Shown one piece after another: positions 1 through 64,000 of a stretch of 64,000 bases of DNA. The position numbers and the translations under genes are program-made. The stretch is taken from assembly GCF_900091555.1 (NCBI RefSeq), contig NZ_FMCX01000007.1, positions 124,001-188,000 of the forward strand, written 5' to 3'. The notes below the pieces were generated by a model. That model was not told where the DNA came from, did no database searches, and saw nothing but the letters and a program-made list of their open reading frames with translations. The DNA is from Micromonospora mirobrigensis. GTDB taxonomy: Bacteria > Actinomycetota > Actinomycetes > Mycobacteriales > Micromonosporaceae. Position 1 is the first letter of the stretch. Each line of letters opens with the position of its first letter.

Positions 1-1
1 G

Positions 2-326
2 TACGCGGGGCCGGACCGGGCCTGGGCCGAGTGGGCGACCTGGCACCTGAGGGCGGCCGGCTACTCCGTCGAACTCGACGTGTGGGACTGGGCCGCGGGC
101 GACAACGCGACGTTGCGGATCAACGACGCGCTGGACCGCACCGCCCACCTACCTGCGTCGTCGGCGGATCCTCGGTGAGGACCATCCGGACACCTTGGGA
201 GCGGCCGAGAACCTCGTACGGGTGCTGCGCGCTCTCGGGAAGGCGGGCGAGGCGAAGCGCCTGGGGCTCTGGATCCAGCGGCACCGCCCCACCGCCGCCG
301 GCCCGCCGTCCGGTGACCTCGACTGA
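2..326 (+). pseudogene. Remnant of a TIR-domain/TPR-repeat protein with its middle deleted
   Basis: Two pieces of one protein type lie in different frames. From base 2 the frame reads YAGPDRAWAEWATWHLRAAG and continues to a stop at 176-178; this resembles the start of a TIR domain (the YAGPD segment and the VELDVWDWAAG segment). From about base 156 another frame reads RRRILGEDHPDTLGAAENL and ends at a stop at 324-326; GEDHPDTL is the hallmark of the TPR repeats of actinobacterial NB-ARC/TPR proteins, including those linked to FxSxx-COOH peptide systems. The rest of the TIR domain, the NTPase domain and nearly all TPRs are missing, and the join is out of frame, so this is a decayed internal-deletion derivative. 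The 5' end lies outside the window. Family identity is inferred from motifs only. Confidence 0.6.
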
Positions 327-346
327 CGGGCGCCACCAGGAACACG

Positions 347-379
347 AAAAAGGCCGGATCACGATGATCCAGCCTTTTT
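347..379 (-). terminator. Rho-independent terminator of the tRNA cluster
   Basis: An inverted repeat pairs 347-354 and 356-361 with 365-370 and 372-379, with one mismatch and a 3-nt loop. On the minus strand it ends in a run of five U, directly downstream of tRNA-Val, so it looks like the intrinsic terminator of the tRNA transcript. The A-run on the other arm means it could also stop transcription arriving from the left. Confidence 0.8.
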
Positions 380-382
380 CTC

Positions 383-457
383 TGGTGGGCGATACTGGGT
401 TTGAACCAGTGACCTCTTCCGTGTCAAGGAAGCGCGCTCCCACTGCGCCAATCGCCC
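383..457 (-). tRNA. tRNA-Val (anticodon GAC)
   Basis: On the minus strand the cloverleaf closes with acceptor GGGCGAT/ATCGCCC, anticodon loop TTGACAC (GAC, valine), and T-arm ACTGG-TTCAAAC-CCAGT. The 3' CCA is genome-encoded. It is the last of three tRNAs in a minus-strand cluster. Confidence 0.95.
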
Positions 458-469
458 TCGTCAACGCCG

Positions 470-540
470 AGGTGGAGACGGGATTTGAACCCGTGTAGAC
501 GGCTTTGCAGGCCGTTGCCTCGCCTCTCGGCCACTCCACC
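470..540 (-). tRNA. tRNA-Cys (anticodon GCA)
   Basis: Minus-strand cloverleaf with acceptor GGTGGAG/CTCCACC, anticodon loop CTGCAAA (GCA, cysteine) and T-arm ACGGG-TTCAAAT-CCCGT. The discriminator base is U73, as expected for cysteine tRNAs. CCA is not encoded. Confidence 0.95.
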
Positions 541-574
541 GAGGTTGCCCCCGTCATGCGTGGCGGCAGCTCCG

Positions 575-647
575 AGCGGACGACGGGATTCGAACCCGCG
601 ACCCTCACCTTGGCAAGGTGATGCGCTACCAGCTGCGCTACGTCCGC
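575..647 (-). tRNA. tRNA-Gly (anticodon GCC)
   Basis: Minus-strand cloverleaf with acceptor GCGGACG/CGTCCGC, anticodon loop TTGCCAA (GCC, glycine) and T-arm GCGGG-TTCGAAT-CCCGT. CCA is not encoded. It is the first gene of the Gly-Cys-Val cluster in transcription order. Confidence 0.95.
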
Positions 648-885
648 ACGCCCCCGGCGTTTCCCGGTGACGGATGAGAACTTTAGCCCAGCGCCGGAAG
701 CGATGCCAAATCGGGGTGCCTCCGGCGCGTCCCGCGGTCGGCCACCACTCCTAAAGCGTCCTAGGAGCCTGCGTCATGGGGGTGCTGCACCCGGTGCCGC
801 ACCCGCTGTCCGCTTTCGGCCCGGACGGCACGACAGGCACCTCAGTGACGGCTCGTGGTCGGTTGGATGGGTTACGGTGACCGGT

Positions 886-1488
886 GTGACGAGACGTGCC
901 GCCGAGATCCGCCTGGATGCCCTGCTGCGGACGGCCTGCGACGTGATCGTCGAACGGGGGCTGGCCAACACCCGGACGGCCGACGTGGCCGAGGCCGCCG
1001 GGGTGAGCCAGGCCCTGGTTTTCTACCACTTCGCCACCAAGGACCGGCTGCTCGCGCAGGCCTTCGCGTACGCGGCCGAGCAGGATCTCGCCCGGCTCGA
1101 CGCGGTGATCCGCTCGGCCGCCCCGCCGCTGGTCAAGCTGCGGCGGATCCTGCGCCTCTACGCCCCCGCCGGCCGGTCGACGTCCTGGTCGATGTGGATC
1201 GACGGGTGGTCGGAGTCGCTGCGTACCCCGGAGTTGGAGAAGGTCTCCCGTCGGCTCGACCTGCGGTGGCGCGAGGACCTGGCCGCGGTCATCTCCGACG
1301 GTGTCCGGGAGGGCACCTTCGAGTGCACCGACCCGGCCGGCGCCGCCTGGCGGATCAGCGCGGTGATGGACGGGCTGGCGGTGCAGCTCGCGGTCCACGA
1401 CCGGGTGATCTCCCGCCGCCAGCTCGCGTCCTGGATCCGCCTGGTGGCGGCCCGGGAGCTCGGCGTGGATCCGGCCGAGCTGGAGTGA
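886..1488 (+). CDS. TetR/AcrR-family transcriptional regulator
   Basis: A 200-residue repressor. Residues about 31-53 form the TetR helix-turn-helix (TADVAEAAGVSQALVFYHF, followed by KDRLL), and the rest is the helical ligand-binding and dimerisation half. The GTG at 886 was chosen because coding resemblance begins there; a GTG at 877 is possible. TACGGT at 873-878 lies seven bases before 886 and could be the -10 of a leaderless message. The gene faces the alkane hydroxylase gene with only 15 bp between stops. TetR-type regulators often control neighbouring alkB genes, and the palindrome at 2702-2726 is a plausible target, but that link is inference. Confidence 0.85.
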   Translation: MTRRAAEIRLDALLRTACDVIVERGLANTRTADVAEAAGVSQALVFYHFATKDRLLAQAFAYAAEQDLARLDAVIRSAAPPLVKLRRILRLYAPAGRSTSWSMWIDGWSESLRTPELEKVSRRLDLRWREDLAAVISDGVREGTFECTDPAGAAWRISAVMDGLAVQLAVHDRVISRRQLASWIRLVAARELGVDPAELE

Positions 1489-1503
1489 CCGCCCGGAGCG
1501 GGG

Positions 1504-2649
1504 TCACTCCCGCCGGGCGGTCCGGCGATGGACGTTGGCCAGGGTGACGTCACCGGCGTAGTGGGCGAGGACGCGGTGGTCCATGAGGCGGCGCCACAGC
1601 GGTGGGATCAGGGCGACCACGACCATGGTGGCGTAGCCGGCGGGCAGTTGCGGCGAGGCGTCGAAGCTGCGCAGGGTCTGGTAGCGGCGCAGCGGGTTGG
1701 CGTGGTGGTCGCTGTGCCGCTGGAGCTGGAAGAGGAAGACGTTGGTGACCGTCCGGTCGCTGTTCCAGCTGTGCCGCGGATCGACCTTCTCGTAGCGGCC
1801 GGCCGCGTTGCGCTGCCGGGCCAGGCCGTAGTGCTCCAGGTAGTTGACCACCTCCAGCAGGGAGAAGCCGAACACCGCTTGGAGCAGCAGGAACGGCAGC
1901 ACCCCGGGCCCGAACGCGACGACCAGCACGGCGAAGAGCAGCGCCGTCATCGCCCAGGCGTTGAGGACGTCGTTGCGGTGGGTCCACGGGCTGCGGCCGC
2001 GCAGCCGGAACCGGGCGGTCTCCAGCCGCCAGGCCGAGCGCAGGCTGCCGAGGACGGTACGCGGCCAGAACGCCCAGAAGCTCTCCCCCAGCCGGGAGCT
2101 GGCCGGGTCCTCCGGGGTGGCGACCCGGGTGTGGTGGCCGCGGTTGTGCTCGACGAAGAAGTGCCCGTAACCGGCGGGTGCCAGGGCGATCTTGGACAGC
2201 CAGCGCTCCAGGGTCTCCCGCTTGTGCCCCAGCTCGTGGGCGGTGTTGATGGCGATGCCGTTGACCACCCCGACGGTGGCGACCAGGCCGGCGCCGGCCG
2301 GCCAGGACAGCCCGCCCCGGGCCCAGACGGCGCAGCACAGCACCAGCGCGGCGTACTGGGCGGGGAGGTAGAGGTAGGTCAGCCAGCGGTAGTAGCCGTC
2401 GGCCGCCAGCCGGGGCACCGCCTCGTCGGGCGGGTTGTGCCGGTCGTCGCCGATCAGGAGGTCGACCAGCGGGATCAGGCCGAAGACCACGCCGGGGGTG
2501 AGCCACCACGCCCAGGCGGCGCCGGTGCCGTGCCAGACCCACCAGCCCAGGAACGGCAGGGCGGGGACCAGCAGGGCCAGTGGCCAGAGGGGTTTGCGGG
2601 GGTCCCGCCAGGCGGCGGGCGGGCGGATCGGGTGCGCGTCGGTGGCCAT
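1504..2649 (-). CDS. alkB: Alkane 1-monooxygenase (AlkB-type membrane di-iron hydroxylase)
   Basis: An integral-membrane non-haem di-iron enzyme of 381 residues that oxidises the terminal carbon of medium-chain n-alkanes to alcohols, using electrons from rubredoxin or ferredoxin. The histidine clusters of the family are present: HELGH (about 138-142), EHNRGHH (167-173) and QRHSDHH (310-316), plus the AlkB box NYLEHYGL (269-276). Several hydrophobic segments lie between residues 20 and 265. No rubredoxin or rubredoxin reductase gene is adjacent, so the electron donor must be encoded elsewhere. A clean TTTACAA/TTGTAAA palindrome about 55 bp upstream of the start suggests repressor control, probably by the neighbouring TetR-family protein. 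A related fatty-acid or xylene hydroxylase role cannot be ruled out. Confidence 0.92.
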   Translation of the reverse strand: MATDAHPIRPPAAWRDPRKPLWPLALLVPALPFLGWWVWHGTGAAWAWWLTPGVVFGLIPLVDLLIGDDRHNPPDEAVPRLAADGYYRWLTYLYLPAQYAALVLCCAVWARGGLSWPAGAGLVATVGVVNGIAINTAHELGHKRETLERWLSKIALAPAGYGHFFVEHNRGHHTRVATPEDPASSRLGESFWAFWPRTVLGSLRSAWRLETARFRLRGRSPWTHRNDVLNAWAMTALLFAVLVVAFGPGVLPFLLLQAVFGFSLLEVVNYLEHYGLARQRNAAGRYEKVDPRHSWNSDRTVTNVFLFQLQRHSDHHANPLRRYQTLRSFDASPQLPAGYATMVVVALIPPLWRRLMDHRVLAHYAGDVTLANVHRRTARRE

Positions 2650-2701
2650 GGGAAGCCTCCTGTCCGGGGTCCTGCGTCGATGCTGGCAGCGACCCCGGCG
2701 T

Positions 2702-2726
2702 TTTACAAGAGGGCATTTTTTGTAAA
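2702..2726. promoter_or_regulatory. Palindromic operator upstream of alkB
   Basis: TTTACAA at 2702-2708 and TTGTAAA at 2720-2726 form a perfect inverted repeat with an 11-bp centre, in an AT-rich island in otherwise about 73% GC DNA. It lies 53 bp upstream of the alkB start and probably overlaps its promoter. Size and symmetry fit a TetR-type operator; the regulator is inferred to be the gene at 886-1488. Confidence 0.65.
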
Positions 2727-2733
2727 GTGTCGA

Positions 2734-3624
2734 TCAGTGCCGGGCTGGCCGCCACCGACGACCCCGGCCCGCTGCGGCCGGCGCCACCCGCTCCCAGCCC
2801 CGCCCCGCCGGCGCGGCGTCGGCCTCCTCGTCCCCGGTGGTACGCACCAGGGAGCGCAGCCGCAGCAGCAGGCCCACCCCGAGGAAGAGCAGCAGCCCGC
2901 CCAGCAGGAACGCCGCCTGGACGACGCCGAACCCTCCCGCCCGGGAGACCGGACGGCCCGCGTCGCCCCCGGCGGGAGGCGGCTCGGCGGCCGGCACCTG
3001 CGCCGGCGTGCTCTCCTCCTCGACCGGCTCCTCGGTCGGCACGGTCCGCGCCGTCGGCTCGACCGTCGGCACCCCCTCCGCCGTCGGCTCGACCGTCGGC
3101 TCGGCGGTGGGCGCGGACCCGCCGAGCACCGACCGGGTGGCGGTCTGCCGGGCCAGCAGGCGCAGCTGCTCGTCGTACGCCTCGGCGGCCAGCGTCACCC
3201 GGCCCTGCGCGACGTCCCCGGCGAACGCCACCCGGTAGCGGGCCGTCACCGTGCGGTCCGGGCAGAGCGTGCCCGGGTCGAGCTGCCGGTCGGTCAACCG
3301 GGCGACGTCACCGTCGGCCCGGACGTCCAGCGGGAACGAGCCGCTGTCCTCCACCCGGTCCACCCGCACCTGGTCCAGTCGCAACCCCCGCACGCTGAGC
3401 ACCAGCGACCAGCGCACCTTCAGGCAGCCGCCCCCGTCGGTGCGGGAGACCACCGCCGAGACGGTCCGCACCCCGTCCCCCGCGGCGAACTCGTCCGGCA
3501 GCCCGCTCAGCTCGGTGGCGAAGCCGGGCGCCGCCTGCGCGGGCGGCGCCACGACCGCCCCCGCCGACAGCACCCCGGCCAGCACCAGCCCGACCCGAAG
3601 CGCGCACCGCCACACCCTCACCAC
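2734..3624 (-). CDS. Secreted, C-terminally membrane-anchored protein with a Pro/Thr/Glu linker
   Basis: A 296-residue exported protein of unknown function. A signal peptide ending near AQAAPG is followed by an all-beta-looking extracellular part of about 150 residues with two isolated cysteines (GGCLKV and TLCPDR). Then comes a low-complexity linker with repeated PT-EPT units (PTAEPTVEPTAE, VPTVEPTAR, VPTEEP), one transmembrane helix (AAFLLGGLLLFLGVGLLL) and a basic cytoplasmic tail. The GTG at 3624 is preceded by GGGAGG seven bases away, which decides the start. The layout is that of a cell-wall-spanning surface protein. It is divergent from the methyltransferase gene at 3804. Confidence 0.75.
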   Translation of the reverse strand: MVRVWRCALRVGLVLAGVLSAGAVVAPPAQAAPGFATELSGLPDEFAAGDGVRTVSAVVSRTDGGGCLKVRWSLVLSVRGLRLDQVRVDRVEDSGSFPLDVRADGDVARLTDRQLDPGTLCPDRTVTARYRVAFAGDVAQGRVTLAAEAYDEQLRLLARQTATRSVLGGSAPTAEPTVEPTAEGVPTVEPTARTVPTEEPVEEESTPAQVPAAEPPPAGGDAGRPVSRAGGFGVVQAAFLLGGLLLFLGVGLLLRLRSLVRTTGDEEADAAPAGRGWERVAPAAAGRGRRWRPARH

Positions 3625-3803
3625 CGCCTGCCCTCCCGTCGGTCGCGTCCCTCCCCCAGACGCTACGAGCGGCGGGGACCGGCCGGTAGACGGGCGTGTT
3701 CGCACCCAGCCGCAACCGCAGGCGGTGATCTCACCGACGGTGGTGAACCGGTCACCGTCGACCCGCGACACGCCCGGGATCACGGCCCGGGGACAATCAC
3801 CGG

Positions 3804-4475
3804 GTGTCCGACATCTCCGCGGCCTTCGTCCGGCTGCACGCACGGCTGGGCCCGGTCGCCTTCGTCCCCGAGGTCCGCCTGCACCAGGCCGACGAGCCGA
3901 TCGGGCTCTGGGAGCTGACCGAGGGCGAATTCCACAGCGCCCAGCCGCCGCCGTTCTGGGCGTTCGCCTGGGCCGGCGGGCAGGCCCTGGCCCGCTATGT
4001 CACCGACCACCCGGAGGTGGTCGCCGGCCGCCGGGTGCTCGACCTGGCCTCCGGCTCCGGCCTGGTCGCCATCGCCGCCGCCCGCGCCGGCGCGGCGGCC
4101 GTCCGCGCCGTCGAGATCGACGAGCGGGCCGTCGCCGCCGTCGCCCTCAACGCCGAGGCCAACGGGGTACGCGTCGACGCCGAGCTGGCCGATATCCTCG
4201 ACGGCGACGCCGGTGACGCCGATGTGGTGCTGGTCGGCGACGCCTTCTACAGCGAGGCGATGGCGAAGCGGATGCTGCGCTTCCTGCTCCGGGCGGCCCG
4301 CACCGGCGGCGCCCGGGTGCTGGTCGGCGACCCGGACCGGGCCTTCCTGCCCCGCGACCGGTTCCGCGAGCTGGCCGGGTACGACGTGCCCGTGCCGGAG
4401 GCGCTGGAGAGCGTACGGGTGAAGCACACCACCGTCTGGGAGCTGAACCCTGGCCTGCCGGGAGCCGCCCGCTAG
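3804..4475 (+). CDS. Class I SAM-dependent methyltransferase, ETFB-lysine/PrmA-like
   Basis: A 223-residue methyltransferase. The SAM-binding glycine motif is VLDLASGSGLVAIAAA, followed by the acidic EIDERA after strand 2. The N-terminal segment FWAFAWAGGQALARYV and the later VLVGDAFYS resemble METTL20-type lysine methyltransferases that modify electron-transfer flavoprotein beta or ribosomal protein L11. It starts at GTG 3804 and is followed by the P450 gene after 9 bp in the same direction, so the two are probably co-transcribed. The actual substrate cannot be read from the sequence. Confidence 0.8.
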   Translation: MSDISAAFVRLHARLGPVAFVPEVRLHQADEPIGLWELTEGEFHSAQPPPFWAFAWAGGQALARYVTDHPEVVAGRRVLDLASGSGLVAIAAARAGAAAVRAVEIDERAVAAVALNAEANGVRVDAELADILDGDAGDADVVLVGDAFYSEAMAKRMLRFLLRAARTGGARVLVGDPDRAFLPRDRFRELAGYDVPVPEALESVRVKHTTVWELNPGLPGAAR

Positions 4476-4484
4476 CGTGTCGCC

Positions 4485-5708
4485 GTGCTGTTCCGGGGGT
4501 GGGGCGAGACCGTCGACGATGCGTGGCCGGACGTGGCGACGCTGCCCGACCCGGCCGGCGTACCCCAGCTGGTGGTGACCCGGCACGCGCTGGTCCGCAG
4601 GGTGCTGGCCGACCCGGTGACGTTCCGTCCGGACAACGCCCTGGACGCGGTGACCCCGATGCCGGTGGCGGCGCTGCGGGTGCTCGCCGGGCACCGGTTC
4701 CGGCTGCCACCGACGCTGGCCAACAACTCGGGCGCCAGTCATCCGGAGATCCGCGGCATCGTCGCCGAGGCCCTGCACCCACAGCGGGTCGCCGCGCAAC
4801 GCCCCTGGCTGACCGACCTGGTCCGGCGGCGGGTCACCCGGCTGGCCGCCGCGCTGGCCGCCGGTGACCCGGTCGACCTGTACGCGGACCTCGCCGCCGA
4901 CCTGCCGCTGCTGGTCCTGGCCCGCCTGGTGGAGCTGCCCGACGCGCCGGTCGGCGCGGTCAAGGACTTCGCCCGGGCGGCGCTGGAGCTGTTCTGGGCT
5001 CCGCTGCACGCCGAGCGGCAGGTGGCCCTGGCCGGCGAGGTCGGCCGGTTCCACACCGTGCTGCGCGACTTCGCCGCCACCGGGGGTGGCCTGGCCGCCC
5101 GGCTGCGCTCCGCCGGGCACTCCCCCGACGTGGTGGTCGGCGCGCTGTTCTTCCTGCTGGTCGCCGGGCAGGAGACCACCTCGCAGTTCCTCACCCTGCT
5201 GCTGCACCGGCTCACCGGCGAGCCGGCCGTCCGGGCCGGACTGCGCGACGGCAGCGTGGACGTCGCCGACGTGGTCGAGGAGGGGCTGCGGCTGGAACCG
5301 CCGATCGTCACCTGGCGGCGGGTGGCGGCCGTGGACACCGAACTCGCCGGCGTGTCGGTGCCGGCCGGCCGGAGCCTGGTGCTCTGGCTGGCCCGGGCCG
5401 GCCGGGACGCGACCGTCGTCGAGGCGCCCGCCGACTTCCGCCCCGGGCAGCGCGGCTCCCGCCGGCACCTGGCCTTCGGCGCCGGCGCGCACCGCTGCGT
5501 CGGCGACCAGCTGGCCCGGCTGGAGGCGGCCGTGGTGGTCACCGAGGCGGCGCCGCTGCTGGACGACGTGACCGTGCTCCGCGCCCCCTGGTGCCCGGAC
5601 AACCTGACCTTCCGGATGCCGGACGCCTTCGTCGTCCGCCGCACCGGCGCCGTTCCGCCGGCCGACACCGGGGTCGGGTCCGAGCAGGTCGGCGCCGCCG
5701 CGACCTGA
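4485..5708 (+). CDS. Cytochrome P450
   Basis: A 407-residue soluble bacterial-type P450 mono-oxygenase. The haem loop is FGAGAHRCVG with the thiolate Cys at about 338. The oxygen-activating I helix is AGQETTS (227-233), and the K-helix ExxR is EGLR (266-269). The tail after about residue 390 is short and variable. It starts at GTG 4485, close behind the methyltransferase gene, and no ferredoxin gene is nearby. Substrate is unknown. A lone P450 with a methyltransferase is not enough to call a biosynthetic cluster. Confidence 0.92.
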   Translation: MLFRGWGETVDDAWPDVATLPDPAGVPQLVVTRHALVRRVLADPVTFRPDNALDAVTPMPVAALRVLAGHRFRLPPTLANNSGASHPEIRGIVAEALHPQRVAAQRPWLTDLVRRRVTRLAAALAAGDPVDLYADLAADLPLLVLARLVELPDAPVGAVKDFARAALELFWAPLHAERQVALAGEVGRFHTVLRDFAATGGGLAARLRSAGHSPDVVVGALFFLLVAGQETTSQFLTLLLHRLTGEPAVRAGLRDGSVDVADVVEEGLRLEPPIVTWRRVAAVDTELAGVSVPAGRSLVLWLARAGRDATVVEAPADFRPGQRGSRRHLAFGAGAHRCVGDQLARLEAAVVVTEAAPLLDDVTVLRAPWCPDNLTFRMPDAFVVRRTGAVPPADTGVGSEQVGAAAT

Positions 5709-5719
5709 CGAAGGTCAGG
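5704..5719. promoter_or_regulatory. Palindrome upstream of the ABC exporter operon, candidate response-regulator site
   Basis: CCTGAC-GAAG-GTCAGG is a 16-bp inverted repeat spanning the P450 stop codon, about 66 bp before the ABC transporter start. Its core GACGAAGGTCAG recurs at 9815-9826, upstream of the histidine-kinase gene. A shared site at both promoters would fit binding by the response regulator encoded at 7535-8191. This is inference. Confidence 0.4.
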
Positions 5720-5777
5720 GTCGGTCGGACCCTTTCGACAGCCGCGCGACCGGCCCGCCCGACCATAGCGTCGACGC

Positions 5778-6695
5778 ATGATCACACTTCGTGGGTTGAC
5801 CAAACGGTTCGGGCCGGTGACCGCGGTCGACGACCTGACCGTCGACATCGCACCCGGCCGGGTCACCGGTTTCCTCGGCCCGAACGGCGCCGGCAAGTCC
5901 ACCACCATGCGGATGGTCCTCGGCCTGGACGCCCCGACCGCCGGCCGGGCGCTGGTCGCCGGTCGCCCGTACCGGGAGCTGCGCCGACCGCTGCACGAGG
6001 TGGGGGCACTGCTCGACGCCCGCGCCGTCCACCCGGCCCGGTCGGGGCGGGCGCACCTGCTGGCTCTGGCCCGCAGCAACGGGATCCCCGGCCGCCGGGT
6101 CGACGAGGTGCTCGCCCTCGCCGGCCTGGACGACCGGGCCGCCGCCAAGCCCGGCCGGGCGCTCTCCCTCGGCATGGCGCAGCGGCTCGGCATCGCCGGT
6201 GCGCTGCTCGGCGACCCGCCGGTGCTGATGTTCGACGAGCCGGTCAACGGGCTGGACCCGGACGGGGTGCGCTGGATCCGCGAGCTGACCGGCCGGCTGG
6301 CCGCCGAGGGGCGGACCGTGCTGGTCTCCAGCCACCTGATGAGCGAGATGGAGCAGACCGCCGGGCACCTGGTGGTGATCGGGCGGGGCCGGCTGATCGC
6401 CGACGCACCGGTCGGCGAGCTGCTGGCCACCGGCGGATCGGTACGCGTGCGCGGGCCGCAGCCCGAGGGCCTGTCCCGCCTGGCGGCCCGGCTGACCGCC
6501 GAGGGGGCCGCGGTCGACGGGGACGGGGCAGGCGGGTTCACCGTCACCGGCGTCACCGCCGGACGGGTCGGTGACCTGGCGTACGAGCTGGGGGTGGTGC
6601 TGCACGAACTGACCCCGGTGACCGCCACCCTGGAACAGGCCTTCATGGAGCTGACCGCCGACGCGGTCGAGTACGCCTCGGGCGTGGCCCGGTGA
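5778..6695 (+). CDS. ABC transporter ATP-binding protein (exporter type)
   Basis: A 305-residue nucleotide-binding subunit. It has Walker A (GPNGAGKSTT), a signature that is slightly off consensus (ALSLGMAQRLGIA), Walker B (VLMFDEPVNGLDPDG) and the switch His in SSHLMSEME. A C-terminal domain of about 90 residues follows. This is the DrrA/CcmA-like class that works with a separate permease, here the next gene, whose start overlaps this stop by four bases. TAGCGT at 5766-5771 lies six bases before the ATG, so the message may be leaderless. The convergent two-component system at 7535-9777 probably regulates the pair. Substrate unknown; peptides or antibiotics are common for this class. Confidence 0.92.
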   Translation: MITLRGLTKRFGPVTAVDDLTVDIAPGRVTGFLGPNGAGKSTTMRMVLGLDAPTAGRALVAGRPYRELRRPLHEVGALLDARAVHPARSGRAHLLALARSNGIPGRRVDEVLALAGLDDRAAAKPGRALSLGMAQRLGIAGALLGDPPVLMFDEPVNGLDPDGVRWIRELTGRLAAEGRTVLVSSHLMSEMEQTAGHLVVIGRGRLIADAPVGELLATGGSVRVRGPQPEGLSRLAARLTAEGAAVDGDGAGGFTVTGVTAGRVGDLAYELGVVLHELTPVTATLEQAFMELTADAVEYASGVAR

Positions 6696-7507
6696 GCGCC
6701 GCCGTCCGCACCGTCGCGGCCCCTGCCGTCGCAGCCCGGCGGGGCGAGGCGCTCGCCGGCGCCGTCGCGGCGGAGTGGACCCGACTGGTGTCGATCCGGA
6801 CGACCTGGTGGACGCTGCTGGCCGGGGTGCTGCTGATGGCGGCGACCTCCGCCCAGCTCGCCATCTACGCGCAGAACTCCAACACCAGCGCCGACCCGAC
6901 CGACGACCGGGGCATCGTCACCGCCGGCAGCGTGGCGATCGACGCGCTGGACCTCACCCAGTACGCCGTGCTCGCCCTCGGCCTGCTCGCCATCACCACC
7001 GAGTTCACCTCCGGCACCATCCGCTCCACCCTGACCGCCACCCCGTCCCGGGGCACCGTGCTGGCGGCCAAGGCGGTGGTCACCGGGGCGGTCACCTTCG
7101 CCTACGGCCTGCTGCTCGGCCTGATCGGGGTGGCCGTCGCCGTCCCGGTGCTCGGCCCGTGGGGCCGTACGCCGGTGGCCGCCACGGTGGGCGACGTGCT
7201 GGCCGTGGCGGCGTACCTGGCCCTGGTCGGGGTGCTGGCCCTCGGGCTGGGCGCCGTGCTGCGCAGCGCGGTGCTCACCCTGATCGTGCTGCTGGCCGTG
7301 CTGATGATCGTCCCGCTGTCGTTGCAGGAACCCGACATCACCGTGCTGACCCGGATCGCCGACGGGTTCCCCGGGGTGGCCGGCCGGCACTTCATGACCG
7401 GCGACGGTGACCCGTACCCGGCGGTGGTGGGGCTGCTGGTGCTGGCCGGCTGGGCCGCCGCCGCGCTGGCCGCCGGCCGGTGGGCGCTGCGCCGGCGGGA
7501 CGCCTGA
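6692..7507 (+). CDS. ABC transporter permease (ABC-2 type)
   Basis: A 271-residue membrane subunit with about six hydrophobic helices, among them WWTLLAGVLLMAATSAQLAI, a helix near residue 90, GLLLGLIGVAVAVPVL, AYLALVGVLALGLGAVL and VLTLIVLLAVLMIVPLSL. The segment TEFTSGTIRSTLTATPSRG, with its glutamate, is typical of bacteriocin- or drug-type ABC-2 permeases. It starts at GTG 6692, overlapping the ATPase stop, which implies translational coupling. The pair is expected to form a 2+2 exporter. Confidence 0.88.
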   Translation: MSAAVRTVAAPAVAARRGEALAGAVAAEWTRLVSIRTTWWTLLAGVLLMAATSAQLAIYAQNSNTSADPTDDRGIVTAGSVAIDALDLTQYAVLALGLLAITTEFTSGTIRSTLTATPSRGTVLAAKAVVTGAVTFAYGLLLGLIGVAVAVPVLGPWGRTPVAATVGDVLAVAAYLALVGVLALGLGAVLRSAVLTLIVLLAVLMIVPLSLQEPDITVLTRIADGFPGVAGRHFMTGDGDPYPAVVGLLVLAGWAAAALAAGRWALRRRDA

Positions 7508-7534
7508 CGTTGTGCGGGAGGCGGGGCCGGCCGG

Positions 7535-8191
7535 TCAGCCGGTCAGCCCCGCCTCGTACGCCAGGATCGCCGCCTTCACCCGGTTGCGCACCTCCAGCCG
7601 GGTGAAGATGCTGGTCAGATACCCCTTCACGGTGCCCTCGGTGAGGAAGAGCCGGCGGGCGATCTCGGCGTTGGACAGGCCGGCACCGACCAGCCCGAGC
7701 ACCTCCCGCTCCCGCTCGGTCAGCCCGGCCGTCCGGTCCCGGGCGACCGGCACCCGGGCGATCCGCTCGCCGGTCAACTCGATCACCCGCCGCGCCACCC
7801 GGGGCGACAGGTACGCGCCACCGCCGGCCACCGCCCGCACCCCGGCGATCAGCTCCCGCGGATCGCCCGACTTCAGCAGGAAGCCAGCGGCTCCCGCGCC
7901 CAACGCCCGCACCACGTACTCGTCCTCGCCGAACGTGGTCAGCAGGACGGTGGCCGTGCCGGGCAGCAGCCGGCGCAGCTCCGCGGCGGCGGCCAGCCCG
8001 TCCAGCCGGGGCATCCGGATGTCCAGCAGCGCGACGTCCGGCCGGTGCGCCCGGGCCAGCTCGACGGCCTGCCCGCCGTCACCGGCCTCGGCGACCACCT
8101 CGATCCCCGGGTCGGTGGCGAGGATCGCCCGCACTCCGGCACGGACCAGCGCCTCGTCGTCGGCCAGCAGCACCCGGATCGTGTCGCTCAT
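7535..8191 (-). CDS. NarL/LuxR-family response regulator
   Basis: A 218-residue DNA-binding response regulator. The receiver domain (about 1-120) has the acidic pocket LLADDEA, the phospho-acceptor Asp in VALLDIRMPRLDG, and the Lys in FLLKSGDP. The LuxR-type helix-turn-helix (about 150-215) reads LTEREREVLGLVGAGLSNAE and continues through TEGTVKGYLTSIFTRL. The ATG overlaps the stop of the upstream sensor-kinase gene by four bases, so the two are translationally coupled. The convergent ABC exporter is the likely target. Confidence 0.95.
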   Translation of the reverse strand: MSDTIRVLLADDEALVRAGVRAILATDPGIEVVAEAGDGGQAVELARAHRPDVALLDIRMPRLDGLAAAAELRRLLPGTATVLLTTFGEDEYVVRALGAGAAGFLLKSGDPRELIAGVRAVAGGGAYLSPRVARRVIELTGERIARVPVARDRTAGLTEREREVLGLVGAGLSNAEIARRLFLTEGTVKGYLTSIFTRLEVRNRVKAAILAYEAGLTG

Positions 8192-9777
8192 CTGTCGTAG
8201 CGCTCCTTGTCGACCAGCCGGCCGTCGGCGAAGCAGAGCCGCCAGACCGGCCGGGCCAGCGGGAAGTTGCCGTCGGTGTAGTACTCGCAGCTGGTGCCGG
8301 CGGCGGCGGGCGGCGCGTCGGCGGGCGCCTCGACCTGCCTTCGGGGCAGGCCGGCCAGCTCGGCGCGGGGCGTGCCGCTGCGCATCCGCTCGAACGTCGG
8401 GCGGTCCAGCTCCGCGCCCGCGGTGGCCAGCGGGTAGTAGACCAGCGACAACGCCAGCGCCACGGCGGGCGGCGCGGCGAGCGCCACCAGCAGGCTGCGC
8501 CGCGCCCCACGCTGGGCGGCCCGCATCCGCTCCCCCGGCCCGGTCGACGGGCCACCCGCCGGGTCGGCCCGCGACGGCTCGGCGGCCGGCCCGCCCGCCG
8601 CCCCGCCGCCCGGCGCGCGCACGTCGACCGGGAGGTCCGTCGGGAGGTGGGCGTCCGTCGGGAGGTGGGCGTCGACCGCGAAGCCGCCGGCCCCGGTCGG
8701 GCCGGCGGTGAACTCCCCGCCGGTCAGCCGCACCCGCTCGGCGAGGGCGACCAGGCCGGAGCCGTGCGACGGCGGGCCGGGCAGCGGCCCCTCCGGTGGC
8801 GTGGCGTTGACCACCCGTACCCGGAACCGGCCCGGCCCACCGTTCACGGTGACCGTGACCGCGGCGCCCGGGGCGTAGCGGGCGGCGTTGGTGAGCGCCT
8901 CCCGGACCACCCGGTGGACGGTCCGCCCGGTGACCGCCGGCAGCCCGGCCGCGTCGGGCGCCACCCGCAGGGTGACCGCCATGCCGGCCTCCCGGGCGCC
9001 GTCCACCAGCTCCACCAGGTCCGCCCCGGCCGGCCGGGTGGCGACCGGGTCGGCGGCCTCCCGCAGCACCCCGATGATCCGGTGCAGCCGCTCGGTCGCC
9101 CCGGCCACGCTGGCCCGCAGCTCCCCGGCCGCCGCCCGGTGCGCCGGGGGCAGGTCGTCGGCCAGCTCCAGCGCCGCCGCGCGCAACGCGATCAGGCTCA
9201 ACTCGTGGCCCAGCGTGTCGTGCATGTCCTGCGCGATCCGGGCCCGCTCCCGCAGCCGCACCCGCTCGGCGGCGCCCCGCTGCTCCCGTTCCAACGCCTC
9301 GGCGTGCTCCCAACCGGCCACCACCAGCTCGTGCCGCTGCCGGTTGTACCGGCCGACCAGCCAGGGGAACACTCCCGCGCCGAGCAGCACGCAGCTCAGC
9401 AGGAACCAGGTCGCCATGCCGGTGCCCAGCACGGCCAGGTGCAGCACCGTCCCGGCGGCGGCCACCACCGCGAAGAGCACGACGGCGGGCGCCGTCCGGG
9501 CCCCCCGCCGCCCGGCCAGGTAGGCGAACGCCAGCAGGGCGAAGACGAAGTTGCCGTCCGCCGAACCGGCCAGCACCAGCACCACCGAGACCAGCGGCGC
9601 CCGCCGGCCCACCGCCACGGCGGCGGCGAGCAGCAGCAGCGAACCGAGCAGCAGCACCGCGACGTACGGCTCGTACGGCGGGGTGAGCCGGGCGTACGCC
9701 ACCGGGGCGGCCAGCACGGCCCAGAGCAGCACGTCGGGCAGCACCCGACCGATCCGTCCGTCCCGCCAGCCCGACAC
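8188..9777 (-). CDS. Sensor histidine kinase (HisKA_3 type) with an extra C-terminal membrane-anchored domain
   Basis: A 529-residue kinase. About five N-terminal transmembrane helices with almost no extracytoplasmic loop precede the dimerisation domain, whose phospho-acceptor His lies in RIAQDMHDTLGHELSL. The ATPase domain has the N box VREALTNAARYA and a G box at SHGSGLVALAERV. After the kinase comes a disordered linker containing a tandem repeat (DAHLPTDAHLPTD), a further transmembrane helix (LLVALAAPPAVALALSLVYY) and about 90 more residues. That tail (RMRSGTPRAELAGLP, then CEYYTDGNFPL and LCFADGRLVDKERY) resembles a SmpA/BamE-like fold and would lie outside the membrane. GTG start; TAGCCT six bases upstream suggests a leaderless transcript. 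Confidence 0.88.
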   Translation of the reverse strand: MSGWRDGRIGRVLPDVLLWAVLAAPVAYARLTPPYEPYVAVLLLGSLLLLAAAVAVGRRAPLVSVVLVLAGSADGNFVFALLAFAYLAGRRGARTAPAVVLFAVVAAAGTVLHLAVLGTGMATWFLLSCVLLGAGVFPWLVGRYNRQRHELVVAGWEHAEALEREQRGAAERVRLRERARIAQDMHDTLGHELSLIALRAAALELADDLPPAHRAAAGELRASVAGATERLHRIIGVLREAADPVATRPAGADLVELVDGAREAGMAVTLRVAPDAAGLPAVTGRTVHRVVREALTNAARYAPGAAVTVTVNGGPGRFRVRVVNATPPEGPLPGPPSHGSGLVALAERVRLTGGEFTAGPTGAGGFAVDAHLPTDAHLPTDLPVDVRAPGGGAAGGPAAEPSRADPAGGPSTGPGERMRAAQRGARRSLLVALAAPPAVALALSLVYYPLATAGAELDRPTFERMRSGTPRAELAGLPRRQVEAPADAPPAAAGTSCEYYTDGNFPLARPVWRLCFADGRLVDKERYDR

Positions 9778-9814
9778 GGCGTCAGGCTACCGACGCCCGA
9801 CCGACGCCGGCACC

Positions 9815-9826
9815 GACGAAGGTCAG
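9815..9826. promoter_or_regulatory. Second copy of the GACGAAGGTCAG motif, upstream of the kinase operon
   Basis: The 12-mer GACGAAGGTCAG found at the ABC promoter recurs here, about 43 bp before the kinase start and touching the bioD stop codon. This half of the site is less symmetric than the copy at 5704-5719. A possible autoregulatory site for the response regulator; prediction only. Confidence 0.35.
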
Positions 9827-10560
9827 CTGATCTCCTCGGCCCAGGCCCGCCAGTCGTCGAGCACGCCGTACAGGTCCGGGGTGAGCCAGCCGGGCGCGGA
9901 GCGGCGGAACACCCCCGGGTCCATCGCGCCGGCGCCCATCGGCACCGCGCCGAGCAGGTTCGGCACCAGGTCGGTCAGGTTCGTCCAGTGCACCAGCTCC
10001 GGCTCGGCCGGCCAGGCGCCGATCACCACGCCGGCCGGAACGCCCCGACGCTCCAGCGCCTCCAGGGTCAGCGCGGTGTGGTTCAGCGTGCCCAGGCCCG
10101 CCCGGGCGACCACCACCGCCGGCGTACCGAGCGACACGGCCAGGTCGGCCACCGTCCACGGTTCGCCCGAGGGGCGCAACCCCATCGGCACGAGCAGCCC
10201 GCCGGCCCCCTCGACGAGGACCAGGTCGTGCTTCTCCGCCTCCGCGCGGATCGCGTCGACGGCGGTGTACAGCTCCAGCGGCTCCATCTGCGCCACCCGG
10301 GCCGCCGCCAGCGGGGCGAGTGGGTCCGGATAGCTGACCAGGGTCCGACCGGTCGACGGGGCGGCCAGCCGGGTCACCGAGTCGACGTCACCGGGGTCCC
10401 CGGTGGCCGTACCCGTCTGACCGGGTTTGATCACGGCGACCCGGAGGCCAGCGGCCTGCACCGCCGCCGCGATCGCCGCGGTGACCACGGTCTTGCCGAC
10501 CTCGGTGTCGGTGCCGGTGACCAGCACCGGCCCCTGCCATCCTCCACTCAAGGGGCACAC
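9823..10560 (-). CDS. bioD: Dethiobiotin synthetase
   Basis: Closes the ureido ring of 7,8-diaminopelargonic acid with CO2 and ATP to make dethiobiotin, the step before biotin synthase. The 245-residue protein shows the BioD P-loop GTDTEVGKT near the N-terminus, the substrate Lys in IKPGQTG, and the VEGAGGLLVP motif. The start overlaps the bioF stop by 13 bases, so bioF and bioD are coupled. With bioF here and divergent bioB next door, this is a biotin locus. bioA is not in the window. Confidence 0.95.
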   Translation of the reverse strand: MCPLSGGWQGPVLVTGTDTEVGKTVVTAAIAAAVQAAGLRVAVIKPGQTGTATGDPGDVDSVTRLAAPSTGRTLVSYPDPLAPLAAARVAQMEPLELYTAVDAIRAEAEKHDLVLVEGAGGLLVPMGLRPSGEPWTVADLAVSLGTPAVVVARAGLGTLNHTALTLEALERRGVPAGVVIGAWPAEPELVHWTNLTDLVPNLLGAVPMGAGAMDPGVFRRSAPGWLTPDLYGVLDDWRAWAEEIS

Positions 10561-11684
10561 TCCACGATGACGTCCAAAGCCCGTTCGAAGTCCGGCCGGG
10601 GCACCCCGGCGCTGATGGTCAGCCGCAGCCGGGACCGGCTGTCCGGGGTGGACGGCGGCCGGAAGCAGCCGACCGCGACGCCCCGGTCGCGGCAGTCCGC
10701 CGCCCAGGCGGTGGCGGCCTCCGGGCCGGGCGCGGTCACCGACACCACCGCCCCGTCCGGGTCGGAGACGGTCAGCCGGGCGGCGCGCAGCCGGCGCACC
10801 GCGAGCGCCGCCCGCTCGGCCAGCTCCGCGCGCAGCCCCCCGCCGGCCCGGGCCAACCCGACGGCGGCGTGCACGCCGGCCACCACGGCCGGCGGCGGGG
10901 CGGTGTCGAAGATGAACGTACGACCGGTCTCGATCAGGTGGCGGACGAACGGCGCCGGGCCCGCGACCACCCCACCGGCACCGCCGAGCGCCTTGGACAG
11001 GGTGGCGGTGAGCACCACGTCCGGCTGCCCGGCCAGCCCGGCGGCGGCCACCCCGCCGGCGCCCTCGGGACCGATCACGCCGAGCCCGTGGGCGTCGTCG
11101 ACCAGCAGCAGCGCGCCGTGCGCCCGGGCGGTCGCGTGCAGCTCGGCCAGCGGGGCGAGGTCGCCGTCGACGGAGAAGACCGACTCGGTAACCACCACGG
11201 CGGGCCGGCCCGGGTGGGCGGCGAGCGCGGCGGCCACCGCGTCCACGTCGGCGTGCGGGGTGACCACGGTCTCGGCACCGGAGATCCGGCAGCCGTCGAT
11301 CAGCGAGGCGTGGTTGTGGGCGTCGGAGACCAGCAGGGTGCGCGGCTGCACCACGGCCCGCACGGCCGCCAGGTTGGCCAGGTAGCCGGAGGAGAAGACC
11401 AGCGCCCCGGCGGTGCCGAGCCAGTCGGCCAGCGCGTCCTCCAGCGCGTGGTGGGCGTCGGTGGAGCCGCGGACCAGCCGCGACCCGGTCGCCCCCAGCC
11501 CGTACGCGGAGAGCGCCCGCGCGGCGGCGGCGGTGACCTCCGGGTGGGTGGCCAGGCCGAGGTAGTCGTTGCCGGCCAGGTCGACCACCGGGTCGCCGGC
11601 GGCCCGGGGCCGCAGCCGGCGGGTGAGTCCCGCCTTGGCCCGCAGGTCGGCGCGTCGGTCCAGCGCCGCCAGCCAGTCACCCAT
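10548..11684 (-). CDS. bioF: 8-Amino-7-oxononanoate synthase
   Basis: A PLP-dependent enzyme that condenses pimeloyl-ACP (or -CoA) with L-alanine, giving the first ring-atom precursor of biotin. The 378-residue alpha-oxoamine synthase has [13 protein letters not shown] at the N-terminus, the cofactor-contacting VDDAHGLGV, and the PLP lysine in [13 protein letters not shown]. The ATG at 11684 was chosen for its strong ribosome-binding site (GAGGAGGGG). It is divergent from bioB with about 155 bp between starts and upstream of bioD in the same operon. Confidence 0.95.
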
Positions 11685-11839
11685 GCCGTCGCCCCTCCTC
11701 CGCCGCCCGCTTCCGAGGGGCGAAGTTACCACCCGGCCCGCCGGTGACCGGCGTGGCGCGGGCCGCACCCGCCCGGCACACCGCCGCTCGGGCCCGGAGG
11801 CCGTTCCCGCCGGTCGGCGGGCCTTGTAGGGTACGAGCC

Positions 11840-12835
11840 ATGCCAGAGATCCTCGACCGCGCCCGTACCCAGGTGCTGGAGAACGGCGTCGGCCTCGACG
11901 AGGCCGACATCCTCGCCGTGCTGAACCTGCCCGACGAGCACCTGCCCGCCGCCCTCCAGCTCGCCCACGAGGTGCGGATGCGGTGGTGCGGCCCGGAGGT
12001 GGAGGTCGAGGGCATCGTCTCGCTGAAGACCGGCGGCTGCCCGGAGGACTGCCACTTCTGCTCCCAGTCGGGGCTGTTCACCTCGCCGGTCCGCTCGGTC
12101 TGGCTGGACATCCCCAACCTGGTGGAGGCGGCCCGGCAGACCGCGAAGACCGGGGCGACGGAGTTCTGCATCGTCGCCGCCGTCCGCGGCCCGGACGCCC
12201 GGCTGATGAAGCAGATGCGCGAGGGTGTGGCCGCCATCAAGGCGGAGGTCGACATCCAGGTCGCCGCGTCGCTCGGCATGCTCAACCAGGAGCAGGTCGA
12301 CGAGCTGGTCGAGATGGGCGTGCACCGCTACAACCACAACCTGGAGACCTGCCGCTCCTACTTCCCGAACGTGGTCACCACGCACTCCTTCGAGGAGCGC
12401 TGGGAGACCCTGCGGATGGTCCGCGAGTCCGGCATGGAGGTCTGCTGCGGCGGCATCCTCGGCCTCGGCGAGACGCTGGAGCAGCGGGCCGAGTTCGCCG
12501 CGCAGCTCGCCGAGCTGGACCCGCACGAGGTCCCGCTGAACTTCCTCAACCCCCGCCCGGGCACCCCGCTCGGTGACCGGCCGGTGGTCGAGGGCAAGGA
12601 CGCGCTGCGGGCGATCGCCGCGTTCCGGCTGGCCATGCCGCGCACCATCCTGCGCTACGCCGGGGGCAGGGAGCTCACCCTGGGCGACCTGGGCACCCGC
12701 GACGGCCTGCTCGGCGGCATCAACGCGGTCATCGTCGGCAACTACCTGACCACGCTGGGCCGGCCGGCCAACGCCGACCTGGAGTTGCTGGACGACCTGA
12801 AGATGCCGGTCAAGGCGCTCTCCGCCACCCTGTGA
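11840..12835 (+). CDS. bioB: Biotin synthase
   Basis: A radical-SAM enzyme that inserts sulfur into dethiobiotin. The 331-residue protein carries the 4Fe-4S/SAM triad C67, C71 and C74 in [12 protein letters not shown], followed by the conserved YNHNLET and GGILGLGE segments of BioB. The ATG at 11840 was chosen as the start of homology. Ten bases after its stop begins a small Cys-rich gene of the BsaP type, which in mycobacteria is needed for BioB activity, so this is probably a BioB that depends on that partner rather than an E. coli-like stand-alone enzyme. Confidence 0.96.
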
Positions 12836-12845
12836 GGGCCGAGCA

Positions 12846-13055
12846 GTGACGGAACTTTCCCAGTCCGCGGCGGTCGCACCCTGGTGCGACCGCTGCGGCG
12901 AGGCCGCGGCCACCGGCGCGCACACCGCCTGCGCGGCGGCCCGGGCGTTGGAGCCGCCGCGCTACTGCGCGCACTGCCGGCGCCGGATGAAGGTGCAGGT
13001 GCTGCCGGTGGGCTGGTCGGCGCTCTGCGTCGAGCACGGCGCGACGGAGGGCTGA
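12846..13055 (+). CDS. bsaP: Biotin synthase auxiliary protein BsaP
   Basis: A 69-residue Cys-rich protein starting at GTG 12846, ten bases after bioB. It has two CxxC pairs (C14/C17 in WCDRCGEA and C41/C44 in YCAHCRRRM) and further Cys at about 29 and 61 (LCVEHG). Position, length and motifs fit the BsaP family of actinobacteria, a small protein shown in mycobacteria to support the auxiliary iron-sulfur cluster of BioB. The RYCAHCRRRMKVQVLP stretch is the most family-like part. Identification is by motif and context. Confidence 0.82.
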   Translation: MTELSQSAAVAPWCDRCGEAAATGAHTACAAARALEPPRYCAHCRRRMKVQVLPVGWSALCVEHGATEG

Positions 13056-13060
13056 GCCGG

Positions 13061-13564
13061 ATGCTGCGCGGACGATCGGTCACCCTGCGCCCGGCGGCGG
13101 ACGACGACGTGGCCGTCCTCGCCGCCATCCGGGCCCATCCCGAGGTACGCCGCTGGTGGCGCGGCGACGACGACCTGACCGGCACGATCCGCGCCGACCT
13201 CGACGACGAGCTGACCGTCTACGCCGTCGAGCACGACGGGCGGGTGGTCGGCGCCATCCAGTGGGGCGAGGAGTCCGACCCGGAATACCGGCACGCCAGC
13301 ATCGACATCTTCCTCGACCCCGAGGTACGCGGCCGGGGTCTGGGCGGCGACGCCATCCGCACCCTGACCCGGCACCTGATCGACGAACACGGCCACCACC
13401 GGTTCACCATCGACCCGGCGGCGGCGAACACCCCCGCCATCCGGGCGTACGCGAAGGTCGGGTTCCGGCCGGTCGGCATCCTGCGCCGCTACGAACGCGG
13501 CCCCGACGGGCGCTGGCACGACGGCCTGCTGATGGACCTGCTCGCCGACGAACTGGCGGACTGA
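13061..13564 (+). CDS. GNAT-family N-acetyltransferase, aminoglycoside AAC(6')-like
   Basis: A 167-residue GNAT enzyme. The acetyl-CoA loop is VRGRGLGGDA after the strand IDIFLD, and the C-terminal part has TIDPAAANTPAIRAYAKVGF. The segments EESDPEYRHASIDIF and GRWHDGLLMDLLADEL resemble aminoglycoside 6'-N-acetyltransferases and their many uncharacterised actinobacterial relatives. It begins six bases after bsaP and may ride on the bioB transcript. A true resistance role is possible but unproven; many such proteins acetylate other amines. Confidence 0.85.
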   Translation: MLRGRSVTLRPAADDDVAVLAAIRAHPEVRRWWRGDDDLTGTIRADLDDELTVYAVEHDGRVVGAIQWGEESDPEYRHASIDIFLDPEVRGRGLGGDAIRTLTRHLIDEHGHHRFTIDPAAANTPAIRAYAKVGFRPVGILRRYERGPDGRWHDGLLMDLLADELAD

Positions 13565-13586
13565 CTCGGCGGGGCGGCACGGAAGG

Positions 13587-14117
13587 TCAGCCGGCCCAGA
13601 GCAGGTGGCCGTCGGGGCGGCGGCGGGCGCCCTCGGCGGGCCGGTGCGGGGTGAGCCGCCCGTCGGGCATCAGGTGCCGCACCTCGACGCCGCGGCCGAG
13701 CACCGCCACGTCGGCGATCAGCCGCCGGTGGCACCGCCACCACACACTCTCGCTGCACATCACCGCGGTGGTCCGCCGCGCCGCGTCGGCGAGGACCGCG
13801 TCGAGCGCCGCGTCGAAGTCGGGGGTGCGGGTGTACGCGGCGTACGCCCGGAAGGCCGCCACCGTCCACCAGGTGTCCGGCTCGGGTTCCCCGGCCGGGA
13901 CGTGTCGCCGGCCGCCGAGGCGCGGCTCCCAGCGGTAGTCGATGCCCCGCCCGGGCAGCCACTCCTCCAGCGCCTCCCGGCGGACGTCCGGGTTGGTGCG
14001 ACTGGCCGGGTACCGCCGGACGTCCACCACCAGGGCGACGCCCGCGCCGGCCAGCAGCTCGCCCATCCGCTCCCGGTCGGCGGCGCCGTGCCCCACGGTC
14101 AGCAGTTCCGGTTCCAC
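13587..14117 (-). CDS. DUF488-family protein
   Basis: A 176-residue protein of the DUF488 family, small enzymes or binding proteins of unknown function. It shows the family start LLTVGHGA, the conserved VVDVRRYPASRTNP, the segment YRWEPRLGGRR, and a Cys/Trp/His cluster (MCSESVWWRCHRRLIADV) that may bind metal. The start at GTG 14117 rests on where family similarity begins; its ribosome-binding site is weak. It converges with the acetyltransferase gene. Confidence 0.82.
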   Translation of the reverse strand: MEPELLTVGHGAADRERMGELLAGAGVALVVDVRRYPASRTNPDVRREALEEWLPGRGIDYRWEPRLGGRRHVPAGEPEPDTWWTVAAFRAYAAYTRTPDFDAALDAVLADAARRTTAVMCSESVWWRCHRRLIADVAVLGRGVEVRHLMPDGRLTPHRPAEGARRRPDGHLLWAG

Positions 14118-14146
14118 CAGCTCAGCTTGCCCCGGATCGGCCTCCC

Positions 14147-15547
14147 TCACCCACCACCGGGCCCAGCTCCCGCCGACGGCCCGCTCCCCACGGACGACCC
14201 GGTTCCCGCCGACGGCCCGGTTCCTCCGGTCGGGCCGGTTTCCGCGGACGGCCAGGGCGGGTCGGGTGGGGTGCGGCGGGGTGGCGGCACCGAGCCGACC
14301 GGGAGTTGCCAGTGCGGCACCGGCGCGGGCACGGCCACCGGGCCGCGCCGACGGTGACCTCGCCACAGCAGCAGCACCAGCGCCACCACGCCCAGCGGCA
14401 GCAGGAACGGCACGGCCGCCAGGACGATGATCGGGCGGGCCGGGAACGGGCGGGCGCGGACCGCCGGGCCGCCGAACCGGCCGGCGGCGAGCAGGTCCCG
14501 GGGTACGTCCAGCGCGCAGACCTCGGCGGGCGGGTCGAGCAGCAGTTCGGTGCCGCCGTCGGGGCGCAGCGCCAGCAGCTGCACGTGGCCGGTCTCCCAC
14601 CAGCCGGTGTCGTTCCACTCGACGGTGTCCATGCCGTCCTGCGGGTTCGGCTCGTACCGCAGCGCCACCAGGTCGGTGCCGGTACGCCAGCCGAGCGCGC
14701 GGACGGCCTGGCCGCGTACCGGTGGCAGGGCCGGGCCGGTGGTGTCCCGCCCGGTGGCCGTGTCCAGCCAACCGAACCGCCAGGTACGGGCGCCCAACTC
14801 CCCGGCGCTGCACCCGGTACGGCAGCCGTCCAGCTCGACGGTGGCCACCCGGGCGCCGTCCGGGCTGACCGCCCCGCTGCCGGCGAGCACCCGACGCGGT
14901 CCGAGCCGGCGGGACCAGAGCGCCCGGCCGGTCCGGTCGCGCAGGCTCACCGTGTCGCCGACGGTGGTGAGCAGCCGGGCGCCGTCCGGGGTGAACGCGG
15001 CCAGCGAGGCGGTACGCACCGGCCACCGGTCGCTGCGCTCCTCGGCCAGCACCCGGGTCGCCCCGCTGTCCAGGTCCAGCAGGACCAGCCGAATCGAGTA
15101 GATGTCCTGCCCGTCGGCGTCCCGGCCGAGGACCGGCTCGTAGCGGTTGTCCAGCGCCACGATCGACCGGCCGTCGGGTGCCCAGGTCACCGGGAGGCCG
15201 CCGCCCCCGTCCGGTGGTCCGTCATAGGCCCGGTGCGAGCCGTCGGTCAGGTCTGTGGTCTCCAGCCAGCCGTCGCCGAGAGCGTCGGCGACGTAGCGCC
15301 CGTCCGGGGAGAGCTGCACGTCCTCCCCGGCGCTGCTCTCCGCGCCGCCGTGGAGCAGCATCCGGTAGCGGCCGTCCCGGCCGATCACCGCGACCTTCCC
15401 CTCGTGGTCGAGCAGGTCGATCCCGCGTAGTCCCAGGCCGCCGCCGGCCACCAGCAGGGCGGCCGGCCCGGGCGGATCCCGGTCCACGGTGGCCTGCCAC
15501 ATGTACGGCAGCCCGATCCGGCCGGGCACCTCACGGAAAACGTCCAA
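14147..15547 (-). CDS. WD40/beta-propeller-like membrane protein, apparently missing its 5' end
   Basis: About 466 residues with recurring propeller-blade motifs (LSPDGRYVAD, WAPDGRSIVALD, FTPDGARLLTTV, VSPDGARVATVEL). One transmembrane helix near the C-terminus (ILAAVPFLLPLGVVALVLLL) is followed by a Pro/Gly/Ser-rich tail. Actinobacterial proteins of this type usually carry an N-terminal cytoplasmic stretch and a membrane helix before the propeller. Here the frame runs back only into the divergent gene at 15611, and no start has a ribosome-binding site. Candidate starts are TTG 15547, GTG 15529 and ATG 15502. It is either truncated at the 5' end or uses a poor start. Function unknown. Confidence 0.6.
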   Translation of the reverse strand: MDVFREVPGRIGLPYMWQATVDRDPPGPAALLVAGGGLGLRGIDLLDHEGKVAVIGRDGRYRMLLHGGAESSAGEDVQLSPDGRYVADALGDGWLETTDLTDGSHRAYDGPPDGGGGLPVTWAPDGRSIVALDNRYEPVLGRDADGQDIYSIRLVLLDLDSGATRVLAEERSDRWPVRTASLAAFTPDGARLLTTVGDTVSLRDRTGRALWSRRLGPRRVLAGSGAVSPDGARVATVELDGCRTGCSAGELGARTWRFGWLDTATGRDTTGPALPPVRGQAVRALGWRTGTDLVALRYEPNPQDGMDTVEWNDTGWWETGHVQLLALRPDGGTELLLDPPAEVCALDVPRDLLAAGRFGGPAVRARPFPARPIIVLAAVPFLLPLGVVALVLLLWRGHRRRGPVAVPAPVPHWQLPVGSVPPPRRTPPDPPWPSAETGPTGGTGPSAGTGSSVGSGPSAGAGPGGG

Positions 15548-15610
15548 GGTCGGCCCGGGGACGGGCAGCGGGGCAGCGGAATCGTCGGGTTCGCGGGCAG
15601 AGTCGGGCGG

Positions 15611-16567
15611 GTGGTGCGGACTCTGCCCGCCGAGGAGGCGGACACGCTGGAGTGGTTGACCTTCGAGCAGGCAGGGGTGGTGACCACGTCCCAGGCCGGC
15701 CGGCTGCTGACCCCCGGCACGATCCGTGGGCTGGTCCGCTCCGGCCGGTGGCGGTCGGTCTGTCGGGGCGTCCTGCTCACCGGCAACGGCCGGCTCACCC
15801 GGGATCAGCAGCTCTGGGTGGCCGTCCTCGCCGCCGGTCCCCAGGCGGTGCTGGCCGGCGTCACGGCCGCCGCCGAGGCGGGCGTACGAGGGCTGCGCCG
15901 GGAACCACTGCACGTGCTCGTTCCGGCGGACCGTCGGGCGGGGCGGGCACTGCGTGGACTGCCGGTGGACATGCCTGCGGTCGTGGTGCACCGCACGTCG
16001 GTGCTGCCCGCGACGCACCTGCAACGGGCCCGGCCGACCCGGACGGTCACCGCTCGGGCGGTGGTGGACGCGGCCGGCTGGGCGCGAGGCGTCGAGGAGG
16101 CGCAGCTGGTGCTGACGGCGGCCTGTCAGCAGCGGCGGGTGCTGCCGGACGAGATCGCCGCGATGGTGGCGCAACTGCCCCGGGCCCGGCGGCAGGAGCT
16201 GATCCGTCGGACGATCGCGGACATCGCCGGCGGGGCGCAGGCGCTGTCCGAGCTCCACTTCGTCCGCCTCTGCCGCCGGCACCGGCTACCCGCGCCCGAT
16301 CTGCAGGAACGGCGCACCGACCGGTCCGGGCGGACCCGCTGGTTGGACGCGTACTGGCGGGAGTGGGGGTTGCACGTGGAGGTGGACGGCGCGCACCACA
16401 TGGACGTCCGGCAGTGGGCGGACGACATGCGCCGGCAGAACGACGTCTGGACCTCCGGCGACCGGATCCTCCGCTTCCCCGCCTGGCTGGTCCGGGCCCG
16501 CCCGGACGAGGTCGCCACCACCGTCCGCCACGCCCTGCTGGCCGCCGGCTGGCGTCCCCGGACGTGA
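15611..16567 (+). CDS. AbiEi-like N-terminal plus DUF559 (Vsr-like nuclease fold) protein
   Basis: A 318-residue protein. Residues about 15-60 (FEQAGVVTTSQAGRLL, then IRGLVRSGRWRSVCRGVLL) match the winged-helix start of type IV AbiEi-like antitoxins. The C-terminal part resembles DUF559/Vsr-type endonuclease folds: TRWLDAYWREWGLHVEVDGA with Asp and Glu, then HHMDVRQWADDMRRQND and ILRFPAWLV. The combination is widespread in actinobacteria and of unknown role. It need not be a toxin-antitoxin partner, since no AbiEii-like toxin is adjacent. GTG codons at 15611 and 15614 are both possible starts; real similarity begins near residue 13. Confidence 0.75.
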   Translation: MVRTLPAEEADTLEWLTFEQAGVVTTSQAGRLLTPGTIRGLVRSGRWRSVCRGVLLTGNGRLTRDQQLWVAVLAAGPQAVLAGVTAAAEAGVRGLRREPLHVLVPADRRAGRALRGLPVDMPAVVVHRTSVLPATHLQRARPTRTVTARAVVDAAGWARGVEEAQLVLTAACQQRRVLPDEIAAMVAQLPRARRQELIRRTIADIAGGAQALSELHFVRLCRRHRLPAPDLQERRTDRSGRTRWLDAYWREWGLHVEVDGAHHMDVRQWADDMRRQNDVWTSGDRILRFPAWLVRARPDEVATTVRHALLAAGWRPRT

Positions 16568-16571
16568 ATCC

Positions 16572-16608
16572 TGGACAGTTTCCGTTCACTGCGAACGGAA
16601 ACTGTCCA
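16572..16608. terminator. Long perfect hairpin between convergent genes
   Basis: TGGACAGTTTCCGTTC (16572-16587) is exactly repeated in inverted form at 16593-16608 with a 5-nt loop. It lies between the stop of the DUF559 gene and the stop of the cellulase gene. It may be a bidirectional terminator; its long perfect arms also suggest a dispersed palindromic repeat. Confidence 0.6.
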
Positions 16609-16626
16609 AGATCGCGAAACGCAAGC

Positions 16627-19848
<3,222 letters not shown>

Positions 19849-19931
19849 TCAGACCGTTCGTCCGAGGTCGCCCTCCGCGCGCATTCATGGGAACATGTCA
19901 CGTCCCCTCTACCAATCCCGGAGGATTTTTC

Positions 19932-20735
19932 ATGCCACAGCGTCGGCACGTGGCGCGCGCGGCCCTGACTGCAGCCGCCGCCACTGCCTCCCTCGCCTTC
20001 GCCGCTCCGGCGTGGGCGACCGCCTCCCTCACCGGCCCGGGTGGGCACAACCCGCCGGGCGACAACGGCACGGTGAAGATCGACGGTCGCGAGTTCGAGG
20101 ACAAGGTCGACAACCAGCCCCACGTCACCTGCGACTTCGAGCTCGAGTTCTTCAACTTCGACGCCGGCCAGCAGGCCGACATCACCCTCTCGGCGCAGCC
20201 CCCCTCGGGCAAGGCCGTCGAGGTCTGGTCGACGAAGAGCCACGTCATCAGCACCGACGCCGCCGCGGGCGCGGAGAACGACCACGACGAGGTCATCAAG
20301 CTCTCCGCGGGCGACCTGGACCTCAGTGGCGCCACCGCGCACCCGAAGCAGGGCTACCACATCAAGCTCGACGTCGACCTGGTCGACGGCAAGTCCTCGG
20401 ACGCCAAGCACAAGGTGTTCTGGCTCCAGCCGTGCGCGGCCTCGTCGACCGGGTCGCCGTCGCCGGTCCCGTCGGAGTCGCAGTCGCCGACGCCGTCCGG
20501 GTCGGAGTCGGGGTCGCCGAACCCCGGCGGGTCGACCGGCTCGCCGTCGGACACCCCGGTGTCGCCGGGGACCCCGATGGGCGGCGGGGGCGGCGGGACC
20601 GAGACCGACGGCGGCCTCCCGCTGACCGGTGTCGCGGCCACCAGCACCGCGCTGACCGGCCTCGCCCTGATCGGCGGCGGCGTGGCGCTGATGGTGCTGC
20701 GGCGCCGTCGGGACAGGATCACCTTCACCAGCTGA
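19932..20735 (+). CDS. Sortase-anchored surface protein (LPxTG-like)
   Basis: A 267-residue exported protein. A signal peptide ends near AWATAS. A globular part of about 140 residues follows, without recognisable family, with Cys in HVTCDFEL and LQPCAASS that could form a disulfide. Next is a Ser/Pro/Gly linker of about 55 residues and a sorting signal: LPLTG, a hydrophobic helix (ALTGLALIGGGVALMVL) and RRRRD. Sortase would cleave after the Thr and attach the protein to peptidoglycan. The ATG at 19932 has GGAGGA seven bases before it. It is divergent from the cellulase gene, but a link to cellulose use is only positional. Confidence 0.8.
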   Translation: MPQRRHVARAALTAAAATASLAFAAPAWATASLTGPGGHNPPGDNGTVKIDGREFEDKVDNQPHVTCDFELEFFNFDAGQQADITLSAQPPSGKAVEVWSTKSHVISTDAAAGAENDHDEVIKLSAGDLDLSGATAHPKQGYHIKLDVDLVDGKSSDAKHKVFWLQPCAASSTGSPSPVPSESQSPTPSGSESGSPNPGGSTGSPSDTPVSPGTPMGGGGGGTETDGGLPLTGVAATSTALTGLALIGGGVALMVLRRRRDRITFTS

Positions 20736-20751
20736 TCTCACGCCGGCATCC

Positions 20752-20789
20752 ACGACCGGCCGTCGGACCTCCCTCCGGTGGCCGGTCGT
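20752..20789 (+). terminator. Hairpin terminator after the LPxTG-protein gene
   Basis: ACGACCGGCC (20752-20761) pairs perfectly with GGCCGGTCGT (20780-20789) over an 18-nt loop, starting 16 bases after the stop codon. There is no U-run, as is common in GC-rich actinobacteria. Confidence 0.55.
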
Positions 20790-20810
20790 CGCCGTTCCGG
20801 CCCCTTCGCC

Positions 20811-20822
20811 TACCGATCGGTA
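20811..20822. promoter_or_regulatory. TACCGATCGGTA palindrome
   Basis: A perfect 12-bp palindrome about 235 bp upstream of the dehydrogenase start. The ACCGATCGGT core is typical of TetR-type operators. No TetR gene is adjacent, so the regulator, and even the regulated gene, are unknown. Confidence 0.3.
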
Positions 20823-21056
20823 ACCGGCTGAGCACTGGATCACATCATCGACGTGAGTCGATAACTCTTCGGCGTAGTCGCTGTTCAGCGGCGTCACTCC
20901 ACCCCGGGCACACCACCGGACGGAACGTGAACGTGGACCGGCCGTCCTGGGATACGAGCGTACGGTTGCCCGGCCGAACGGCCGCGCGGGACAGTACGCG
21001 ACACCAGCGGTGCCATCGACGCCGCCGCTCCCCCGGTCGACCCTGAGGAGATCGCG

Positions 21057-22619
21057 ATGGCCCTACGACTCGCCGACGGCACCGCCTGGTCCGACACCCT
21101 CGCCCGCGCCGTGGCCGCCACCCCGGAGGCCTTCGGGGCCGAGGTCGACGGCGTACCCACCCTGCACAACCTGCTCTCCGGGCAGTGGCAGCCGGTCGGC
21201 ACGCCCAGCCCGGTCCGGACGCCGATCGACAACACCGTCCTGGTCAACCTGCCCCGGGTGGACGCCGACACCGCCCGCGCCGCCGTGGCGCACGCCGCCA
21301 CCGCGCACCGCGACTGGGCCGCCACCGCCCTGGCCGACCGCAAGGCCCGGGTGGTCGACGCCCTCGACGCGCTCACCACCCACCGTGACCTGCTCGCCCT
21401 GCTGCTGGTCTGGGAGATCGGCAAGCCGTGGCGGCTCGCCTGCGCCGACGTCGACCGGGCCCTGGACGGCGTCCGGTGGTACGTCGACGAGATCGACCGG
21501 ATGCTCGCCGACGGACGGGAACCGCTCGCCGGCCCGGTCAGCAACATCGCCTCCTGGAACTACCCGATGAGCGTCCTGGTCCACGCCGAGCTGGTGCAAC
21601 TGCTCGCCGGCAACGCGGTCATCGCCAAGACCCCCTCCCAGGGCGGCGCGGTCTGCCTCACCGTCGCCCACGCGCTGATGCGCCGCGCCGGCCTGCCCGC
21701 CACCCTGCTCTCCGGCGGCGGTGAGGAGCTCTCCGAGGTGCTGGTCCGGGCCCCGGAGATCGGCGCCGTGGCATTCGTCGGCGGGCGCTCCAACGGCGGC
21801 AAGGTCGCCGCCGCGCTGCTCGACACCGACAAGCGGCACTTCATCGAGCAGGAGGGCCTGAACGCCTGGGGCATCTGGAACTTCTCCCAGTGGGACATGC
21901 TGGCGAAGCACCTGAAGAAGGGCTTCGAGTACGGCAAGCAGCGCTGCACCGCATACCCGCGGTTCGTGGTCCAGCGCGACCTGGTCGACGAGTTCCTCGA
22001 CATGTACCTGCCGGTCGTCCGCTCCGTCCGGTTCGGACACCCGCTCGCCGTCGGCGACGACTGGTCGGCCGGCGACCCGCTGCCCGAGTTGGACTTCGGC
22101 CCGCTGATCAGCGCGGCCAAGGCCGAGGAGCTGCGCCGCAAGGTCGACGAGGCGGTACGCGGCGGCGCCGTGCCGCTGCACCGGGGCCGGCTCGACGGCG
22201 CGCCCTTCCTCGACGGCCAGGACACCTCGGCGTACGTTGCCCCGGCGGTGCTGCTCGCCCCGCCCGGCCGGTCCCGGCTGATGCACGCCGAGCCGTTCGG
22301 GCCGGTGGACACCATCGTGGTGGTGGACACCACCGACGAGTTGCTGGCCGCGATGAACGCCTCCAACGGCGCGCTGGTCGCCTCGCTCGCCTGCGACGAC
22401 GAGGAGCTCGCCGGCAAGCTGGCGGTGGACCTCCAGGCGTTCAAGGTGGGCATCAACAAGCCCCGCTCCCGGGGCGACCGGGAGGAGCCGTTCGGCGGGC
22501 GGGGTGCCTCCTGGAAGGGCGCCTTCGTCGGCGGTGAGCTGCTGGTCCAGGCGGTCACCGTGGGCGGCGGCCGGCTCTACGGCAACTTCCCCGACTACAG
22601 CAGCTACCCGACCACCTGA
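21057..22619 (+). CDS. Aldehyde dehydrogenase family protein, divergent active-site motifs
   Basis: A 520-residue NAD(P)-dependent aldehyde dehydrogenase-fold protein. The catalytic Cys is about C297 in GKQRCTAYPR, the oxyanion Asn is in SWNYP (about N169), the cofactor Lys is in IAKTPS (about K191), and the Rossmann glycines are in FVGGRSNGG. The usual ELGGKS motif around the general base is replaced by EQEGLNAWGIW, so the base Glu is probably E264 or E266. This marks a separate subfamily. The ATG at 21057 follows GAGGAGATCGCG. Substrate is unknown, and the gene stands alone between terminator-like elements. Confidence 0.85.
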   Translation: MALRLADGTAWSDTLARAVAATPEAFGAEVDGVPTLHNLLSGQWQPVGTPSPVRTPIDNTVLVNLPRVDADTARAAVAHAATAHRDWAATALADRKARVVDALDALTTHRDLLALLLVWEIGKPWRLACADVDRALDGVRWYVDEIDRMLADGREPLAGPVSNIASWNYPMSVLVHAELVQLLAGNAVIAKTPSQGGAVCLTVAHALMRRAGLPATLLSGGGEELSEVLVRAPEIGAVAFVGGRSNGGKVAAALLDTDKRHFIEQEGLNAWGIWNFSQWDMLAKHLKKGFEYGKQRCTAYPRFVVQRDLVDEFLDMYLPVVRSVRFGHPLAVGDDWSAGDPLPELDFGPLISAAKAEELRRKVDEAVRGGAVPLHRGRLDGAPFLDGQDTSAYVAPAVLLAPPGRSRLMHAEPFGPVDTIVVVDTTDELLAAMNASNGALVASLACDDEELAGKLAVDLQAFKVGINKPRSRGDREEPFGGRGASWKGAFVGGELLVQAVTVGGGRLYGNFPDYSSYPTT

Positions 22620-22621
22620 GG

Positions 22622-22799
22622 TGCAAGGAGGGGCCCCCTGTTAACGCATTCTGCATAGCAGGGGGCCCCTCTTAACGTCTCCCAGAGCCGCCGTAACCGG
22701 TGACCGTCAACCGGTGGGGCACCCGGACGAGCCGGCGGTCAGCTGTTAACAAGGGGCCCCTCCTCTACCGGAGGCGTTAACAGGGGACCCCTCCTTGCA
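22622..22799. repeat. Paired inverted GC-rich repeat (MITE/REP-like)
   Basis: Two 25-bp arms, 22622-22646 and 22775-22799, are inverted copies with 24 of 25 identical. Both begin TGCAAGGAGGGG from their outer side and end in TTAACG inside. The left unit folds further: AGGGGCCCCCTG (22629-22640) pairs perfectly with CAGGGGGCCCCT (22659-22670). The right unit contains a second TTAACAAGGGGCCCC copy (22746-22760). The right arm runs into the 3' end of the next gene. I recall similar GGGGCCCC/GTTAAC hairpins between Micromonospora genes, but copy number cannot be checked here. Confidence 0.75.
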
Positions 22800-23821
22800 T
22801 CCAGGGGGACGGTGAGGGTGAGCAGGGAGCCGTCGCGGTCGGTGGACGCCGGGCGGCCGAGCCGGCGCAGAGTACGCAGCATCGGCGTGTTGTCCGCCTG
22901 CACGTGCAGTACCAGCGCCGCGTAACCGGCCCGGTCGGCGTGCCCGAGCAGTCGGCGCAGCAGCGCCGTGCCCAGGCCCCGGCGCTGCCAGTCGTCGCGG
23001 ACCAGCAGCGCGGCCTCCGCCTCGTCACCCTCGCCGAGCAGGTTGGCCATCGCCACCACCGGCTCCGCCGCCCCGCCGGAGCCGGCCGTGGCGAGCAGGG
23101 TCAGGCCCCGCGCCGGGTCGAGCAGCCGGCGCAGCCGGGCCGGCGACGGCGTCGCCGCGCCACCCAGGTAGCGCCGTTGCCGGCTCCGTGGCGAGCACCG
23201 CTCGTGCAGCTCCACCACGGCCGGCAGATCCTCCGCCGTCGCCGGGCGGACCATCACCTCGGCCCCGTCGGGCAGCACCAGGGTCACCCGGTCGGCGTCG
23301 CGGCGGGCCACCGCGGCGGAGAGCTCCACCAGCGCCTGCGCCCGGGCGTACTCGGCGGGGGTGAAGCTCGGCTCCTCCCGGCGCAGCGCGTACGAGCCGC
23401 CGGCCGGGTCGGCCAGCCGCATGGTCGACCCGCCGGCTCCGCCGCGGTCACCGGGCGGGTTCGGCCGCCAGCTCACCTCATCGGCGCCGAGCAGGGCGCG
23501 CAGCACCGCGCCGGTCGCCTCCGGGTCGCCGACCAGCCGGGTGGCCAGCCCGAGCGCCCGGGTCGGCTGGTCGACCAGGCCACGCGCCTCGCTGCGCGCC
23601 ACCCAGCAGTCCCGGCCCCGGCCCCGCTCGACCGCCGCCACCAGGTCGGCCTCGCCGAGCGCGTCCGGCGCGTCGACGAGGAAGTCGTCGACCGCGCCGG
23701 TCTCGGTGGTGTGCACCTGCACGGTGAGGATGTTGACCCCCCGCAACGCCAGACTCGCCGTGAGGACCGACAGGTAACCCGGCCGGTCGTCCACGGTGGC
23801 CCGGATCCGCCACAGCGCCAT
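22739..23821 (-). CDS. ACT-domain plus GNAT acetyltransferase protein
   Basis: A 360-residue two-domain protein. Residues 1-75 form an ACT-like ligand-binding domain (WRIRATVDDRPGYLSVLTAS). From about residue 190 a GNAT domain follows (MVRPATAEDLPAVVELHERC, and the CoA loop DDWQRRGLGTALLRRLL). Such fusions suggest acetylation controlled by an amino acid or other small ligand. The last 25 or so residues (DARRGPLLTPPVEEGPLVNS) are encoded by the repeat at 22775-22799 and neighbouring bases, so the native C-terminus has been replaced by repeat-derived sequence. The ATG at 23821 has AGGGAG seven bases upstream. The next upstream gene is another ACT protein. Confidence 0.82.
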   Translation of the reverse strand: MALWRIRATVDDRPGYLSVLTASLALRGVNILTVQVHTTETGAVDDFLVDAPDALGEADLVAAVERGRGRDCWVARSEARGLVDQPTRALGLATRLVGDPEATGAVLRALLGADEVSWRPNPPGDRGGAGGSTMRLADPAGGSYALRREEPSFTPAEYARAQALVELSAAVARRDADRVTLVLPDGAEVMVRPATAEDLPAVVELHERCSPRSRQRRYLGGAATPSPARLRRLLDPARGLTLLATAGSGGAAEPVVAMANLLGEGDEAEAALLVRDDWQRRGLGTALLRRLLGHADRAGYAALVLHVQADNTPMLRTLRRLGRPASTDRDGSLLTLTVPLDARRGPLLTPPVEEGPLVNS

Positions 23822-23901
23822 GGTTCGCTCCCTTCGCCGCGTCCCACCCTGCCGGCCGCCTGTTGCCGGGCCGTTGCCCGCGGGTGACGTGCCGGGACGG
23901 G

Positions 23902-24603
23902 TCAGGTGATGGTGGTCACCGGCGGGACGCCCACCAGGTCCAGCCGGTCGCCGAGGATCACCGCGCCGGCCCGGACCAGCTGCGCGAGCCGGTCCACCTC
24001 GGTGGAGTGGAACGCGGCAGCGGTCAGCGGCTCGGTGTGCTCACGGGCCACCACCAGCACCAGCCCGGCCCGGCCGAACGGGGCCACCGCGTAGTGGGTG
24101 CCGTCCGCGTCGGTCAGCGACCGGGCCCGCAGCGGGGTGACCTCCGGCAGCCGGGGCGGCTGCGGCGCCCGCCAGCTGGCCTGCCCGACGGTCGCCGTGC
24201 CGCCGCCGTCGCGCGAGGCCCAGTCCAGGGGTACGACCGCCGCCACCGCCCAGTCGGCGGCGAGCAGCCCGGGAACCGCGTCGACCAGGGTGGCGACCCC
24301 GTCGGTCGGGTTCGCGGCGATCTGGGCCAGCAGCTCGGCGTCCTGCCCGGTGGTGGTCGGGGCGCCGATCGCCCGCCACACCCCGTCGACGCGTACCCCG
24401 GGGATGGCGGCCAGGCCGGCCAGCAGCCGCTCCACCCGGGCGGCGCCCGGCCAGACCACCGTGAAGTCGTCCACCGCCCGGCCGCCGAGGCGTTCCAGGA
24501 CGACCACCTGGACGATGTCGGCGCCGGAGACGCCGAGGGTCCGGGCCACCTGGCCGAGGGTGCCGGGTCGGTCCGGCAGGGTCACCCGAACTCGCAGCAA
24601 CAT
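23902..24603 (-). CDS. ACT-domain protein
   Basis: A 233-residue protein with an N-terminal ACT domain (LRVRVTLPDRPGTLGQVART, continuing through SGADIVQVVVLE) and a second weak ACT-like half. The C-terminal 90 residues have no recognised family, though the ACT half is close in style to the N-terminus of the following ACT-GNAT gene, about 80 bp downstream in the same direction. The two are probably co-transcribed. The ATG at 24603 has GGAGG seven bases upstream. It is probably a ligand-sensing regulatory protein; what it senses is not visible. Confidence 0.75.
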   Translation of the reverse strand: MLLRVRVTLPDRPGTLGQVARTLGVSGADIVQVVVLERLGGRAVDDFTVVWPGAARVERLLAGLAAIPGVRVDGVWRAIGAPTTTGQDAELLAQIAANPTDGVATLVDAVPGLLAADWAVAAVVPLDWASRDGGGTATVGQASWRAPQPPRLPEVTPLRARSLTDADGTHYAVAPFGRAGLVLVVAREHTEPLTAAAFHSTEVDRLAQLVRAGAVILGDRLDLVGVPPVTTIT

Positions 24604-24718
24604 TTCCGTCCCTCCGCTCGGCGGGCCGGCCCGTGACGGCCGGCAGGCTGGGCCCCAGCCTGCCCCCGGTCCGTTTCGCCCCTGTTGCCGCGCGGTGTCC
24701 CGGGCGAAAAATCCGACC

Positions 24719-24753
24719 TTGACAAGAAAGCTGAGCTGCCATCAACTATTCGG
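24719..24753 (+). promoter_or_regulatory. Predicted promoter of the phosphotransferase gene, possibly leaderless
   Basis: TTGACA at 24719-24724 is a perfect -35 hexamer in an AT-rich patch. A weaker -10 (TCAACT or AACTAT, 24742-24749) sits only a few bases before the ATG at 24754, and there is no ribosome-binding site. This fits a leaderless message. Confidence 0.5.
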
Positions 24754-25941
24754 ATGACCGATCCGGCCGTCGACGCGTTCCGGCCGGGTGACCCGGCCTC
24801 CCCCCGCCCCTCCGGCCCTCCGTCGGTGGCCGGGACCGCCCCCGCCCCCCGCCCCGCCGCCGAGCACGCGTCCGGCGGGGAACCGGCCGACCTGCCGCCC
24901 GCCAAGGGGTCCCCGAAGGGCATCGACCTGGAGCGGCTCGCCGCCTACCTGGCGCAGCACCGTCCCGAGTTGGCCGACGCGCCGGTGAACGGGACCCTGA
25001 TCGCGGGCGGGAAGTCCAACCTGACCTACCTGCTGCGCGTCGGCGACCGGGAGCTGGTGCTGCGCCGGCCGCCGCTGGGGCACGTGCTGGCCACCGCGCA
25101 CGACATGGCCCGCGAGCACCGGGTGATCTCCGCGCTGGCCCCGACCGACGTGCCGGTGCCGGCGGCGCTGCTGCTCTGCGCCGACCCCGGGGTCATCGGG
25201 GCGCCCTTCTACCTGATGGAGCGGGTGCACGGGCAGGTGCTGCGCAGCCGGGTGCAGACCGACCCGCTCACCGACGGGCAGCGCCGCGACCTGGCGATGG
25301 CGATGATGGACACCCTGGCCGCCCTGCACACGGTCGACCCGGCGTCGGTCGGGCTGGCCGACTTCGGCCGCCCCGACGGCTACCTGGAACGGCAGGTACG
25401 CCGCTGGGCGGGGCAGCTCGACCGTTCCCGCAGCCGGGACCTGCCCGGCATCGACGAGCTGCGCGACGCGCTGGCCGCCAGCGTGCCGCAGGGCGTGGTG
25501 ACCGGGCGGATCGTGCACGGCGACTACCGGCTGGACAACCTGATGGCCACCGTCGACCCGGTGGCGGTGCGGGCCGTGCTGGACTGGGAGATGGCCACCC
25601 TGGGCGATCCCCTGGCCGACCTCGGGCTGCTGCTGACGTACTGGAGCGTGCTCGGCGACAGCGACCTGGCCGAGGGGAACCCGGTGGCCGACGGCATCGG
25701 TCCGCGCGCCGGCTTCCCCACCGGCGCCGAGCTGATCGACCGGTACGCCGGCCGCAGCGACGTCGACGTCGGCCCGCTGCACTGGCACGTGGCGCTGGGC
25801 TGCTTCAAGCTGGCGGTGATCTGCGAGGGGATCCACTACCGGCACACCCTCGGGCAGACCCTCGGCGGGGGCTTCGACCGGATCGGCGAAATGGTCGCCC
25901 CCCTGGTCGAGCAGGGCCTGAAGGCCGTCCGCACCCGCTGA
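24754..25941 (+). CDS. Phosphotransferase (APH/choline-kinase fold), ACAD10-like
   Basis: A 395-residue kinase-fold protein. The first 55 residues are a Pro/Ala-rich, probably disordered leader. The kinase part shows the nucleotide-loop region GGKSNLTYLL, the catalytic loop IVHGDYRLDNL (Asp and Asn), and the metal-binding LDWEMATLGDPLADLG. It belongs to the COG3173 phosphotransferases, often found with acyl-CoA dehydrogenases, whose substrates are hydroxyacyl-CoAs in the human ACAD10/11 relatives. No acyl-CoA dehydrogenase is adjacent. The ATG at 24754 was preferred to upstream codons because a promoter seems to sit just before it. Confidence 0.85.
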   Translation: MTDPAVDAFRPGDPASPRPSGPPSVAGTAPAPRPAAEHASGGEPADLPPAKGSPKGIDLERLAAYLAQHRPELADAPVNGTLIAGGKSNLTYLLRVGDRELVLRRPPLGHVLATAHDMAREHRVISALAPTDVPVPAALLLCADPGVIGAPFYLMERVHGQVLRSRVQTDPLTDGQRRDLAMAMMDTLAALHTVDPASVGLADFGRPDGYLERQVRRWAGQLDRSRSRDLPGIDELRDALAASVPQGVVTGRIVHGDYRLDNLMATVDPVAVRAVLDWEMATLGDPLADLGLLLTYWSVLGDSDLAEGNPVADGIGPRAGFPTGAELIDRYAGRSDVDVGPLHWHVALGCFKLAVICEGIHYRHTLGQTLGGGFDRIGEMVAPLVEQGLKAVRTR

Positions 25942-25963
25942 CCGCCGCCGCCCGGCCCCGGGG

Positions 25964-27010
25964 TCAGGCGGAGGCGCGGTGGACGAGCTTGGTGTCCAGC
26001 AGGATCCGCTCGGCGGGCACGTCGTCGCCGCGGATCCGGGCCACCAGGAGCCGGGCCATCTGCCGGCCCATCTCCTCGACCGGCTGGAAGACGGTGGTCA
26101 GCGGCGGCTCGGCCTGCCGGGCGATGGGCGCGTCGTCGAAGCCGACCACGGCCACGTCCTCGGGCACCCGGCGGCCGAACTCGCGCAGCGTGCGCAGCGC
26201 GCCGAAGGCCATCAGGTCGGAGGCGGCGAAGACCGCGTCCAGGTCCGGCGCCAGCTCCAGCAGCCGGCGCATGCAGGCCGTCCCGCTGCCCTCGCTGAAG
26301 TCGCCGTACGCGATCAGGTCCGGGTCCACCGAGGCGCCGGCGGCCTTCACGGCCTCCTGGTAGCCGGAGAGCCGGGCCAGGCCGGCGCCCATGTCCTGCG
26401 GGCCGGCGATGGTGGCGATCCGCCGCCGGCCGCGGGCGAAGAGGTGCTCCACCGCCTGCCGGGCGCCGCCGACGTTGTCCATGTCGACGTAGTACGCCGG
26501 CTGGGCGCCCGGTTGCAGCATCCGGGCCGGCCGGCCGCCGAGGACCGTGGGCAGCCCGCGCTCCTCCAGCAGGGTGGGCAGCGGGTCCGAGTCGTGCAGC
26601 GAGAGCAGCAGCACCCCGTCGACGTGCTGGTTGGTCAGGTGGTGCTCGACCCGCTCCCGCTCGATCGGCGACTGCACCATGGCCAGCCAGAGCTGCATCG
26701 GGGTCTCCAGCAGCCCGGAGCTGACGCCCCGGACGATGCCGGCGAAGAACGGCTCGGTGAAGACCCGCTCACCGGACTCGGAGACCACCAGCGCCACCGA
26801 GTCGGTCCGCTGGGTGACCAGCGCCCGGGCGGCGCGGTTCGGCACGTACCCCAGCTCGGCGATCGCCTGCTGCACCGCGGCCCGGGCCTCCGGGCTGACC
26901 TGCGGTGAGCCGTTGACCACACGGGATACCGTGCCGCGCCCGACGCCCGCGCGGGCGGCGACCGCATCGAGGGTCGGGCGCCCGAGCGACCGGGTGCGCT
27001 GCGTTGTCAT
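25964..27010 (-). CDS. cebR: LacI-family repressor of cellulose/cellobiose use, CebR
   Basis: A 348-residue LacI/GalR-type repressor. The N-terminal helix-turn-helix and hinge read LDAVAARAGVGRGTVSRVVN, then ELGYVPNRAARALVTQRT. The rest is the periplasmic-binding-protein-like sugar domain (VGFDDAPIARQAEPPLTTV near the end). Identification as CebR rests on its place directly after cebE-cebF-cebG-bglC and on three CebR-type boxes in the window. In Streptomyces and Thermobifida, cellobiose releases CebR from these boxes. The ATG at 27010 has GGAGGA nine bases upstream. A hairpin separates it from bglC, so expression may be lower than that of the transporter genes. Confidence 0.9.
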   Translation of the reverse strand: MTTQRTRSLGRPTLDAVAARAGVGRGTVSRVVNGSPQVSPEARAAVQQAIAELGYVPNRAARALVTQRTDSVALVVSESGERVFTEPFFAGIVRGVSSGLLETPMQLWLAMVQSPIERERVEHHLTNQHVDGVLLLSLHDSDPLPTLLEERGLPTVLGGRPARMLQPGAQPAYYVDMDNVGGARQAVEHLFARGRRRIATIAGPQDMGAGLARLSGYQEAVKAAGASVDPDLIAYGDFSEGSGTACMRRLLELAPDLDAVFAASDLMAFGALRTLREFGRRVPEDVAVVGFDDAPIARQAEPPLTTVFQPVEEMGRQMARLLVARIRGDDVPAERILLDTKLVHRASA

Positions 27011-27034
27011 CGTGTGCTCCTCCGACGTCGGACT

Positions 27035-27066
27035 GCCCGGCACCACCATCGGCGCCGGTGCCGGGC
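27035..27066 (-). terminator. Hairpin between bglC and cebR
   Basis: GCCCGGCACC (27035-27044) pairs perfectly with GGTGCCGGGC (27057-27066), with a 12-nt loop. It lies in the 82-bp gap between the bglC stop and the cebR start. It may end the ceb operon message or attenuate transcription into cebR. Confidence 0.5.
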
Positions 27067-27092
27067 CGTCCGTTACTGGCTGGCCTCTGCGC

Positions 27093-28517
27093 CTATTGTG
27101 CGGCCAGACCGTTGCGTCGGATCACCTCGGCGTACCACCGGGCGCTGAACTTGGGGATTCGTGCCTGATTGTCGTAGTCGACGCGGACCATTCCGAAGCG
27201 CTTGGTGTAGCCCCAGGACCACTCGAAGTTGTCCAGCAGCGACCAGGCGAAGTAGCCCTTCAGCGGGACGCCGGCCTCGATCGCGGCGTGCGCGGCGCGC
27301 AGGTGCCCGTCGAAGTACGCCAGCCGGTCGGCGTCATCGACGGAACCGTCGACCACGGTGTCGACGAAGGCCGAGCCGTTCTCGGTGACGTAGATCGGCA
27401 GGTCGGTGTAGTCCCGGTGCACCCGCTGGAGGGTCTCCAGCAGCCCCGGGGCGTCGATCTCCCACTGCATGTCGGTGACCGGGAAGCCCCGGTCGACGAA
27501 GCGGACGTCCTCGCTGCCGGGCCAGCAGGACGGCGTCGGGTCGGGCACCGCCCCCGGCTCGGCGGCGGCCACCACGTGCCGGCTGTAGTAGTTGACCCCG
27601 ACCATGTCCAGCGGGGTGGAGATGATCGGCAGGTCGCCGTCGCGGACGTGCCCGAGGTCGGTGACCTGCCGCAGGTCGGCCCGCAGGTCCGCCGGGTACG
27701 ACCCACGCAGGATCGGGTCCAGGAAGAACCGGTTCATCAGCCCGTCGATCCGCCGGGCCGCGTCGGCGTCGGCGGGGGCGTCGGTGGCCGGGTCGACGGG
27801 ATAGAGGTTGACCGTCACCCCGAGCTGCGCGGTGGGGCGGGACGCCCGCACCGCACGGACGGCCAGCCCGTGACCGAGCATCAGGTGGTGCCCGGCCCGG
27901 ACGGCGTCGGCCCCGTCGGTACGCCCCGGCGCGTGCACACCGGAGCCGTACCCGAGGAAGGCCGAGCACCATGGCTCGTTCAGCGTGGTCCAGTACGTCA
28001 CCCGGTCGCCGAGCGCGTCGGCGACCAGCTCGGCGTAGTCGGCGAACCGGCCCGCGGTGTCCCGGGCCGGCCAGCCGCCGGCGTCCTCCAACGGCTGGGG
28101 CAGGTCCCAGTGGTAAAGGGTCAGCCACGGCTCGATGCCGTTGGCCAGCAGCTCGTCCACCAGACGGCGGTAGAAGTCCAGGCCGCGCTGGTTGGCCGGG
28201 CCGGAACCGCCGGGCTGCACCCGGGGCCAGGAGACCGAGAACCGGTACGACTTCAGGCCCAGGTCGGCCATCAGCCGCACGTCGTCGGGCATCCGGTGGT
28301 AGTGGTCGCAGGCCACGTCGCCGGTGTGCCCGGCCACGGTGCGGCCCGGGGTGTGGCTGAACGTGTCCCAGATCGACGGGCTCCGGCCGTCCTCGGTCGC
28401 CGCCCCCTCGATCTGGTACGCGGCGGTGGCCGCACCCCAGAGGAAGCCGGGTGGGAACCGCAGCGCCGGACCCTGGTCGAGGACGTCGACACCGTGCGGG
28501 CTCTCCGGATTGCTCAA
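27093..28517 (-). CDS. bglC: GH1 beta-glucosidase (intracellular cellobiase)
   Basis: A 474-residue cytoplasmic beta-glucosidase that splits cellobiose and short cello-oligosaccharides taken up by CebEFG. GH1 signatures are [19 protein letters not shown] at the N-terminus, the acid/base Glu in [11 protein letters not shown], the nucleophile Glu in [10 protein letters not shown], and the substrate-binding [13 protein letters not shown]. The start is most likely the TTG at 28517, which overlaps the cebG stop as TTGA; no ATG or GTG is available before the first conserved residues. There is no signal peptide. In Streptomyces scabies, BglC also influences the inducer level, a possible feedback here. 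Confidence 0.93.
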
Positions 28518-29413
28518 GACTTCACGGCACCTTCCATGATCCCGCCGATGATCTGGCGGCCGAACAGAACGAAGACGACGAACAGGGGCAGGGTGGCGAT
28601 CAACGTACCGGCGAAGATCTGCGAGTTGTCGGCGAAGTAGGCGGTGTTCAGACTGCGCAGCGAGATCTGCACGGTCGGGTTGGCCGGGTCGGCCAGCACC
28701 ACGAAGGGCCAGAAGAACTGGTTCCACTGTTCCATGAAGGTGAGCAGGCCGAGCACCGCGGCGGCGGGACGCAGGGCCGGGGCCACCACGTGCCAGTACA
28801 CCCGCCAGGTGGAGCAGCCGTCGACCCGGGCCGCCTCGATCAGCTCGTTCGGCACGGCCTGCTCGGCGTACTGGCGCATCATGAAGATGCCGAAGCCGCC
28901 GATCAGGAACGGCACGGTGACCGACGGCATGGTGTTCAGCCACTCCAGCTTGGCCATCAGGATGTAGAGCGGCAGCACGCCCAGCTGGATCGGCACCATC
29001 ATCGAGGCCAGGATGATCAGCAGCAGCGCGTTCTTGCCGCGGAAGCGCAGCTTGGCGAAGGCGAAGCCGGCCAGCGAGCCGAAGAAGACGGTGGCCACGG
29101 TGATCGTGCCGGAGACCAGGAACGAGTTCAGCAGGCCCTTCACGATGTTGGCGTCGCCGTTGGCGAGCACCCGCTGGATGTTGTCGCCGAGCTTGCCGCC
29201 GGGCAGGAACGGCGGCGGCCAGGAGTTCGCGGCGTCGTTGGTCCGCGAGGCGATCACGATCATCCAGTAGAACGGGAAGAGCGAGAGGATCACCCCGAGG
29301 ACGAGGCCGAACCAGGTCAGCGGGCTCGCCTTCCACAACCGATCGGAGCGGTGCGAGGCGCGCGGCGGGCCGGCCGGCCGGCGTACGGGTGGGCGGAGCG
29401 TCGTGGTCGTCAT
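28514..29413 (-). CDS. cebG: Cellobiose ABC transporter permease CebG
   Basis: A 299-residue inner-membrane subunit of a carbohydrate (CUT1) ABC importer with six transmembrane helices, beginning [20 protein letters not shown]. The cytoplasmic EAA loop, which contacts the ATPase, is [20 protein letters not shown] with the family glycine. The end motif [17 protein letters not shown] is typical of MalG-type permeases. It lies 10 bp after cebF and its stop overlaps the bglC start. Sugar specificity is inferred from the operon and CebR control. Confidence 0.92.
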
Positions 29414-29423
29414 CTGCGCAACC

Positions 29424-30404
29424 TCACTTGTCGGAGCTGATTCGGCGGGCCAGCAGGTAGTTCACCGTCGACATCAGCGCGATGAGCAGAAAGAGCACGA
29501 GCGCGACGGCGCCGGCGTACCCCCAGCGGAACCGCTGGTTCATCACGTCGAGCAGGTACATGGTGATGGTCTGGAACTGTCCCTCGGAGCCGCCGGAGAG
29601 GCCGCCGGATCCGCTGGTGAACAGCAGCGGCTCGGTGAACAGCTGCAGGCCGCCGATGGTGGAGATGATCAGCGTGAAGATGATCGTCGGGCGCAGCTGC
29701 GGGACGGTGATCGACCAGAACTGCCGGCGGCGGGAGGCGCCGTCCAGCGACGCGGCCTCGTACATGTCCTTGCTGATCGACTGCATGGCGGCCAGGTAGA
29801 TCAGCGCGTTGTAGCCGACCCACCGCCAGTCGACCATGGTGGAGATGGCGAACCAGGAGGCGAAGCGGTTCGCCCGCCAGTCGATCGGGTCCAGGCCGAC
29901 GGTGTCGAGCACCCAGTTGACCAGGCCGAATTCCTTGGCGTAGATCATCGAGAAGATCAGTGCCACCACGGCGGTGGAGGTGATGATCGGCATGGCGATG
30001 GCCATCCGGAAGAAGGTCTGCGCGCGCAGCTTCCGGTTGAGGGCGTTGGCCAGCACCAGCGCCAGCAGCAGCTGCGGCACGGTGGAGAGCAGGAACATGC
30101 CGAAGGTGTTCACCACGGCGTTCCAGAACTGCGGGTCGTCGGTGATCAGCTCGACGAAGTTGTCCAGGCCGACGAAGGAGATCGTCGCGTTCAGCGGCGA
30201 CCGGTCGGTGAGCGCGATCCAGACCGTGTACGCGATCGGGTACGCGCTGAAGACGGCGAAGATGACGAAGAACGGCAGGACGTAGAGGTACGGCGAGTAC
30301 TTCAGGTCCAGCCGGGTCAGCGAGGTGGGGCGGCGGTGCGCGGGCCGGGCGCCGCGCTCGGGTCCGTGGTCGGGGGGCGCCACGGCATGCAGGTCGAGGC
30401 TCAT
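29424..30404 (-). CDS. cebF: Cellobiose ABC transporter permease CebF
   Basis: A 326-residue MalF-type permease of the CUT1 family with six helices, starting with YLYVLPFFVIFAVFSAYPIA. The EAA loop reads MYEAASLDGASRRRQFWSIT. It pairs with CebG to form the channel. The ATG at 30404 was chosen because AGAAGGA lies eight bases upstream and the N-terminal extension before it is not conserved in style. It is separated from cebE by 121 bp that contain a strong hairpin. Confidence 0.92.
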   Translation of the reverse strand: MSLDLHAVAPPDHGPERGARPAHRRPTSLTRLDLKYSPYLYVLPFFVIFAVFSAYPIAYTVWIALTDRSPLNATISFVGLDNFVELITDDPQFWNAVVNTFGMFLLSTVPQLLLALVLANALNRKLRAQTFFRMAIAMPIITSTAVVALIFSMIYAKEFGLVNWVLDTVGLDPIDWRANRFASWFAISTMVDWRWVGYNALIYLAAMQSISKDMYEAASLDGASRRRQFWSITVPQLRPTIIFTLIISTIGGLQLFTEPLLFTSGSGGLSGGSEGQFQTITMYLLDVMNQRFRWGYAGAVALVLFLLIALMSTVNYLLARRISSDK

Positions 30405-30469
30405 CGCGGGTCCTTCTCCTCGGTCGGCGCCGCCCACCCACAGGGGCGGCGCCGGGGCTGTCCGGGCGC

Positions 30470-30510
30470 CGCGGGTGGCGCCGACAGCCGCGCTGTCGAC
30501 GCCACCCGCG
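30470..30510 (-). promoter_or_regulatory. Strong intra-operon hairpin between cebE and cebF
   Basis: CGCGGGTGGCG (30470-30480) pairs with CGCCACCCGCG (30500-30510), and inside it CGACAGC (30482-30488) pairs with GCTGTCG (30492-30498), with one mismatch. It starts 16 bases after the cebE stop. Such hairpins protect the mRNA of the binding-protein gene, or partly terminate, so that CebE is made in excess over the permeases. Confidence 0.65.
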
Positions 30511-30525
30511 AACGGTCCGGCCGGG

Positions 30526-31842
30526 TCACTTACCGGCGGCCTCGCCGTTCTTCAACGCCGCCTGCCACTGCTCTTCGGCGGACTTGCCCTGCTCGACCGC
30601 GCGGAGGCTGTTCTCCACGGCGGTGCGCACCGCGTTGTTCTTCGGGCCGAGGTAGACCGGCTTCAGCTCGCTGGCGCCGGTGCCGAAGATCTTGCCGATC
30701 GGCGCCTTGCTGAAGTAGTCGTTGGTGGCGTCGACCACGGCCGGGTCGGCCAGCGCCTGCGGCGACGAGGGCAGGTTGCCCAGCTTCTTGAACGCCTCGG
30801 TCTGGCCCTTGCTGCTGGTCAGGAACTTCACCAGCTCGGCGGCCTCCTTGGCGTGCTTGCTGGACTTGGGCACGGCCAGGAAGGAGCCGCCCCAGTTGCC
30901 GCCGTTGCCCGGGGCCTTGGCGATGTCCCACTTGCCGGCGGCCGCGTCACCGGCCTGGCCCTTGATGACGCCGGTCATCCAGGCGGGGCAGGCGATGGTG
31001 GCGAAGGTGCCGTTCTTGAAACCGGCGTTCCACTCGTTGGAGAAGGACTGGAGGTTGTTCGACAGCCCGGCGGCGATCATCTTCGCGGTGAGGTTGTAGG
31101 ACGCCTGGACGTCCGGGTTCTCGCCGATGACCAGCTTGTTGCTCTTGTCGTAGTAGGTGTAGCCGGTGCCCTGGCCCGCGGTCTGCATCAGCACCACGTT
31201 GTAGAAGTTGGTCGCCGAGTCGACGAACTTGTGCTTCTTGTCGGCGGCGGCGAACTTCTGCCCGGCGGCGATGAACTGGTCCCAGGTCGGCCAGAGCGCG
31301 CCGACCTGCTCCCGGTCGGTGGGCAGGCCGGCGGCCTTGAACAGGTCGCTGCGGTAGCACACCGCCATCGAGCCGACGTCGGTGCCGAGGCCGAGCACCT
31401 TGCCGTCGGGCGTGCTGCCCTGCTCCCACTTCCACGGCAGGAAGTTGCCCTTGAGGTCGTTCGCGCCGTGGTCGGCCAGGTTCACGAACTTGTCGGCCTG
31501 GGCGTAGAACTGCACGATGGTGCCCTCTTCGAGGGCGACGACGTCGCCGGCGCCGGAGCCGGCGGTGATCTGCTGGGTGAGCCGGGTGTTGTAGTCACCG
31601 AGGCCGAGACCCTTGCCGCGCTCGGTGATCTTCACGTTCGGGTGCTCGGCCTCGTACTGCTTGTAGAGGTCGTCGTAGCCGAAGCCCTGGTCGCCGAAGA
31701 CGTCGACGACCAGGTTCACCGGACCGTCACTGCTGCTGCCGCTGTCCGACGAGTCGTCGCCGCAGGCGGTGGCGGTGGCGAGCACCGCGACGGATGCGAG
31801 CGCGATGGCCGCGAAACGCCGGCGACGGATTGGAACGCTCAT
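30526..31842 (-). CDS. cebE: Cellobiose/cello-oligosaccharide-binding lipoprotein CebE
   Basis: A 438-residue extracellular solute-binding protein (family 1). A lipoprotein signal (RRFAAIALASVAVLATATAC, then G) gives a lipid-anchored Cys. A Ser/Asp-rich tether follows, then the two-lobed sugar-binding domain (LVVDVFGDQGFGYDDLYKQY near the start; WGGSFLAVPKSSKHAKEAAE in the typical place). It delivers cellobiose to CebF-CebG. The operon lacks its own ATPase, as expected if the shared MsiK protein from elsewhere in the genome energises transport. GAGGGG lies six bases before the ATG. Promoter and two CebR boxes lie upstream. Confidence 0.93.
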   Translation of the reverse strand: MSVPIRRRRFAAIALASVAVLATATACGDDSSDSGSSSDGPVNLVVDVFGDQGFGYDDLYKQYEAEHPNVKITERGKGLGLGDYNTRLTQQITAGSGAGDVVALEEGTIVQFYAQADKFVNLADHGANDLKGNFLPWKWEQGSTPDGKVLGLGTDVGSMAVCYRSDLFKAAGLPTDREQVGALWPTWDQFIAAGQKFAAADKKHKFVDSATNFYNVVLMQTAGQGTGYTYYDKSNKLVIGENPDVQASYNLTAKMIAAGLSNNLQSFSNEWNAGFKNGTFATIACPAWMTGVIKGQAGDAAAGKWDIAKAPGNGGNWGGSFLAVPKSSKHAKEAAELVKFLTSSKGQTEAFKKLGNLPSSPQALADPAVVDATNDYFSKAPIGKIFGTGASELKPVYLGPKNNAVRTAVENSLRAVEQGKSAEEQWQAALKNGEAAGK

Positions 31843-31896
31843 CCTGACCCCTCTTTCGGTGAGGCTGGGTGTGGTGGGGGGTTGCTGCGTGCGCGA

Positions 31897-31921
31897 CCGC
31901 CGCCGGTGGAACCGGCGGCGG
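31897..31921 (-). promoter_or_regulatory. Hairpin in the 5' leader of the ceb operon
   Basis: CCGCCGCCGGT (31897-31907) and ACCGGCGGCGG (31911-31921) form a perfect stem with a 3-nt loop. It lies in the roughly 125-nt leader between the predicted start site and cebE. It could affect message stability or translation; no riboswitch fold is recognised. Confidence 0.4.
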
Positions 31922-31958
31922 GCCCCGGGGCGGTGGGCGGAGAGACCCGCGTCACCCC

Positions 31959-31972
31959 CGGGAGCGCTCCCA
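31959..31972. promoter_or_regulatory. CebR box 1 of the cebE promoter
   Basis: CGGGAGCGCTCCCA matches the CebR consensus at 13 of 14 positions and is identical to the box at the GH9 cellulase gene. It lies just downstream of the predicted -10, over the transcription start. Confidence 0.9.
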
Positions 31973-31974
31973 TG

Positions 31975-32003
31975 AGATTGCCGGGGGGTGTCGTGGGTGT
32001 CAA
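31975..32003 (-). promoter_or_regulatory. Predicted cebE promoter
   Basis: On the minus strand TTGACA (-35, 31998-32003) and CAATCT (-10, 31975-31980) are separated by 17 bp. The promoter is bracketed by two CebR boxes whose centres are 53 bp apart, an arrangement suited to repression by a bound pair or loop. Confidence 0.75.
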
Positions 32004-32011
32004 TACCGCCG

Positions 32012-32025
32012 TGGGAGCGTTCCCA
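32012..32025. promoter_or_regulatory. CebR box 2 of the cebE promoter
   Basis: TGGGAGCGTTCCCA differs from the CebR consensus by one base in the centre. It lies nine bases upstream of the -35 element of the cebE promoter. Confidence 0.85.
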
Positions 32026-32120
32026 TTTCGTTACCGCCTGAGGTCATCCGCTGACCGGGATGCACCATCCGGATCCCGGACATACCGTCGGACGCCCCGA
32101 GGGACGGCGCGGCGCCCAGG

Positions 32121-32371
32121 TCAGCAGAGGCGGCGCAGCAGCGTGCTCACCCGGCCGGCGTCGAAGGCCTCCGGGTCGAAGCCGTCGCCCGCCCGGTCGC
32201 GCAACCGGTCGTGCTCCGGATGCCCGGGATCGGCCGACGCGGCCAGCAACCGAAGTCGTAGGTGTGGTGCAGCCGGTCCAGGGTGAAGCCGCCGGGCACC
32301 AGCACCCGCCGCCAGACCGGCGGGCGCACCCCGCCCAGGGACACCTTCAGCTGGAAGACCCGACGCGGCAT
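32121..32371 (-). pseudogene. Broken pRiA4b ORF-3-like gene
   Basis: From a good start (ATG at 32371 behind GGGAGGGGG) the frame reads MPRRVFQLKVSLGGVRPPVW and then RRVLVPGGFTLDRLHHTYDF, the start of the plasmid pRiA4b ORF-3 family. After about 45 residues the family sequence stops. A different frame ends with DRAGDGFDPEAFDAGRVSTL up to the stop at 32121, which looks like the C-terminal end of the same family. The complete proteins are much longer, so an internal deletion with a frameshift has inactivated the gene. Confidence 0.65.
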
Positions 32372-32405
32372 GCTGCCCCCTCCCGCCACCGCATAGGCTG
32401 CCGGC

Positions 32406-32525
32406 ATGATCTGCCGAGCGTGCCGGGAGCGGCGGCACGACGAGTGTCCCGGCCGGAAGTGGTGCGACTGCCAGCACCGCACCCCCGAACCCAACCCTCC
32501 CGTGACCGGTCCGGCCGGCGGATGA
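32406..32525 (+). CDS. 39-residue Cys-rich small protein
   Basis: A very short gene reading MICRACRERRHDECPG and continuing RKWCDCQHRTPEP to the end PAGG. It has CxxC (C3/C6), then C14 and a CDCQH cluster (C20, C22, H24), enough ligands for one zinc ion. Its TGA overlaps the ATG of the RibD-like reductase gene as ATGA, so the two are translationally coupled. It is divergent from the broken gene at 32121. The compact Cys pattern and exact coupling argue that it is real; its function is unknown. Confidence 0.65.
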   Translation: MICRACRERRHDECPGRKWCDCQHRTPEPNPPVTGPAGG

Positions 32526-33304
32526 GCGTCGGAATCCCGATCGTCCGGGCCTGGCCGGAGCCATCCGGGGCGCCGTTGACCGACCCGGAGCTGACCGCGC
32601 TCTACGGCCGGGCCGGCCACCCCCACCTGCGGGTGAACTTCGTGTCCAGTGTCGACGGCGCGGTCACCCTCGACGGCTACTCCGAGGGCCTCTCCGGCGC
32701 GCCGGACAAGCGGGTCTTCGGCCTGCTGCGGATGCTCTGCGACGGGCTGGTGGTGGCCGCCGGCACCCTGCGGCACGAGGGCTACCGGGCGGTACGCCTC
32801 GACGAGCAGCGCCGTGCCTGGCGGCGCGAGCACGGGCTGACCGACTGCCCCACCCTGGTCGTGGTCTCCGGATCGCTTCACCTCGACCCGGCCCAGGCGT
32901 GCTTCGCCGACGCACCGGTCCGGCCGATCGTGCTCACCCGCGACGACGCCCAGCCACCACCCGGACTGACCGACGTCGCCGACCTGGTGCGCTGCGGCGC
33001 CGACGTCGACCTCGTCGCCGGCCTGGCCGAGCTGCGCCGCCGCGGCCTCGCCGAGCTGCTCTGCGAGGGCGGTCCGCACCTGTTCGGCGCGCTCACCGCC
33101 GCCGACCTGGTCGACGAGCTCTGCCTCACCGTCGCCCCGCTGCTGGCCGGGGCCGGGCCGGGGCGGATCACCGCCGGGGACGCCAGCGCGCCCCGGCAGC
33201 TCGGCCTGCGGCACGTGCTGACCGCCGGGGACGGCGTGCTGATGCTGCGCTACACCCGCGATCAGGACCAGCCTGCTCACGGCGGCGCGACCTCGGCCGG
33301 TTGA
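32522..33304 (+). CDS. Pyrimidine reductase family protein (RibD C-terminal domain/DHFR-like)
   Basis: A 260-residue protein with the dihydrofolate-reductase-like fold of the RibD C-terminal domain. Typical segments are LRVNFVSSVDGAVTLDGYSE, the cofactor-binding DGLVVAAGTLRHEGY, and ELLCEGGPHLFGALTAADLVD. In riboflavin synthesis this domain reduces the ribosylamino-pyrimidine intermediate with NADPH. Here there is no deaminase domain and no other rib gene, so it may be a stand-alone reductase with another substrate. It is coupled to the small Cys-rich gene upstream. Confidence 0.85.
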   Translation: MSVGIPIVRAWPEPSGAPLTDPELTALYGRAGHPHLRVNFVSSVDGAVTLDGYSEGLSGAPDKRVFGLLRMLCDGLVVAAGTLRHEGYRAVRLDEQRRAWRREHGLTDCPTLVVVSGSLHLDPAQACFADAPVRPIVLTRDDAQPPPGLTDVADLVRCGADVDLVAGLAELRRRGLAELLCEGGPHLFGALTAADLVDELCLTVAPLLAGAGPGRITAGDASAPRQLGLRHVLTAGDGVLMLRYTRDQDQPAHGGATSAG

Positions 33305-33346
33305 GCGGCCGGGTTAGGCCCGGATCGCCGGGGTACCGATCGACGT

Positions 33347-33820
33347 ATGCCCTGGTATCGCTACGACCCGCGCCGCAGCAGCCGCTACGATCCGCGCTAC
33401 GGCGGATACGGATACGGATACGGATACGGCGGACCCCGCTACCGGTCCAACTCCTGCCTGCGCGACGCCTGCCTGCTGGAGACCGGCTGCTGCGTCGCCG
33501 AGGGCCTGGACGGCAACTGCCTGCTCGCGGCCCTGGTCCTGCTGCCGCGGTTCGGCACCGCGATGATCGGCGCGACGCGGCCGAGCGCACCGGGGCCGGG
33601 GCGCGCGCCCGCCCGGGCCCTGCTGGCCGCCATCGAGGTGTACCAGCGGCGGATCAGCGCCGGCCGGCCACCGTGCTGCCGGTTCAGTCCCAGCTGCTCG
33701 CACTACGCCGGTGAGGCCGTCCGGCGGCACGGGGCGGTACGGGGCTCCGCGCTGGCCGTCCGGAGGCTGCTGCGCTGCCGGCCCGGCGGCGCCCGCGGCG
33801 CGGACCCGGTCCCGGGCTGA
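33347..33820 (+). CDS. YidD-like membrane protein insertion efficiency factor with an extended N-terminus
   Basis: A 157-residue protein whose C-terminal half is a YidD domain: LLAAIEVYQRRISAGRPPCC, then RFSPSCSHYAGEAVRRHGAV and RGSALAVRRLLRCRPGG. YidD is a small amphipathic membrane-surface protein thought to help the YidC insertase. Ordinary YidD proteins are about 70-110 residues and sit in the rpmH-rnpA-yidC locus. This one has an extra 80 residues that are Tyr/Gly/Arg-rich (YGGYGYGYGYGG) and then Cys-rich (CLRDACLLETGCCVAEG). Four GGATAC hexamers encode the GYGYGYGY run. It is probably a paralogue with a distinct role. Confidence 0.8.
   Translation: MPWYRYDPRRSSRYDPRYGGYGYGYGYGGPRYRSNSCLRDACLLETGCCVAEGLDGNCLLAALVLLPRFGTAMIGATRPSAPGPGRAPARALLAAIEVYQRRISAGRPPCCRFSPSCSHYAGEAVRRHGAVRGSALAVRRLLRCRPGGARGADPVPG
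33404..33427 (+). repeat. Tandem GGATAC hexanucleotide repeat (four copies)
   Basis: Four perfect copies of GGATAC inside the YidD-like gene encode the Gly-Tyr run. Unit length is a multiple of three, so slippage would change protein length without a frameshift. Confidence 0.9.
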
Positions 33821-33838
33821 TCCCACCACCCGGCAGAC

Positions 33839-33880
33839 CGACGGGCGCGGGTACGCCGGTCGGCGTGCCCGCGCCCGTCG
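33839..33880. terminator. Bidirectional terminator between yidD-like and M4 protease genes
   Basis: A 19-bp stem (33839-33857 with 33862-33880, one G-U wobble) with a 4-nt loop lies between two convergent stop codons. Confidence 0.75.
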
Positions 33881-33938
33881 TCGACGCGCTGCCCTCCGGC
33901 GCCGGCGGTGGAGGAGGCCACCGGCGCCGGTTAGGCGA

Positions 33939-35480
33939 TCAGTTGACGCTCACCGCGGACCAGGCGGCCGCGACGGTGTTGTACTCGGTGCTGCCGGCGC
34001 CGTACAGGTCCCGGGCGGCCGACAGGGTGGCGGTACGGGCACCGGAGTAGCTGGTCCGCGAGGTCATGTATGTGGTGAGCGCGCGGTACCAGATCGCGCC
34101 GGCCTTGGCGTTGCCGATGCCGGTGACGGTGCTGCCGTTGCAGGTCGGGCTGTTGCCGTACGTCGACGAACCGCTGCCCACCGCGAGCAGGTAGAAGAAG
34201 TGGTTCGCCACGCCCGAGGAGTAGTGCACGTCGAGCCGGCCGACGCCACTGCTGTAGCAGTCCGCCGACGAGCCGTCCTTGGACGGCTTGTCCATGTAGC
34301 GCAGCGGGGTGCCGCTGGAGCGCAGCTTCTCGCCGATCAGGTAGTCACCCGGGTCCTTGGCGTTGTTCGCGTAGAACTCGACCAGGGTGCCGAAGATGTC
34401 GCTGGTGGCCTCGTTGAGGCCACCGGACTCGCCGCTGTAGCGCAGGCCGGCGGTGTTGCTGGTGACGCCGTGGCTCATCTCGTGCCCGGCCACGTCCAGC
34501 GAGGTCAGCGGGTACCAGCCCGAGCCGCCGTCACCGTAGGTCATGCAGAAGCAGGAGTCGCTCCAGAAGGCGTTGGCGTAGTTGCTGCTGTAGTGCACCC
34601 GGCTGTACGCGCCGACGCCGTCGTTGCGGATGCCGCTGCGGCCGAAGGTGTTCTTGTAGTAGTCCCAGGTCTTCTGGGCGCCGTACGCGGCGTCGGCCGC
34701 GGTGGTCTGGCGGTTGCTCAGCGTGCCGTCGCCGAAGACGTTGCCGGCGTTGGTGACCAGGGTGCCGGTGCCGTTGGTGCCACCGTTTAGGTCGTAGGTC
34801 TTGTGCCCGCCTCGGGTGGCGTCGGCGAGCTGGTAGGTGCCGCCGGAGAGGGTGCTGCCAACGGTCACGCTGCCGGAGTGGAAGGTGTTGCCGGTGCCGT
34901 CGCGCTGCACGCCCTCCCAGGAGTCGCGGACCTTGCCGCTGGTGGCGTCCACCAGCACGTGCAGCTCGCTCGGGGTGCCGTCGGCGTAGGCGCCGCCCAC
35001 GACCACCTCGTACGCCAGGGCGGTGCCCCCGGCGGCGGCGTCGTAGACCAGCTGGCTGCCGTCGACGCGGCGGGCGGCGGCGGTGGAGGCGCCCAGCGCG
35101 GTGCGGCCGGCGGCGGCGGCGCTGACCTTGGCCTTGGCGCCCTTGGTCGGGGCGGCGGCCATGGCCTGGCTCGACCCCTTCCAGGCGTTGCCCTTGCCCA
35201 GGTGCACCACGGTGTCGCCGCCGAGGACGGGCAGGCCGTCCTGGTAGCGGTTCAGCCGGACGTGCTCGGTGCCGTTCGCGTCGGTCGCGGTGTTCTTGAG
35301 GGTGAACGACGAGCCGTCGGCGACCAGCCCGGCGCCCGAGTGGGCCTTGAGCTGGGCGACCGCGCGGGTGAACGCGTCACCGGAGACGCCCGGCGCGGCA
35401 CCGGCCGAGGTCGGCGCCGTGACGGCGGCGGCCAGGAGAGCGGCCGTGGCGAGGCCGCTCAGTACAGTGGTACGACGCAT
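33939..35480 (-). CDS. Secreted M4 (thermolysin-family) metallopeptidase
   Basis: A 513-residue exported zinc protease made as a zymogen. A signal peptide (VLSGLATAALLAAAVTAP, ending at AGA) precedes a propeptide of about 170 residues with FTP and PepSY-type regions (VRLNRYQDGLPVLGGDTVVH; LAYEVVVGG). The catalytic domain has the zinc motif DVAGHEMSHGVT, with two His ligands and the catalytic Glu, and the third ligand Glu in GGLNEATSDIFG. The downstream active-site His lies in RLDVHYSSGVANHF. No extra C-terminal binding domain is present. It is expected to degrade external protein. AGGA lies six bases before the ATG. Confidence 0.95.
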   Translation of the reverse strand: MRRTTVLSGLATAALLAAAVTAPTSAGAAPGVSGDAFTRAVAQLKAHSGAGLVADGSSFTLKNTATDANGTEHVRLNRYQDGLPVLGGDTVVHLGKGNAWKGSSQAMAAAPTKGAKAKVSAAAAGRTALGASTAAARRVDGSQLVYDAAAGGTALAYEVVVGGAYADGTPSELHVLVDATSGKVRDSWEGVQRDGTGNTFHSGSVTVGSTLSGGTYQLADATRGGHKTYDLNGGTNGTGTLVTNAGNVFGDGTLSNRQTTAADAAYGAQKTWDYYKNTFGRSGIRNDGVGAYSRVHYSSNYANAFWSDSCFCMTYGDGGSGWYPLTSLDVAGHEMSHGVTSNTAGLRYSGESGGLNEATSDIFGTLVEFYANNAKDPGDYLIGEKLRSSGTPLRYMDKPSKDGSSADCYSSGVGRLDVHYSSGVANHFFYLLAVGSGSSTYGNSPTCNGSTVTGIGNAKAGAIWYRALTTYMTSRTSYSGARTATLSAARDLYGAGSTEYNTVAAAWSAVSVN

Positions 35481-35846
35481 GGAATCCTGCCTTCGCTAGG
35501 ACTGCCGGTCGGGGGGGGTGCCGACCGACGACGATCCGCCGGTCGTGCATGGCGGATCGGTCGAGGTTCCGCAGGTAGCGGGCCACGACGGGGCGCATGG
35601 GGATCGACGTTCGAAAGATCGTCGATGCGCTGTGGCTATTTTTGCGCCTCGCTGCCCTTCCCTGTCACGCCCTTCGGCCAATATTTTTTCCACGAGTTTT
35701 CGCCAGCCGTTCATCGCCGCAGGTCAGGGCCGGTTCCGGCGGGCCGGTGGGGCGCGCGGCGGCCCGAAAATCGACGACTGCACCGGGCAACCGGGGGCGC
35801 CCGCCGACCGGTATCCCCATGCGACAGACGCTGTGGAGGGCTGCCC
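35481..35846. other. Intergenic region between the M4 protease and the SigE-type sigma factor
   Basis: 366 bp without a gene, between divergent genes. CGGTCGG/CCGACCG (35506-35527) is an inverted repeat with a run of G in its loop, just upstream of the protease. An AT-rich stretch near 35634-35700 probably holds promoter elements. GGCAACC (35786-35792) and CGGTAT (35809-35814), 16 bp apart, are a candidate ECF-type promoter for the sigma gene. Confidence 0.5.
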
Positions 35847-36344
35847 GTGACACCACCCGATGGGTTCGACGAGTTCGTGATCAGCCGGTCACCCCGGCTG
35901 CTGCGCACGGCGTACCTGCTGACCCACGACCGCGCCCTCGCCGAGGACCTGCTCCAGACCGCGCTGGCCCGGGCCTGGGAGGCCTGGTCGCGGGTGCAGG
36001 GCGACCCGGAGCCGTACGTGCGCCGGATCCTGGTCAACACGTACGCCTCGTGGTGGCGGCGGCGGTGGAGCGGGGAGCGACCGACCGGGGAGCTGCCCGA
36101 GCCGCCCGCCGAGCCGGACCCGCACAGCCGGTTCGACGACCGCGAGCAGCTCTGGCGGGCGCTGGGCCGGCTGCCCCGGCGGCAGCGGGCGGTGCTGGTG
36201 CTGCGCTACTTCGAGGACCTCTCCGAGACGGAGATCGGCGACACCCTCGGCTGCTCCCCCGGCACCGTGAAGAGCCAGGCCAGCAAGGCCCTGGCGAAGC
36301 TGCGACTGGACGAGACGCTGAGCCCCGAGGGAGCGCTGGCATGA
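35847..36344 (+). CDS. SigE-family (ECF-type) RNA polymerase sigma factor
   Basis: A 165-residue group 4 sigma factor. Region 2 reads RTAYLLTHDRALAEDLLQTA, then LARAWEAWSRV with the core-binding acidic LAEDLLQ. Region 4 has the helix-turn-helix LPRRQRAVLVLRYFEDLSET, then IGDTLGCSPGTVKSQASKAL. GTG 35847 has GGAGGG six bases upstream. Its stop overlaps the next start as ATGA; the partner is a one-helix membrane protein, the usual anti-sigma position. Possible autoregulation through the GGCAACC/CGGTAT promoter is inference. Confidence 0.9.
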   Translation: MTPPDGFDEFVISRSPRLLRTAYLLTHDRALAEDLLQTALARAWEAWSRVQGDPEPYVRRILVNTYASWWRRRWSGERPTGELPEPPAEPDPHSRFDDREQLWRALGRLPRRQRAVLVLRYFEDLSETEIGDTLGCSPGTVKSQASKALAKLRLDETLSPEGALA

Positions 36345-36967
36345 ACGAGACGGACCTGCGGACGGTGCTCGCCGAGCGGTCGGCGGGACACGCACCGGCG
36401 GTGGACGCCGAGCGGCTGGCCGGCGTACGACGGCGGGTGGCGCGGCGACGCCTGCGCCGGCGCGGCACGGCGGTGGCCGGCGCGACGCTCGCCCTGGTCG
36501 CGATCGGCGGCGTCGCCGCGGCCCGGACCGACCCGGCGCCACCGCCCGCCGGCCCGCCGGCGCCCACCGCGGCCCCGGACCCGACCGTCGACGGCTTCCC
36601 CCAGTGGGACGACGCGGTACGCGCGCTGGCCTCCGCGCGGATCACCCTGCCGGCCCGCACCGGCCGGCTGACCGTCACCCCGACCACCCTCGACCTGGTG
36701 GTCGCCACCAGTTGCCCGGCGCCGGACCGGTCGGTCGGGCTGGAGATCCGGGTCAACGGCCGGCCGTTCTCCACGGCGACCTGCGGCGCCGGCCTGTCCA
36801 CCACCGCCGACGGCTGGCGCCGCCTCGGCGTGCGGGTGGGCCGACCGAGCGTGCTCACCTTCCGGGCCGGCGGCGCCGACGACGGCACGGGGGGCCGCCT
36901 GCCGATGCCCGCCACGGGTGCCTTCGGGGTGGCCGTCGGCGAGCGGGTGCAGCCGGTCGACGACTGA
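36341..36967 (+). CDS. Single-pass membrane protein coupled to the sigma factor, putative anti-sigma factor
   Basis: A 208-residue protein with a basic cytoplasmic N-terminus of about 40 residues (ERLAGVRRRVARRRLRRRG), one membrane helix (TAVAGATLALVAIGGVAAA), a Pro/Ala-rich stretch, and an extracellular domain of about 120 residues with two Cys (TSCPAPDR and TATCGAG). No zinc HxxxCxxC motif is seen, so if it restrains the sigma factor it is not of the ZAS type. The role is inferred from the 4-bp overlap with the sigma gene and from topology. Confidence 0.65.
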   Translation: MNETDLRTVLAERSAGHAPAVDAERLAGVRRRVARRRLRRRGTAVAGATLALVAIGGVAAARTDPAPPPAGPPAPTAAPDPTVDGFPQWDDAVRALASARITLPARTGRLTVTPTTLDLVVATSCPAPDRSVGLEIRVNGRPFSTATCGAGLSTTADGWRRLGVRVGRPSVLTFRAGGADDGTGGRLPMPATGAFGVAVGERVQPVDD

Positions 36968-36974
36968 CCGGTCA

Positions 36975-37005
36975 CCCCGCCGGCGGAGCCATACCGCCGG
37001 CGGGG
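36975..37005. terminator. Bidirectional terminator hairpin
   Basis: CCCCGCCGGCGG (36975-36986) pairs perfectly with CCGCCGGCGGGG (36994-37005), with a 7-nt loop, between the convergent stops of the sigma operon and the PRC-barrel gene. Confidence 0.75.
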
Positions 37006-37014
37006 CGTACGACG

Positions 37015-37368
37015 TCAGCGACGGGCCAGGCGGCGCGCCCCGGCGACCGTGTCGTAGGGCAGGTTGTAGTGCGCGAACACCGACGGCTCGTCGGTCGCCG
37101 TCAGCTCGCCGTCCTCACTGATCGACGGAGCGTCACCGACCTGCTTCTTCGGGTAGCGCACCCGCACCGCGGCCGGCGACACCGTCGCGCCGTCCAGCGG
37201 CACGAAGACCAGCCGGTGCCGGCCCAGGATGCCGACCCGGACGGTGGCGAACGCCGGCTGGTCGGTCGCGGTGTCGACGTAGATCGCCTCCAGGTCGCCG
37301 ATCTTGTCGTCCTGCGGATCGATCACTCTCTCGCCGCGCCAGTCGCGCAGATTCTCAGCTGGGAACAT
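37015..37368 (-). CDS. PRC-barrel domain protein
   Basis: A 117-residue cytoplasmic protein. Residues 1-80 form a PRC-barrel (NLRDWRGERVIDPQDDKIGD, then LEAIYVDTATDQPAFATVRV), a small beta-barrel found in photosynthetic reaction-centre H subunits and RimM. The end (YNLPYDTVAGARRLARR) is a short helix. These proteins are common in actinobacteria and often stress-related, but the function here is unknown. The ATG at 37368 lacks a clear ribosome-binding site. It is divergent from the HerA operon, about 220 bp away. Confidence 0.82.
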   Translation of the reverse strand: MFPAENLRDWRGERVIDPQDDKIGDLEAIYVDTATDQPAFATVRVGILGRHRLVFVPLDGATVSPAAVRVRYPKKQVGDAPSISEDGELTATDEPSVFAHYNLPYDTVAGARRLARR

Positions 37369-37585
37369 GGGCGGATGGTGCCCCGGTCCGGCCCGCCGAA
37401 ACACCCTGAAACCGACCGGACGGCGACGCTGCGTACCCGGGCGGTGGCGCTGTGGCGGATGAGTCGGGCCGGTCACGCCCTGCCGGGCGTGTCCTCCGCC
37501 GCGTCGCGTGGCAACCTGTCACATCCCTCGGGCAGGATGCAGGCGTGTGCCCTGACCGAGACGACCAGCCGACCGGAGCCCGCCG

Positions 37586-39334
37586 ATGACCGACGACCTG
37601 CGCGACGGCCCCGGCGACCCGGTGGGCCGGGTGCTGGGCACGGCCGACGCCACCCCGTTGCAGTTCTGGACGGCCGTCTCCCCGGACAGCTACCTCCAGC
37701 TCGACGACGTGGTGGTGACCCGCCGTGAGCTGCCCGACCGGGAGCCGGTGACGATCGCCGGGGTGGTCACCCAGGTCCGGGCCCGGCACGAGGGCGCCCA
37801 GTTCGACTCCGACGTCTTCGCCATCGCCGACGGCACCCTCCCGGCCCAGGTGCAGGAGGCCGCGGAGATCACCACCACCCGGGTCGACCCGGAGTTCTAC
37901 GTCCCGCCGGCGCCCGGCGCCACCGTCTACCGGGCGGAGGGCGACGCCCGGGCCCGGGCACTGCACTTCGACCGGATGGAGCGGCGCGTCCCGATGGGGA
38001 TGGGCCGCGACGGCGTCCCGGTCTACCTCAACGCCGACTTCCTCGACGGCACCCGGGGCGCGCACGTCTCGATCTCCGGCATCTCCGGGGTCGCCACCAA
38101 GACCAGCTTCGCCACCTTCCTGCTCTACTCGGTCTTCCGCTCCGGGGTGCTCGGCGGCGACGCGGTCAACGCCAAGGCGTTGATCTTCAATGTCAAGGGC
38201 GAGGACCTGCTCTTCCTCGACCACCCCAACGCCCGCCTCGACGACCCGACCCGCGCCGCGTACGCGAAGCTCGGGCTCGACGCCGGGGCCTTCCCCGACG
38301 TGCGGGTGTACGCCCCGCCCCGGGTCGGCGACTCCTCCGGCACGCCCGACGTGTCCAGCCGGCTCACCGGCGTGGACAGCTTCTACTGGACGCTGACCGA
38401 GTTCTGCGCCGACCGCCTGCTGCCCTACGTCTTCGCCGACGCCGACGACGAACGCCAGCAGTACACGATGGTGGTCCACTCGGTCGCCGCCCACCTGGCC
38501 CGCCATGCCCAGCCGGCCGACGGCGGGGTGAGCATCGACGGGGTCCGGCTCGGGACGTACGCCGACCTGGTCGACCACGTCGTCGAGCAGCTCAACGACG
38601 ACGAGACCCGCGCCGACTGGGCCGGCAGCGCGGTCGGGCTGGGCACGGTCAACGCGTTCGCCCGTCGGTTGATCAACAGCAAGAAGGACCTCGGCCGGCT
38701 GATCCGGGGCGACCTGGCCACCCGCCGCCCGCACTCGATCAACACCACGGAGAGCGCCCAGGTCACGGTGGTCGACCTGCACAACCTGCCGGACCGGGCG
38801 CAGCGGTTCGTGGTCGGCGTGACGCTCAAGAGCGAGTTCGAGCGCAAGGAGAAGGCCGGCACCGCCAAGCCGCTGCTCTTCGTCGTCCTCGACGAGCTCA
38901 ACAAGTACGCCCCCCGCGAGGGCTCCTCCCCGATCAAGGAGGTGCTGCTGGACATCGCCGAGCGGGGCCGCTCGCTCGGGGTGATCCTGGTCGGCGCCCA
39001 GCAGACCGCGAGCGAGGTGGAGCGCCGGATCGTCACCAACTCGGCGATCCGGGTGGTCGGCCGGCTCGACCCGGCCGAGGCGTCCCGCCCGGAGTACGGC
39101 TTCCTCCCGCCGGCCCAGCGCCAGCGGGCGCTGCTGGCCAAGCCGGGCACCATGTTCGTCAACCAGCCGGACATCCCGGTCCCGCTCTGCCTGGAGTTCC
39201 CCTTCCCCGCCTGGGCGACCCGGGTCTCCGAGGCGGGCCGGCCACCCTCGCAGACGCTGCGCTCGATCACCCAGTCCGCCGACCCGTTCGCGGTGGTCGG
39301 CTCGGGCTCCGCCGACGACGACATCCCGTTCTAG
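37586..39334 (+). CDS. herA: HerA-like DNA-translocating ATPase
   Basis: A 582-residue HerA/FtsK-superfamily ATPase. An N-terminal beta-rich part (about 15-110, VGRVLGTADATPLQFWTAV) resembles the HAS barrel of HerA. The nucleotide site is ISGISGVATKTSFA (about 163-176), a modified P-loop keeping the KTS, and Walker B is LLFVVLDELNKYAP. Sensor and arginine regions lie in LVGAQQTASEVERRI and the following GRLDPAEASRPEYGF. HerA forms a hexameric ring that pumps DNA to the NurA nuclease. SbcD, SbcC and a NurA-like gene follow immediately. ATG 37586 has GGAG seven bases upstream. A HerA-type defence ATPase is the alternative reading. Confidence 0.82.
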   Translation: MTDDLRDGPGDPVGRVLGTADATPLQFWTAVSPDSYLQLDDVVVTRRELPDREPVTIAGVVTQVRARHEGAQFDSDVFAIADGTLPAQVQEAAEITTTRVDPEFYVPPAPGATVYRAEGDARARALHFDRMERRVPMGMGRDGVPVYLNADFLDGTRGAHVSISGISGVATKTSFATFLLYSVFRSGVLGGDAVNAKALIFNVKGEDLLFLDHPNARLDDPTRAAYAKLGLDAGAFPDVRVYAPPRVGDSSGTPDVSSRLTGVDSFYWTLTEFCADRLLPYVFADADDERQQYTMVVHSVAAHLARHAQPADGGVSIDGVRLGTYADLVDHVVEQLNDDETRADWAGSAVGLGTVNAFARRLINSKKDLGRLIRGDLATRRPHSINTTESAQVTVVDLHNLPDRAQRFVVGVTLKSEFERKEKAGTAKPLLFVVLDELNKYAPREGSSPIKEVLLDIAERGRSLGVILVGAQQTASEVERRIVTNSAIRVVGRLDPAEASRPEYGFLPPAQRQRALLAKPGTMFVNQPDIPVPLCLEFPFPAWATRVSEAGRPPSQTLRSITQSADPFAVVGSGSADDDIPF

Positions 39335-39352
39335 AAGGGCCAGGCGTATCCC

Positions 39353-40501
39353 GTGAAGATCCTGCACACCTCGGACTGGCACGTCGGCAAGGTCCTCAAG
39401 GGCCGGTCCCGGCTGGACGAGCAGAAGCAGGTGCTGGCCGGGGTGATCGAGATCGCCCGGGCGGAACGCCCCGACCTGGTGATCGTCGCCGGTGACCTCT
39501 ACGACACCGCCGCGCCGACCCCGGAGGCGACCCGGCTGGTCACCCGGGCGCTGACCGCGCTGCGCCGCACCGGCGCGGACGTGCTGGCCATCGGCGGCAA
39601 CCACGACAACGGTCAGGCCCTCGACGCGCTGCGCCCCTGGGCCGAGGCGGCCGGGATCGTGCTGCGCGGCAGCGTCCGGGAGGATCCGGCCGAGCACGTG
39701 ATCGACGGGGTGACCGCCGACGGCGAACGCTGGCAGGTGGCCGCGCTGCCGTTCCTGTCCCAGCGGTACGCCGTCCGCGCCGTGGAGATGTACGACCTGA
39801 CCCCCGCCGAGGCCAACCAGACCTACGCCGACCACCTGGGTCGGCTGCTGGGCCGGCTCACCGAGGGGTTCACCGAGCCGGACCGGGTGCACCTGGTCAC
39901 CGCCCACCTGACAGTGGTCGGGGCGAGCACCGGCGGCGGCGAGCGGGACGCGCACACCGTGCTCGGCTACGCCGTACCGGCCACGGTCTTCCCGGGCAAC
40001 GCCCACTACGTCGCGCTGGGCCACCTGCACCGCTCGCAGCGGGTGATCGGGCCCTGCCCGGTGCGCTACAGCGGCAGCCCGCTCGCGGTCGACTTCGGCG
40101 AGCAGGAGAACATCCCGTCGGTGACCCTGGTCGAGGTGACCGCCACCACCGCCGCGCAGATCCGCGAGGTGCCGGTGCCGGCGGCCGTGCCGCTGCGTAC
40201 GGTGCGGGGCACCCTGGCCCAGCTCGCCGAGGCCGAGGCCCCGGAGGGCTGGCTGCGGGTGTTCGTCCGCGAGCAGCCCCGGGCCGGGCTGCGCGAGGAG
40301 GTGCAGGAGCTGCTCCCCAACGCGCTGGAGATCCGGATCGACCCGGAGCTGGTCCCCGCCCCGGGCAGCGGCACCCGCACCGCCCAGCGGGCCGGCCGCT
40401 CCCCCCGGCAGCTGTTCGGCGACTACCTGGACAGCAAGGGCCACACCGACCAGGGCGTCCGGGAGCTCTTCGACGAGCTCCTCGAGGGGGTCGAGCGCTG
40501 A
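39353..40501 (+). CDS. sbcD: SbcD (Mre11-type) exonuclease subunit
   Basis: A 382-residue manganese-dependent phosphoesterase that cuts DNA ends as a complex with SbcC. The metal-binding motifs appear in order: HTSDWHVGK, VAGDLYD, GGNHDNG, TAHLTV and LGHLHRSQ. A C-terminal capping region of about 120 residues follows, ending in LFDELLEGVER. GTG 39353 lies 18 bp after herA. The stop overlaps the SbcC start as TGATG, so the two subunits are coupled. Confidence 0.94.
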   Translation: MKILHTSDWHVGKVLKGRSRLDEQKQVLAGVIEIARAERPDLVIVAGDLYDTAAPTPEATRLVTRALTALRRTGADVLAIGGNHDNGQALDALRPWAEAAGIVLRGSVREDPAEHVIDGVTADGERWQVAALPFLSQRYAVRAVEMYDLTPAEANQTYADHLGRLLGRLTEGFTEPDRVHLVTAHLTVVGASTGGGERDAHTVLGYAVPATVFPGNAHYVALGHLHRSQRVIGPCPVRYSGSPLAVDFGEQENIPSVTLVEVTATTAAQIREVPVPAAVPLRTVRGTLAQLAEAEAPEGWLRVFVREQPRAGLREEVQELLPNALEIRIDPELVPAPGSGTRTAQRAGRSPRQLFGDYLDSKGHTDQGVRELFDELLEGVER

Positions 40502-42975
40502 TGCGCCCGATGCGGCTGGACCTGGCGGGCTTCACCGTCTTCCGCGACGAGACCACCGTCGACTTCACCGACGCCGACTTCTTCGCCCTGGTCGGGCCGA
40601 CCGGTTCGGGCAAGTCCACGGTGCTGGACGCGATCTGCTTCGCCCTCTACGGCACGGTGCCCCGCTGGGGCGGCGCGCGCGGGCTGGCCAATGCGCTGGC
40701 CCCGTCGGCCACCGAGGCCCGGGTGCGGCTGGTCTTCGAGTCCGCCGGCGCACGCTACGTGGCCACCCGGGTGGTGCGCCGGGACAGCCGGGGCAACGTC
40801 AAGACCGCCGGCGCCGGGCTCCAGCTGATGCCGGACGGCTTCGACGTCACCAAGCTGGACACCGGGCTCAGCCCCGAGGACCTGGGCGAGGTGATGGCCG
40901 GCACGGCCGCCGAGATGGAGGCGGCGGTACTGGCCGCGGTGGGGCTGCCGTACGAGCAGTTCACCAGCTGCGTGGTGCTGCCCCAGGGCCAGTTCGCCGA
41001 CTTCCTGCACGCCAAGCCGGCCACCCGGCAGCAGATCCTGGTGAACCTGCTGGGGCTGGGCGTCTACGAGGACGTGCAGAAGCGGGCCACCGAGCGGGCC
41101 GGCCAGGCGGAGGCTCGGCTGGACGAGGTGGACCGGATGCTCGCCGGGCTGGCCGACGTCGACGACGAGGCGCTGGCGACGGCCACCGGCCAGGTGGCCC
41201 GGATGCGGGAGCTGACCGCGGCGGTCGAGGCGGCCGTACCCGAGCTGGAGGAGGCCCGGGGGGCGGTCCGCGAGGCGGGGGCGGCGCTGGCGGCGCTCGA
41301 CGCCGACCTGGCCGGGCTGGCCGGGGTGCGCTCCCCCGCCGGGGTCGCCGAGGTGGCCCACGCGGTCACCTCCGCGCAGGCCGACGCCGACCGGGCGACG
41401 GCCGCGGTGGCGCTGGCCGAGGAGCGGGAGGAGAAGCTCCGCGGCGAGCTGGCCGGCGCGGGCGACGAGAGCACGCTGCGGCTGCTGCTCAGGGCGTACG
41501 CCGACCGGGACCGGCTGACCGCGGAGGCCGGCACGGTCCGCTCGGCGCTGGATGCCGCGCAGCGGGAACACGACGCGGCGGCGACGGCGCTCGGCGCGGC
41601 CCGGGACGCGGCGGCCCGCGCCGAGGCGGAGCTGGAGGCGGCGTTCCGGGCGCACGAGGAGGCAAAGGCGACCGACCAGGCCGTCGCGTTGCGGGCGCAC
41701 CTGAGCGCGGGGGCGCCCTGCCCGGTCTGCGAGCAGCCGGTCGGCGCGGTGCCGCCGGTGCCGGCCGGTTCGGCGGTGGCCGCGGCGACCGCCGCCGGGA
41801 AGAAGGCACGGGCCGCCGCCCAGGCGGCGCAGGCGCTGGTGGCGGAGCGGGACGCGGCGGCCCGCGACCTGGACCGGGTGCTGGTGCGGGCCCGCGCCCA
41901 GCACGACCAGCTGCGGTCCCGGCTGGCCGAGCTGGACGGGCAGCTCGCCGGGGCGGCCACCCCGGAGGCGCTGCACGCGGCGCTGGCCGAGCAGGCCCGG
42001 CTGCGCACGGCGCTGGACGAGGCGGGCGCGGCGGTCCGCGGCGGTCGGGACGCCGCCCGGCGGGCCCGGGGCGGCCTGGACGCGGCGCAGGAGCGGCTGC
42101 GCACCGCCTGGCGGGACTTCGACGCCACCCGCGACGGGCTGGCCCGGTTCGGCCCGCCGGCCGCGGACCGCGATGACGTGGCCGCCGCCTGGACGGCGCT
42201 GGTCGACTGGGCCGACGGGCAGGCCGGGCAGCGGCGCGCCGAGCGGGCCGGGCTGGCCGCCACAGTCACCGGCGCCGAGGCGGCGGCGGCCGCCGTGCGG
42301 GAGCGGATCGGCGGGTTGCTCGCCGACGCCGGCCTGCCGCCGGCCGACGACCCGGTCCGGGCGGTCGCGGTGGCGGCGGAGCGGGCCGAGGCGGCGCACC
42401 GCCGGCTGGAGGAGCGCCGGGCGCAGGCCGCGGAGCTGCACACCCAGCGCGACGAGCACCGCAACGCCGCCCAGGTGGCCCGGGCGCTGGCCGGGCACCT
42501 GCGGGCCAACAACTTCGAGCGGTGGCTGCTCGCGGAGGCGTTGGACCTGTTGGTCGACGGGGCCTCGCGGATCCTGCGCGAGCTGTCCCAGGGCCAGTAC
42601 GACCTGGTCCACGACAAGGGCGAGTTCTTCGTGGTCGACCACCACGACGCGGGGCTGCGCCGGGCGGTGCGCACCCTCTCCGGCGGCGAGACCTTCCAGG
42701 CGTCGCTGGCCCTGGCGCTGGCCCTGTCGGAGCAGCTGGCCGGGCTCTCCACCACCGCCGCCAGCCTGGAGTCGATCGTGCTGGACGAGGGCTTCGGCAC
42801 CCTGGACGCGGCCAGCCTGGACACGGTGGCGGCCACCCTGGAGGGTCTGGCGGCGCGCGGCGACCGGATGGTCGGCGTGGTCACCCACGTGCCGGCGCTG
42901 GCCGAACGCATCCCGGTCCGCTTCGAGGTCCGCAAGGACGCCCGTACAGCCCGCGTGGAACGGACGGGCCTTTGA
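40501..42975 (+). CDS. sbcC: SbcC (Rad50-type) SMC-like ATPase subunit
   Basis: An 824-residue ATPase of the SMC/Rad50 type. Walker A is LVGPTGSGKSTVLDAICFAL at the N-terminus, the Q-loop region is VLPQGQFADFLHAKP, and the zinc hook is CPVCEQPV near residue 407. The signature is LSGGETFQASLALALAL and Walker B is SIVLDEGFGTLD. Ala/Arg-rich heptad coiled coils flank the hook. It is shorter than E. coli SbcC (about 1050 residues), so its arms are short. It partners SbcD to remove hairpins and blocked ends. NurA follows at once. Confidence 0.94.
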   Translation: MRPMRLDLAGFTVFRDETTVDFTDADFFALVGPTGSGKSTVLDAICFALYGTVPRWGGARGLANALAPSATEARVRLVFESAGARYVATRVVRRDSRGNVKTAGAGLQLMPDGFDVTKLDTGLSPEDLGEVMAGTAAEMEAAVLAAVGLPYEQFTSCVVLPQGQFADFLHAKPATRQQILVNLLGLGVYEDVQKRATERAGQAEARLDEVDRMLAGLADVDDEALATATGQVARMRELTAAVEAAVPELEEARGAVREAGAALAALDADLAGLAGVRSPAGVAEVAHAVTSAQADADRATAAVALAEEREEKLRGELAGAGDESTLRLLLRAYADRDRLTAEAGTVRSALDAAQREHDAAATALGAARDAAARAEAELEAAFRAHEEAKATDQAVALRAHLSAGAPCPVCEQPVGAVPPVPAGSAVAAATAAGKKARAAAQAAQALVAERDAAARDLDRVLVRARAQHDQLRSRLAELDGQLAGAATPEALHAALAEQARLRTALDEAGAAVRGGRDAARRARGGLDAAQERLRTAWRDFDATRDGLARFGPPAADRDDVAAAWTALVDWADGQAGQRRAERAGLAATVTGAEAAAAAVRERIGGLLADAGLPPADDPVRAVAVAAERAEAAHRRLEERRAQAAELHTQRDEHRNAAQVARALAGHLRANNFERWLLAEALDLLVDGASRILRELSQGQYDLVHDKGEFFVVDHHDAGLRRAVRTLSGGETFQASLALALALSEQLAGLSTTAASLESIVLDEGFGTLDAASLDTVAATLEGLAARGDRMVGVVTHVPALAERIPVRFEVRKDARTARVERTGL

Positions 42976-42983
42976 CCGGGCCG

Positions 42984-43958
42984 GTGAGCGCGCCCGCGCC
43001 GCGGTTCTTCGTGGACGCGTGGGATCCGGCGTACGGCGCGTCGTTCGAGGCGGCGGCCGGTGGACCGGCGGCCCCGAGCAGCGCCCAGGTCGAGGCCGAC
43101 GCCGAGCTGCCGGCCGTCGACTGGCGGGCGATCGACGTCCGGCCCGGGGTGGTGGCCCCGGACGTGGTGCTGCTGGTCGACGGGGTACGCCGGATCGACG
43201 CCTCGGTCTGGACGGCCGAGGAGGACGGCGCGTCCTTCCCCGGCATCGCCGCCTCGTACGCGGCCGGGGTGGTCCGCTGCGACCTGGAACGGGGCGCCGC
43301 GGAGCTGGCCGGTGCCCGGGTCGGGCGGGGCCTGTTCACCGCCAGCCCGTCGGCGGAGGAGGTGGTCTGCGGCCAGGTGCGCTACCCGGTGCACCGGGTC
43401 GGCGGCACCGGGGAGCTGAGCAAGCTGCCGGCCGCGGTGCAGGGGCCGCTGACCGCGCTGGAGGTGGCGGTCTCCGACGCGGCGCGTACCGACGGGGACC
43501 TGCTGGTCGTGGACGGGCCGCTGCGCAGCCGCCGGCAGCTGCCCCGGACGCTGGGCTACATCAAGACCCAGCACAGCCAGTACCTGGACGCCCGGCTCAC
43601 CGCGGTGGTCACCGGCCTGCGACCGGGCCAGCGCTGCCCGGTGTTCAAGCTCGGCACCGCCTGGGGTGGCTGGTCGTGGTATCTCCGCCTGCCGGTGGCG
43701 GTGGGCGCGCCCTGGGCCGGCATCGTCCGGATGGAGTGCTCGGCCGACCTGACCGTGGCCGAGGCGGTGGAGCTGGCCGACCTGTCCCTGGTCACCCTCC
43801 CCCGGTTCGCCTCGACGCCGTACAAGGACCCGCGGGCCCCGCAGAACCTGATCCCGATCGCCGGGCTGGAGCGGCGGCTGCGCGGTCTGCTCGGCGACGC
43901 CCGGCTGCTGCACCGGGCGCTGAACACGGCCGCCCGGGCCGGCGGGCTGCGGCGCTGA
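42984..43958 (+). CDS. nurA: NurA-like DNA-end nuclease
   Basis: A 324-residue protein matching the NurA pattern. It has the motif VLLVDGVRRIDA with the first catalytic Asp, the central LLVVDGPLRSRRQLPRTLGY with the second Asp, and the IKTQHSQYL segment. The C-terminal Asp/Gln region YKDPRAPQNLIPIAGLERRL is also seen. NurA is the 5'-3' nuclease driven by HerA in archaea and in Deinococcus. The start is GTG 42984, or TTG 42972, which overlaps the sbcC stop as TTGA. The stop overlaps the next ATG as TGATG. Family assignment rests on motifs plus the HerA-SbcD-SbcC context. Confidence 0.8.
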   Translation: MSAPAPRFFVDAWDPAYGASFEAAAGGPAAPSSAQVEADAELPAVDWRAIDVRPGVVAPDVVLLVDGVRRIDASVWTAEEDGASFPGIAASYAAGVVRCDLERGAAELAGARVGRGLFTASPSAEEVVCGQVRYPVHRVGGTGELSKLPAAVQGPLTALEVAVSDAARTDGDLLVVDGPLRSRRQLPRTLGYIKTQHSQYLDARLTAVVTGLRPGQRCPVFKLGTAWGGWSWYLRLPVAVGAPWAGIVRMECSADLTVAEAVELADLSLVTLPRFASTPYKDPRAPQNLIPIAGLERRLRGLLGDARLLHRALNTAARAGGLRR

Positions 43959-44815
43959 TGGGGCGTAAACGTTCCACCGACCGGGTGGTCGAGCAGGTCG
44001 ACACCGGCCGGGCCGAGCTGGTGCCGGATCCGGACCGCCCGCGGTCGTACACGTTGCTCCTCGACGGCGCGCCGCAGTCGCACGTGGACCTGGCCGACCC
44101 GACCTACCTGGAGTTCGAGTACGTCCGGCGGCTCGCCGCCGCCCTGGACCTCGTCGCCCCGGCCGGGGCGCCGCTGCGGGTGCTGCACCTGGGTGGCGGC
44201 GCGCTGACCCTGCCCCGCTACGTGGCCGCCACCCGACCGGGTTCCGCCCAGCGGGTGTCCGAGGTGGACGGCGCGCTGGTGGAGCTGGTCCGCCGGGAGC
44301 TGCCCTGGCCCGCCGACGCGCGGATCCGGGTACGCGTCGACGACGCCCGGGCCACCGTCGCGTCCACCCGCGACGCCAGCTACGACGTGGTGGTCGCCGA
44401 CGTCTTCGCCGGCGCCCGCACCCCGGCCCACCTGACCAGCGTGGAGTTCGCCGCCGAGGTGGCCCGGGTGCTGCGTCCGGACGGCTGCTACCTGGCCAAC
44501 GTCGCCGACGGGCCGCCGCTGCGGCACGCCCGCGCGCAGGTGGCCACGGTACGTTCGGTGCTGCCCCGGGCCTGCCTGGTCGCCGACGCGGCCGTGCTGC
44601 GCGGGCGCCGGTACGGCAACCTGGTGCTGGTCGCGAGCCGGGTCGAGCCGCCGGTGCCGGAGCTGACCCGGCGGGCCGCCGGCGACTGGTTCCCCGGCCG
44701 GGTGCTGGCCGGGGCGGAGCTGGACCGGTTCGCCTCCGGCGCACCTGTGGTACGCGACGTCGACGCCACCGACTCCACCCCACCGCCGCCGGGGATTTTT
44801 TCCGTCCGCCGTTGA
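43958..44815 (+). CDS. Spermidine-synthase-like methyltransferase-fold protein
   Basis: A 285-residue protein of the spermidine synthase/fused SpeE family. The decarboxylated-SAM or SAM-binding glycine region is VLHLGGGALTLPRYVA. The YLEFEYVRRL segment, VSEVDGALVELV (acidic after strand 2) and VVVADVFAGARTPAHLTSVE follow the family layout. It lacks clear polyamine-site residues, so aminopropyl or methyl transfer is uncertain. It is coupled to nurA by a TGATG overlap and is the last gene of the operon. Neighbours at this position could be incidental or could supply polyamine to the DNA-repair complex; no evidence decides. Confidence 0.72.
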   Translation: MGRKRSTDRVVEQVDTGRAELVPDPDRPRSYTLLLDGAPQSHVDLADPTYLEFEYVRRLAAALDLVAPAGAPLRVLHLGGGALTLPRYVAATRPGSAQRVSEVDGALVELVRRELPWPADARIRVRVDDARATVASTRDASYDVVVADVFAGARTPAHLTSVEFAAEVARVLRPDGCYLANVADGPPLRHARAQVATVRSVLPRACLVADAAVLRGRRYGNLVLVASRVEPPVPELTRRAAGDWFPGRVLAGAELDRFASGAPVVRDVDATDSTPPPPGIFSVRR

Positions 44816-45034
44816 TCCGTTCGGCGCGGCGCTGCGTACCACCGGGCGGCCATGCCCGTGGGGGCCGGCTGATGTCATTCGACACCGGAGGTCTGCATGC
44901 ACGCGGTGGCGGCCGGCTGGCACGGCGACATGGTGCGGCCCGAGTGGATGTCCGCCCGGGCCCAACCGCAGTCGCGCGCGTCCAGGTCCGGTCGGGGGGT
45001 CGACGCACGTCCCACCGACCGCCAGAATGACCCG

Positions 45035-45595
45035 GTGACGCCCCGACCGGCGCCCGGGCGCCACCAGGCGACGTCCACCGAGGCCAGTCATTCCGACCAG
45101 TTGGTCCGGCTGCTCTACGCCGAGCACGCGGGACCGTTGCTGGCCTTCGTGATGCGGCTGACCGGCGGTGACCGGCAGCGCGCCGAGGACATCGTGCAGG
45201 AGACGCTGCTGCGTGCCTGGCGCAACGCGCACCGGCTGGGCGTGCAGGGCCAGGGTTCGCTGCGGCCGTGGCTGGTGACGGTGGCCCGCCGGATCGCCAT
45301 CGACGAGCACCGCAGTGAGCAGGCCCGGCCGGCGGAGACGTACGACCGGGACCTGACGGCGTTCGCCGAGGCGGACAGCACCGACCGGGTGTTGCGCACG
45401 ATGACGATGGCCGACGCGCTGCGTACGCTGAGCCAGTCCCACCGGGAGATCCTGGTGGCGACGTACTTCCGGGGCCGGACGGTGCCGGAGGCGGCCGAGG
45501 AGTTGGGCCTTCCGCTCGGCACCGCCAAGTCGCGGGTCTACTACGCGTTGCGCGCGCTGCGCACGGCTCTGCAGGAGAGGGGGGTGACGGAATGA
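45035..45595 (+). CDS. ECF-family RNA polymerase sigma factor
   Basis: A 186-residue group 4 sigma factor. Region 2 reads LLYAEHAGPLLAFVMRLTGG, then RAEDIVQETLLRAWRNAHRL. Region 4 reads LSQSHREILVATYFRGRTVP, then EEAAEELGLPLGTAKSRVYY-type helix-turn-helix sequence. The stop overlaps the next gene, which encodes its zinc anti-sigma factor. Start choice is uncertain. GTG 45035 gives a compact protein but has no good ribosome-binding site. ATG 44897 in the same frame has a perfect GGAGG five bases upstream (44887-44891) and would add 46 low-complexity residues. Confidence 0.9.
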   Translation: MTPRPAPGRHQATSTEASHSDQLVRLLYAEHAGPLLAFVMRLTGGDRQRAEDIVQETLLRAWRNAHRLGVQGQGSLRPWLVTVARRIAIDEHRSEQARPAETYDRDLTAFAEADSTDRVLRTMTMADALRTLSQSHREILVATYFRGRTVPEAAEELGLPLGTAKSRVYYALRALRTALQERGVTE

Positions 45596-46374
45596 GCCGG
45601 GCCGACCACATGGACGTCGCCGCGTACGCGCTCGGCGTGCTGGACCAGCAGGACACCGAACGGTTCGAGGAGCACCTCGCCACCTGCTGGGCGTGCGCCG
45701 CCGAGCTGGAGACCATGGTGCCGGTGGTGGGGCTGCTCTCCGGCATCGACGGCGAGACGATGATGGCGCTGGAGCAGACGGCGACGGATCCGGCCCTGCT
45801 GGACCGTACGCTGGTCGCGGTCCGGGCGCACCGGCGGCGTTCCCGGATGCGCCAGGTCCTCGCCACGGCCGCCGCGGTGGTGGCGGTCGCCGGGGTGACC
45901 GGGGTGGGTGTCGCCACCCTCAGCGACTCTCCCGCGCCGCCGCAGGCGCTGCCGACGGTCCAGCCGACCGGGCCGGTCGACGAGCCGACGCCGGGGCCGA
46001 CCCGCTCCGGGCCGGGGGTGGGCGGGCCGAGCGAGGTGCCGGAGGTCGACCCGATCAGCCGGACCGATCCGGCCACCGGGGTGAAGGCCGACCTGTGGCT
46101 GGAGTCGAAGGAGTTCGGCACGGCGATCAGCTTCAACCTGAGCCGGCTGCCGGGCCCGCGGACCTGCCGGATGGTGGTGATCCGCAAGAACGACACCACC
46201 GAGGTGCTCTCCAGCTGGTCGGTGCCGGGCACCGGCTACGGGACGAACACCAATCCGCAGCCGTTGCAGTTGCAGGCATCCACCTCCGCGGCGCGGGCGG
46301 ACATCGCCCGGGTGCAGGTCGAGTCGGTGGACGCGAACGGGGTGGCGAGCCCGCTGGTGGCGTTCCCACTGTAG
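45592..46374 (+). CDS. Zinc-containing anti-sigma factor (ZAS) with an extracellular domain
   Basis: A 260-residue membrane protein. The N-terminal cytoplasmic zinc domain has HxxxCxxC in EEHLATCWACAAELE, which binds and holds the upstream ECF sigma factor. One membrane helix follows (VLATAAAVVAVAGVTGVGVA), then a Pro-rich linker and an extracellular domain of about 120 residues ending in VASPLVAFPL. The start overlaps the sigma-factor stop by four bases. The outer domain lets the pair respond to a signal at the cell surface; the signal is unknown. Confidence 0.9.
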   Translation: MSRADHMDVAAYALGVLDQQDTERFEEHLATCWACAAELETMVPVVGLLSGIDGETMMALEQTATDPALLDRTLVAVRAHRRRSRMRQVLATAAAVVAVAGVTGVGVATLSDSPAPPQALPTVQPTGPVDEPTPGPTRSGPGVGGPSEVPEVDPISRTDPATGVKADLWLESKEFGTAISFNLSRLPGPRTCRMVVIRKNDTTEVLSSWSVPGTGYGTNTNPQPLQLQASTSAARADIARVQVESVDANGVASPLVAFPL

Positions 46375-46388
46375 GGCGAGGAGCAGGT

Positions 46389-46428
46389 GGAGCGGCGCCG
46401 GTCGGTGGCAATCGACCGGCGCCGCTCC
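46389..46428 (+). terminator. Strong hairpin terminator after the sigma/anti-sigma pair
   Basis: A perfect 16-bp stem (46389-46404 with 46413-46428) with an 8-nt loop starts 14 bases after the anti-sigma stop. It separates that pair from the lipoprotein gene. Confidence 0.75.
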
Positions 46429-46575
46429 GTGTCCCGCGTCGGGTGGCCGGCCCGGCACGGAGGAGAGGGCCGGACGGTTCAACGGTCCGCTGTGAAATGA
46501 GCCACTCATGGACGTTCAACCTTGACAGCGAACCTCCCGTACTACTGGGCGAACTGCCAAGAATGAGGAGGGCAC

Positions 46576-47244
46576 GTGGCACACATCAAGCGGACCGTCG
46601 TCGTCGCCAGCGCGATGGTCGCCCTGACGGCCTGCGCTCCCGCAGGCTACGACGCGACGAACTCGAGCGCCGCCGAGCCGGTCGCCGTGGCCGCGGCCGG
46701 GCCCACCGCGGCGGTCGAACCCGAGGCCGCCGCCACCACGGAGGCGCCGCCGACCACCGAGCAGGCGCCCCCCGCCGACGTCCGGCTCACCGACGAGCTG
46801 CACGGCAAGAAGGTGGCCCGGATGGGCAACGTGGTGACCGACCAGGACGGCTGGATCCTCTACCGGTTCGACAAGGACTCGGCCGACCCGCCCTCGTCCA
46901 ACTGCGTGGACAAGTGCGCGAAGGTCTGGCCCCCGGCGCTGACCGACGGCAACCCGCAGCTCAACGGCGTCTCCGACGACAAGGTCGGCACGGTGACCCG
47001 GCAGGACGGCACCCGCCAGATCACCCTGGGCGGCTGGCCGCTCTACCGCTACATCGGCGACAAGAAGCCCGGCCAGTGGAAGGGCCAGGGGGTCGGCGGC
47101 ACCTGGTTCGTGGTCGCCCCGACCGGCAAGAAGAACCTGACCTGCCTGCCGAAGGGCACCCCCACCCCGGTCGCCCCGCCCGCCGACAACAGCGGCTCCG
47201 ACAGCGGCGGCTCCGACGCCGGCGGCTCCGGCTACTCGTACTGA
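46576..47244 (+). CDS. Lipoprotein with tandem 'secreted repeat' (COG4315) domain
   Basis: A 222-residue lipoprotein. Lipobox LTAC gives the lipidated Cys at about 19. A Ala/Pro/Thr-rich tether is followed by two copies of the secreted-repeat motif (GNVVTDQDGWILYRFDKDSA with CVDKCAKVWPP, and TLGGWPLYRYIGDKKPGQWK). The end is Ser/Gly/Asp-rich. Such lipoproteins often sit beside ECF sigma and anti-sigma genes in Streptomyces and are thought to report on the cell envelope. GTG 46576 has GAGGAGGGCAC upstream. The terminator at 46389 suggests its own promoter. Confidence 0.85.
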   Translation: MAHIKRTVVVASAMVALTACAPAGYDATNSSAAEPVAVAAAGPTAAVEPEAAATTEAPPTTEQAPPADVRLTDELHGKKVARMGNVVTDQDGWILYRFDKDSADPPSSNCVDKCAKVWPPALTDGNPQLNGVSDDKVGTVTRQDGTRQITLGGWPLYRYIGDKKPGQWKGQGVGGTWFVVAPTGKKNLTCLPKGTPTPVAPPADNSGSDSGGSDAGGSGYSY

Positions 47245-47263
47245 TTCCAGCAGCCGGGGTACG

Positions 47264-47304
47264 CGGTGGCCGGTCGCAGCCGGGGAGGGCGCGACCGGCC
47301 ACCG
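47264..47304 (+). terminator. Terminator after the lipoprotein gene
   Basis: A 14-bp perfect stem (47264-47277 with 47291-47304) with a 13-nt loop, 19 bases after the stop codon. Confidence 0.7.
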
Positions 47305-47551
47305 TCCGCGGACCTGGACGCCGGCGTACCGGCAACGCCCGGACGTCCCGGGTACGGCGCCGGCCCGCCCGCGGGCCGGCGCCGCGACCGTCCCTCCCCC
47401 GACGAGCCCCGCAGCGGTGCGTGGAGAGCGGCGGGTACGCCCCTGCCAGCAGGCGACCCCGCCGAGGTCCCCCAGCCTCCTCCCCCGGCCCCGGCCGGCC
47501 CGCTCCGGATGGCGGCACCGCCGACGCCCACGCGTCGGCGGTGTCGCGCGT

Positions 47552-47569
47552 CACGCCACCGGTGGCGTG
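47552..47569. promoter_or_regulatory. Perfect 18-bp palindrome before the DNA glycosylase gene
   Basis: CACGCCACCGGTGGCGTG has no spacer and ends 13 bp before the GTG start. It would cover the ribosome-binding region, so it looks like an operator or a translation-limiting structure. The binding protein is unknown. Confidence 0.45.
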
Positions 47570-47582
47570 GCAGAGTGTCGGG

Positions 47583-48503
47583 GTGACCCCGACCGATCCC
47601 GTGGCGACCCGGGAGCTGCGCCCGCCGCCCGGCTACCGGCTGGCCGCGACGGTGCACGCCCTGACCTTCAGCCCCTACGACCCGTGCGCCCGGATCGCCG
47701 CCGGCACCTTCTGGCTCGCCCTGCGCACCCCGGCCGGCCCGGCCACGCTCTGCCTGCGCCCGGCCGCCGGCGCCCTGGTCGCCGAGGGGTACGGCCCGGG
47801 CGGCGGGTGGCTGGTGGAGCGGGCCGACGCGATCGCCGGGCTCCGCGACGACCTCACCGGGTTCGCCGAGCTGGCCGCCGGGCACCCGGTGGTGGCCCGC
47901 CTCGCCGCCGCGCACCAGGGTCTGCGGATGCCCGCCACCGGGGTGGTGTTCCCCCGGGTGCTGCGCGCGATCTTCGAGCAGAAGGTCACCGGCAAGGAGG
48001 CCTACCGGGCGTACGCGGCGACCGTCCGGCACTTCGGCGAGGCGGCGCCGGGGCCGCTGCAACCGCTGCTGCTGCCGCCGGAGCCGGCAGCGGTGGCCGC
48101 CGCGCCGTACTGGGTCTTCCACCCGTTCGGGGTGGAGCAGCGCCGCGCCGACACGCTGCGCCGGGCCGCCGCGCTGGCCGACCGGCTCCAGCGGTGCGCC
48201 GACGCGGCGGAGGCGACCCGTCGGCTGACCGCCGTCCCGGGCATCGGCCCGTGGACCGCCGCCGAGGTGGTCCGGGTCGCGTACGGCGATCCGGACGCGG
48301 TGAGCGTGGGCGACTACCACGTGCCGAACACGGTGGCCTGGGCGCTGGCCGGCGAGGCGCGGGGAGACGACGCCCGGATGCTGGAGCTGCTGGAGCCGTT
48401 CCGCGGCCACCGCGGCCGGGTCTGCGTGCTGCTGGCCGCCGCCGGGATCCACGCGCCGCGCTACGGACCGCGGGCCTCGATCCGCTCCTTCGCCCGCTTC
48501 TGA
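47583..48503 (+). CDS. DNA-3-methyladenine glycosylase II family protein (AlkA-type)
   Basis: A 306-residue HhH-GPD base-excision glycosylase that removes alkylated bases. The helix-hairpin-helix is LTAVPGIGPWTAAEVVRVAY, and the catalytic Asp follows in VSVGDYHVPNTVAW. The FEQKVTGKEAYRAYAATVRH region precedes it, as in AlkA. GTG 47583 is where similarity begins. No ada-type regulator is adjacent, but a perfect palindrome lies just upstream. The lack of the AlkA N-terminal TATA-like domain in full is uncertain, because residues 1-110 are divergent. Confidence 0.88.
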   Translation: MTPTDPVATRELRPPPGYRLAATVHALTFSPYDPCARIAAGTFWLALRTPAGPATLCLRPAAGALVAEGYGPGGGWLVERADAIAGLRDDLTGFAELAAGHPVVARLAAAHQGLRMPATGVVFPRVLRAIFEQKVTGKEAYRAYAATVRHFGEAAPGPLQPLLLPPEPAAVAAAPYWVFHPFGVEQRRADTLRRAAALADRLQRCADAAEATRRLTAVPGIGPWTAAEVVRVAYGDPDAVSVGDYHVPNTVAWALAGEARGDDARMLELLEPFRGHRGRVCVLLAAAGIHAPRYGPRASIRSFARF

Positions 48504-48546
48504 CCGGGCCGCTCGGCCCGCTTCCGACCGGAGCGGCCGGCGCGGG

Positions 48547-49059
48547 TCAGCGGGGGGCCGGCCGGCGGGCGCAGAGCCGGCGCAGGGTGCGCCCCAACCA
48601 CCAGGCGTACGCCTGCTGGAAGGCGCGGGTGACCGGTCCGGCGGCGCGCAGGTACCAGCGGGCCGGCAGGCTGAACGCGCGTACCTCGAAGAAGACCTCG
48701 CCGGCCTCCCGCAGGACCAGGAACGCCTCCTCGCCGCGCTCCGGGTGCCCGGGCAGGGTGCCGTAGCCGAACCCGGCCCGGTCCGGCTCGTCGGACACCC
48801 ACACCACCTCGGTCGGCCCCCAGACCCGGGCCGGGCCGACCCCCAGCCCGGGGGTGACCCGGACGCCCACGGCGGCGCGCGGGGCGTCGGTGCGCATGAC
48901 CACCCCGGCGGACCGGTGCAGCCGCCAGCTCAGCACCGCCTCCGCCGCGGTGGCGAAGCAGCCGTCGGGCAGCCGGACCCGGTGGCGCAGGTGGTGGTAG
49001 CCGGCCGGCAGGCGCCCGTCGCGGGTCGCCCCCACCTGCGGGTACGTCAGCTCGGACAC
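48547..49059 (-). CDS. DUF1990-family protein
   Basis: A 170-residue protein of the DUF1990 family, START-like proteins of unknown function. Family features are LTYPQVGATRDGRLPAGYHH near the N-terminus, WGPTEVVWVSDEPDRAGFGY, TLPGHPERGEEAFLV, and FSLPARWYLRAAGPVTRAFQ. GTG 49059 was chosen because GGAAGG lies eight bases upstream. It converges with the glycosylase gene and is divergent from the acetyltransferase at 49194. Confidence 0.85.
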   Translation of the reverse strand: MSELTYPQVGATRDGRLPAGYHHLRHRVRLPDGCFATAAEAVLSWRLHRSAGVVMRTDAPRAAVGVRVTPGLGVGPARVWGPTEVVWVSDEPDRAGFGYGTLPGHPERGEEAFLVLREAGEVFFEVRAFSLPARWYLRAAGPVTRAFQQAYAWWLGRTLRRLCARRPAPR

Positions 49060-49193
49060 CGTGGCCACCTTCCGGCTGGGCGGGACACCGCCAGCGTACG
49101 GGCGCGGCGGGCGGGCCGCCCGGTGACCGCGACGAGCGGTGCGGCGGGCGGGTCGCTCCTCGGGTGCGACGGGCGGTGTGGTGGGCTGCACGG

Positions 49194-49691
49194 GTGACCG
49201 TCGAGACGATCATCGCCCCGGCCGGCGTCGACGACGCCGGCGAGATCCTCACCGTGCAGCGGGCCGCGTACCTGGTCGAGGCGCAGCGCTACGCCGACCC
49301 GTTCCTGCCGCCGTTGACCGAGACCCTGGACGAGGTGGTGGCCGCGCTGACCGACCCCGCCGTCGTGGTGCTGGCGGCCCGGCACGGCACCCGGCTGGTC
49401 GGCTCGGTCCGCGGCCGGGCCGACGGGGAGGTCGCCCACGTCGGCCGGCTCGCCGTGGCGCCCGACCAGCAGGGCCGCGGGGTGGGTGGTCGGCTGCTGG
49501 CCGCCCTGGAGGCCGCGTACGGCGGCCGGGTGGCCCGCTTCGCGCTCTTCACCGGCGCCGACAGCGCGGAGAACCTGCGGCTCTACCACCGCACCGGTTA
49601 CCGGGTGGTCGGCCACCGGCCGGACCCGAACGGGATCCGGCTGGCGCTGCTGGAGAAGCCGGCGGTCAGCCCTGCTCGCAGCGACGCTTGA
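49194..49691 (+). CDS. GNAT-family N-acetyltransferase
   Basis: A 165-residue acetyltransferase. The acetyl-CoA motif is RLAVAPDQQGRGVGGRLLAA, and the C-terminal strand-loop is ADSAENLRLYHRTGYRVVGH. The substrate is not recognisable. GTG 49194 was chosen as the start of homology. The last 26 bases overlap the 3' end of the convergent SRPBCC gene. Confidence 0.87.
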   Translation: MTVETIIAPAGVDDAGEILTVQRAAYLVEAQRYADPFLPPLTETLDEVVAALTDPAVVVLAARHGTRLVGSVRGRADGEVAHVGRLAVAPDQQGRGVGGRLLAALEAAYGGRVARFALFTGADSAENLRLYHRTGYRVVGHRPDPNGIRLALLEKPAVSPARSDA

Positions 49692-50088
49692 GGCCGTCGG
49701 CCTCCAGCCGCAGGTAGCGCTGGAACAACCCACCGCCGAGGCGACCGGCCAGCCCGGCCAGCGGGCCGCTCATCTCGGCGCTCAGCACCACCCGTACCCG
49801 GCCGTCGGGCAGCGGCTCCAGCCGGTGCTCGGCGAGGGTACGCACGCCCGGGCTGCGCGAGACCCACCGGAAGAAGTGCGGCTCGACCAGCTCGGTGACC
49901 CGCCAGACCGCGGGTCGCAGCCGGGGCTGCTCGATCCGGGCCGCCGAGCCGACGGTGAACGGGCCGGCGTCCAGCCGGCGGGCCCGGGTGACCGAGGGCG
50001 TCCACTCCGCCCAGCGCTCGACGTCGACCGTCACCGCCCAGATCCGCTCCCGCGTTGCGGCCACCTCGGACGTCGCCTCGAACCGCAT
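49666..50088 (-). CDS. SRPBCC-family (polyketide cyclase/START-like) protein
   Basis: A 140-residue helix-grip protein: ATSEVAATRERIWAVTVDVE and RWAEWTPSVTRARRLDAGPF at the N-terminus, then SAARIEQPRLRPAVWRVTEL, and a long C-terminal helix FQRYLRLEADGLKRRCEQG. Such proteins bind hydrophobic ligands; a specific role cannot be named. It overlaps the 3' end of the convergent acetyltransferase gene by 26 bp. Confidence 0.85.
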   Translation of the reverse strand: MRFEATSEVAATRERIWAVTVDVERWAEWTPSVTRARRLDAGPFTVGSAARIEQPRLRPAVWRVTELVEPHFFRWVSRSPGVRTLAEHRLEPLPDGRVRVVLSAEMSGPLAGLAGRLGGGLFQRYLRLEADGLKRRCEQG

Positions 50089-50199
50089 GGGCCCCTCCCT
50101 CGCCGGTCGCCGGGAACCTGCCGCCGCGCTCGGGTGGCCGTTGCGGCGAGCGTAACGCCGGACGTCGATCCGCGTCGTCCCCCACCTGCCGGGACCAGG

Positions 50200-50427
50200 T
50201 CAGCCCGCTTCGCGCAGGTCGGTCTCGTGCAGGTCGGCCAGGCCGATCGGGGTACGCCGGGCCAGCAGCTCCGCCAGCTCGGTCACCGAGCCGGCCTCAC
50301 CGAGCACGTTCCGGCCGCCGCCGTGTTCGGGGCGGTAGCGGTGCGACAGCCGGTACCGGTGGCGGCCACGGATCAGCTCCACGCTCACCCGCCAGCGGCC
50401 ACAGCACCCGCAGACCCACTCCCGCAT
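50200..50427 (-). CDS. Small conserved Cys-containing protein
   Basis: A 75-residue protein starting MREWVCGCCGRWRVSVELIR. It has a CxCC cluster at residues 6-9, a basic centre rich in Arg and Tyr (RYRLSHRYRP), and an acidic end (LADLHETDLREAG). I do not recognise a family. The start-proximal Cys cluster and the even codon use, with G or C in nearly all third positions, support a real gene. It is divergent from the ligase gene, about 135 bp away. Confidence 0.6.
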   Translation of the reverse strand: MREWVCGCCGRWRVSVELIRGRHRYRLSHRYRPEHGGGRNVLGEAGSVTELAELLARRTPIGLADLHETDLREAG

Positions 50428-50562
50428 CCGGCGAAGGTAGCTCTGACCTGGGCGGATGCGATCCGCCCGGAGGGGACGAGGTGGGCCGGGGCGGGACACG
50501 CCGCCCGGCGGGCCAAGGTGATGTGCCTCACGACTGTCGGTGGCGTCTGGTTGACTGTCGCC

Positions 50563-51672
50563 GTGGACCTGCCGATCACTCCGCCGGTCGAGCCGATGCT
50601 GGCCAAGAGCGTTCCCCGCCTGCCCACCGCCGACGGCATGACCTACGAGCCGAAGTGGGACGGCTTCCGCCTCATCATCTTCCGCGACGGCGACGAGGTC
50701 GAGCTGGCCAGCCGGGGCGGCAAGACGATGACCCGCTACTTCCCCGAGGTGGTCGAGCAGGCCCGTCGACAGCTGCCGCAGCGGTGCGCGGTCGACGGCG
50801 AGCTGATCGTCATCCGCCGGGACGGTCCCGACGGCCAGCCCCGGCTCGACTTCGAGCTGCTCGCCCAGCGGATCCACCCGGCCGCCTCCCGGGTGAAGCT
50901 GCTCGCCGAGACCACGCCGGCCGACTTCGTCGCCTTCGACCTGCTCGCCCTCGACGACGAGGTGCTGCTCGACCAGCCGTACCCGGTCCGGCGGGCCCGG
51001 CTGGAGGCGGCGCTGGCCGGGGTCCGCCCACCGGTGCACGTCACCCAGGTGACCACCGACCCGGAGACCGCGCGTCGCTGGTTCGACGTCTTCGAGGGCG
51101 CCGGGCTCGACGGGCTGATCGCCAAGCCGGCCGACCTGCCGTACGAGCCGGGCAAGCGGCTGATGTTCAAGGTCAAGCACGCGCGCACCGCCGACGTGGT
51201 GGTGGCCGGTTTCCGCTGGCACAAGTCCGGCCCGGTGGTGGGTTCGCTGCTGCTCGGCCTCTACGACGAGGGCGGGCTGCTGCACCACATCGGGGTCAGC
51301 TCGTCGTTCACCGCGGCCCGCCGCAAGGAGCTGCTCACCGAGTTGGAGCCCTACCGCGACGTCGGGAGCGACCATCCCTGGGTGCACGGCGACCACGAGC
51401 GGGGCCAGCGGATCCCGGGCGGGGTCAGCCGGTGGACCGGCACGAAGAACCTGGAGTGGGAGCCGCTGCGACCGGAGCTGGTGGCCGAGGTCGGCTACGA
51501 CGCGATGGAGGGCGACCGGTTGCGGCACACCGCGCAGTTCGTCCGCTGGCGGCCCGACCGGGATCCCCGCTCCTGCGGCTACGACCAGCTCGACCGCCCG
51601 ATCCGCTACGACGTGGACCAGGTCCTGCGCGGTGACCCCGCGGCGACCGTGGAGCCGGGGCCGGGCCGGTAG
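50563..51672 (+). CDS. ATP-dependent DNA ligase (LigC-like)
   Basis: A 369-residue ligase. The adenylated Lys is in motif I, YEPKWDGFRLIIF, followed by motif III (FVAFDLLAL), motif IV (GLDGLIAKP) and motif V (LMFKVKHARTADVVV). An OB-fold C-terminal part follows. Its length and lack of polymerase or nuclease domains match the actinobacterial LigC class, used in backup or end-joining repair. A separate LigD-type polymerase lies 12 kb away on the other strand. The start is GTG 50563, at the first conserved residues (DLPITPPVEPMLAKS). Confidence 0.9.
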   Translation: MDLPITPPVEPMLAKSVPRLPTADGMTYEPKWDGFRLIIFRDGDEVELASRGGKTMTRYFPEVVEQARRQLPQRCAVDGELIVIRRDGPDGQPRLDFELLAQRIHPAASRVKLLAETTPADFVAFDLLALDDEVLLDQPYPVRRARLEAALAGVRPPVHVTQVTTDPETARRWFDVFEGAGLDGLIAKPADLPYEPGKRLMFKVKHARTADVVVAGFRWHKSGPVVGSLLLGLYDEGGLLHHIGVSSSFTAARRKELLTELEPYRDVGSDHPWVHGDHERGQRIPGGVSRWTGTKNLEWEPLRPELVAEVGYDAMEGDRLRHTAQFVRWRPDRDPRSCGYDQLDRPIRYDVDQVLRGDPAATVEPGPGR

Positions 51673-51702
51673 CCTGGCGTCGACACGATCACGGAGGTCC
51701 AG

Positions 51703-53289
51703 GTGACCCGCTTTCCCGACCGGATCCGCCGGGTCCGGCTCACCCTCGCCGGGCTCGCCGCCGCGGCGCTGGTCGCCGCCGGCTGCACCCTGCCGGCGTT
51801 CTCGCCGGAGACCGAGGGGGCGGGGCCTGCGGCGGCGCCGGGCACCACGCCGACCTGGCGGCCCTGCCCGGAGATCCCCGACGAGCTGGTCGGCCGGGGC
51901 GCCCCGGGGATGCGGTACGACTGCGCGAAGGTGGCCGTACCCCGTGACTGGGGCACCGGTGGCGCCGGGGCCACCGCCGGCCCGGGCGCCGGGGAGACCT
52001 TCGAGATCGCCCTGATCCGGGCGCGCTCGACCAAGCAGCGGGACCGGCTCGGCTCGCTGGTGATCAACCCCGGCGGCCCCGGCGCGTCCGGCGTGGACAC
52101 CGCCGTCTACCTCTCCTTCGGTTCGGCCTTCGGTGGGCTGCCCGCCTCGGTCACCGACCGGTTCGACGTCGTGGGCTTCGACCCGCGCGGGGTGGCCCGG
52201 TCCAGCCCGGTGAAGTGCATCCCGGACGCCGAGCTCGACACCAGCTTCGGTTACGACCCCGATCCCGTGAGCCAGCGCTCCTTCGACGACTTCGTGGCCC
52301 TCAACCAGCGCATCGGCCGGGGCTGCGGCGACAGGTACGGCGACCAGCTCCCGCTCTACGGCACGGAGCAGGCGGCCCGGGACATGGACGCCGTCCGGGC
52401 CGCGGTGGGTGACGACAAGCTGACCTACCTCGGTTACTCCTACGGCACCCTGCTCGGGGCCACCTACGCGCAGCTCTTTCCGCAGCGGGTGCGCGCCCTG
52501 GTGCTCGACGGGGCGGTGGATCCGCAGCAGAAGCTGGTCGCCGGCTCGGAGAGCCAGGCCCGGGGCTTCGAGCGGGCCTTCGACAACTTCGACCGGTGGT
52601 GCGCCGCCAACGCCGGCCGCTGCCCGATCGCGCCGGACGCCCGGGCCGCCGTTACCACGGCGATCGACAAGGCGAAGGTCTCGCCGGTGCGGGGCGCCGA
52701 CGGCCGGGTGGCGACCTCGGGGTGGGTCTTCTACGCCGTGATCTCCTCCCTCTACACCGAGACCGGCTGGCAGGAGCTGGCCAAGGCGATCGACGAGTTG
52801 CAGGGCGGCGACCCGACGGAGGTGTTCAAGCTCGCCGACGCGTACGCCGGTCGGGGCGAGGACGGCCACTACACCAACCTCTTCGACGCCAACCTCGCGG
52901 TGAACTGCGCCGACGAGACCGAGAAGCCGAGCCGGGAGCGGATCCGCCAGTTGCAGTCGCAGTGGCGCGAGAAGTACCCGCTCTTCGGTCCCTCGCTGGC
53001 GGTGGGGATGCTGGGCTGCGTCGAGTGGCCCGGGCAGCGGGACCCGTACCCGACGGGCAAGGCGGTCGGCGCGCCGCCGATCCTGGTGGTCGGCACCACA
53101 GGTGACCCGGCCACGCCGTACGAGCAGACCCCGGCGCTGGCCTCGATGCTCGGCGTGGGGCAGGTGTTGACCTGGGAGGGCGAGGGACACACCGCCTACC
53201 CGCAGACCGGCTGCATCACCGACGCCGTCGACGCGTACCTGATCTCGTTGGCCGTTCCCCGGCAGGGGCTGCGCTGCCCGGCCCGGTGA
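51703..53289 (+). CDS. Secreted alpha/beta-hydrolase lipoprotein, tripeptidyl-aminopeptidase-like (S33)
   Basis: A 528-residue lipid-anchored serine hydrolase. Lipobox VAAGC. The oxyanion region is VINPGGPGASGVD, the nucleophile Ser is in GYSYGTLLG, the acid Asp in TTGDPATPYEQ, and the His in GEGHTAYPQTGC. The C-terminal TAP-like domain is present (LAVNCADETEKPS; GMLGCVEWP). The Streptomyces relatives Tap, SlpD and SlpE release tripeptides from protein N-termini outside the cell. GTG 51703 follows GGAGGTCCAG. Its last 74 bases overlap the convergent K+ channel gene. Confidence 0.92.
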   Translation: MTRFPDRIRRVRLTLAGLAAAALVAAGCTLPAFSPETEGAGPAAAPGTTPTWRPCPEIPDELVGRGAPGMRYDCAKVAVPRDWGTGGAGATAGPGAGETFEIALIRARSTKQRDRLGSLVINPGGPGASGVDTAVYLSFGSAFGGLPASVTDRFDVVGFDPRGVARSSPVKCIPDAELDTSFGYDPDPVSQRSFDDFVALNQRIGRGCGDRYGDQLPLYGTEQAARDMDAVRAAVGDDKLTYLGYSYGTLLGATYAQLFPQRVRALVLDGAVDPQQKLVAGSESQARGFERAFDNFDRWCAANAGRCPIAPDARAAVTTAIDKAKVSPVRGADGRVATSGWVFYAVISSLYTETGWQELAKAIDELQGGDPTEVFKLADAYAGRGEDGHYTNLFDANLAVNCADETEKPSRERIRQLQSQWREKYPLFGPSLAVGMLGCVEWPGQRDPYPTGKAVGAPPILVVGTTGDPATPYEQTPALASMLGVGQVLTWEGEGHTAYPQTGCITDAVDAYLISLAVPRQGLRCPAR

Positions 53290-53737
53290 CCGGGGTACGG
53301 GGTGGCAGCTCGGGCAGCTCGATGCCCTGCCGGGCCGCCAACTCCTCCAGCAGCGCCCGCATCCGGCGTACGTCTGCCTTCAGCTCCTCCTGCTCGGCGT
53401 GCTCGAAGGCGTCGTCGTCGACGATCAGTCGGCTGGCGAAGTGCGCGGTGATCAACGGGATGACCAGCAGCACCATGGTGGAGATGAGCAGCGCGGCGAG
53501 GAACCGCCCCGCGAAGGTGGCGGGCGAGATGTCGCCGTACCCGACGGTGGAGGCGGTGACCACCGCCCACCAGACGGAGTCGGCGGCGCTCTTGTGCTCG
53601 AACTGGCTGTAGAGGACGCCCGCGATCACGATCATCAGCAGGTACGAGGTGATCAGGGTGCGCGGCGAGTTGGCGAACCACACGAGGCCTCGGTAGATCG
53701 CCCGGAACGGCGCGAGCAGGATGTCCATGCCGCACAT
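53216..53737 (-). CDS. Two-helix potassium channel
   Basis: A 173-residue ion channel subunit. Two membrane helices (LITSYLLMIVIAGVLYSQF and FLAALLISTMVLLVIPLI) flank the pore loop with the K+ selectivity filter TVGYGD (in VVTASTVGYGDISPATF). The tail has an acidic coiled-coil-like segment (HAEQEELKADVRRMRALLEE) and a basic end, but no RCK nucleotide-binding domain. Four subunits would form the pore. Both GTG/ATG-type starts, 53737 and 53728, lack a strong ribosome-binding site. The 3' end overlaps the hydrolase gene by 74 bp. Confidence 0.92.
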   Translation of the reverse strand: MCGMDILLAPFRAIYRGLVWFANSPRTLITSYLLMIVIAGVLYSQFEHKSAADSVWWAVVTASTVGYGDISPATFAGRFLAALLISTMVLLVIPLITAHFASRLIVDDDAFEHAEQEELKADVRRMRALLEELAARQGIELPELPPRTPVTGPGSAAPAGERPTRSGTRRRRR

Positions 53738-53800
53738 GGTGCCGGGCGGGCGCCGACGACACCATCACATCGGCGGCAGTCGGTGTGCCAGGCTGCCGGC

Positions 53801-54253
53801 ATGACCGACGTGCTCTTCCGGGAGGCGACCCGGGCCGACCTGCCGGCCGTCATCGCCCTGCTCGCCGACGACGTGCTGGGCAGGGCCCGCGACTTCACCG
53901 CGGTCGACGAGGCGTACGAACGGGCCTTCGCCGACATCACGGCCGACCCCCGCAACCAGTTGATCGTCGCCGACCGGGGCGGCGAGCTCGTCGGCTGCAT
54001 GCAGGTCACCTACATCCCCGGGTTGGGCCGGCACGGCGCGGAGCGGTCCCTGATCGAATCGGTACGCGTCCGGTCGGACCTGCGGGGGCAGGGCCTGGGC
54101 CGGGAGATGATGGCCTGGGCGGTCGACCAGGCCCGGCGGCGGGGTTGCGCGCTGGTGCAGCTCACCACCGACAAGACCCGCGCCGACGCGCACCGCTTCT
54201 ATCGCGGCCTCGGCTTCGTGGCCAGCCACGAGGGGATGAAGCTGGCGCTCTGA
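53801..54253 (+). CDS. GNAT-family N-acetyltransferase
   Basis: A 150-residue acetyltransferase. The acetyl-CoA loop is VRSDLRGQGLGREMMAWAVD, and the end RADAHRFYRGLGFVASHEGM is typical. LFREATRADLPAVIALLADD is the usual start. Substrate unknown. It is divergent from the channel gene. Confidence 0.87.
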   Translation: MTDVLFREATRADLPAVIALLADDVLGRARDFTAVDEAYERAFADITADPRNQLIVADRGGELVGCMQVTYIPGLGRHGAERSLIESVRVRSDLRGQGLGREMMAWAVDQARRRGCALVQLTTDKTRADAHRFYRGLGFVASHEGMKLAL

Positions 54254-54371
54254 CGCGCACCGCGTCGGGCGCTTCTCCCCCGCCCCGGGGAGGCTGTTCC
54301 CCGCCGGGCGGGAGGGTCGCCGGGGAGCATCGGGCCACGCTGGGTGGGTAGCCGACCAGCGAGGAGCCGCC

Positions 54372-54908
54372 ATGTCCACGGTCACCGCACCGACCGCACC
54401 GGCCGTACACCCGGGCGACGGCCGACCGTCGCCCGCCTGGGCGGTCCGCGTCGCCCACCTGGTTCCGCTGGTCGTCCTGCCGTCGGGGTTGTGGCGGCTC
54501 GCGCTGGTCGCCGGGGTGCCGATCGGCGCGTACGCCGGCGGCGCCGCCGTGCGCGTCCACGGCTGGGAGAACCTCTACATCGTCTCGCTGAGCCTGGTCT
54601 CCGAGGCGCTGGCCCTGCTCACCCTGGGACTGGTCCGCCCGTGGGGTGAGGTCCTGCCCCGCCGGCTGCCGCTGCTCGGCGGCCGGCGGGTGCCGCCCGC
54701 GTTCGCGGTCACCGTCGCCACCGCCGGCGCCGTCGCGGTCACCCTCATCTGGGGGTACGCCACCTGGGGCGTACTCGTCCGCGGCAACGACATGGGCTTC
54801 TCCCCGGCCGGCTTCGCCCTGCTGCTGGCCTGCTACACCCCGCTGCTCCTCTGGGGCCCCCTGCTGCTCGCCGTCACCGTCGCGCACCACCGCCGTCGCC
54901 GACCCTGA
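54372..54908 (+). CDS. Four-helix membrane protein
   Basis: A 178-residue integral membrane protein with about four helices (VAHLVPLVVLPSGLWRLALV; NLYIVSLSLVSEALALLTLG; FAVTVATAGAVAVTLIWGYA; AGFALLLACYTPLLLWGPLL). The N-terminus is Thr/Pro/Ala-rich and the C-terminus basic (HHRRRRP). I recognise no family beyond small actinobacterial membrane proteins. ATG 54372 has GAGGAG six bases upstream. Confidence 0.75.
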   Translation: MSTVTAPTAPAVHPGDGRPSPAWAVRVAHLVPLVVLPSGLWRLALVAGVPIGAYAGGAAVRVHGWENLYIVSLSLVSEALALLTLGLVRPWGEVLPRRLPLLGGRRVPPAFAVTVATAGAVAVTLIWGYATWGVLVRGNDMGFSPAGFALLLACYTPLLLWGPLLLAVTVAHHRRRRP

Positions 54909-54925
54909 CTCCGGGCCGCCGGTGG

Positions 54926-54952
54926 CCCCCCCCCCCCCCCCCCCCCCCCCCC
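54926..54952 (+). repeat. Poly-C tract, 27 consecutive C
   Basis: A homopolymer of 27 C between the convergent stops of the membrane protein gene and the ABC ATPase gene. On the other strand it is 27 G, able to form quadruplexes. It lies 18 bp after one stop and 26 bp before the other, so it may block transcription both ways. The length may not be reliable in the assembly. Confidence 0.85.
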
Positions 54953-54977
54953 ACGACGCCGGCCCGGTGGGTGGGGA

Positions 54978-55697
54978 TCAGTCGGGGGCCAGGCGACCGT
55001 CGCGCAGGGTCAGGGTGCGGTCGGCCAGTTCGATCAGGGCCGGGTCGTGGGTGGCGACCAGGGCGGTCATCCCCCGGGCGTGCACCACCGCGCGCAGCAG
55101 GTCCATGATGGAGCGGCCGGTCTCCGAGTCGAGCTGGCCGGTCGGCTCGTCGGCGATCAGCAGCGCCGGCTCGTTGGCCAGGGCCCGGGCCACCGCCACC
55201 CGCTGCTGCTGGCCGCCGGAGAGCTCGTACGGTCGCTGCCGTGCCTGTCCGCCCAGCCCGACCAGCTCCAACAGCACCGCCACCCGCTGGTCCCGTTCGG
55301 CCGCCGGCACCCGGGCCAGCCGCAACGGCACCCCGACGTTCTCCGCCGCGGACAGGATCGGCACCAGGCCGAAGGTCTGGAACACGAAACCTACCGTGCC
55401 CCGGCGCAGCTCCAGCAGCTCCCGCTCGCCGGCCGCGGTCACGTCGTGACCGGCCACCCGGACCCGACCCGAGTCCGGCCGGTCCAGCCCGCCGATCAGG
55501 TTGAGCAGGGTGGTCTTGCCGGCACCGGAGCGGCCCCGGACCACCACCAGCTCACCCCGGCGGGCGGTGAACGACACGTCGCGTACGGCGTGCACCGCGT
55601 GTTCGCCCCGGCCGAAGCTGCGGCTCACCCCCTCCACCCGGACCACGTCCCCGGTCACCGGCAGTCCACTGTCGGCCACCGCCACCTGTTCGCTCAT
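54978..55697 (-). CDS. ABC transporter ATP-binding protein (MacB/LolD type)
   Basis: A 239-residue ATPase: Walker A GRSGAGKTTLLNLIGGLD, Q loop VFQTFGLVPILSA, signature LSGGQQQRVAVARAL, Walker B LLIADEPTGQLDSET, and the switch His in THDPAL. This MacB/LolD class drives FtsX-domain permeases in mechanotransmission rather than in transport through a channel. Its start overlaps the previous gene's stop by four bases. It is the last gene of a four-gene operon with two large permeases and a second ATPase. Confidence 0.93.
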   Translation of the reverse strand: MSEQVAVADSGLPVTGDVVRVEGVSRSFGRGEHAVHAVRDVSFTARRGELVVVRGRSGAGKTTLLNLIGGLDRPDSGRVRVAGHDVTAAGERELLELRRGTVGFVFQTFGLVPILSAAENVGVPLRLARVPAAERDQRVAVLLELVGLGGQARQRPYELSGGQQQRVAVARALANEPALLIADEPTGQLDSETGRSIMDLLRAVVHARGMTALVATHDPALIELADRTLTLRDGRLAPD

Positions 55698-56692
55698 TTC
55701 GCACTCCCCCGTTCCTGCCGGCCGTCGGCGCCCGGCCGTACCTCGACGTGATCCGGTTCCAGGTTCAGCCGGACCCGGTCGCGCAACGACAACGCGTCGA
55801 CGAAGGCCACCGGCAGCTGCATCCGGCCGGTCCGGTCCAGCACCGCGTACTCCTCGCTGACCAGCTCGGTGTTGCCGTCGGCGTCCAGACGCGCGGTCCG
55901 GCGTACCTCCGTGGCGGTCCGGCCGTCGCGGATCCCGACGGTCCGACGGACCTGACCGGCCACGGCGTGGTCGTGGGTGACCACGACGATGGTGACGCCC
56001 AGCTCGGCGTTGATGGTCCGCAACGCCGCGAAGACCTCCGCGCCGGTCGCCTCGTCCAGCTCGCCGGTCGGCTCGTCGGCGAAGAGCACCTCCGGATCGT
56101 TGGCCACCGCCACGGCCACCGCGCAGCGCTGCTGCTCACCGCCGCTCATCTGACCTGGCCGGCGGTCGGCGCAGTAGCCGACGCCGACCAGGTCGAGCAG
56201 TTCCCGGGCCCGCTCCCGTCGGGCCCGGGACCCGCCGCCGCGGCCGGCCAGCCGCATCGGCAGCTCGACGTTCTCCACCGCCGTCAGGTACGGCAGCAGG
56301 TTGCGGCCGGTCTGCTGCCAGACGAAGCCCACCACCTCCCGCCGGTAGGACAGCCGTTTGCGGTTCGACAGCGACAGCAGGTCGTACTCGGCGACCCGGG
56401 CGATGCCGGCAGTCGGGGTGTCCAGCCCGGAGAGGATGTTCAGCAGGGTCGACTTCCCGGAACCGGAGGCGCCCACGATGGCCACCAGCTCACCACGGTC
56501 GATCACCAGGTCGAGCCCCTGGAGGGCGACGACCTCGATCCCCTCGGTCTTGAAGATCCGGACCAGGCCGTCGCAGACGATGTGCCCGCGCAGCCGGTCC
56601 TGCCCACCGGCCCGTTCCGCGGCCCGCTGGGCGGCCCGTCGTTGCAGAGTGGCCAGGTCGGGTACGCCGGCCGTGTCGGCGGTGACTGTCAT
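55694..56692 (-). CDS. ABC transporter ATP-binding protein with a C-terminal AbrB-like segment
   Basis: A 332-residue ATPase of the MacB/LolD type: Walker A GASGSGKSTLLNILSGLD, signature MSGGEQQRCAVAVAVA, Walker B VLFADEPTGELDEAT and switch VVTHDHAV. After the ATPase core (about 55-270) the tail continues with EEYAVLDRTGRMQLPVAFVD and ALSLRDRVRLNLEPDHVEVR. The DRTGRMQLP...L...DRV pattern resembles an AbrB/SpoVT swapped-hairpin domain. It may help dimerise or respond to a ligand. The start and stop overlap both neighbours by four bases. Confidence 0.9.
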   Translation of the reverse strand: MTVTADTAGVPDLATLQRRAAQRAAERAGGQDRLRGHIVCDGLVRIFKTEGIEVVALQGLDLVIDRGELVAIVGASGSGKSTLLNILSGLDTPTAGIARVAEYDLLSLSNRKRLSYRREVVGFVWQQTGRNLLPYLTAVENVELPMRLAGRGGGSRARRERARELLDLVGVGYCADRRPGQMSGGEQQRCAVAVAVANDPEVLFADEPTGELDEATGAEVFAALRTINAELGVTIVVVTHDHAVAGQVRRTVGIRDGRTATEVRRTARLDADGNTELVSEEYAVLDRTGRMQLPVAFVDALSLRDRVRLNLEPDHVEVRPGADGRQERGSAK

Positions 56693-59391
56693 TCCGCGCT
56701 CTCCTCTCCGAGCCGGAGCGCCTCACCGAGGCGCAGCCGACGGTTGTTCACGGCCTCGACCGCGACGGCGAAGGCCAGGGCGACCGCGGCGAGCAGCACC
56801 GCGCCCGCCACCAGGCCGGGTTCGAAGGCGGCCCGCACCGGCACCCCACCGGTGAACGCGGACAGCCCCAGCAACGGGGTGAGCAGCAGCGGCAGCAGCG
56901 CGCCGGTCACCGCTCCGGTGAGCACCGCGACGGCCACCAGCGGCACCAGCTCCACCAGCAGCAGCCCTCGGCCCTGCCCCCGGGACAACCCGAGGGTGCG
57001 CAGCCGGGACAGCACCTGGCCGCGGGACCGCGCCCCGGCCAGCACCGTGAAGGCGATCGCGATCAGACCGAACAGGGTGCCCCCCACGGCCCCGGCGGCG
57101 AACGCGAAGGCCAGCAGGGCGTTGGCGCCGTTGCGGCCCAGCACCTCCCGCTCGGCGGCCCAGGTGCGGACGGTGACGTCGCGGGGCGGTTCCTTGCCCA
57201 CCACCGGGCTGCCGAACTGGTAGCGCCGCTGCCCCTCGTTGCCGATCCGGGTCAGCTCGCCGGCGTCCAGGTCGTCCCCGGCGACCAGGAAGCCGGTCGG
57301 GACCGGCGCCTCCGGATCGTCGGTGGCCAGCGCCGACCAGGGCAGGACCACGTACCGTCCGGTGTCGGTGAGCGGGAAGTCCCCGACCGTCGCGGCGACC
57401 CGGAACGGGTGCCGCCGACCCTCGACGGGGACGAACGCCGAGTCGAGCCCGGCCTCGGCGAGCTCCCCGGCGAGCAGCGGCGAAACCACCGCGGGCACCG
57501 GACCGGCACCCGGGGCGGGGCGGCGCAACGCGTCGGGCACCGCCACGTCCACCCCGGAGCGACGGGCCACCTCGGCGAACCCGGACCCGTCGAGCACCAG
57601 CACCGTCACGTCGCCGAGCCGGGCGTCGGTGCCCACCTCGTCGGTGGCCAGTCGTTGGGCCGAGTTCAGGATCAGCGGGGTGGTCGCGCGTACCCCCGGC
57701 GAGCGCTGCAGGGCCGCGCCGGTGTCCGGAGCGAGCCGGGCGCCGGCGATCAGCGCGTCGGCGGGCACCACCTGGCTGACCGCCCGATCCCGGCCGGTCT
57801 CGACGCCGCTGGCCAGCACCCCGCAGAAGGCCGCTGTGGCGATCGCCAGCACCACCACGACCAGCGGTACGCCCACCCCGGAGCGACCCGCCCGCGCGGT
57901 GCCGAGGAAGGCCACCGTGCCCCGGGTCCGGGTGGCGATCCGGCTGGCCAGCAGCAGCGGCCACGGATAGAGCCGCAGGGCGAGCACCGCCGCCGCGACG
58001 GCGAGCAGCACCGGGACGGTGACCAGCAGCGGGTCCACCGTGCCCGGCACCAGGCCGCGCCGGCGCAGCAGGACGGCGGCGAGGGCCGCCAGGCCGAGCA
58101 GGAACACCTCCACGGTCAGCCGCCGGGCGCCCGGCCGCATCCGGACCAGGTCCCGCCGACCGTCCGGGCCGGCCACGGCCAGCGTGGCGACCGGCAGCGC
58201 CACGGTGATGACGACGGCCGCGGTCACGGTGAGGGGCAGGCTGCTCCCCGGGGCGCCGGGCACCAGGGTGCCGAGCAGCCAGCCGGCGACGGCGGCCGGC
58301 GGCACCACCAGCAGCGCCTCGGCGAGGCTGCGCCCCGGGCCGCTGGTCACCCCGCCGCCGCGGGCCCGGATCAACGCGAACTCGCCCCGGCGGCGGCGGA
58401 CGGCCAGCGCGGCGGCGAGGGCGACCAGCCCGGCCAGGGTGGCCAGCACCCCGGCGGCGATCACCGCGAGCAGGGTACGGGCCGCGTCGATGGTGGCGTC
58501 GAAGCGGCTGAGCAGCTCGTCGACGCCCTGGGTGAGTTCGGTGCCGTGCGGCGGCGTGCGCTGCGTCCGCCGGATGCCGTCGACCACCTGGTCCAGCCGG
58601 CGGACGTCGACGCGTTCCGGGTCGAGCCGGTACCGCCAGCTGAACCGGCCGCTCCAGCCCCGGGCCACCAGCCGGTCCAGGTGGGACGCGTCGGTCAACC
58701 CGACCAGCCCGAACGGCCCGGACTCACCGCCCGGCTCGTCCACCCGCAGCGTCTGCGGCAGGCCGTCCCAGATCCCGTCGCCCCGGTCCCGGGGCGTGAA
58801 CAGGCCGACCACCACGGCGGTCACCGGTTCCGGGTCCGCCGCCGGGCCGATCCGGCTCAGCCGCAGCCGGCTGCCGACCCGCAGGTTCAGCTTCGCGGCG
58901 GTGTCGGTGGCCAGCGCCAGCTCGACCGGGGCCTCCCGGCCGGCCGAGCGCCCCGGCCAGCGCCCACCCGCCAGGTCGGCCGTCCCCTGCACCCCGGGCG
59001 TGGAGCGTACGGTCAGCTCGACCTTCAGGTTCCGCGCGGCCAGGTCCGGTCCCTCGGCCTCGACCGGCGCGGTGTCGGCCTCGTACCAGCGCTGCCCGAG
59101 GGCGTCGCGCACCGGCCGGGGCAGCTGCCGGGGCAGCAGCTCCAGGTTCTCCCGCCGCAGATCGGTCATCGACACCCCGTCCGCGGCGGTGATCTGGTTG
59201 CCGCGGAAGGTGAGATCCCGCTGCGCCGCCGGCTGGGCGGTGAGGTACCCGTCCAACCCCTCCTGGCCGAGCCGGTTGGTCATCCTCGGCACGCCGCTGG
59301 CGAGGAAGGCGGTCACCAGCGCCAGCACCCCGAGCAGCAGGAAGTAGCCCCCGAAGGCCCGGACCCGCCGGACCACCCCGAACGGTCCCAT
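56689..59391 (-). CDS. FtsX-domain ABC permease, large
   Basis: A 900-residue permease with about ten membrane helices and two large extracellular domains. FtsX-like membrane blocks occur near the middle (TLLAVIAAGVLATLAGLVAL with AALAVRRRRGEFALIRARGG) and at the end (AFAFAAGAVGGTLFGLIAIA with RGQVLSRLRTLGLSRGQGRG). The GEFALIRARGG and LRTLGLSRGQ cytoplasmic loops contact the ATPases. ATG 59391 is preferred to GTG 59394 because of GAGGTG upstream. This class often handles lipoproteins, peptides or surface components. Confidence 0.85.
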   Translation of the reverse strand: MGPFGVVRRVRAFGGYFLLLGVLALVTAFLASGVPRMTNRLGQEGLDGYLTAQPAAQRDLTFRGNQITAADGVSMTDLRRENLELLPRQLPRPVRDALGQRWYEADTAPVEAEGPDLAARNLKVELTVRSTPGVQGTADLAGGRWPGRSAGREAPVELALATDTAAKLNLRVGSRLRLSRIGPAADPEPVTAVVVGLFTPRDRGDGIWDGLPQTLRVDEPGGESGPFGLVGLTDASHLDRLVARGWSGRFSWRYRLDPERVDVRRLDQVVDGIRRTQRTPPHGTELTQGVDELLSRFDATIDAARTLLAVIAAGVLATLAGLVALAAALAVRRRRGEFALIRARGGGVTSGPGRSLAEALLVVPPAAVAGWLLGTLVPGAPGSSLPLTVTAAVVITVALPVATLAVAGPDGRRDLVRMRPGARRLTVEVFLLGLAALAAVLLRRRGLVPGTVDPLLVTVPVLLAVAAAVLALRLYPWPLLLASRIATRTRGTVAFLGTARAGRSGVGVPLVVVVLAIATAAFCGVLASGVETGRDRAVSQVVPADALIAGARLAPDTGAALQRSPGVRATTPLILNSAQRLATDEVGTDARLGDVTVLVLDGSGFAEVARRSGVDVAVPDALRRPAPGAGPVPAVVSPLLAGELAEAGLDSAFVPVEGRRHPFRVAATVGDFPLTDTGRYVVLPWSALATDDPEAPVPTGFLVAGDDLDAGELTRIGNEGQRRYQFGSPVVGKEPPRDVTVRTWAAEREVLGRNGANALLAFAFAAGAVGGTLFGLIAIAFTVLAGARSRGQVLSRLRTLGLSRGQGRGLLLVELVPLVAVAVLTGAVTGALLPLLLTPLLGLSAFTGGVPVRAAFEPGLVAGAVLLAAVALAFAVAVEAVNNRRLRLGEALRLGEESAE

Positions 59392-59437
59392 CACGCCACC
59401 TCGCCCGGCTCGCCGGAAACCGCGTCCACCCGTGACC

Positions 59438-62400
59438 TCACTGGTCTCCCCCGATCCGCAGTTGTGCCGCCGCCACCCGCTGCCGGATGCCCAGGGCGAT
59501 CGCCGCGCTGAAGCCGAGCGCGGTCAGCAGCAGGCCGAGCGCGGTGAGCCCGATCGGCGTCCAGGGCAGCACGAAGGCCGCCTCGGGCACCGGCCGGCCG
59601 GCGGCCGGGGTGAGGATCAGCAGCGGCGCCATGGTGGCGCCCACGCCGGTGCCGAGCAGCAACCCGACCCCCACCCCGATCCCGGCCAGGAAGGCCTGCT
59701 CGGCCAGGAGCGCCCGGGCCAGCAGCCGGGGCGTCGCGCCGAGGGTGTTCAGCACGGCGTACTCGGCGAGCCGACGGCGGGCGGTCGCCCAGACGTCCAC
59801 GCCCAACCCGACCAGCGCCAGCAGCACGCAGCCCAGCGCCGCGGCCAGCAGCCCGGTCCGCGCTCCCAGCCAGTACGGGTCCCGGGCGGCCGCCTCGGCG
59901 GTGGCGCGCCGGTCGGCGACGGTCACGCCGGTCAGCCGTTGGGCGGCCCCCGCCGCGGCCTCGTGGCCGCCGGGGTCGGTCGCCAGCCACCACTCGGACA
60001 CCGGGCGCACCCCGCCCCGCTCCCGCACCAGCCAGTCGGTGGCGGTGGGCAGGTCGAGCAGGATGCCGGCGCCCGCCGCCGACGGGAGCGCCGCCACCTC
60101 GCCGACCACCTTCACCGGCACCGTGGCGCCGGAGAGCTGGAGGTTGAGGGTGTCCCCGTCGCGCAGGCTCAGTGCGGCGCGCACCTGCGGGCTGATCAGC
60201 GCGGGCACCGGCGGGCTGGTCCCGTCCGGCACCACGGTGAACCGGGATCGGTCGTAGGAGATGTACTGCACGTCGCCGAGGCCGATGATGTTGTGCCGGC
60301 TGGTCAGCCCGTCCCCGGTCGCCGTCGCCGTGTCGTTCGGGGCCGCCTGCTCGGTGGCCACCCGCCACCCGCCGGGCAGCTGGAGGGGTCGCGCCGCCCC
60401 GTCGGCGCCGGCCACCCGCAGGCCGGCCACCCGCAGGCCGTACGCGGTGCCCAGGGCGTCGCCGGCGGCGCCCTCGAAACCGGCCAGCCGCAGCGTGCCG
60501 GGGCCGACGTCGGGCAGGTCGACGGCGAACCGCACCGGCCGCCCCGAGCTGTCCGCCGTGCCCAGGGGCAGCCGGTACGCCAGCCCTTCCGGGCTGGTCA
60601 GCAGCAGCGACAGCCGGACCGGGTGGGGCACCGCCGCGCGCTCCACCGGGGTGGCGACGGTGCCGCTGATCCGCCGGGCGCCGGGCGGCAGGTCGACCCC
60701 GGCGGGGGCGCCTCGGGCCCGGGCCAGCCGTTGGTAGAGCGCCGGCACCGGCTCGTCGGCCAGCCGGTCGTCGAGCCGGACCACCCCGCCGGCTTGTGCG
60801 GCGTCCAGGGCGACCACCGTGGTCGGCAGGTCCTTGGGGCCCAGGCGCACCTCGTCCCGCCACGCCGGCAGGACCGTCCGGGCGCCGGTGAGGGCGCGCA
60901 GCTCGCCGGCCCGGTCCGCCGGTGCGGTGCCGTTGCGCTCGGTCACCCGCAGGTCCGCCCCGACGGTGTGGTCGGCCTGGTCGAGGTGGGACCGTTCGCC
61001 GGTGGTGACCAGCGACCAGGCCAGCGTGCTGCTGCCCACGGCGAGGGCGAGCAGCAGCACCGGGCCGGCGTGCGGCCGGCGGCCCGCCTGCCACATGCCG
61101 AACATGGTGGCCGTCCAGGGCCGGCGGTCGACGAACCGTTCCGCGAACCGGGTGACCGGGGGCAGCAGCCGCAGCGCCACCACCGCGCCGGCCAGCACGC
61201 CAATGGTGGGTGCGGCGACGAGCAGGGGGTCGACGCCGAGTCCGCCGCGCCCGGTCAGCGGTCCGGAGTACTGGCGCAGCTGCGTCCAGGCCAGCACGGC
61301 GAGGGCGACCAGCGCCAGGTCGACGCCGGCCCGCTGCACGGTGGCGGAGCGGTCCGGCCGGGAGGCGGCGGCCATGTCGGCGACGTAGGAGCGGGCGCCG
61401 CGCAGGGTGGGCGCGACCATCGCCAGCAGGCACCCGGCGGCGGCGGCCAGGGCCACCGCCCAGACCAGGACGGTGTTCCCCGCGGGCAGCGGAACACCGC
61501 CGGCGCCGGCGGGGCGGACCCGGTGCAGCGCCTCCCCGGCGAGGAACGGTGCGACCAGGACGGCCGGCAGCACGACCAGGGTGGCCTCCCGGGCGGCCAG
61601 GCCGGCGAGCTGGACACGGGCCGCTCCCCGGGCCCGCAGCAGGGCGGTCTGCGCCCGGCGGTCCTCGTGCAGCAGCGCGGCGACCAGGAGCAGCGCGTAC
61701 CCGCCGAGCACCACGATCAGCAGCAGCGGGGTGAGCAGCGCGGAGCGGCCCACCAGGTCGGCCCGGCCGAGCCGGTCGATCAGTTGATCCATCGCGGTCA
61801 CGGTCTGCGCGGAGGAGCCGAGTCCGGCGGCGGTGGGCAGCTCATTCCCGGCCGCGGTCACCGCCGCGCGGACCGCGTCCAGCCGGCCGGGCTCGACGTC
61901 GCCGAGGTCGGGGGCGATCAGCCAGGACGCCGACGTCGAGCCGGGGAAGGTACGCGCGAAGTCCGCCGCGCTGAGCGCGAACGGCCCGTACGAGGTGTCC
62001 GACCCGGACGGGGCGGCGTTCGCCCCGGGGGCCAGCCGCCAGTACGGCGAGCCGGGGTCGCGGGCCCGCCAGGTGCCGGCCACCACCACCTGGCTGGTCT
62101 TCTCGGTGCTGCGGTCGCGCAGCGGCACCCGTTCACCGACGGTCAGTCCGAGCGTCGCGGCGACCCGTTCCGGGATGGTCACCTGCATCGGGGTGGCCCC
62201 GTCCACCGGCCAGGATCCGGCGGTGAGGTCGGCGTGCCCGGCGAGGTCGTCGAGGAGGGCGAGGCTGGCGAAGACGGGGTCGTCGCCCTGGCGGGCGACG
62301 GTGCCGAGGTCGCCGGTGAGTTCCCGGCCGGTGCCGGAGCGGGCGGCGACCACGCTGACCGGGGCGCCACCGAACCCGTCGGCGAGCCAGCCGCGTACCG

Positions 62401-62629
62401 CGCGGTCCCGGTCGGCGAACTCGGCGGCGTCGCGGCCTCCGGCCCCGCTGAGCAGCAGGCTGCGCTCCTCGGGCGGTGAGGCGGCCAGCACGCTGCGCTG
62501 GCCGGCGTCGACCGCCCGGCGGTTGAAGTCGGACAGGCCGGTCACCAGTCCGATCGAGACCAGCGCCGCGACGATCGCCGCGATCAGCAGACCCCGGGCG
62601 GCACGTGCCCGTCTCCACACCAGCTTCAT
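59438..62629 (-). CDS. FtsX-domain ABC permease, large
   Basis: A 1063-residue permease, first gene of the four-gene operon. An N-terminal helix (LIAAIVAALVSIGLVTGLSD) precedes a large extracellular domain. FtsX-type blocks follow (LLTPLLLIVVLGGYALLLVA with HEDRRAQTALLRARGAARVQ) and, at the end, a second set (YAVLNTLGATPRLLARALLA). A long extracellular part of about 350 residues lies in between. GGAGG lies six bases before the ATG. With the other permease and the two ATPases it should form one envelope-spanning complex of unknown substrate. Confidence 0.85.
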   Translation of the reverse strand: MKLVWRRARAARGLLIAAIVAALVSIGLVTGLSDFNRRAVDAGQRSVLAASPPEERSLLLSGAGGRDAAEFADRDRAVRGWLADGFGGAPVSVVAARSGTGRELTGDLGTVARQGDDPVFASLALLDDLAGHADLTAGSWPVDGATPMQVTIPERVAATLGLTVGERVPLRDRSTEKTSQVVVAGTWRARDPGSPYWRLAPGANAAPSGSDTSYGPFALSAADFARTFPGSTSASWLIAPDLGDVEPGRLDAVRAAVTAAGNELPTAAGLGSSAQTVTAMDQLIDRLGRADLVGRSALLTPLLLIVVLGGYALLLVAALLHEDRRAQTALLRARGAARVQLAGLAAREATLVVLPAVLVAPFLAGEALHRVRPAGAGGVPLPAGNTVLVWAVALAAAAGCLLAMVAPTLRGARSYVADMAAASRPDRSATVQRAGVDLALVALAVLAWTQLRQYSGPLTGRGGLGVDPLLVAAPTIGVLAGAVVALRLLPPVTRFAERFVDRRPWTATMFGMWQAGRRPHAGPVLLLALAVGSSTLAWSLVTTGERSHLDQADHTVGADLRVTERNGTAPADRAGELRALTGARTVLPAWRDEVRLGPKDLPTTVVALDAAQAGGVVRLDDRLADEPVPALYQRLARARGAPAGVDLPPGARRISGTVATPVERAAVPHPVRLSLLLTSPEGLAYRLPLGTADSSGRPVRFAVDLPDVGPGTLRLAGFEGAAGDALGTAYGLRVAGLRVAGADGAARPLQLPGGWRVATEQAAPNDTATATGDGLTSRHNIIGLGDVQYISYDRSRFTVVPDGTSPPVPALISPQVRAALSLRDGDTLNLQLSGATVPVKVVGEVAALPSAAGAGILLDLPTATDWLVRERGGVRPVSEWWLATDPGGHEAAAGAAQRLTGVTVADRRATAEAAARDPYWLGARTGLLAAALGCVLLALVGLGVDVWATARRRLAEYAVLNTLGATPRLLARALLAEQAFLAGIGVGVGLLLGTGVGATMAPLLILTPAAGRPVPEAAFVLPWTPIGLTALGLLLTALGFSAAIALGIRQRVAAAQLRIGGDQ

Positions 62630-62747
62630 CCGACGCCTCCCCGCAGGCCCCGGCGGGCCGCCGCACAGGAAGAGCCGCCACGGAGGCGGAAAGGTTCGCG
62701 CCCGTTACGTGATCGTTACCGGGCCCGCCGCGGATCCCGCCGGTGGC

Positions 62748-63776
62748 TCAGCGCGGCCGGTCCCGGTCCCGGGAGGGTTGGACCCGCTTGGGTTCGCCGG
62801 GCATCTTGGGGTGGTCCGGCGGGTACGGCAGGTCGCCTTGGCCGGCGGCGGCGTCCCGGTCGGCCCACTCCAGCAGCGGGGTGATGTCCCAGCCGGCGTC
62901 GTCGATGCCGGCGTGCGGGTCGCCGTGCTCGGCGAGCCGGGCCGGGACCGTCCGCAGGTCGAAGTCGTCCGGGTCGACCTGGGGCAGCTCGTCCCAGGTG
63001 ACCGGGGTGGAGACGGTGGCCCGGGCGTTGGCGCGCAGCGAGTACGCGCAGGCGATGGTCCGGTCCCGGGCCATCTGGTTGTAGTCCACGAAGACCCGCT
63101 CGCCGCGCTCCTCCTTCCACCACGCGGTGGTGACCAGCGCCGGGTGGCGCCGCTCCAGCTCCCGGGCCAGCGCGATGGTGGCCCGGCGCACCTCGGTGAA
63201 CGTCCAGCGGGGCTGGATGCGCAGATAGACGTGCACGCCCCGGCCGCCGGAGGTCTTCGGCCAGCCGGTCACGCCCAGCTCGTCGAGCAGGACCCGCAGC
63301 TCACCGGCGGCGGTCACGGCGTCGGCGAAGTCGGTGCCCGGCTGCGGGTCGAGGTCCACCCGCAGCTCGTCCGGGCGGTCGGTGTCGGCGGCCCGGACCG
63401 GCCAGGGATGGAAGACGATGGTGCCCATCTGGGCGGCCCACGCGACGTGCGCCAGGTCGGCCAGGCAGAGCTCGTCCGCGGCACGCCCGCTGGGGAACGT
63501 GATCCGCGTGGTGCGCAGCCACGGCGGCACGCCGCGGGTGGGCACCCGCTTGGCGAAGAACATCTCCCCCTCGACGCCGTCGGGGAAGCGTTGCAGCGTG
63601 GTCGGGCGGTCGCGCAGCGCACGGGTGATCCCGTCGCCGACGGCCAGGTAGTAGTGGAAGACGTCGGACTTGGTGAAGCCGCGCTGCGGGAAGATCACCC
63701 GATCCGGGCTGGTCAGCCGGACGGTGTGGCCGGCCACCTCGATCTCGGTCGCCGGTGCCTTGGCGCTACCTGCCAT
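62748..63776 (-). CDS. Stand-alone LigD-type polymerase (PolDom/primase-polymerase)
   Basis: A 342-residue AEP-superfamily polymerase as found in bacterial end joining. The catalytic acidic motif is DELRVDLDPQPGTDFADA, the nucleotide-binding region is TSGGRGVHVYLRI, and the third motif is ERVFVDYNQMARDRTIACAY. TRITFPSGRAADELCLADLA and MFFAKRVP also fit. It has no ligase or nuclease domain, so it would work with a separate ATP-dependent ligase such as the LigC-like gene at 50563. The ATG at 63776 lacks a clear ribosome-binding site; an in-frame GTG lies at 63794. No Ku gene is in the window. Confidence 0.9.
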   Translation of the reverse strand: MAGSAKAPATEIEVAGHTVRLTSPDRVIFPQRGFTKSDVFHYYLAVGDGITRALRDRPTTLQRFPDGVEGEMFFAKRVPTRGVPPWLRTTRITFPSGRAADELCLADLAHVAWAAQMGTIVFHPWPVRAADTDRPDELRVDLDPQPGTDFADAVTAAGELRVLLDELGVTGWPKTSGGRGVHVYLRIQPRWTFTEVRRATIALARELERRHPALVTTAWWKEERGERVFVDYNQMARDRTIACAYSLRANARATVSTPVTWDELPQVDPDDFDLRTVPARLAEHGDPHAGIDDAGWDITPLLEWADRDAAAGQGDLPYPPDHPKMPGEPKRVQPSRDRDRPR

Positions 63777-63823
63777 TCGGCGACCATATGCCACACCCCC
63801 GACAGTCGACGTACCGTTGACCG

Positions 63824-64000
63824 GTGAGTCTTTCCGAGAACGAACTGCCCCGCACCGAGGACGAGTGGCGGGTCCGGCTCAGCCCCGAGGAGTTCCGGGT
63901 GCTGCGCGAGCACGGCACCGAGCGGCCGTGGACCGGCGAGTACGTCGACACCAAGACCTCCGGCGTCTACCACTGTCGGGCCTGCGGGCTGGAGCTGTTC
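63824..64000 (+). CDS. msrB: Peptide-methionine (R)-S-oxide reductase, 5' part
   Basis: The first 59 residues of MsrB, cut by the window end. [20 protein letters not shown] and [20 protein letters not shown] match the family start, and [13 protein letters not shown] holds the first zinc CxxC. MsrB repairs oxidised methionine. The catalytic Cys lies beyond the window. GTG 63824; divergent from the polymerase gene. Confidence 0.93.

What the first reader, a model, noticed from the sequence alone, without database searches (positions are those of the whole stretch)
37586..44815. A bacterial HerA-SbcD-SbcC-NurA operon, extended by a spermidine-synthase-like gene
HerA-like ATPase, Mre11 (SbcD), Rad50 (SbcC) and a NurA-like nuclease lie in one operon with gaps or overlaps of 18, -1 and about +8 bp. 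This is the gene set of archaeal DNA-end resection. In most bacteria sbcD and sbcC occur without herA and nurA. The HerA P-loop is changed (GISGVATKTS) and SbcC is short, so the machine may differ from both the archaeal one and E. coli SbcCD. A fifth coupled gene of the SpeE family is not part of any archaeal operon I know. Either this is a complete bacterial resection motor or it has become a defence system against foreign DNA.
Basis: partly seen in the sequence, partly recalled or inferred. Interest (0 to 1): 0.8.

Follow-up and report, generated by a model that had tools for sequence, protein, structure and literature searches.

The report
Actinobacterial HerA-SbcD-SbcC-NurA DNA-end-resection operon
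A soil actinomycete carries, on its chromosome, an intact four-gene set for trimming broken DNA ends that is best known from archaea; it is widespread in actinobacteria, so it is a real but largely familiar repair operon, and the fifth gene beside it is only a neighbour.

Summary
Window 37586-43958 (a Micromonospora chromosome) encodes HerA, SbcD (Mre11), SbcC (Rad50) and NurA, coupled tightly. HerA and NurA match the solved Deinococcus radiodurans HerA-NurA complex by sequence and by predicted fold, and the residues shown to be essential there are conserved. The 'changed' P-loop GISGVATKTS is the normal P-loop of this HerA branch: its lysine is drHerA K175, which contacts ADP in a crystal structure. 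SbcC at 824 aa is the lineage norm (median 828).

HerA occurs in 81 of 81 Micromonosporaceae and in 94 of 396 sampled Actinomycetota. In 59 of 66 mapped loci all four genes lie together, as HerA-SbcD-SbcC-NurA or NurA-HerA-SbcD-SbcC. Four more loci are cut by contig ends.

The SpeE-like gene sits directly downstream in only 18 of 81 Micromonosporaceae. It is a paralogue with an atypical active-site motif, not part of the machine.

Best reading: a vertically inherited chromosomal end-resection operon. It is a new member of a known kind; a Thermales species was already reported with a similar gene set. Defence is not supported for this locus. A lead is that plasmid-borne versions in other phyla lie beside ImmA/IrrE peptidases.

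The parts
37586..39334 (+). herA: hexameric HerA/FtsK-type DNA translocase, Deinococcus type, 582 aa
   Evidence: phmmer to drHerA 7f6d E 6e-148; AF2 model pLDDT 89 matching 7wrw TM 0.88
38078..38107 (+). HerA Walker A GISGVATKTS (K172 = drHerA K175, T173 = T176)
   Evidence: G165, G168, T171, K172 invariant in 62 homologues; alignment; PMC9960219
38882..38914 (+). HerA Walker B VVLDELNKYAP (D436/E437 = drHerA D487/E488)
   Evidence: PMC9960219
39353..40501 (+). sbcD (mre11): nuclease subunit, 382 aa, motifs DWHVG, GDLYD, GGNHD, ALGHLH intact
   Evidence: TIGR00619 E 3e-50; motif positions
40501..42975 (+). sbcC (rad50): ABC/SMC ATPase, 824 aa, Walker A GPTGSGKST, zinc hook CPVC (41719-41730), signature LSGGE, Walker B
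   Evidence: TIGR00618 E 3e-77
42984..43958 (+). nurA: RNase H-fold nuclease, 324 aa; D66, K194, R284 = essential D53, K201, R309 of drNurA
   Evidence: profile to 7f6d_H E 7e-57 and 1zup E 4e-26; AF2 pLDDT 91.6, Foldseek 7f6d_G E 7e-18
43958..44815 (+). speE-like gene (spermidine-synthase fold); neighbour, not part of the conserved operon
   Evidence: NF037959 E 1e-31; 3gjy E 2e-45; directly adjacent in 18/81 family members

Best explanation
This is a chromosomal, vertically inherited double-strand-break end-processing operon. Proposed mechanism: SbcC-SbcD bind a broken, blocked or hairpin end and nick it. A HerA hexamer with a NurA dimer then loads on the end and HerA pumps the duplex by ATP hydrolysis. 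A pin near the NurA N-terminus splits the strands and NurA cuts mainly the 5' strand, leaving a 3' tail for RecA. It acts beside the cell's AdnAB-type helicase-nuclease. The SpeE-like gene is an unrelated neighbour in one part of the family. Shown here: gene identities, intact catalytic residues, conserved linkage, distribution, presence of an AdnAB-like pair. Inferred from Deinococcus and archaeal work: the complex, the polarity and the biological role. Not tested: physical contact between SbcCD and HerA-NurA in any actinobacterium.
For: HerA and NurA both find the same solved complex as best hit by sequence and by fold. Residues whose mutation kills drNurA (D53, K201, R309), the drHerA Walker B pair (D487/E488, mutation abolishes ATPase) and the nucleotide-binding drHerA K175 are conserved; D66, K194, R284 are invariant in 60 NurA and K172, D436, E437 in 62 HerA (PMC9960219). 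The four genes are together in 59 of 66 actinobacterial loci in two orders, with 4 more cut by contig ends, and in 17 of 19 further divergent Micromonosporaceae loci in full. HerA is in 81/81 Micromonosporaceae with RibD-like synteny upstream. Evolutionary distances of the four proteins correlate at r 0.90-0.95. It holds the genome's only SbcC match.
Against: No experiment. In D. radiodurans, deleting nurA and herA did not sensitise cells and raised resistance to UV and mitomycin about ten-fold (PMC9960219), so a repair role in bacteria is not proven. The genome also has an AdnAB-like pair, so the operon may be secondary. The matrix correlations partly reflect shared phylogeny. Foldseek did not return archaeal NurA within its significant hits; the archaeal link rests on PF09376 in relatives and on HerA.
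Confidence: 0.8

Rival explanations
1. The operon is a defence system that degrades invading linear DNA, like HerA-based Nezha, HerA-DUF4297 or TdpAB systems.
For: HerA is a motor in several defence systems and shares the fold. The NurA model weakly matches the TdpAB complex (its antiphage role is from general knowledge). Plasmid-borne relatives sit beside ImmA/IrrE peptidases, and one beside TIGR02680/TIGR02678/DUF2397 genes that look like a Wadjet cluster.
Against: PADLOC matches to HerA are weak and local. The locus is present in every family member examined and syntenic. Distant HerA homologues occur in only 2 of 50,697 phage records, 3 of 2.9 million viral contigs and 6 of 72,556 plasmid records, one of which is a chromosome-sized replicon. 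No recurrent defence neighbour in the chromosomal loci.
Confidence: 0.1
2. The SpeE-like protein is a true fifth component, for example supplying or modifying polyamines that protect DNA ends.
For: One-base overlap with nurA in the window and adjacency in Micromonospora, Salinispora and several other genera.
Against: Directly adjacent in only 18 of 81 family genomes (9 of 44 genera); elsewhere on other contigs, megabases away or divergent. Absent from loci outside the family. Beside a glycosylase-like gene instead in two loci. Three homologues in the genome. The motif ADVFAGA replaces the D-x-x-D of true aminopropyltransferases.
Confidence: 0.06
3. HerA-NurA here is not a general resection machine but a limited end- or fork-processing brake, as the Deinococcus deletion phenotype suggests, while AdnAB does most resection.
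For: Deinococcus deletion strain is more resistant to damage (PMC9960219); an AdnAB-like pair is present.
Against: All catalytic residues and the coupling to the only SbcCD are conserved, which favours active processing.
Confidence: 0.2

Closest known systems
Deinococcus radiodurans HerA-NurA (PDB 7f6d, 7wrw, 7wrx; PMC9960219)
   Same: Same HerA P-loop, Walker B and NurA active-site residues; same folds; HerA 48-49% identical in the structural alignment
   Different: [quoted passage not shown] here sbcD-sbcC lie between herA and nurA
Archaeal herA-mre11-rad50-nurA operon (Sulfolobus islandicus, PMC4351679)
   Same: Same four functions in one operon; the order is listed there as herA, mre11, rad50, nurA
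   Different: Archaeal HerA about 13-15% identical with TM 0.5-0.6; essential for viability there, unknown here; bacterial SbcCD rather than archaeal Mre11-Rad50 subfamily
Oceanithermus profundus herA (hepA) with sbcD-sbcC downstream (PMC5448004)
   Same: A bacterial HerA cluster with SbcD and SbcC, read as an archaeal-like break-repair set
   Different: Thermales, not actinobacteria; the paper reports the sbcD and sbcC genes downstream of hepA
HerA-based defence complexes (HerA-SIR2/Nezha, HerA-DUF4297)
   Same: HerA motor fold
   Different: Partners are SIR2 or DUF4297, not NurA and SbcCD; HerA only 11-16% identical

Membership tests
HerA-NurA end-resection complex | HerA motor with HAS barrel, RecA-like core, Walker A lysine and Walker B acidic pair | tested here: met
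   Full-length match to drHerA E 6e-148, fold TM 0.88, K172/D436/E437 invariant
HerA-NurA end-resection complex | NurA RNase H-fold nuclease with catalytic Asp plus Lys and Arg | tested here: met
   D66, K194, R284 align with drNurA D53, K201, R309; invariant in 60; fold match
HerA-NurA end-resection complex | herA and nurA genetically linked to mre11/sbcD and rad50/sbcC | tested here: met
   59 of 66 loci hold all four together; 4 more cut by contig ends
HerA-NurA end-resection complex | 6:2 complex with ATP-dependent 5'-strand resection | not testable with these tools
   Needs purified proteins
SbcCD / Mre11-Rad50 | Phosphoesterase motifs, ABC ATPase head, zinc hook | tested here: met
   TIGR00619, TIGR00618; motifs including CPVC
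Archaeal NurA proper | Match to archaeal NurA structures or PF09376 | tested here: inconclusive
   PF09376 in 38 of 60 relatives at E<=1 but not the window protein; no archaeal NurA among significant Foldseek hits
Known HerA defence systems (PADLOC) | Full-length match to a defence HerA model and its partner gene | tested here: not met
   Only weak local matches, no partner
Polyamine aminopropyltransferase (SpeE) | Active-site D-x-x-D motif and equivalog score | tested here: not met
   ADVFAGA in place of VDGSDP; far below equivalog cut-offs

The most novel reading that the evidence does not exclude
The bacterial HerA-NurA-SbcCD set has two lives. One is a chromosomal copy in actinobacteria whose main job is something other than bulk resection, for example foreign-DNA destruction or fork processing. 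The other is a mobile copy regulated by an ssDNA-sensing ImmA/IrrE peptidase and a sigma factor, seen on plasmids of Aulosira and Chlorohelix.
Probability: 0.12. Interest if true: 0.65.

Novelty: new member of a known kind. Interest (0 to 1): 0.38.

Why it matters
The literature read here describes HerA-NurA as present in only a few bacteria (PMC4663267), yet this survey finds HerA of this type, nearly always with NurA and SbcCD where the neighbourhood was mapped, in 64 of 236 sampled actinobacterial genera and in every Micromonosporaceae genome examined. What HerA-NurA does in bacteria is unsettled, because the Deinococcus deletion does not sensitise cells. Micromonospora carries the complete archaeal-like set together with an AdnAB-like pair, so it and its relatives would allow a direct genetic test of which machine resects breaks.

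Tried and rejected
Degenerate P-loop: rejected, it is conserved and functional in drHerA. Short SbcC as a sign of a different machine: 824 aa is close to the lineage median of 828; HerA-less actinomycetes have SbcC of roughly 1000-1160 aa (from match spans), but some HerA-positive lineages also exceed 1000 aa, so no firm link. SpeE as a component: rejected. SOS control: no LexA-type box upstream of herA, and the window count was not above chance. Promoter scan: nothing. PF12705 as a marker of AdnAB loss in HerA-positive genomes: too widespread to discriminate (360 of 396). Genes inserted between herA and sbcD in some lineages: heterogeneous, no recurrent family. The IMG/VR scan with the plasmid-type HerA found nothing. 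The Iyer 2004 review of the FtsK-HerA superfamily is not held, so I could not check what it says about actinobacteria.

Full report
Where it is. The window lies in a 6.17-Mb genome (G000:C9:124001-188000) whose closest loci are all Micromonospora and relatives.

What the genes are. SbcD and SbcC are plain by NCBIfam, and their catalytic motifs, including the CPVC zinc hook, are intact. HerA and NurA of the window have no significant Pfam hit, but phmmer against the PDB finds the solved D. radiodurans complex: HerA at E 6e-148, NurA at E 1e-19. A profile of 60 actinobacterial NurA proteins reaches drNurA at E 7e-57 and the NurA-like TM1739 at E 4e-26. AlphaFold2 models are confident (pLDDT 91.6 and 89.3). 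The NurA model's best PDB match is drNurA (E 7e-18, TM 0.69). The HerA model's best matches are drHerA (TM 0.88), then Thermococcus and Sulfolobus HerA. Archaeal NurA structures were not among the significant Foldseek hits, but PF09376 (NurA) is hit by 38 of the 60 relatives at E<=1, best 6e-7.

The P-loop. GISGVATKTS differs from the textbook Walker A, but drHerA has the same motif. Counting along the alignment, its lysine is K175 and the next residue T176, which the paper reports contacting the beta-phosphate and Mg, and the Walker B pair is D487/E488 (PMC9960219). In 62 homologues G165, G168, T171, K172, D436 and E437 are invariant, and 49 of 50 HerA in complete operons fit G-x-[ST]-G-x-x-[TS]-K-T. 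The motif is therefore a branch signature, not decay. In NurA, D66, K194 and R284 align with drNurA D53, K201 and R309 once a 20-residue offset of the PDB chain is allowed for (the offset is inferred from all three matching at once); the paper reports that mutating these abolishes nuclease activity. All three are invariant in 60 sequences.

Is the association real? HerA occurs in 81 of 81 Micromonosporaceae genomes from 44 genera and in 94 of 396 sampled Actinomycetota, 64 of 236 genera. In 66 mapped loci, 59 hold all four genes on one strand: 24 with NurA last and 35 with NurA first (one locus of the 24 is listed in another order because of an over-long SbcC open frame). Four of the other seven are cut by contig ends (L130, L138, L171, L174). 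Three are real departures within the stretch read (L129, L161, L175). In 19 further divergent Micromonosporaceae loci, 17 show all four in the window's order, one is cut in nurA by the edge of the stretch read, and one shows HerA alone within 14 kb. Among 50 complete sets, SbcD and SbcC are within 30 nt of each other in 49; HerA and SbcD in 27, with unrelated inserts in some lineages. Pairwise distances of the four proteins correlate at 0.90-0.95, which is expected of co-inherited genes but also of shared phylogeny.

The fifth gene. The SpeE-like gene follows nurA directly in only 18 of 81 family genomes; elsewhere it is far away, on other contigs or divergent. It is absent from the loci mapped outside the family. 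In L198 and L205 it lies beside the glycosylase-like gene rather than beside nurA. The genome has three homologues. Its nearest solved relative is 3gjy, deposited as a spermidine synthase (E 2e-45), and the D-x-x-D of true aminopropyltransferases reads ADVFAGA (the role of that motif is from general knowledge). I treat it as a neighbour.

How it most likely works. SbcCD recognises and nicks ends; a HerA hexamer and NurA dimer then translocate and cut mainly the 5' strand, as shown for the Deinococcus enzyme (PMC9960219). The Trp near the drNurA pin (W8) has a likely counterpart in the conserved N-terminal DAWDPAYG of the window protein (by position, not by structure superposition). The genome also holds an AdnAB-like pair of UvrD-type helicases, one with an AddB-type nuclease end. 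So the operon is an addition to AdnAB, not its replacement, in this organism.

Defence. PADLOC gives only weak local hits. HerA relatives occur in 2 of 50,697 phage records, 3 of 2.9 million viral contigs and 6 of 72,556 plasmid records, one of them an 11.9-Mb replicon. The Micromonosporaceae locus keeps its RibD-like neighbour even in distant genera. This speaks for a housekeeping role. The few plasmid copies are interesting in their own right. Aulosira (Cyanobacteriota) and Chlorohelix (Chloroflexota) plasmids share sigma factor, small protein, ImmA/IrrE peptidase, NurA, HerA, SbcD, SbcC. A Streptomyces plasmid has HerA-SbcD-SbcC-NurA next to an ImmA/IrrE gene and genes named TIGR02680, TIGR02678 and DUF2397, which I recognise from memory as Wadjet-like. 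NurA was confirmed in each by profile.

Novelty. The set is known in archaea (PMC4351679), the HerA-NurA pair in Deinococcus (PMC9960219), and HerA next to SbcD-SbcC in Oceanithermus (PMC5448004). The actinobacterial breadth was not found in the papers searched, but the library is partial. I file it as a new member of a known kind.

Noticed in passing
L229 3856-13170, L231 3660-12972: Plasmids of Chlorohelix (Chloroflexota) and Aulosira (Cyanobacteriota) share a seven-gene run: sigma factor, small protein, ImmA/IrrE peptidase, NurA, HerA, SbcD, SbcC. It may be a mobile, damage-regulated version of this operon.
   Followed up: partly
L227 1-16465: A Streptomyces linear plasmid carries HerA-SbcD-SbcC-NurA beside an ImmA/IrrE gene and TIGR02680/TIGR02678/DUF2397 genes that look like a Wadjet-type defence cluster.
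   Followed up: partly
window 34803-36344 and 44897-46374: Sigma-70-family (ECF-like) sigma factors flank the operon on both sides; the downstream one is followed by a zinc-finger anti-sigma-like gene.
   Followed up: no
window 49486-51672: ATP-dependent DNA ligase (PF01068, PF04679) a few kb downstream of the operon; a probable DNA glycosylase-like gene lies between (about 47600-48503, judged by eye).
   Followed up: no
L162, L163, L165, L166, L167, L170, L183: One actinobacterial family (f32) has a divergent HerA (about 30% identical, P-loop GMSGLSTKTS), and many of its genomes lack an AddB-type PF12705 nuclease; HerA-NurA may replace AdnAB there.
   Followed up: partly
L230 4951-7659: Marinitoga camini virus 1 carries a NurA-HerA pair without SbcCD beside it.
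   Followed up: no
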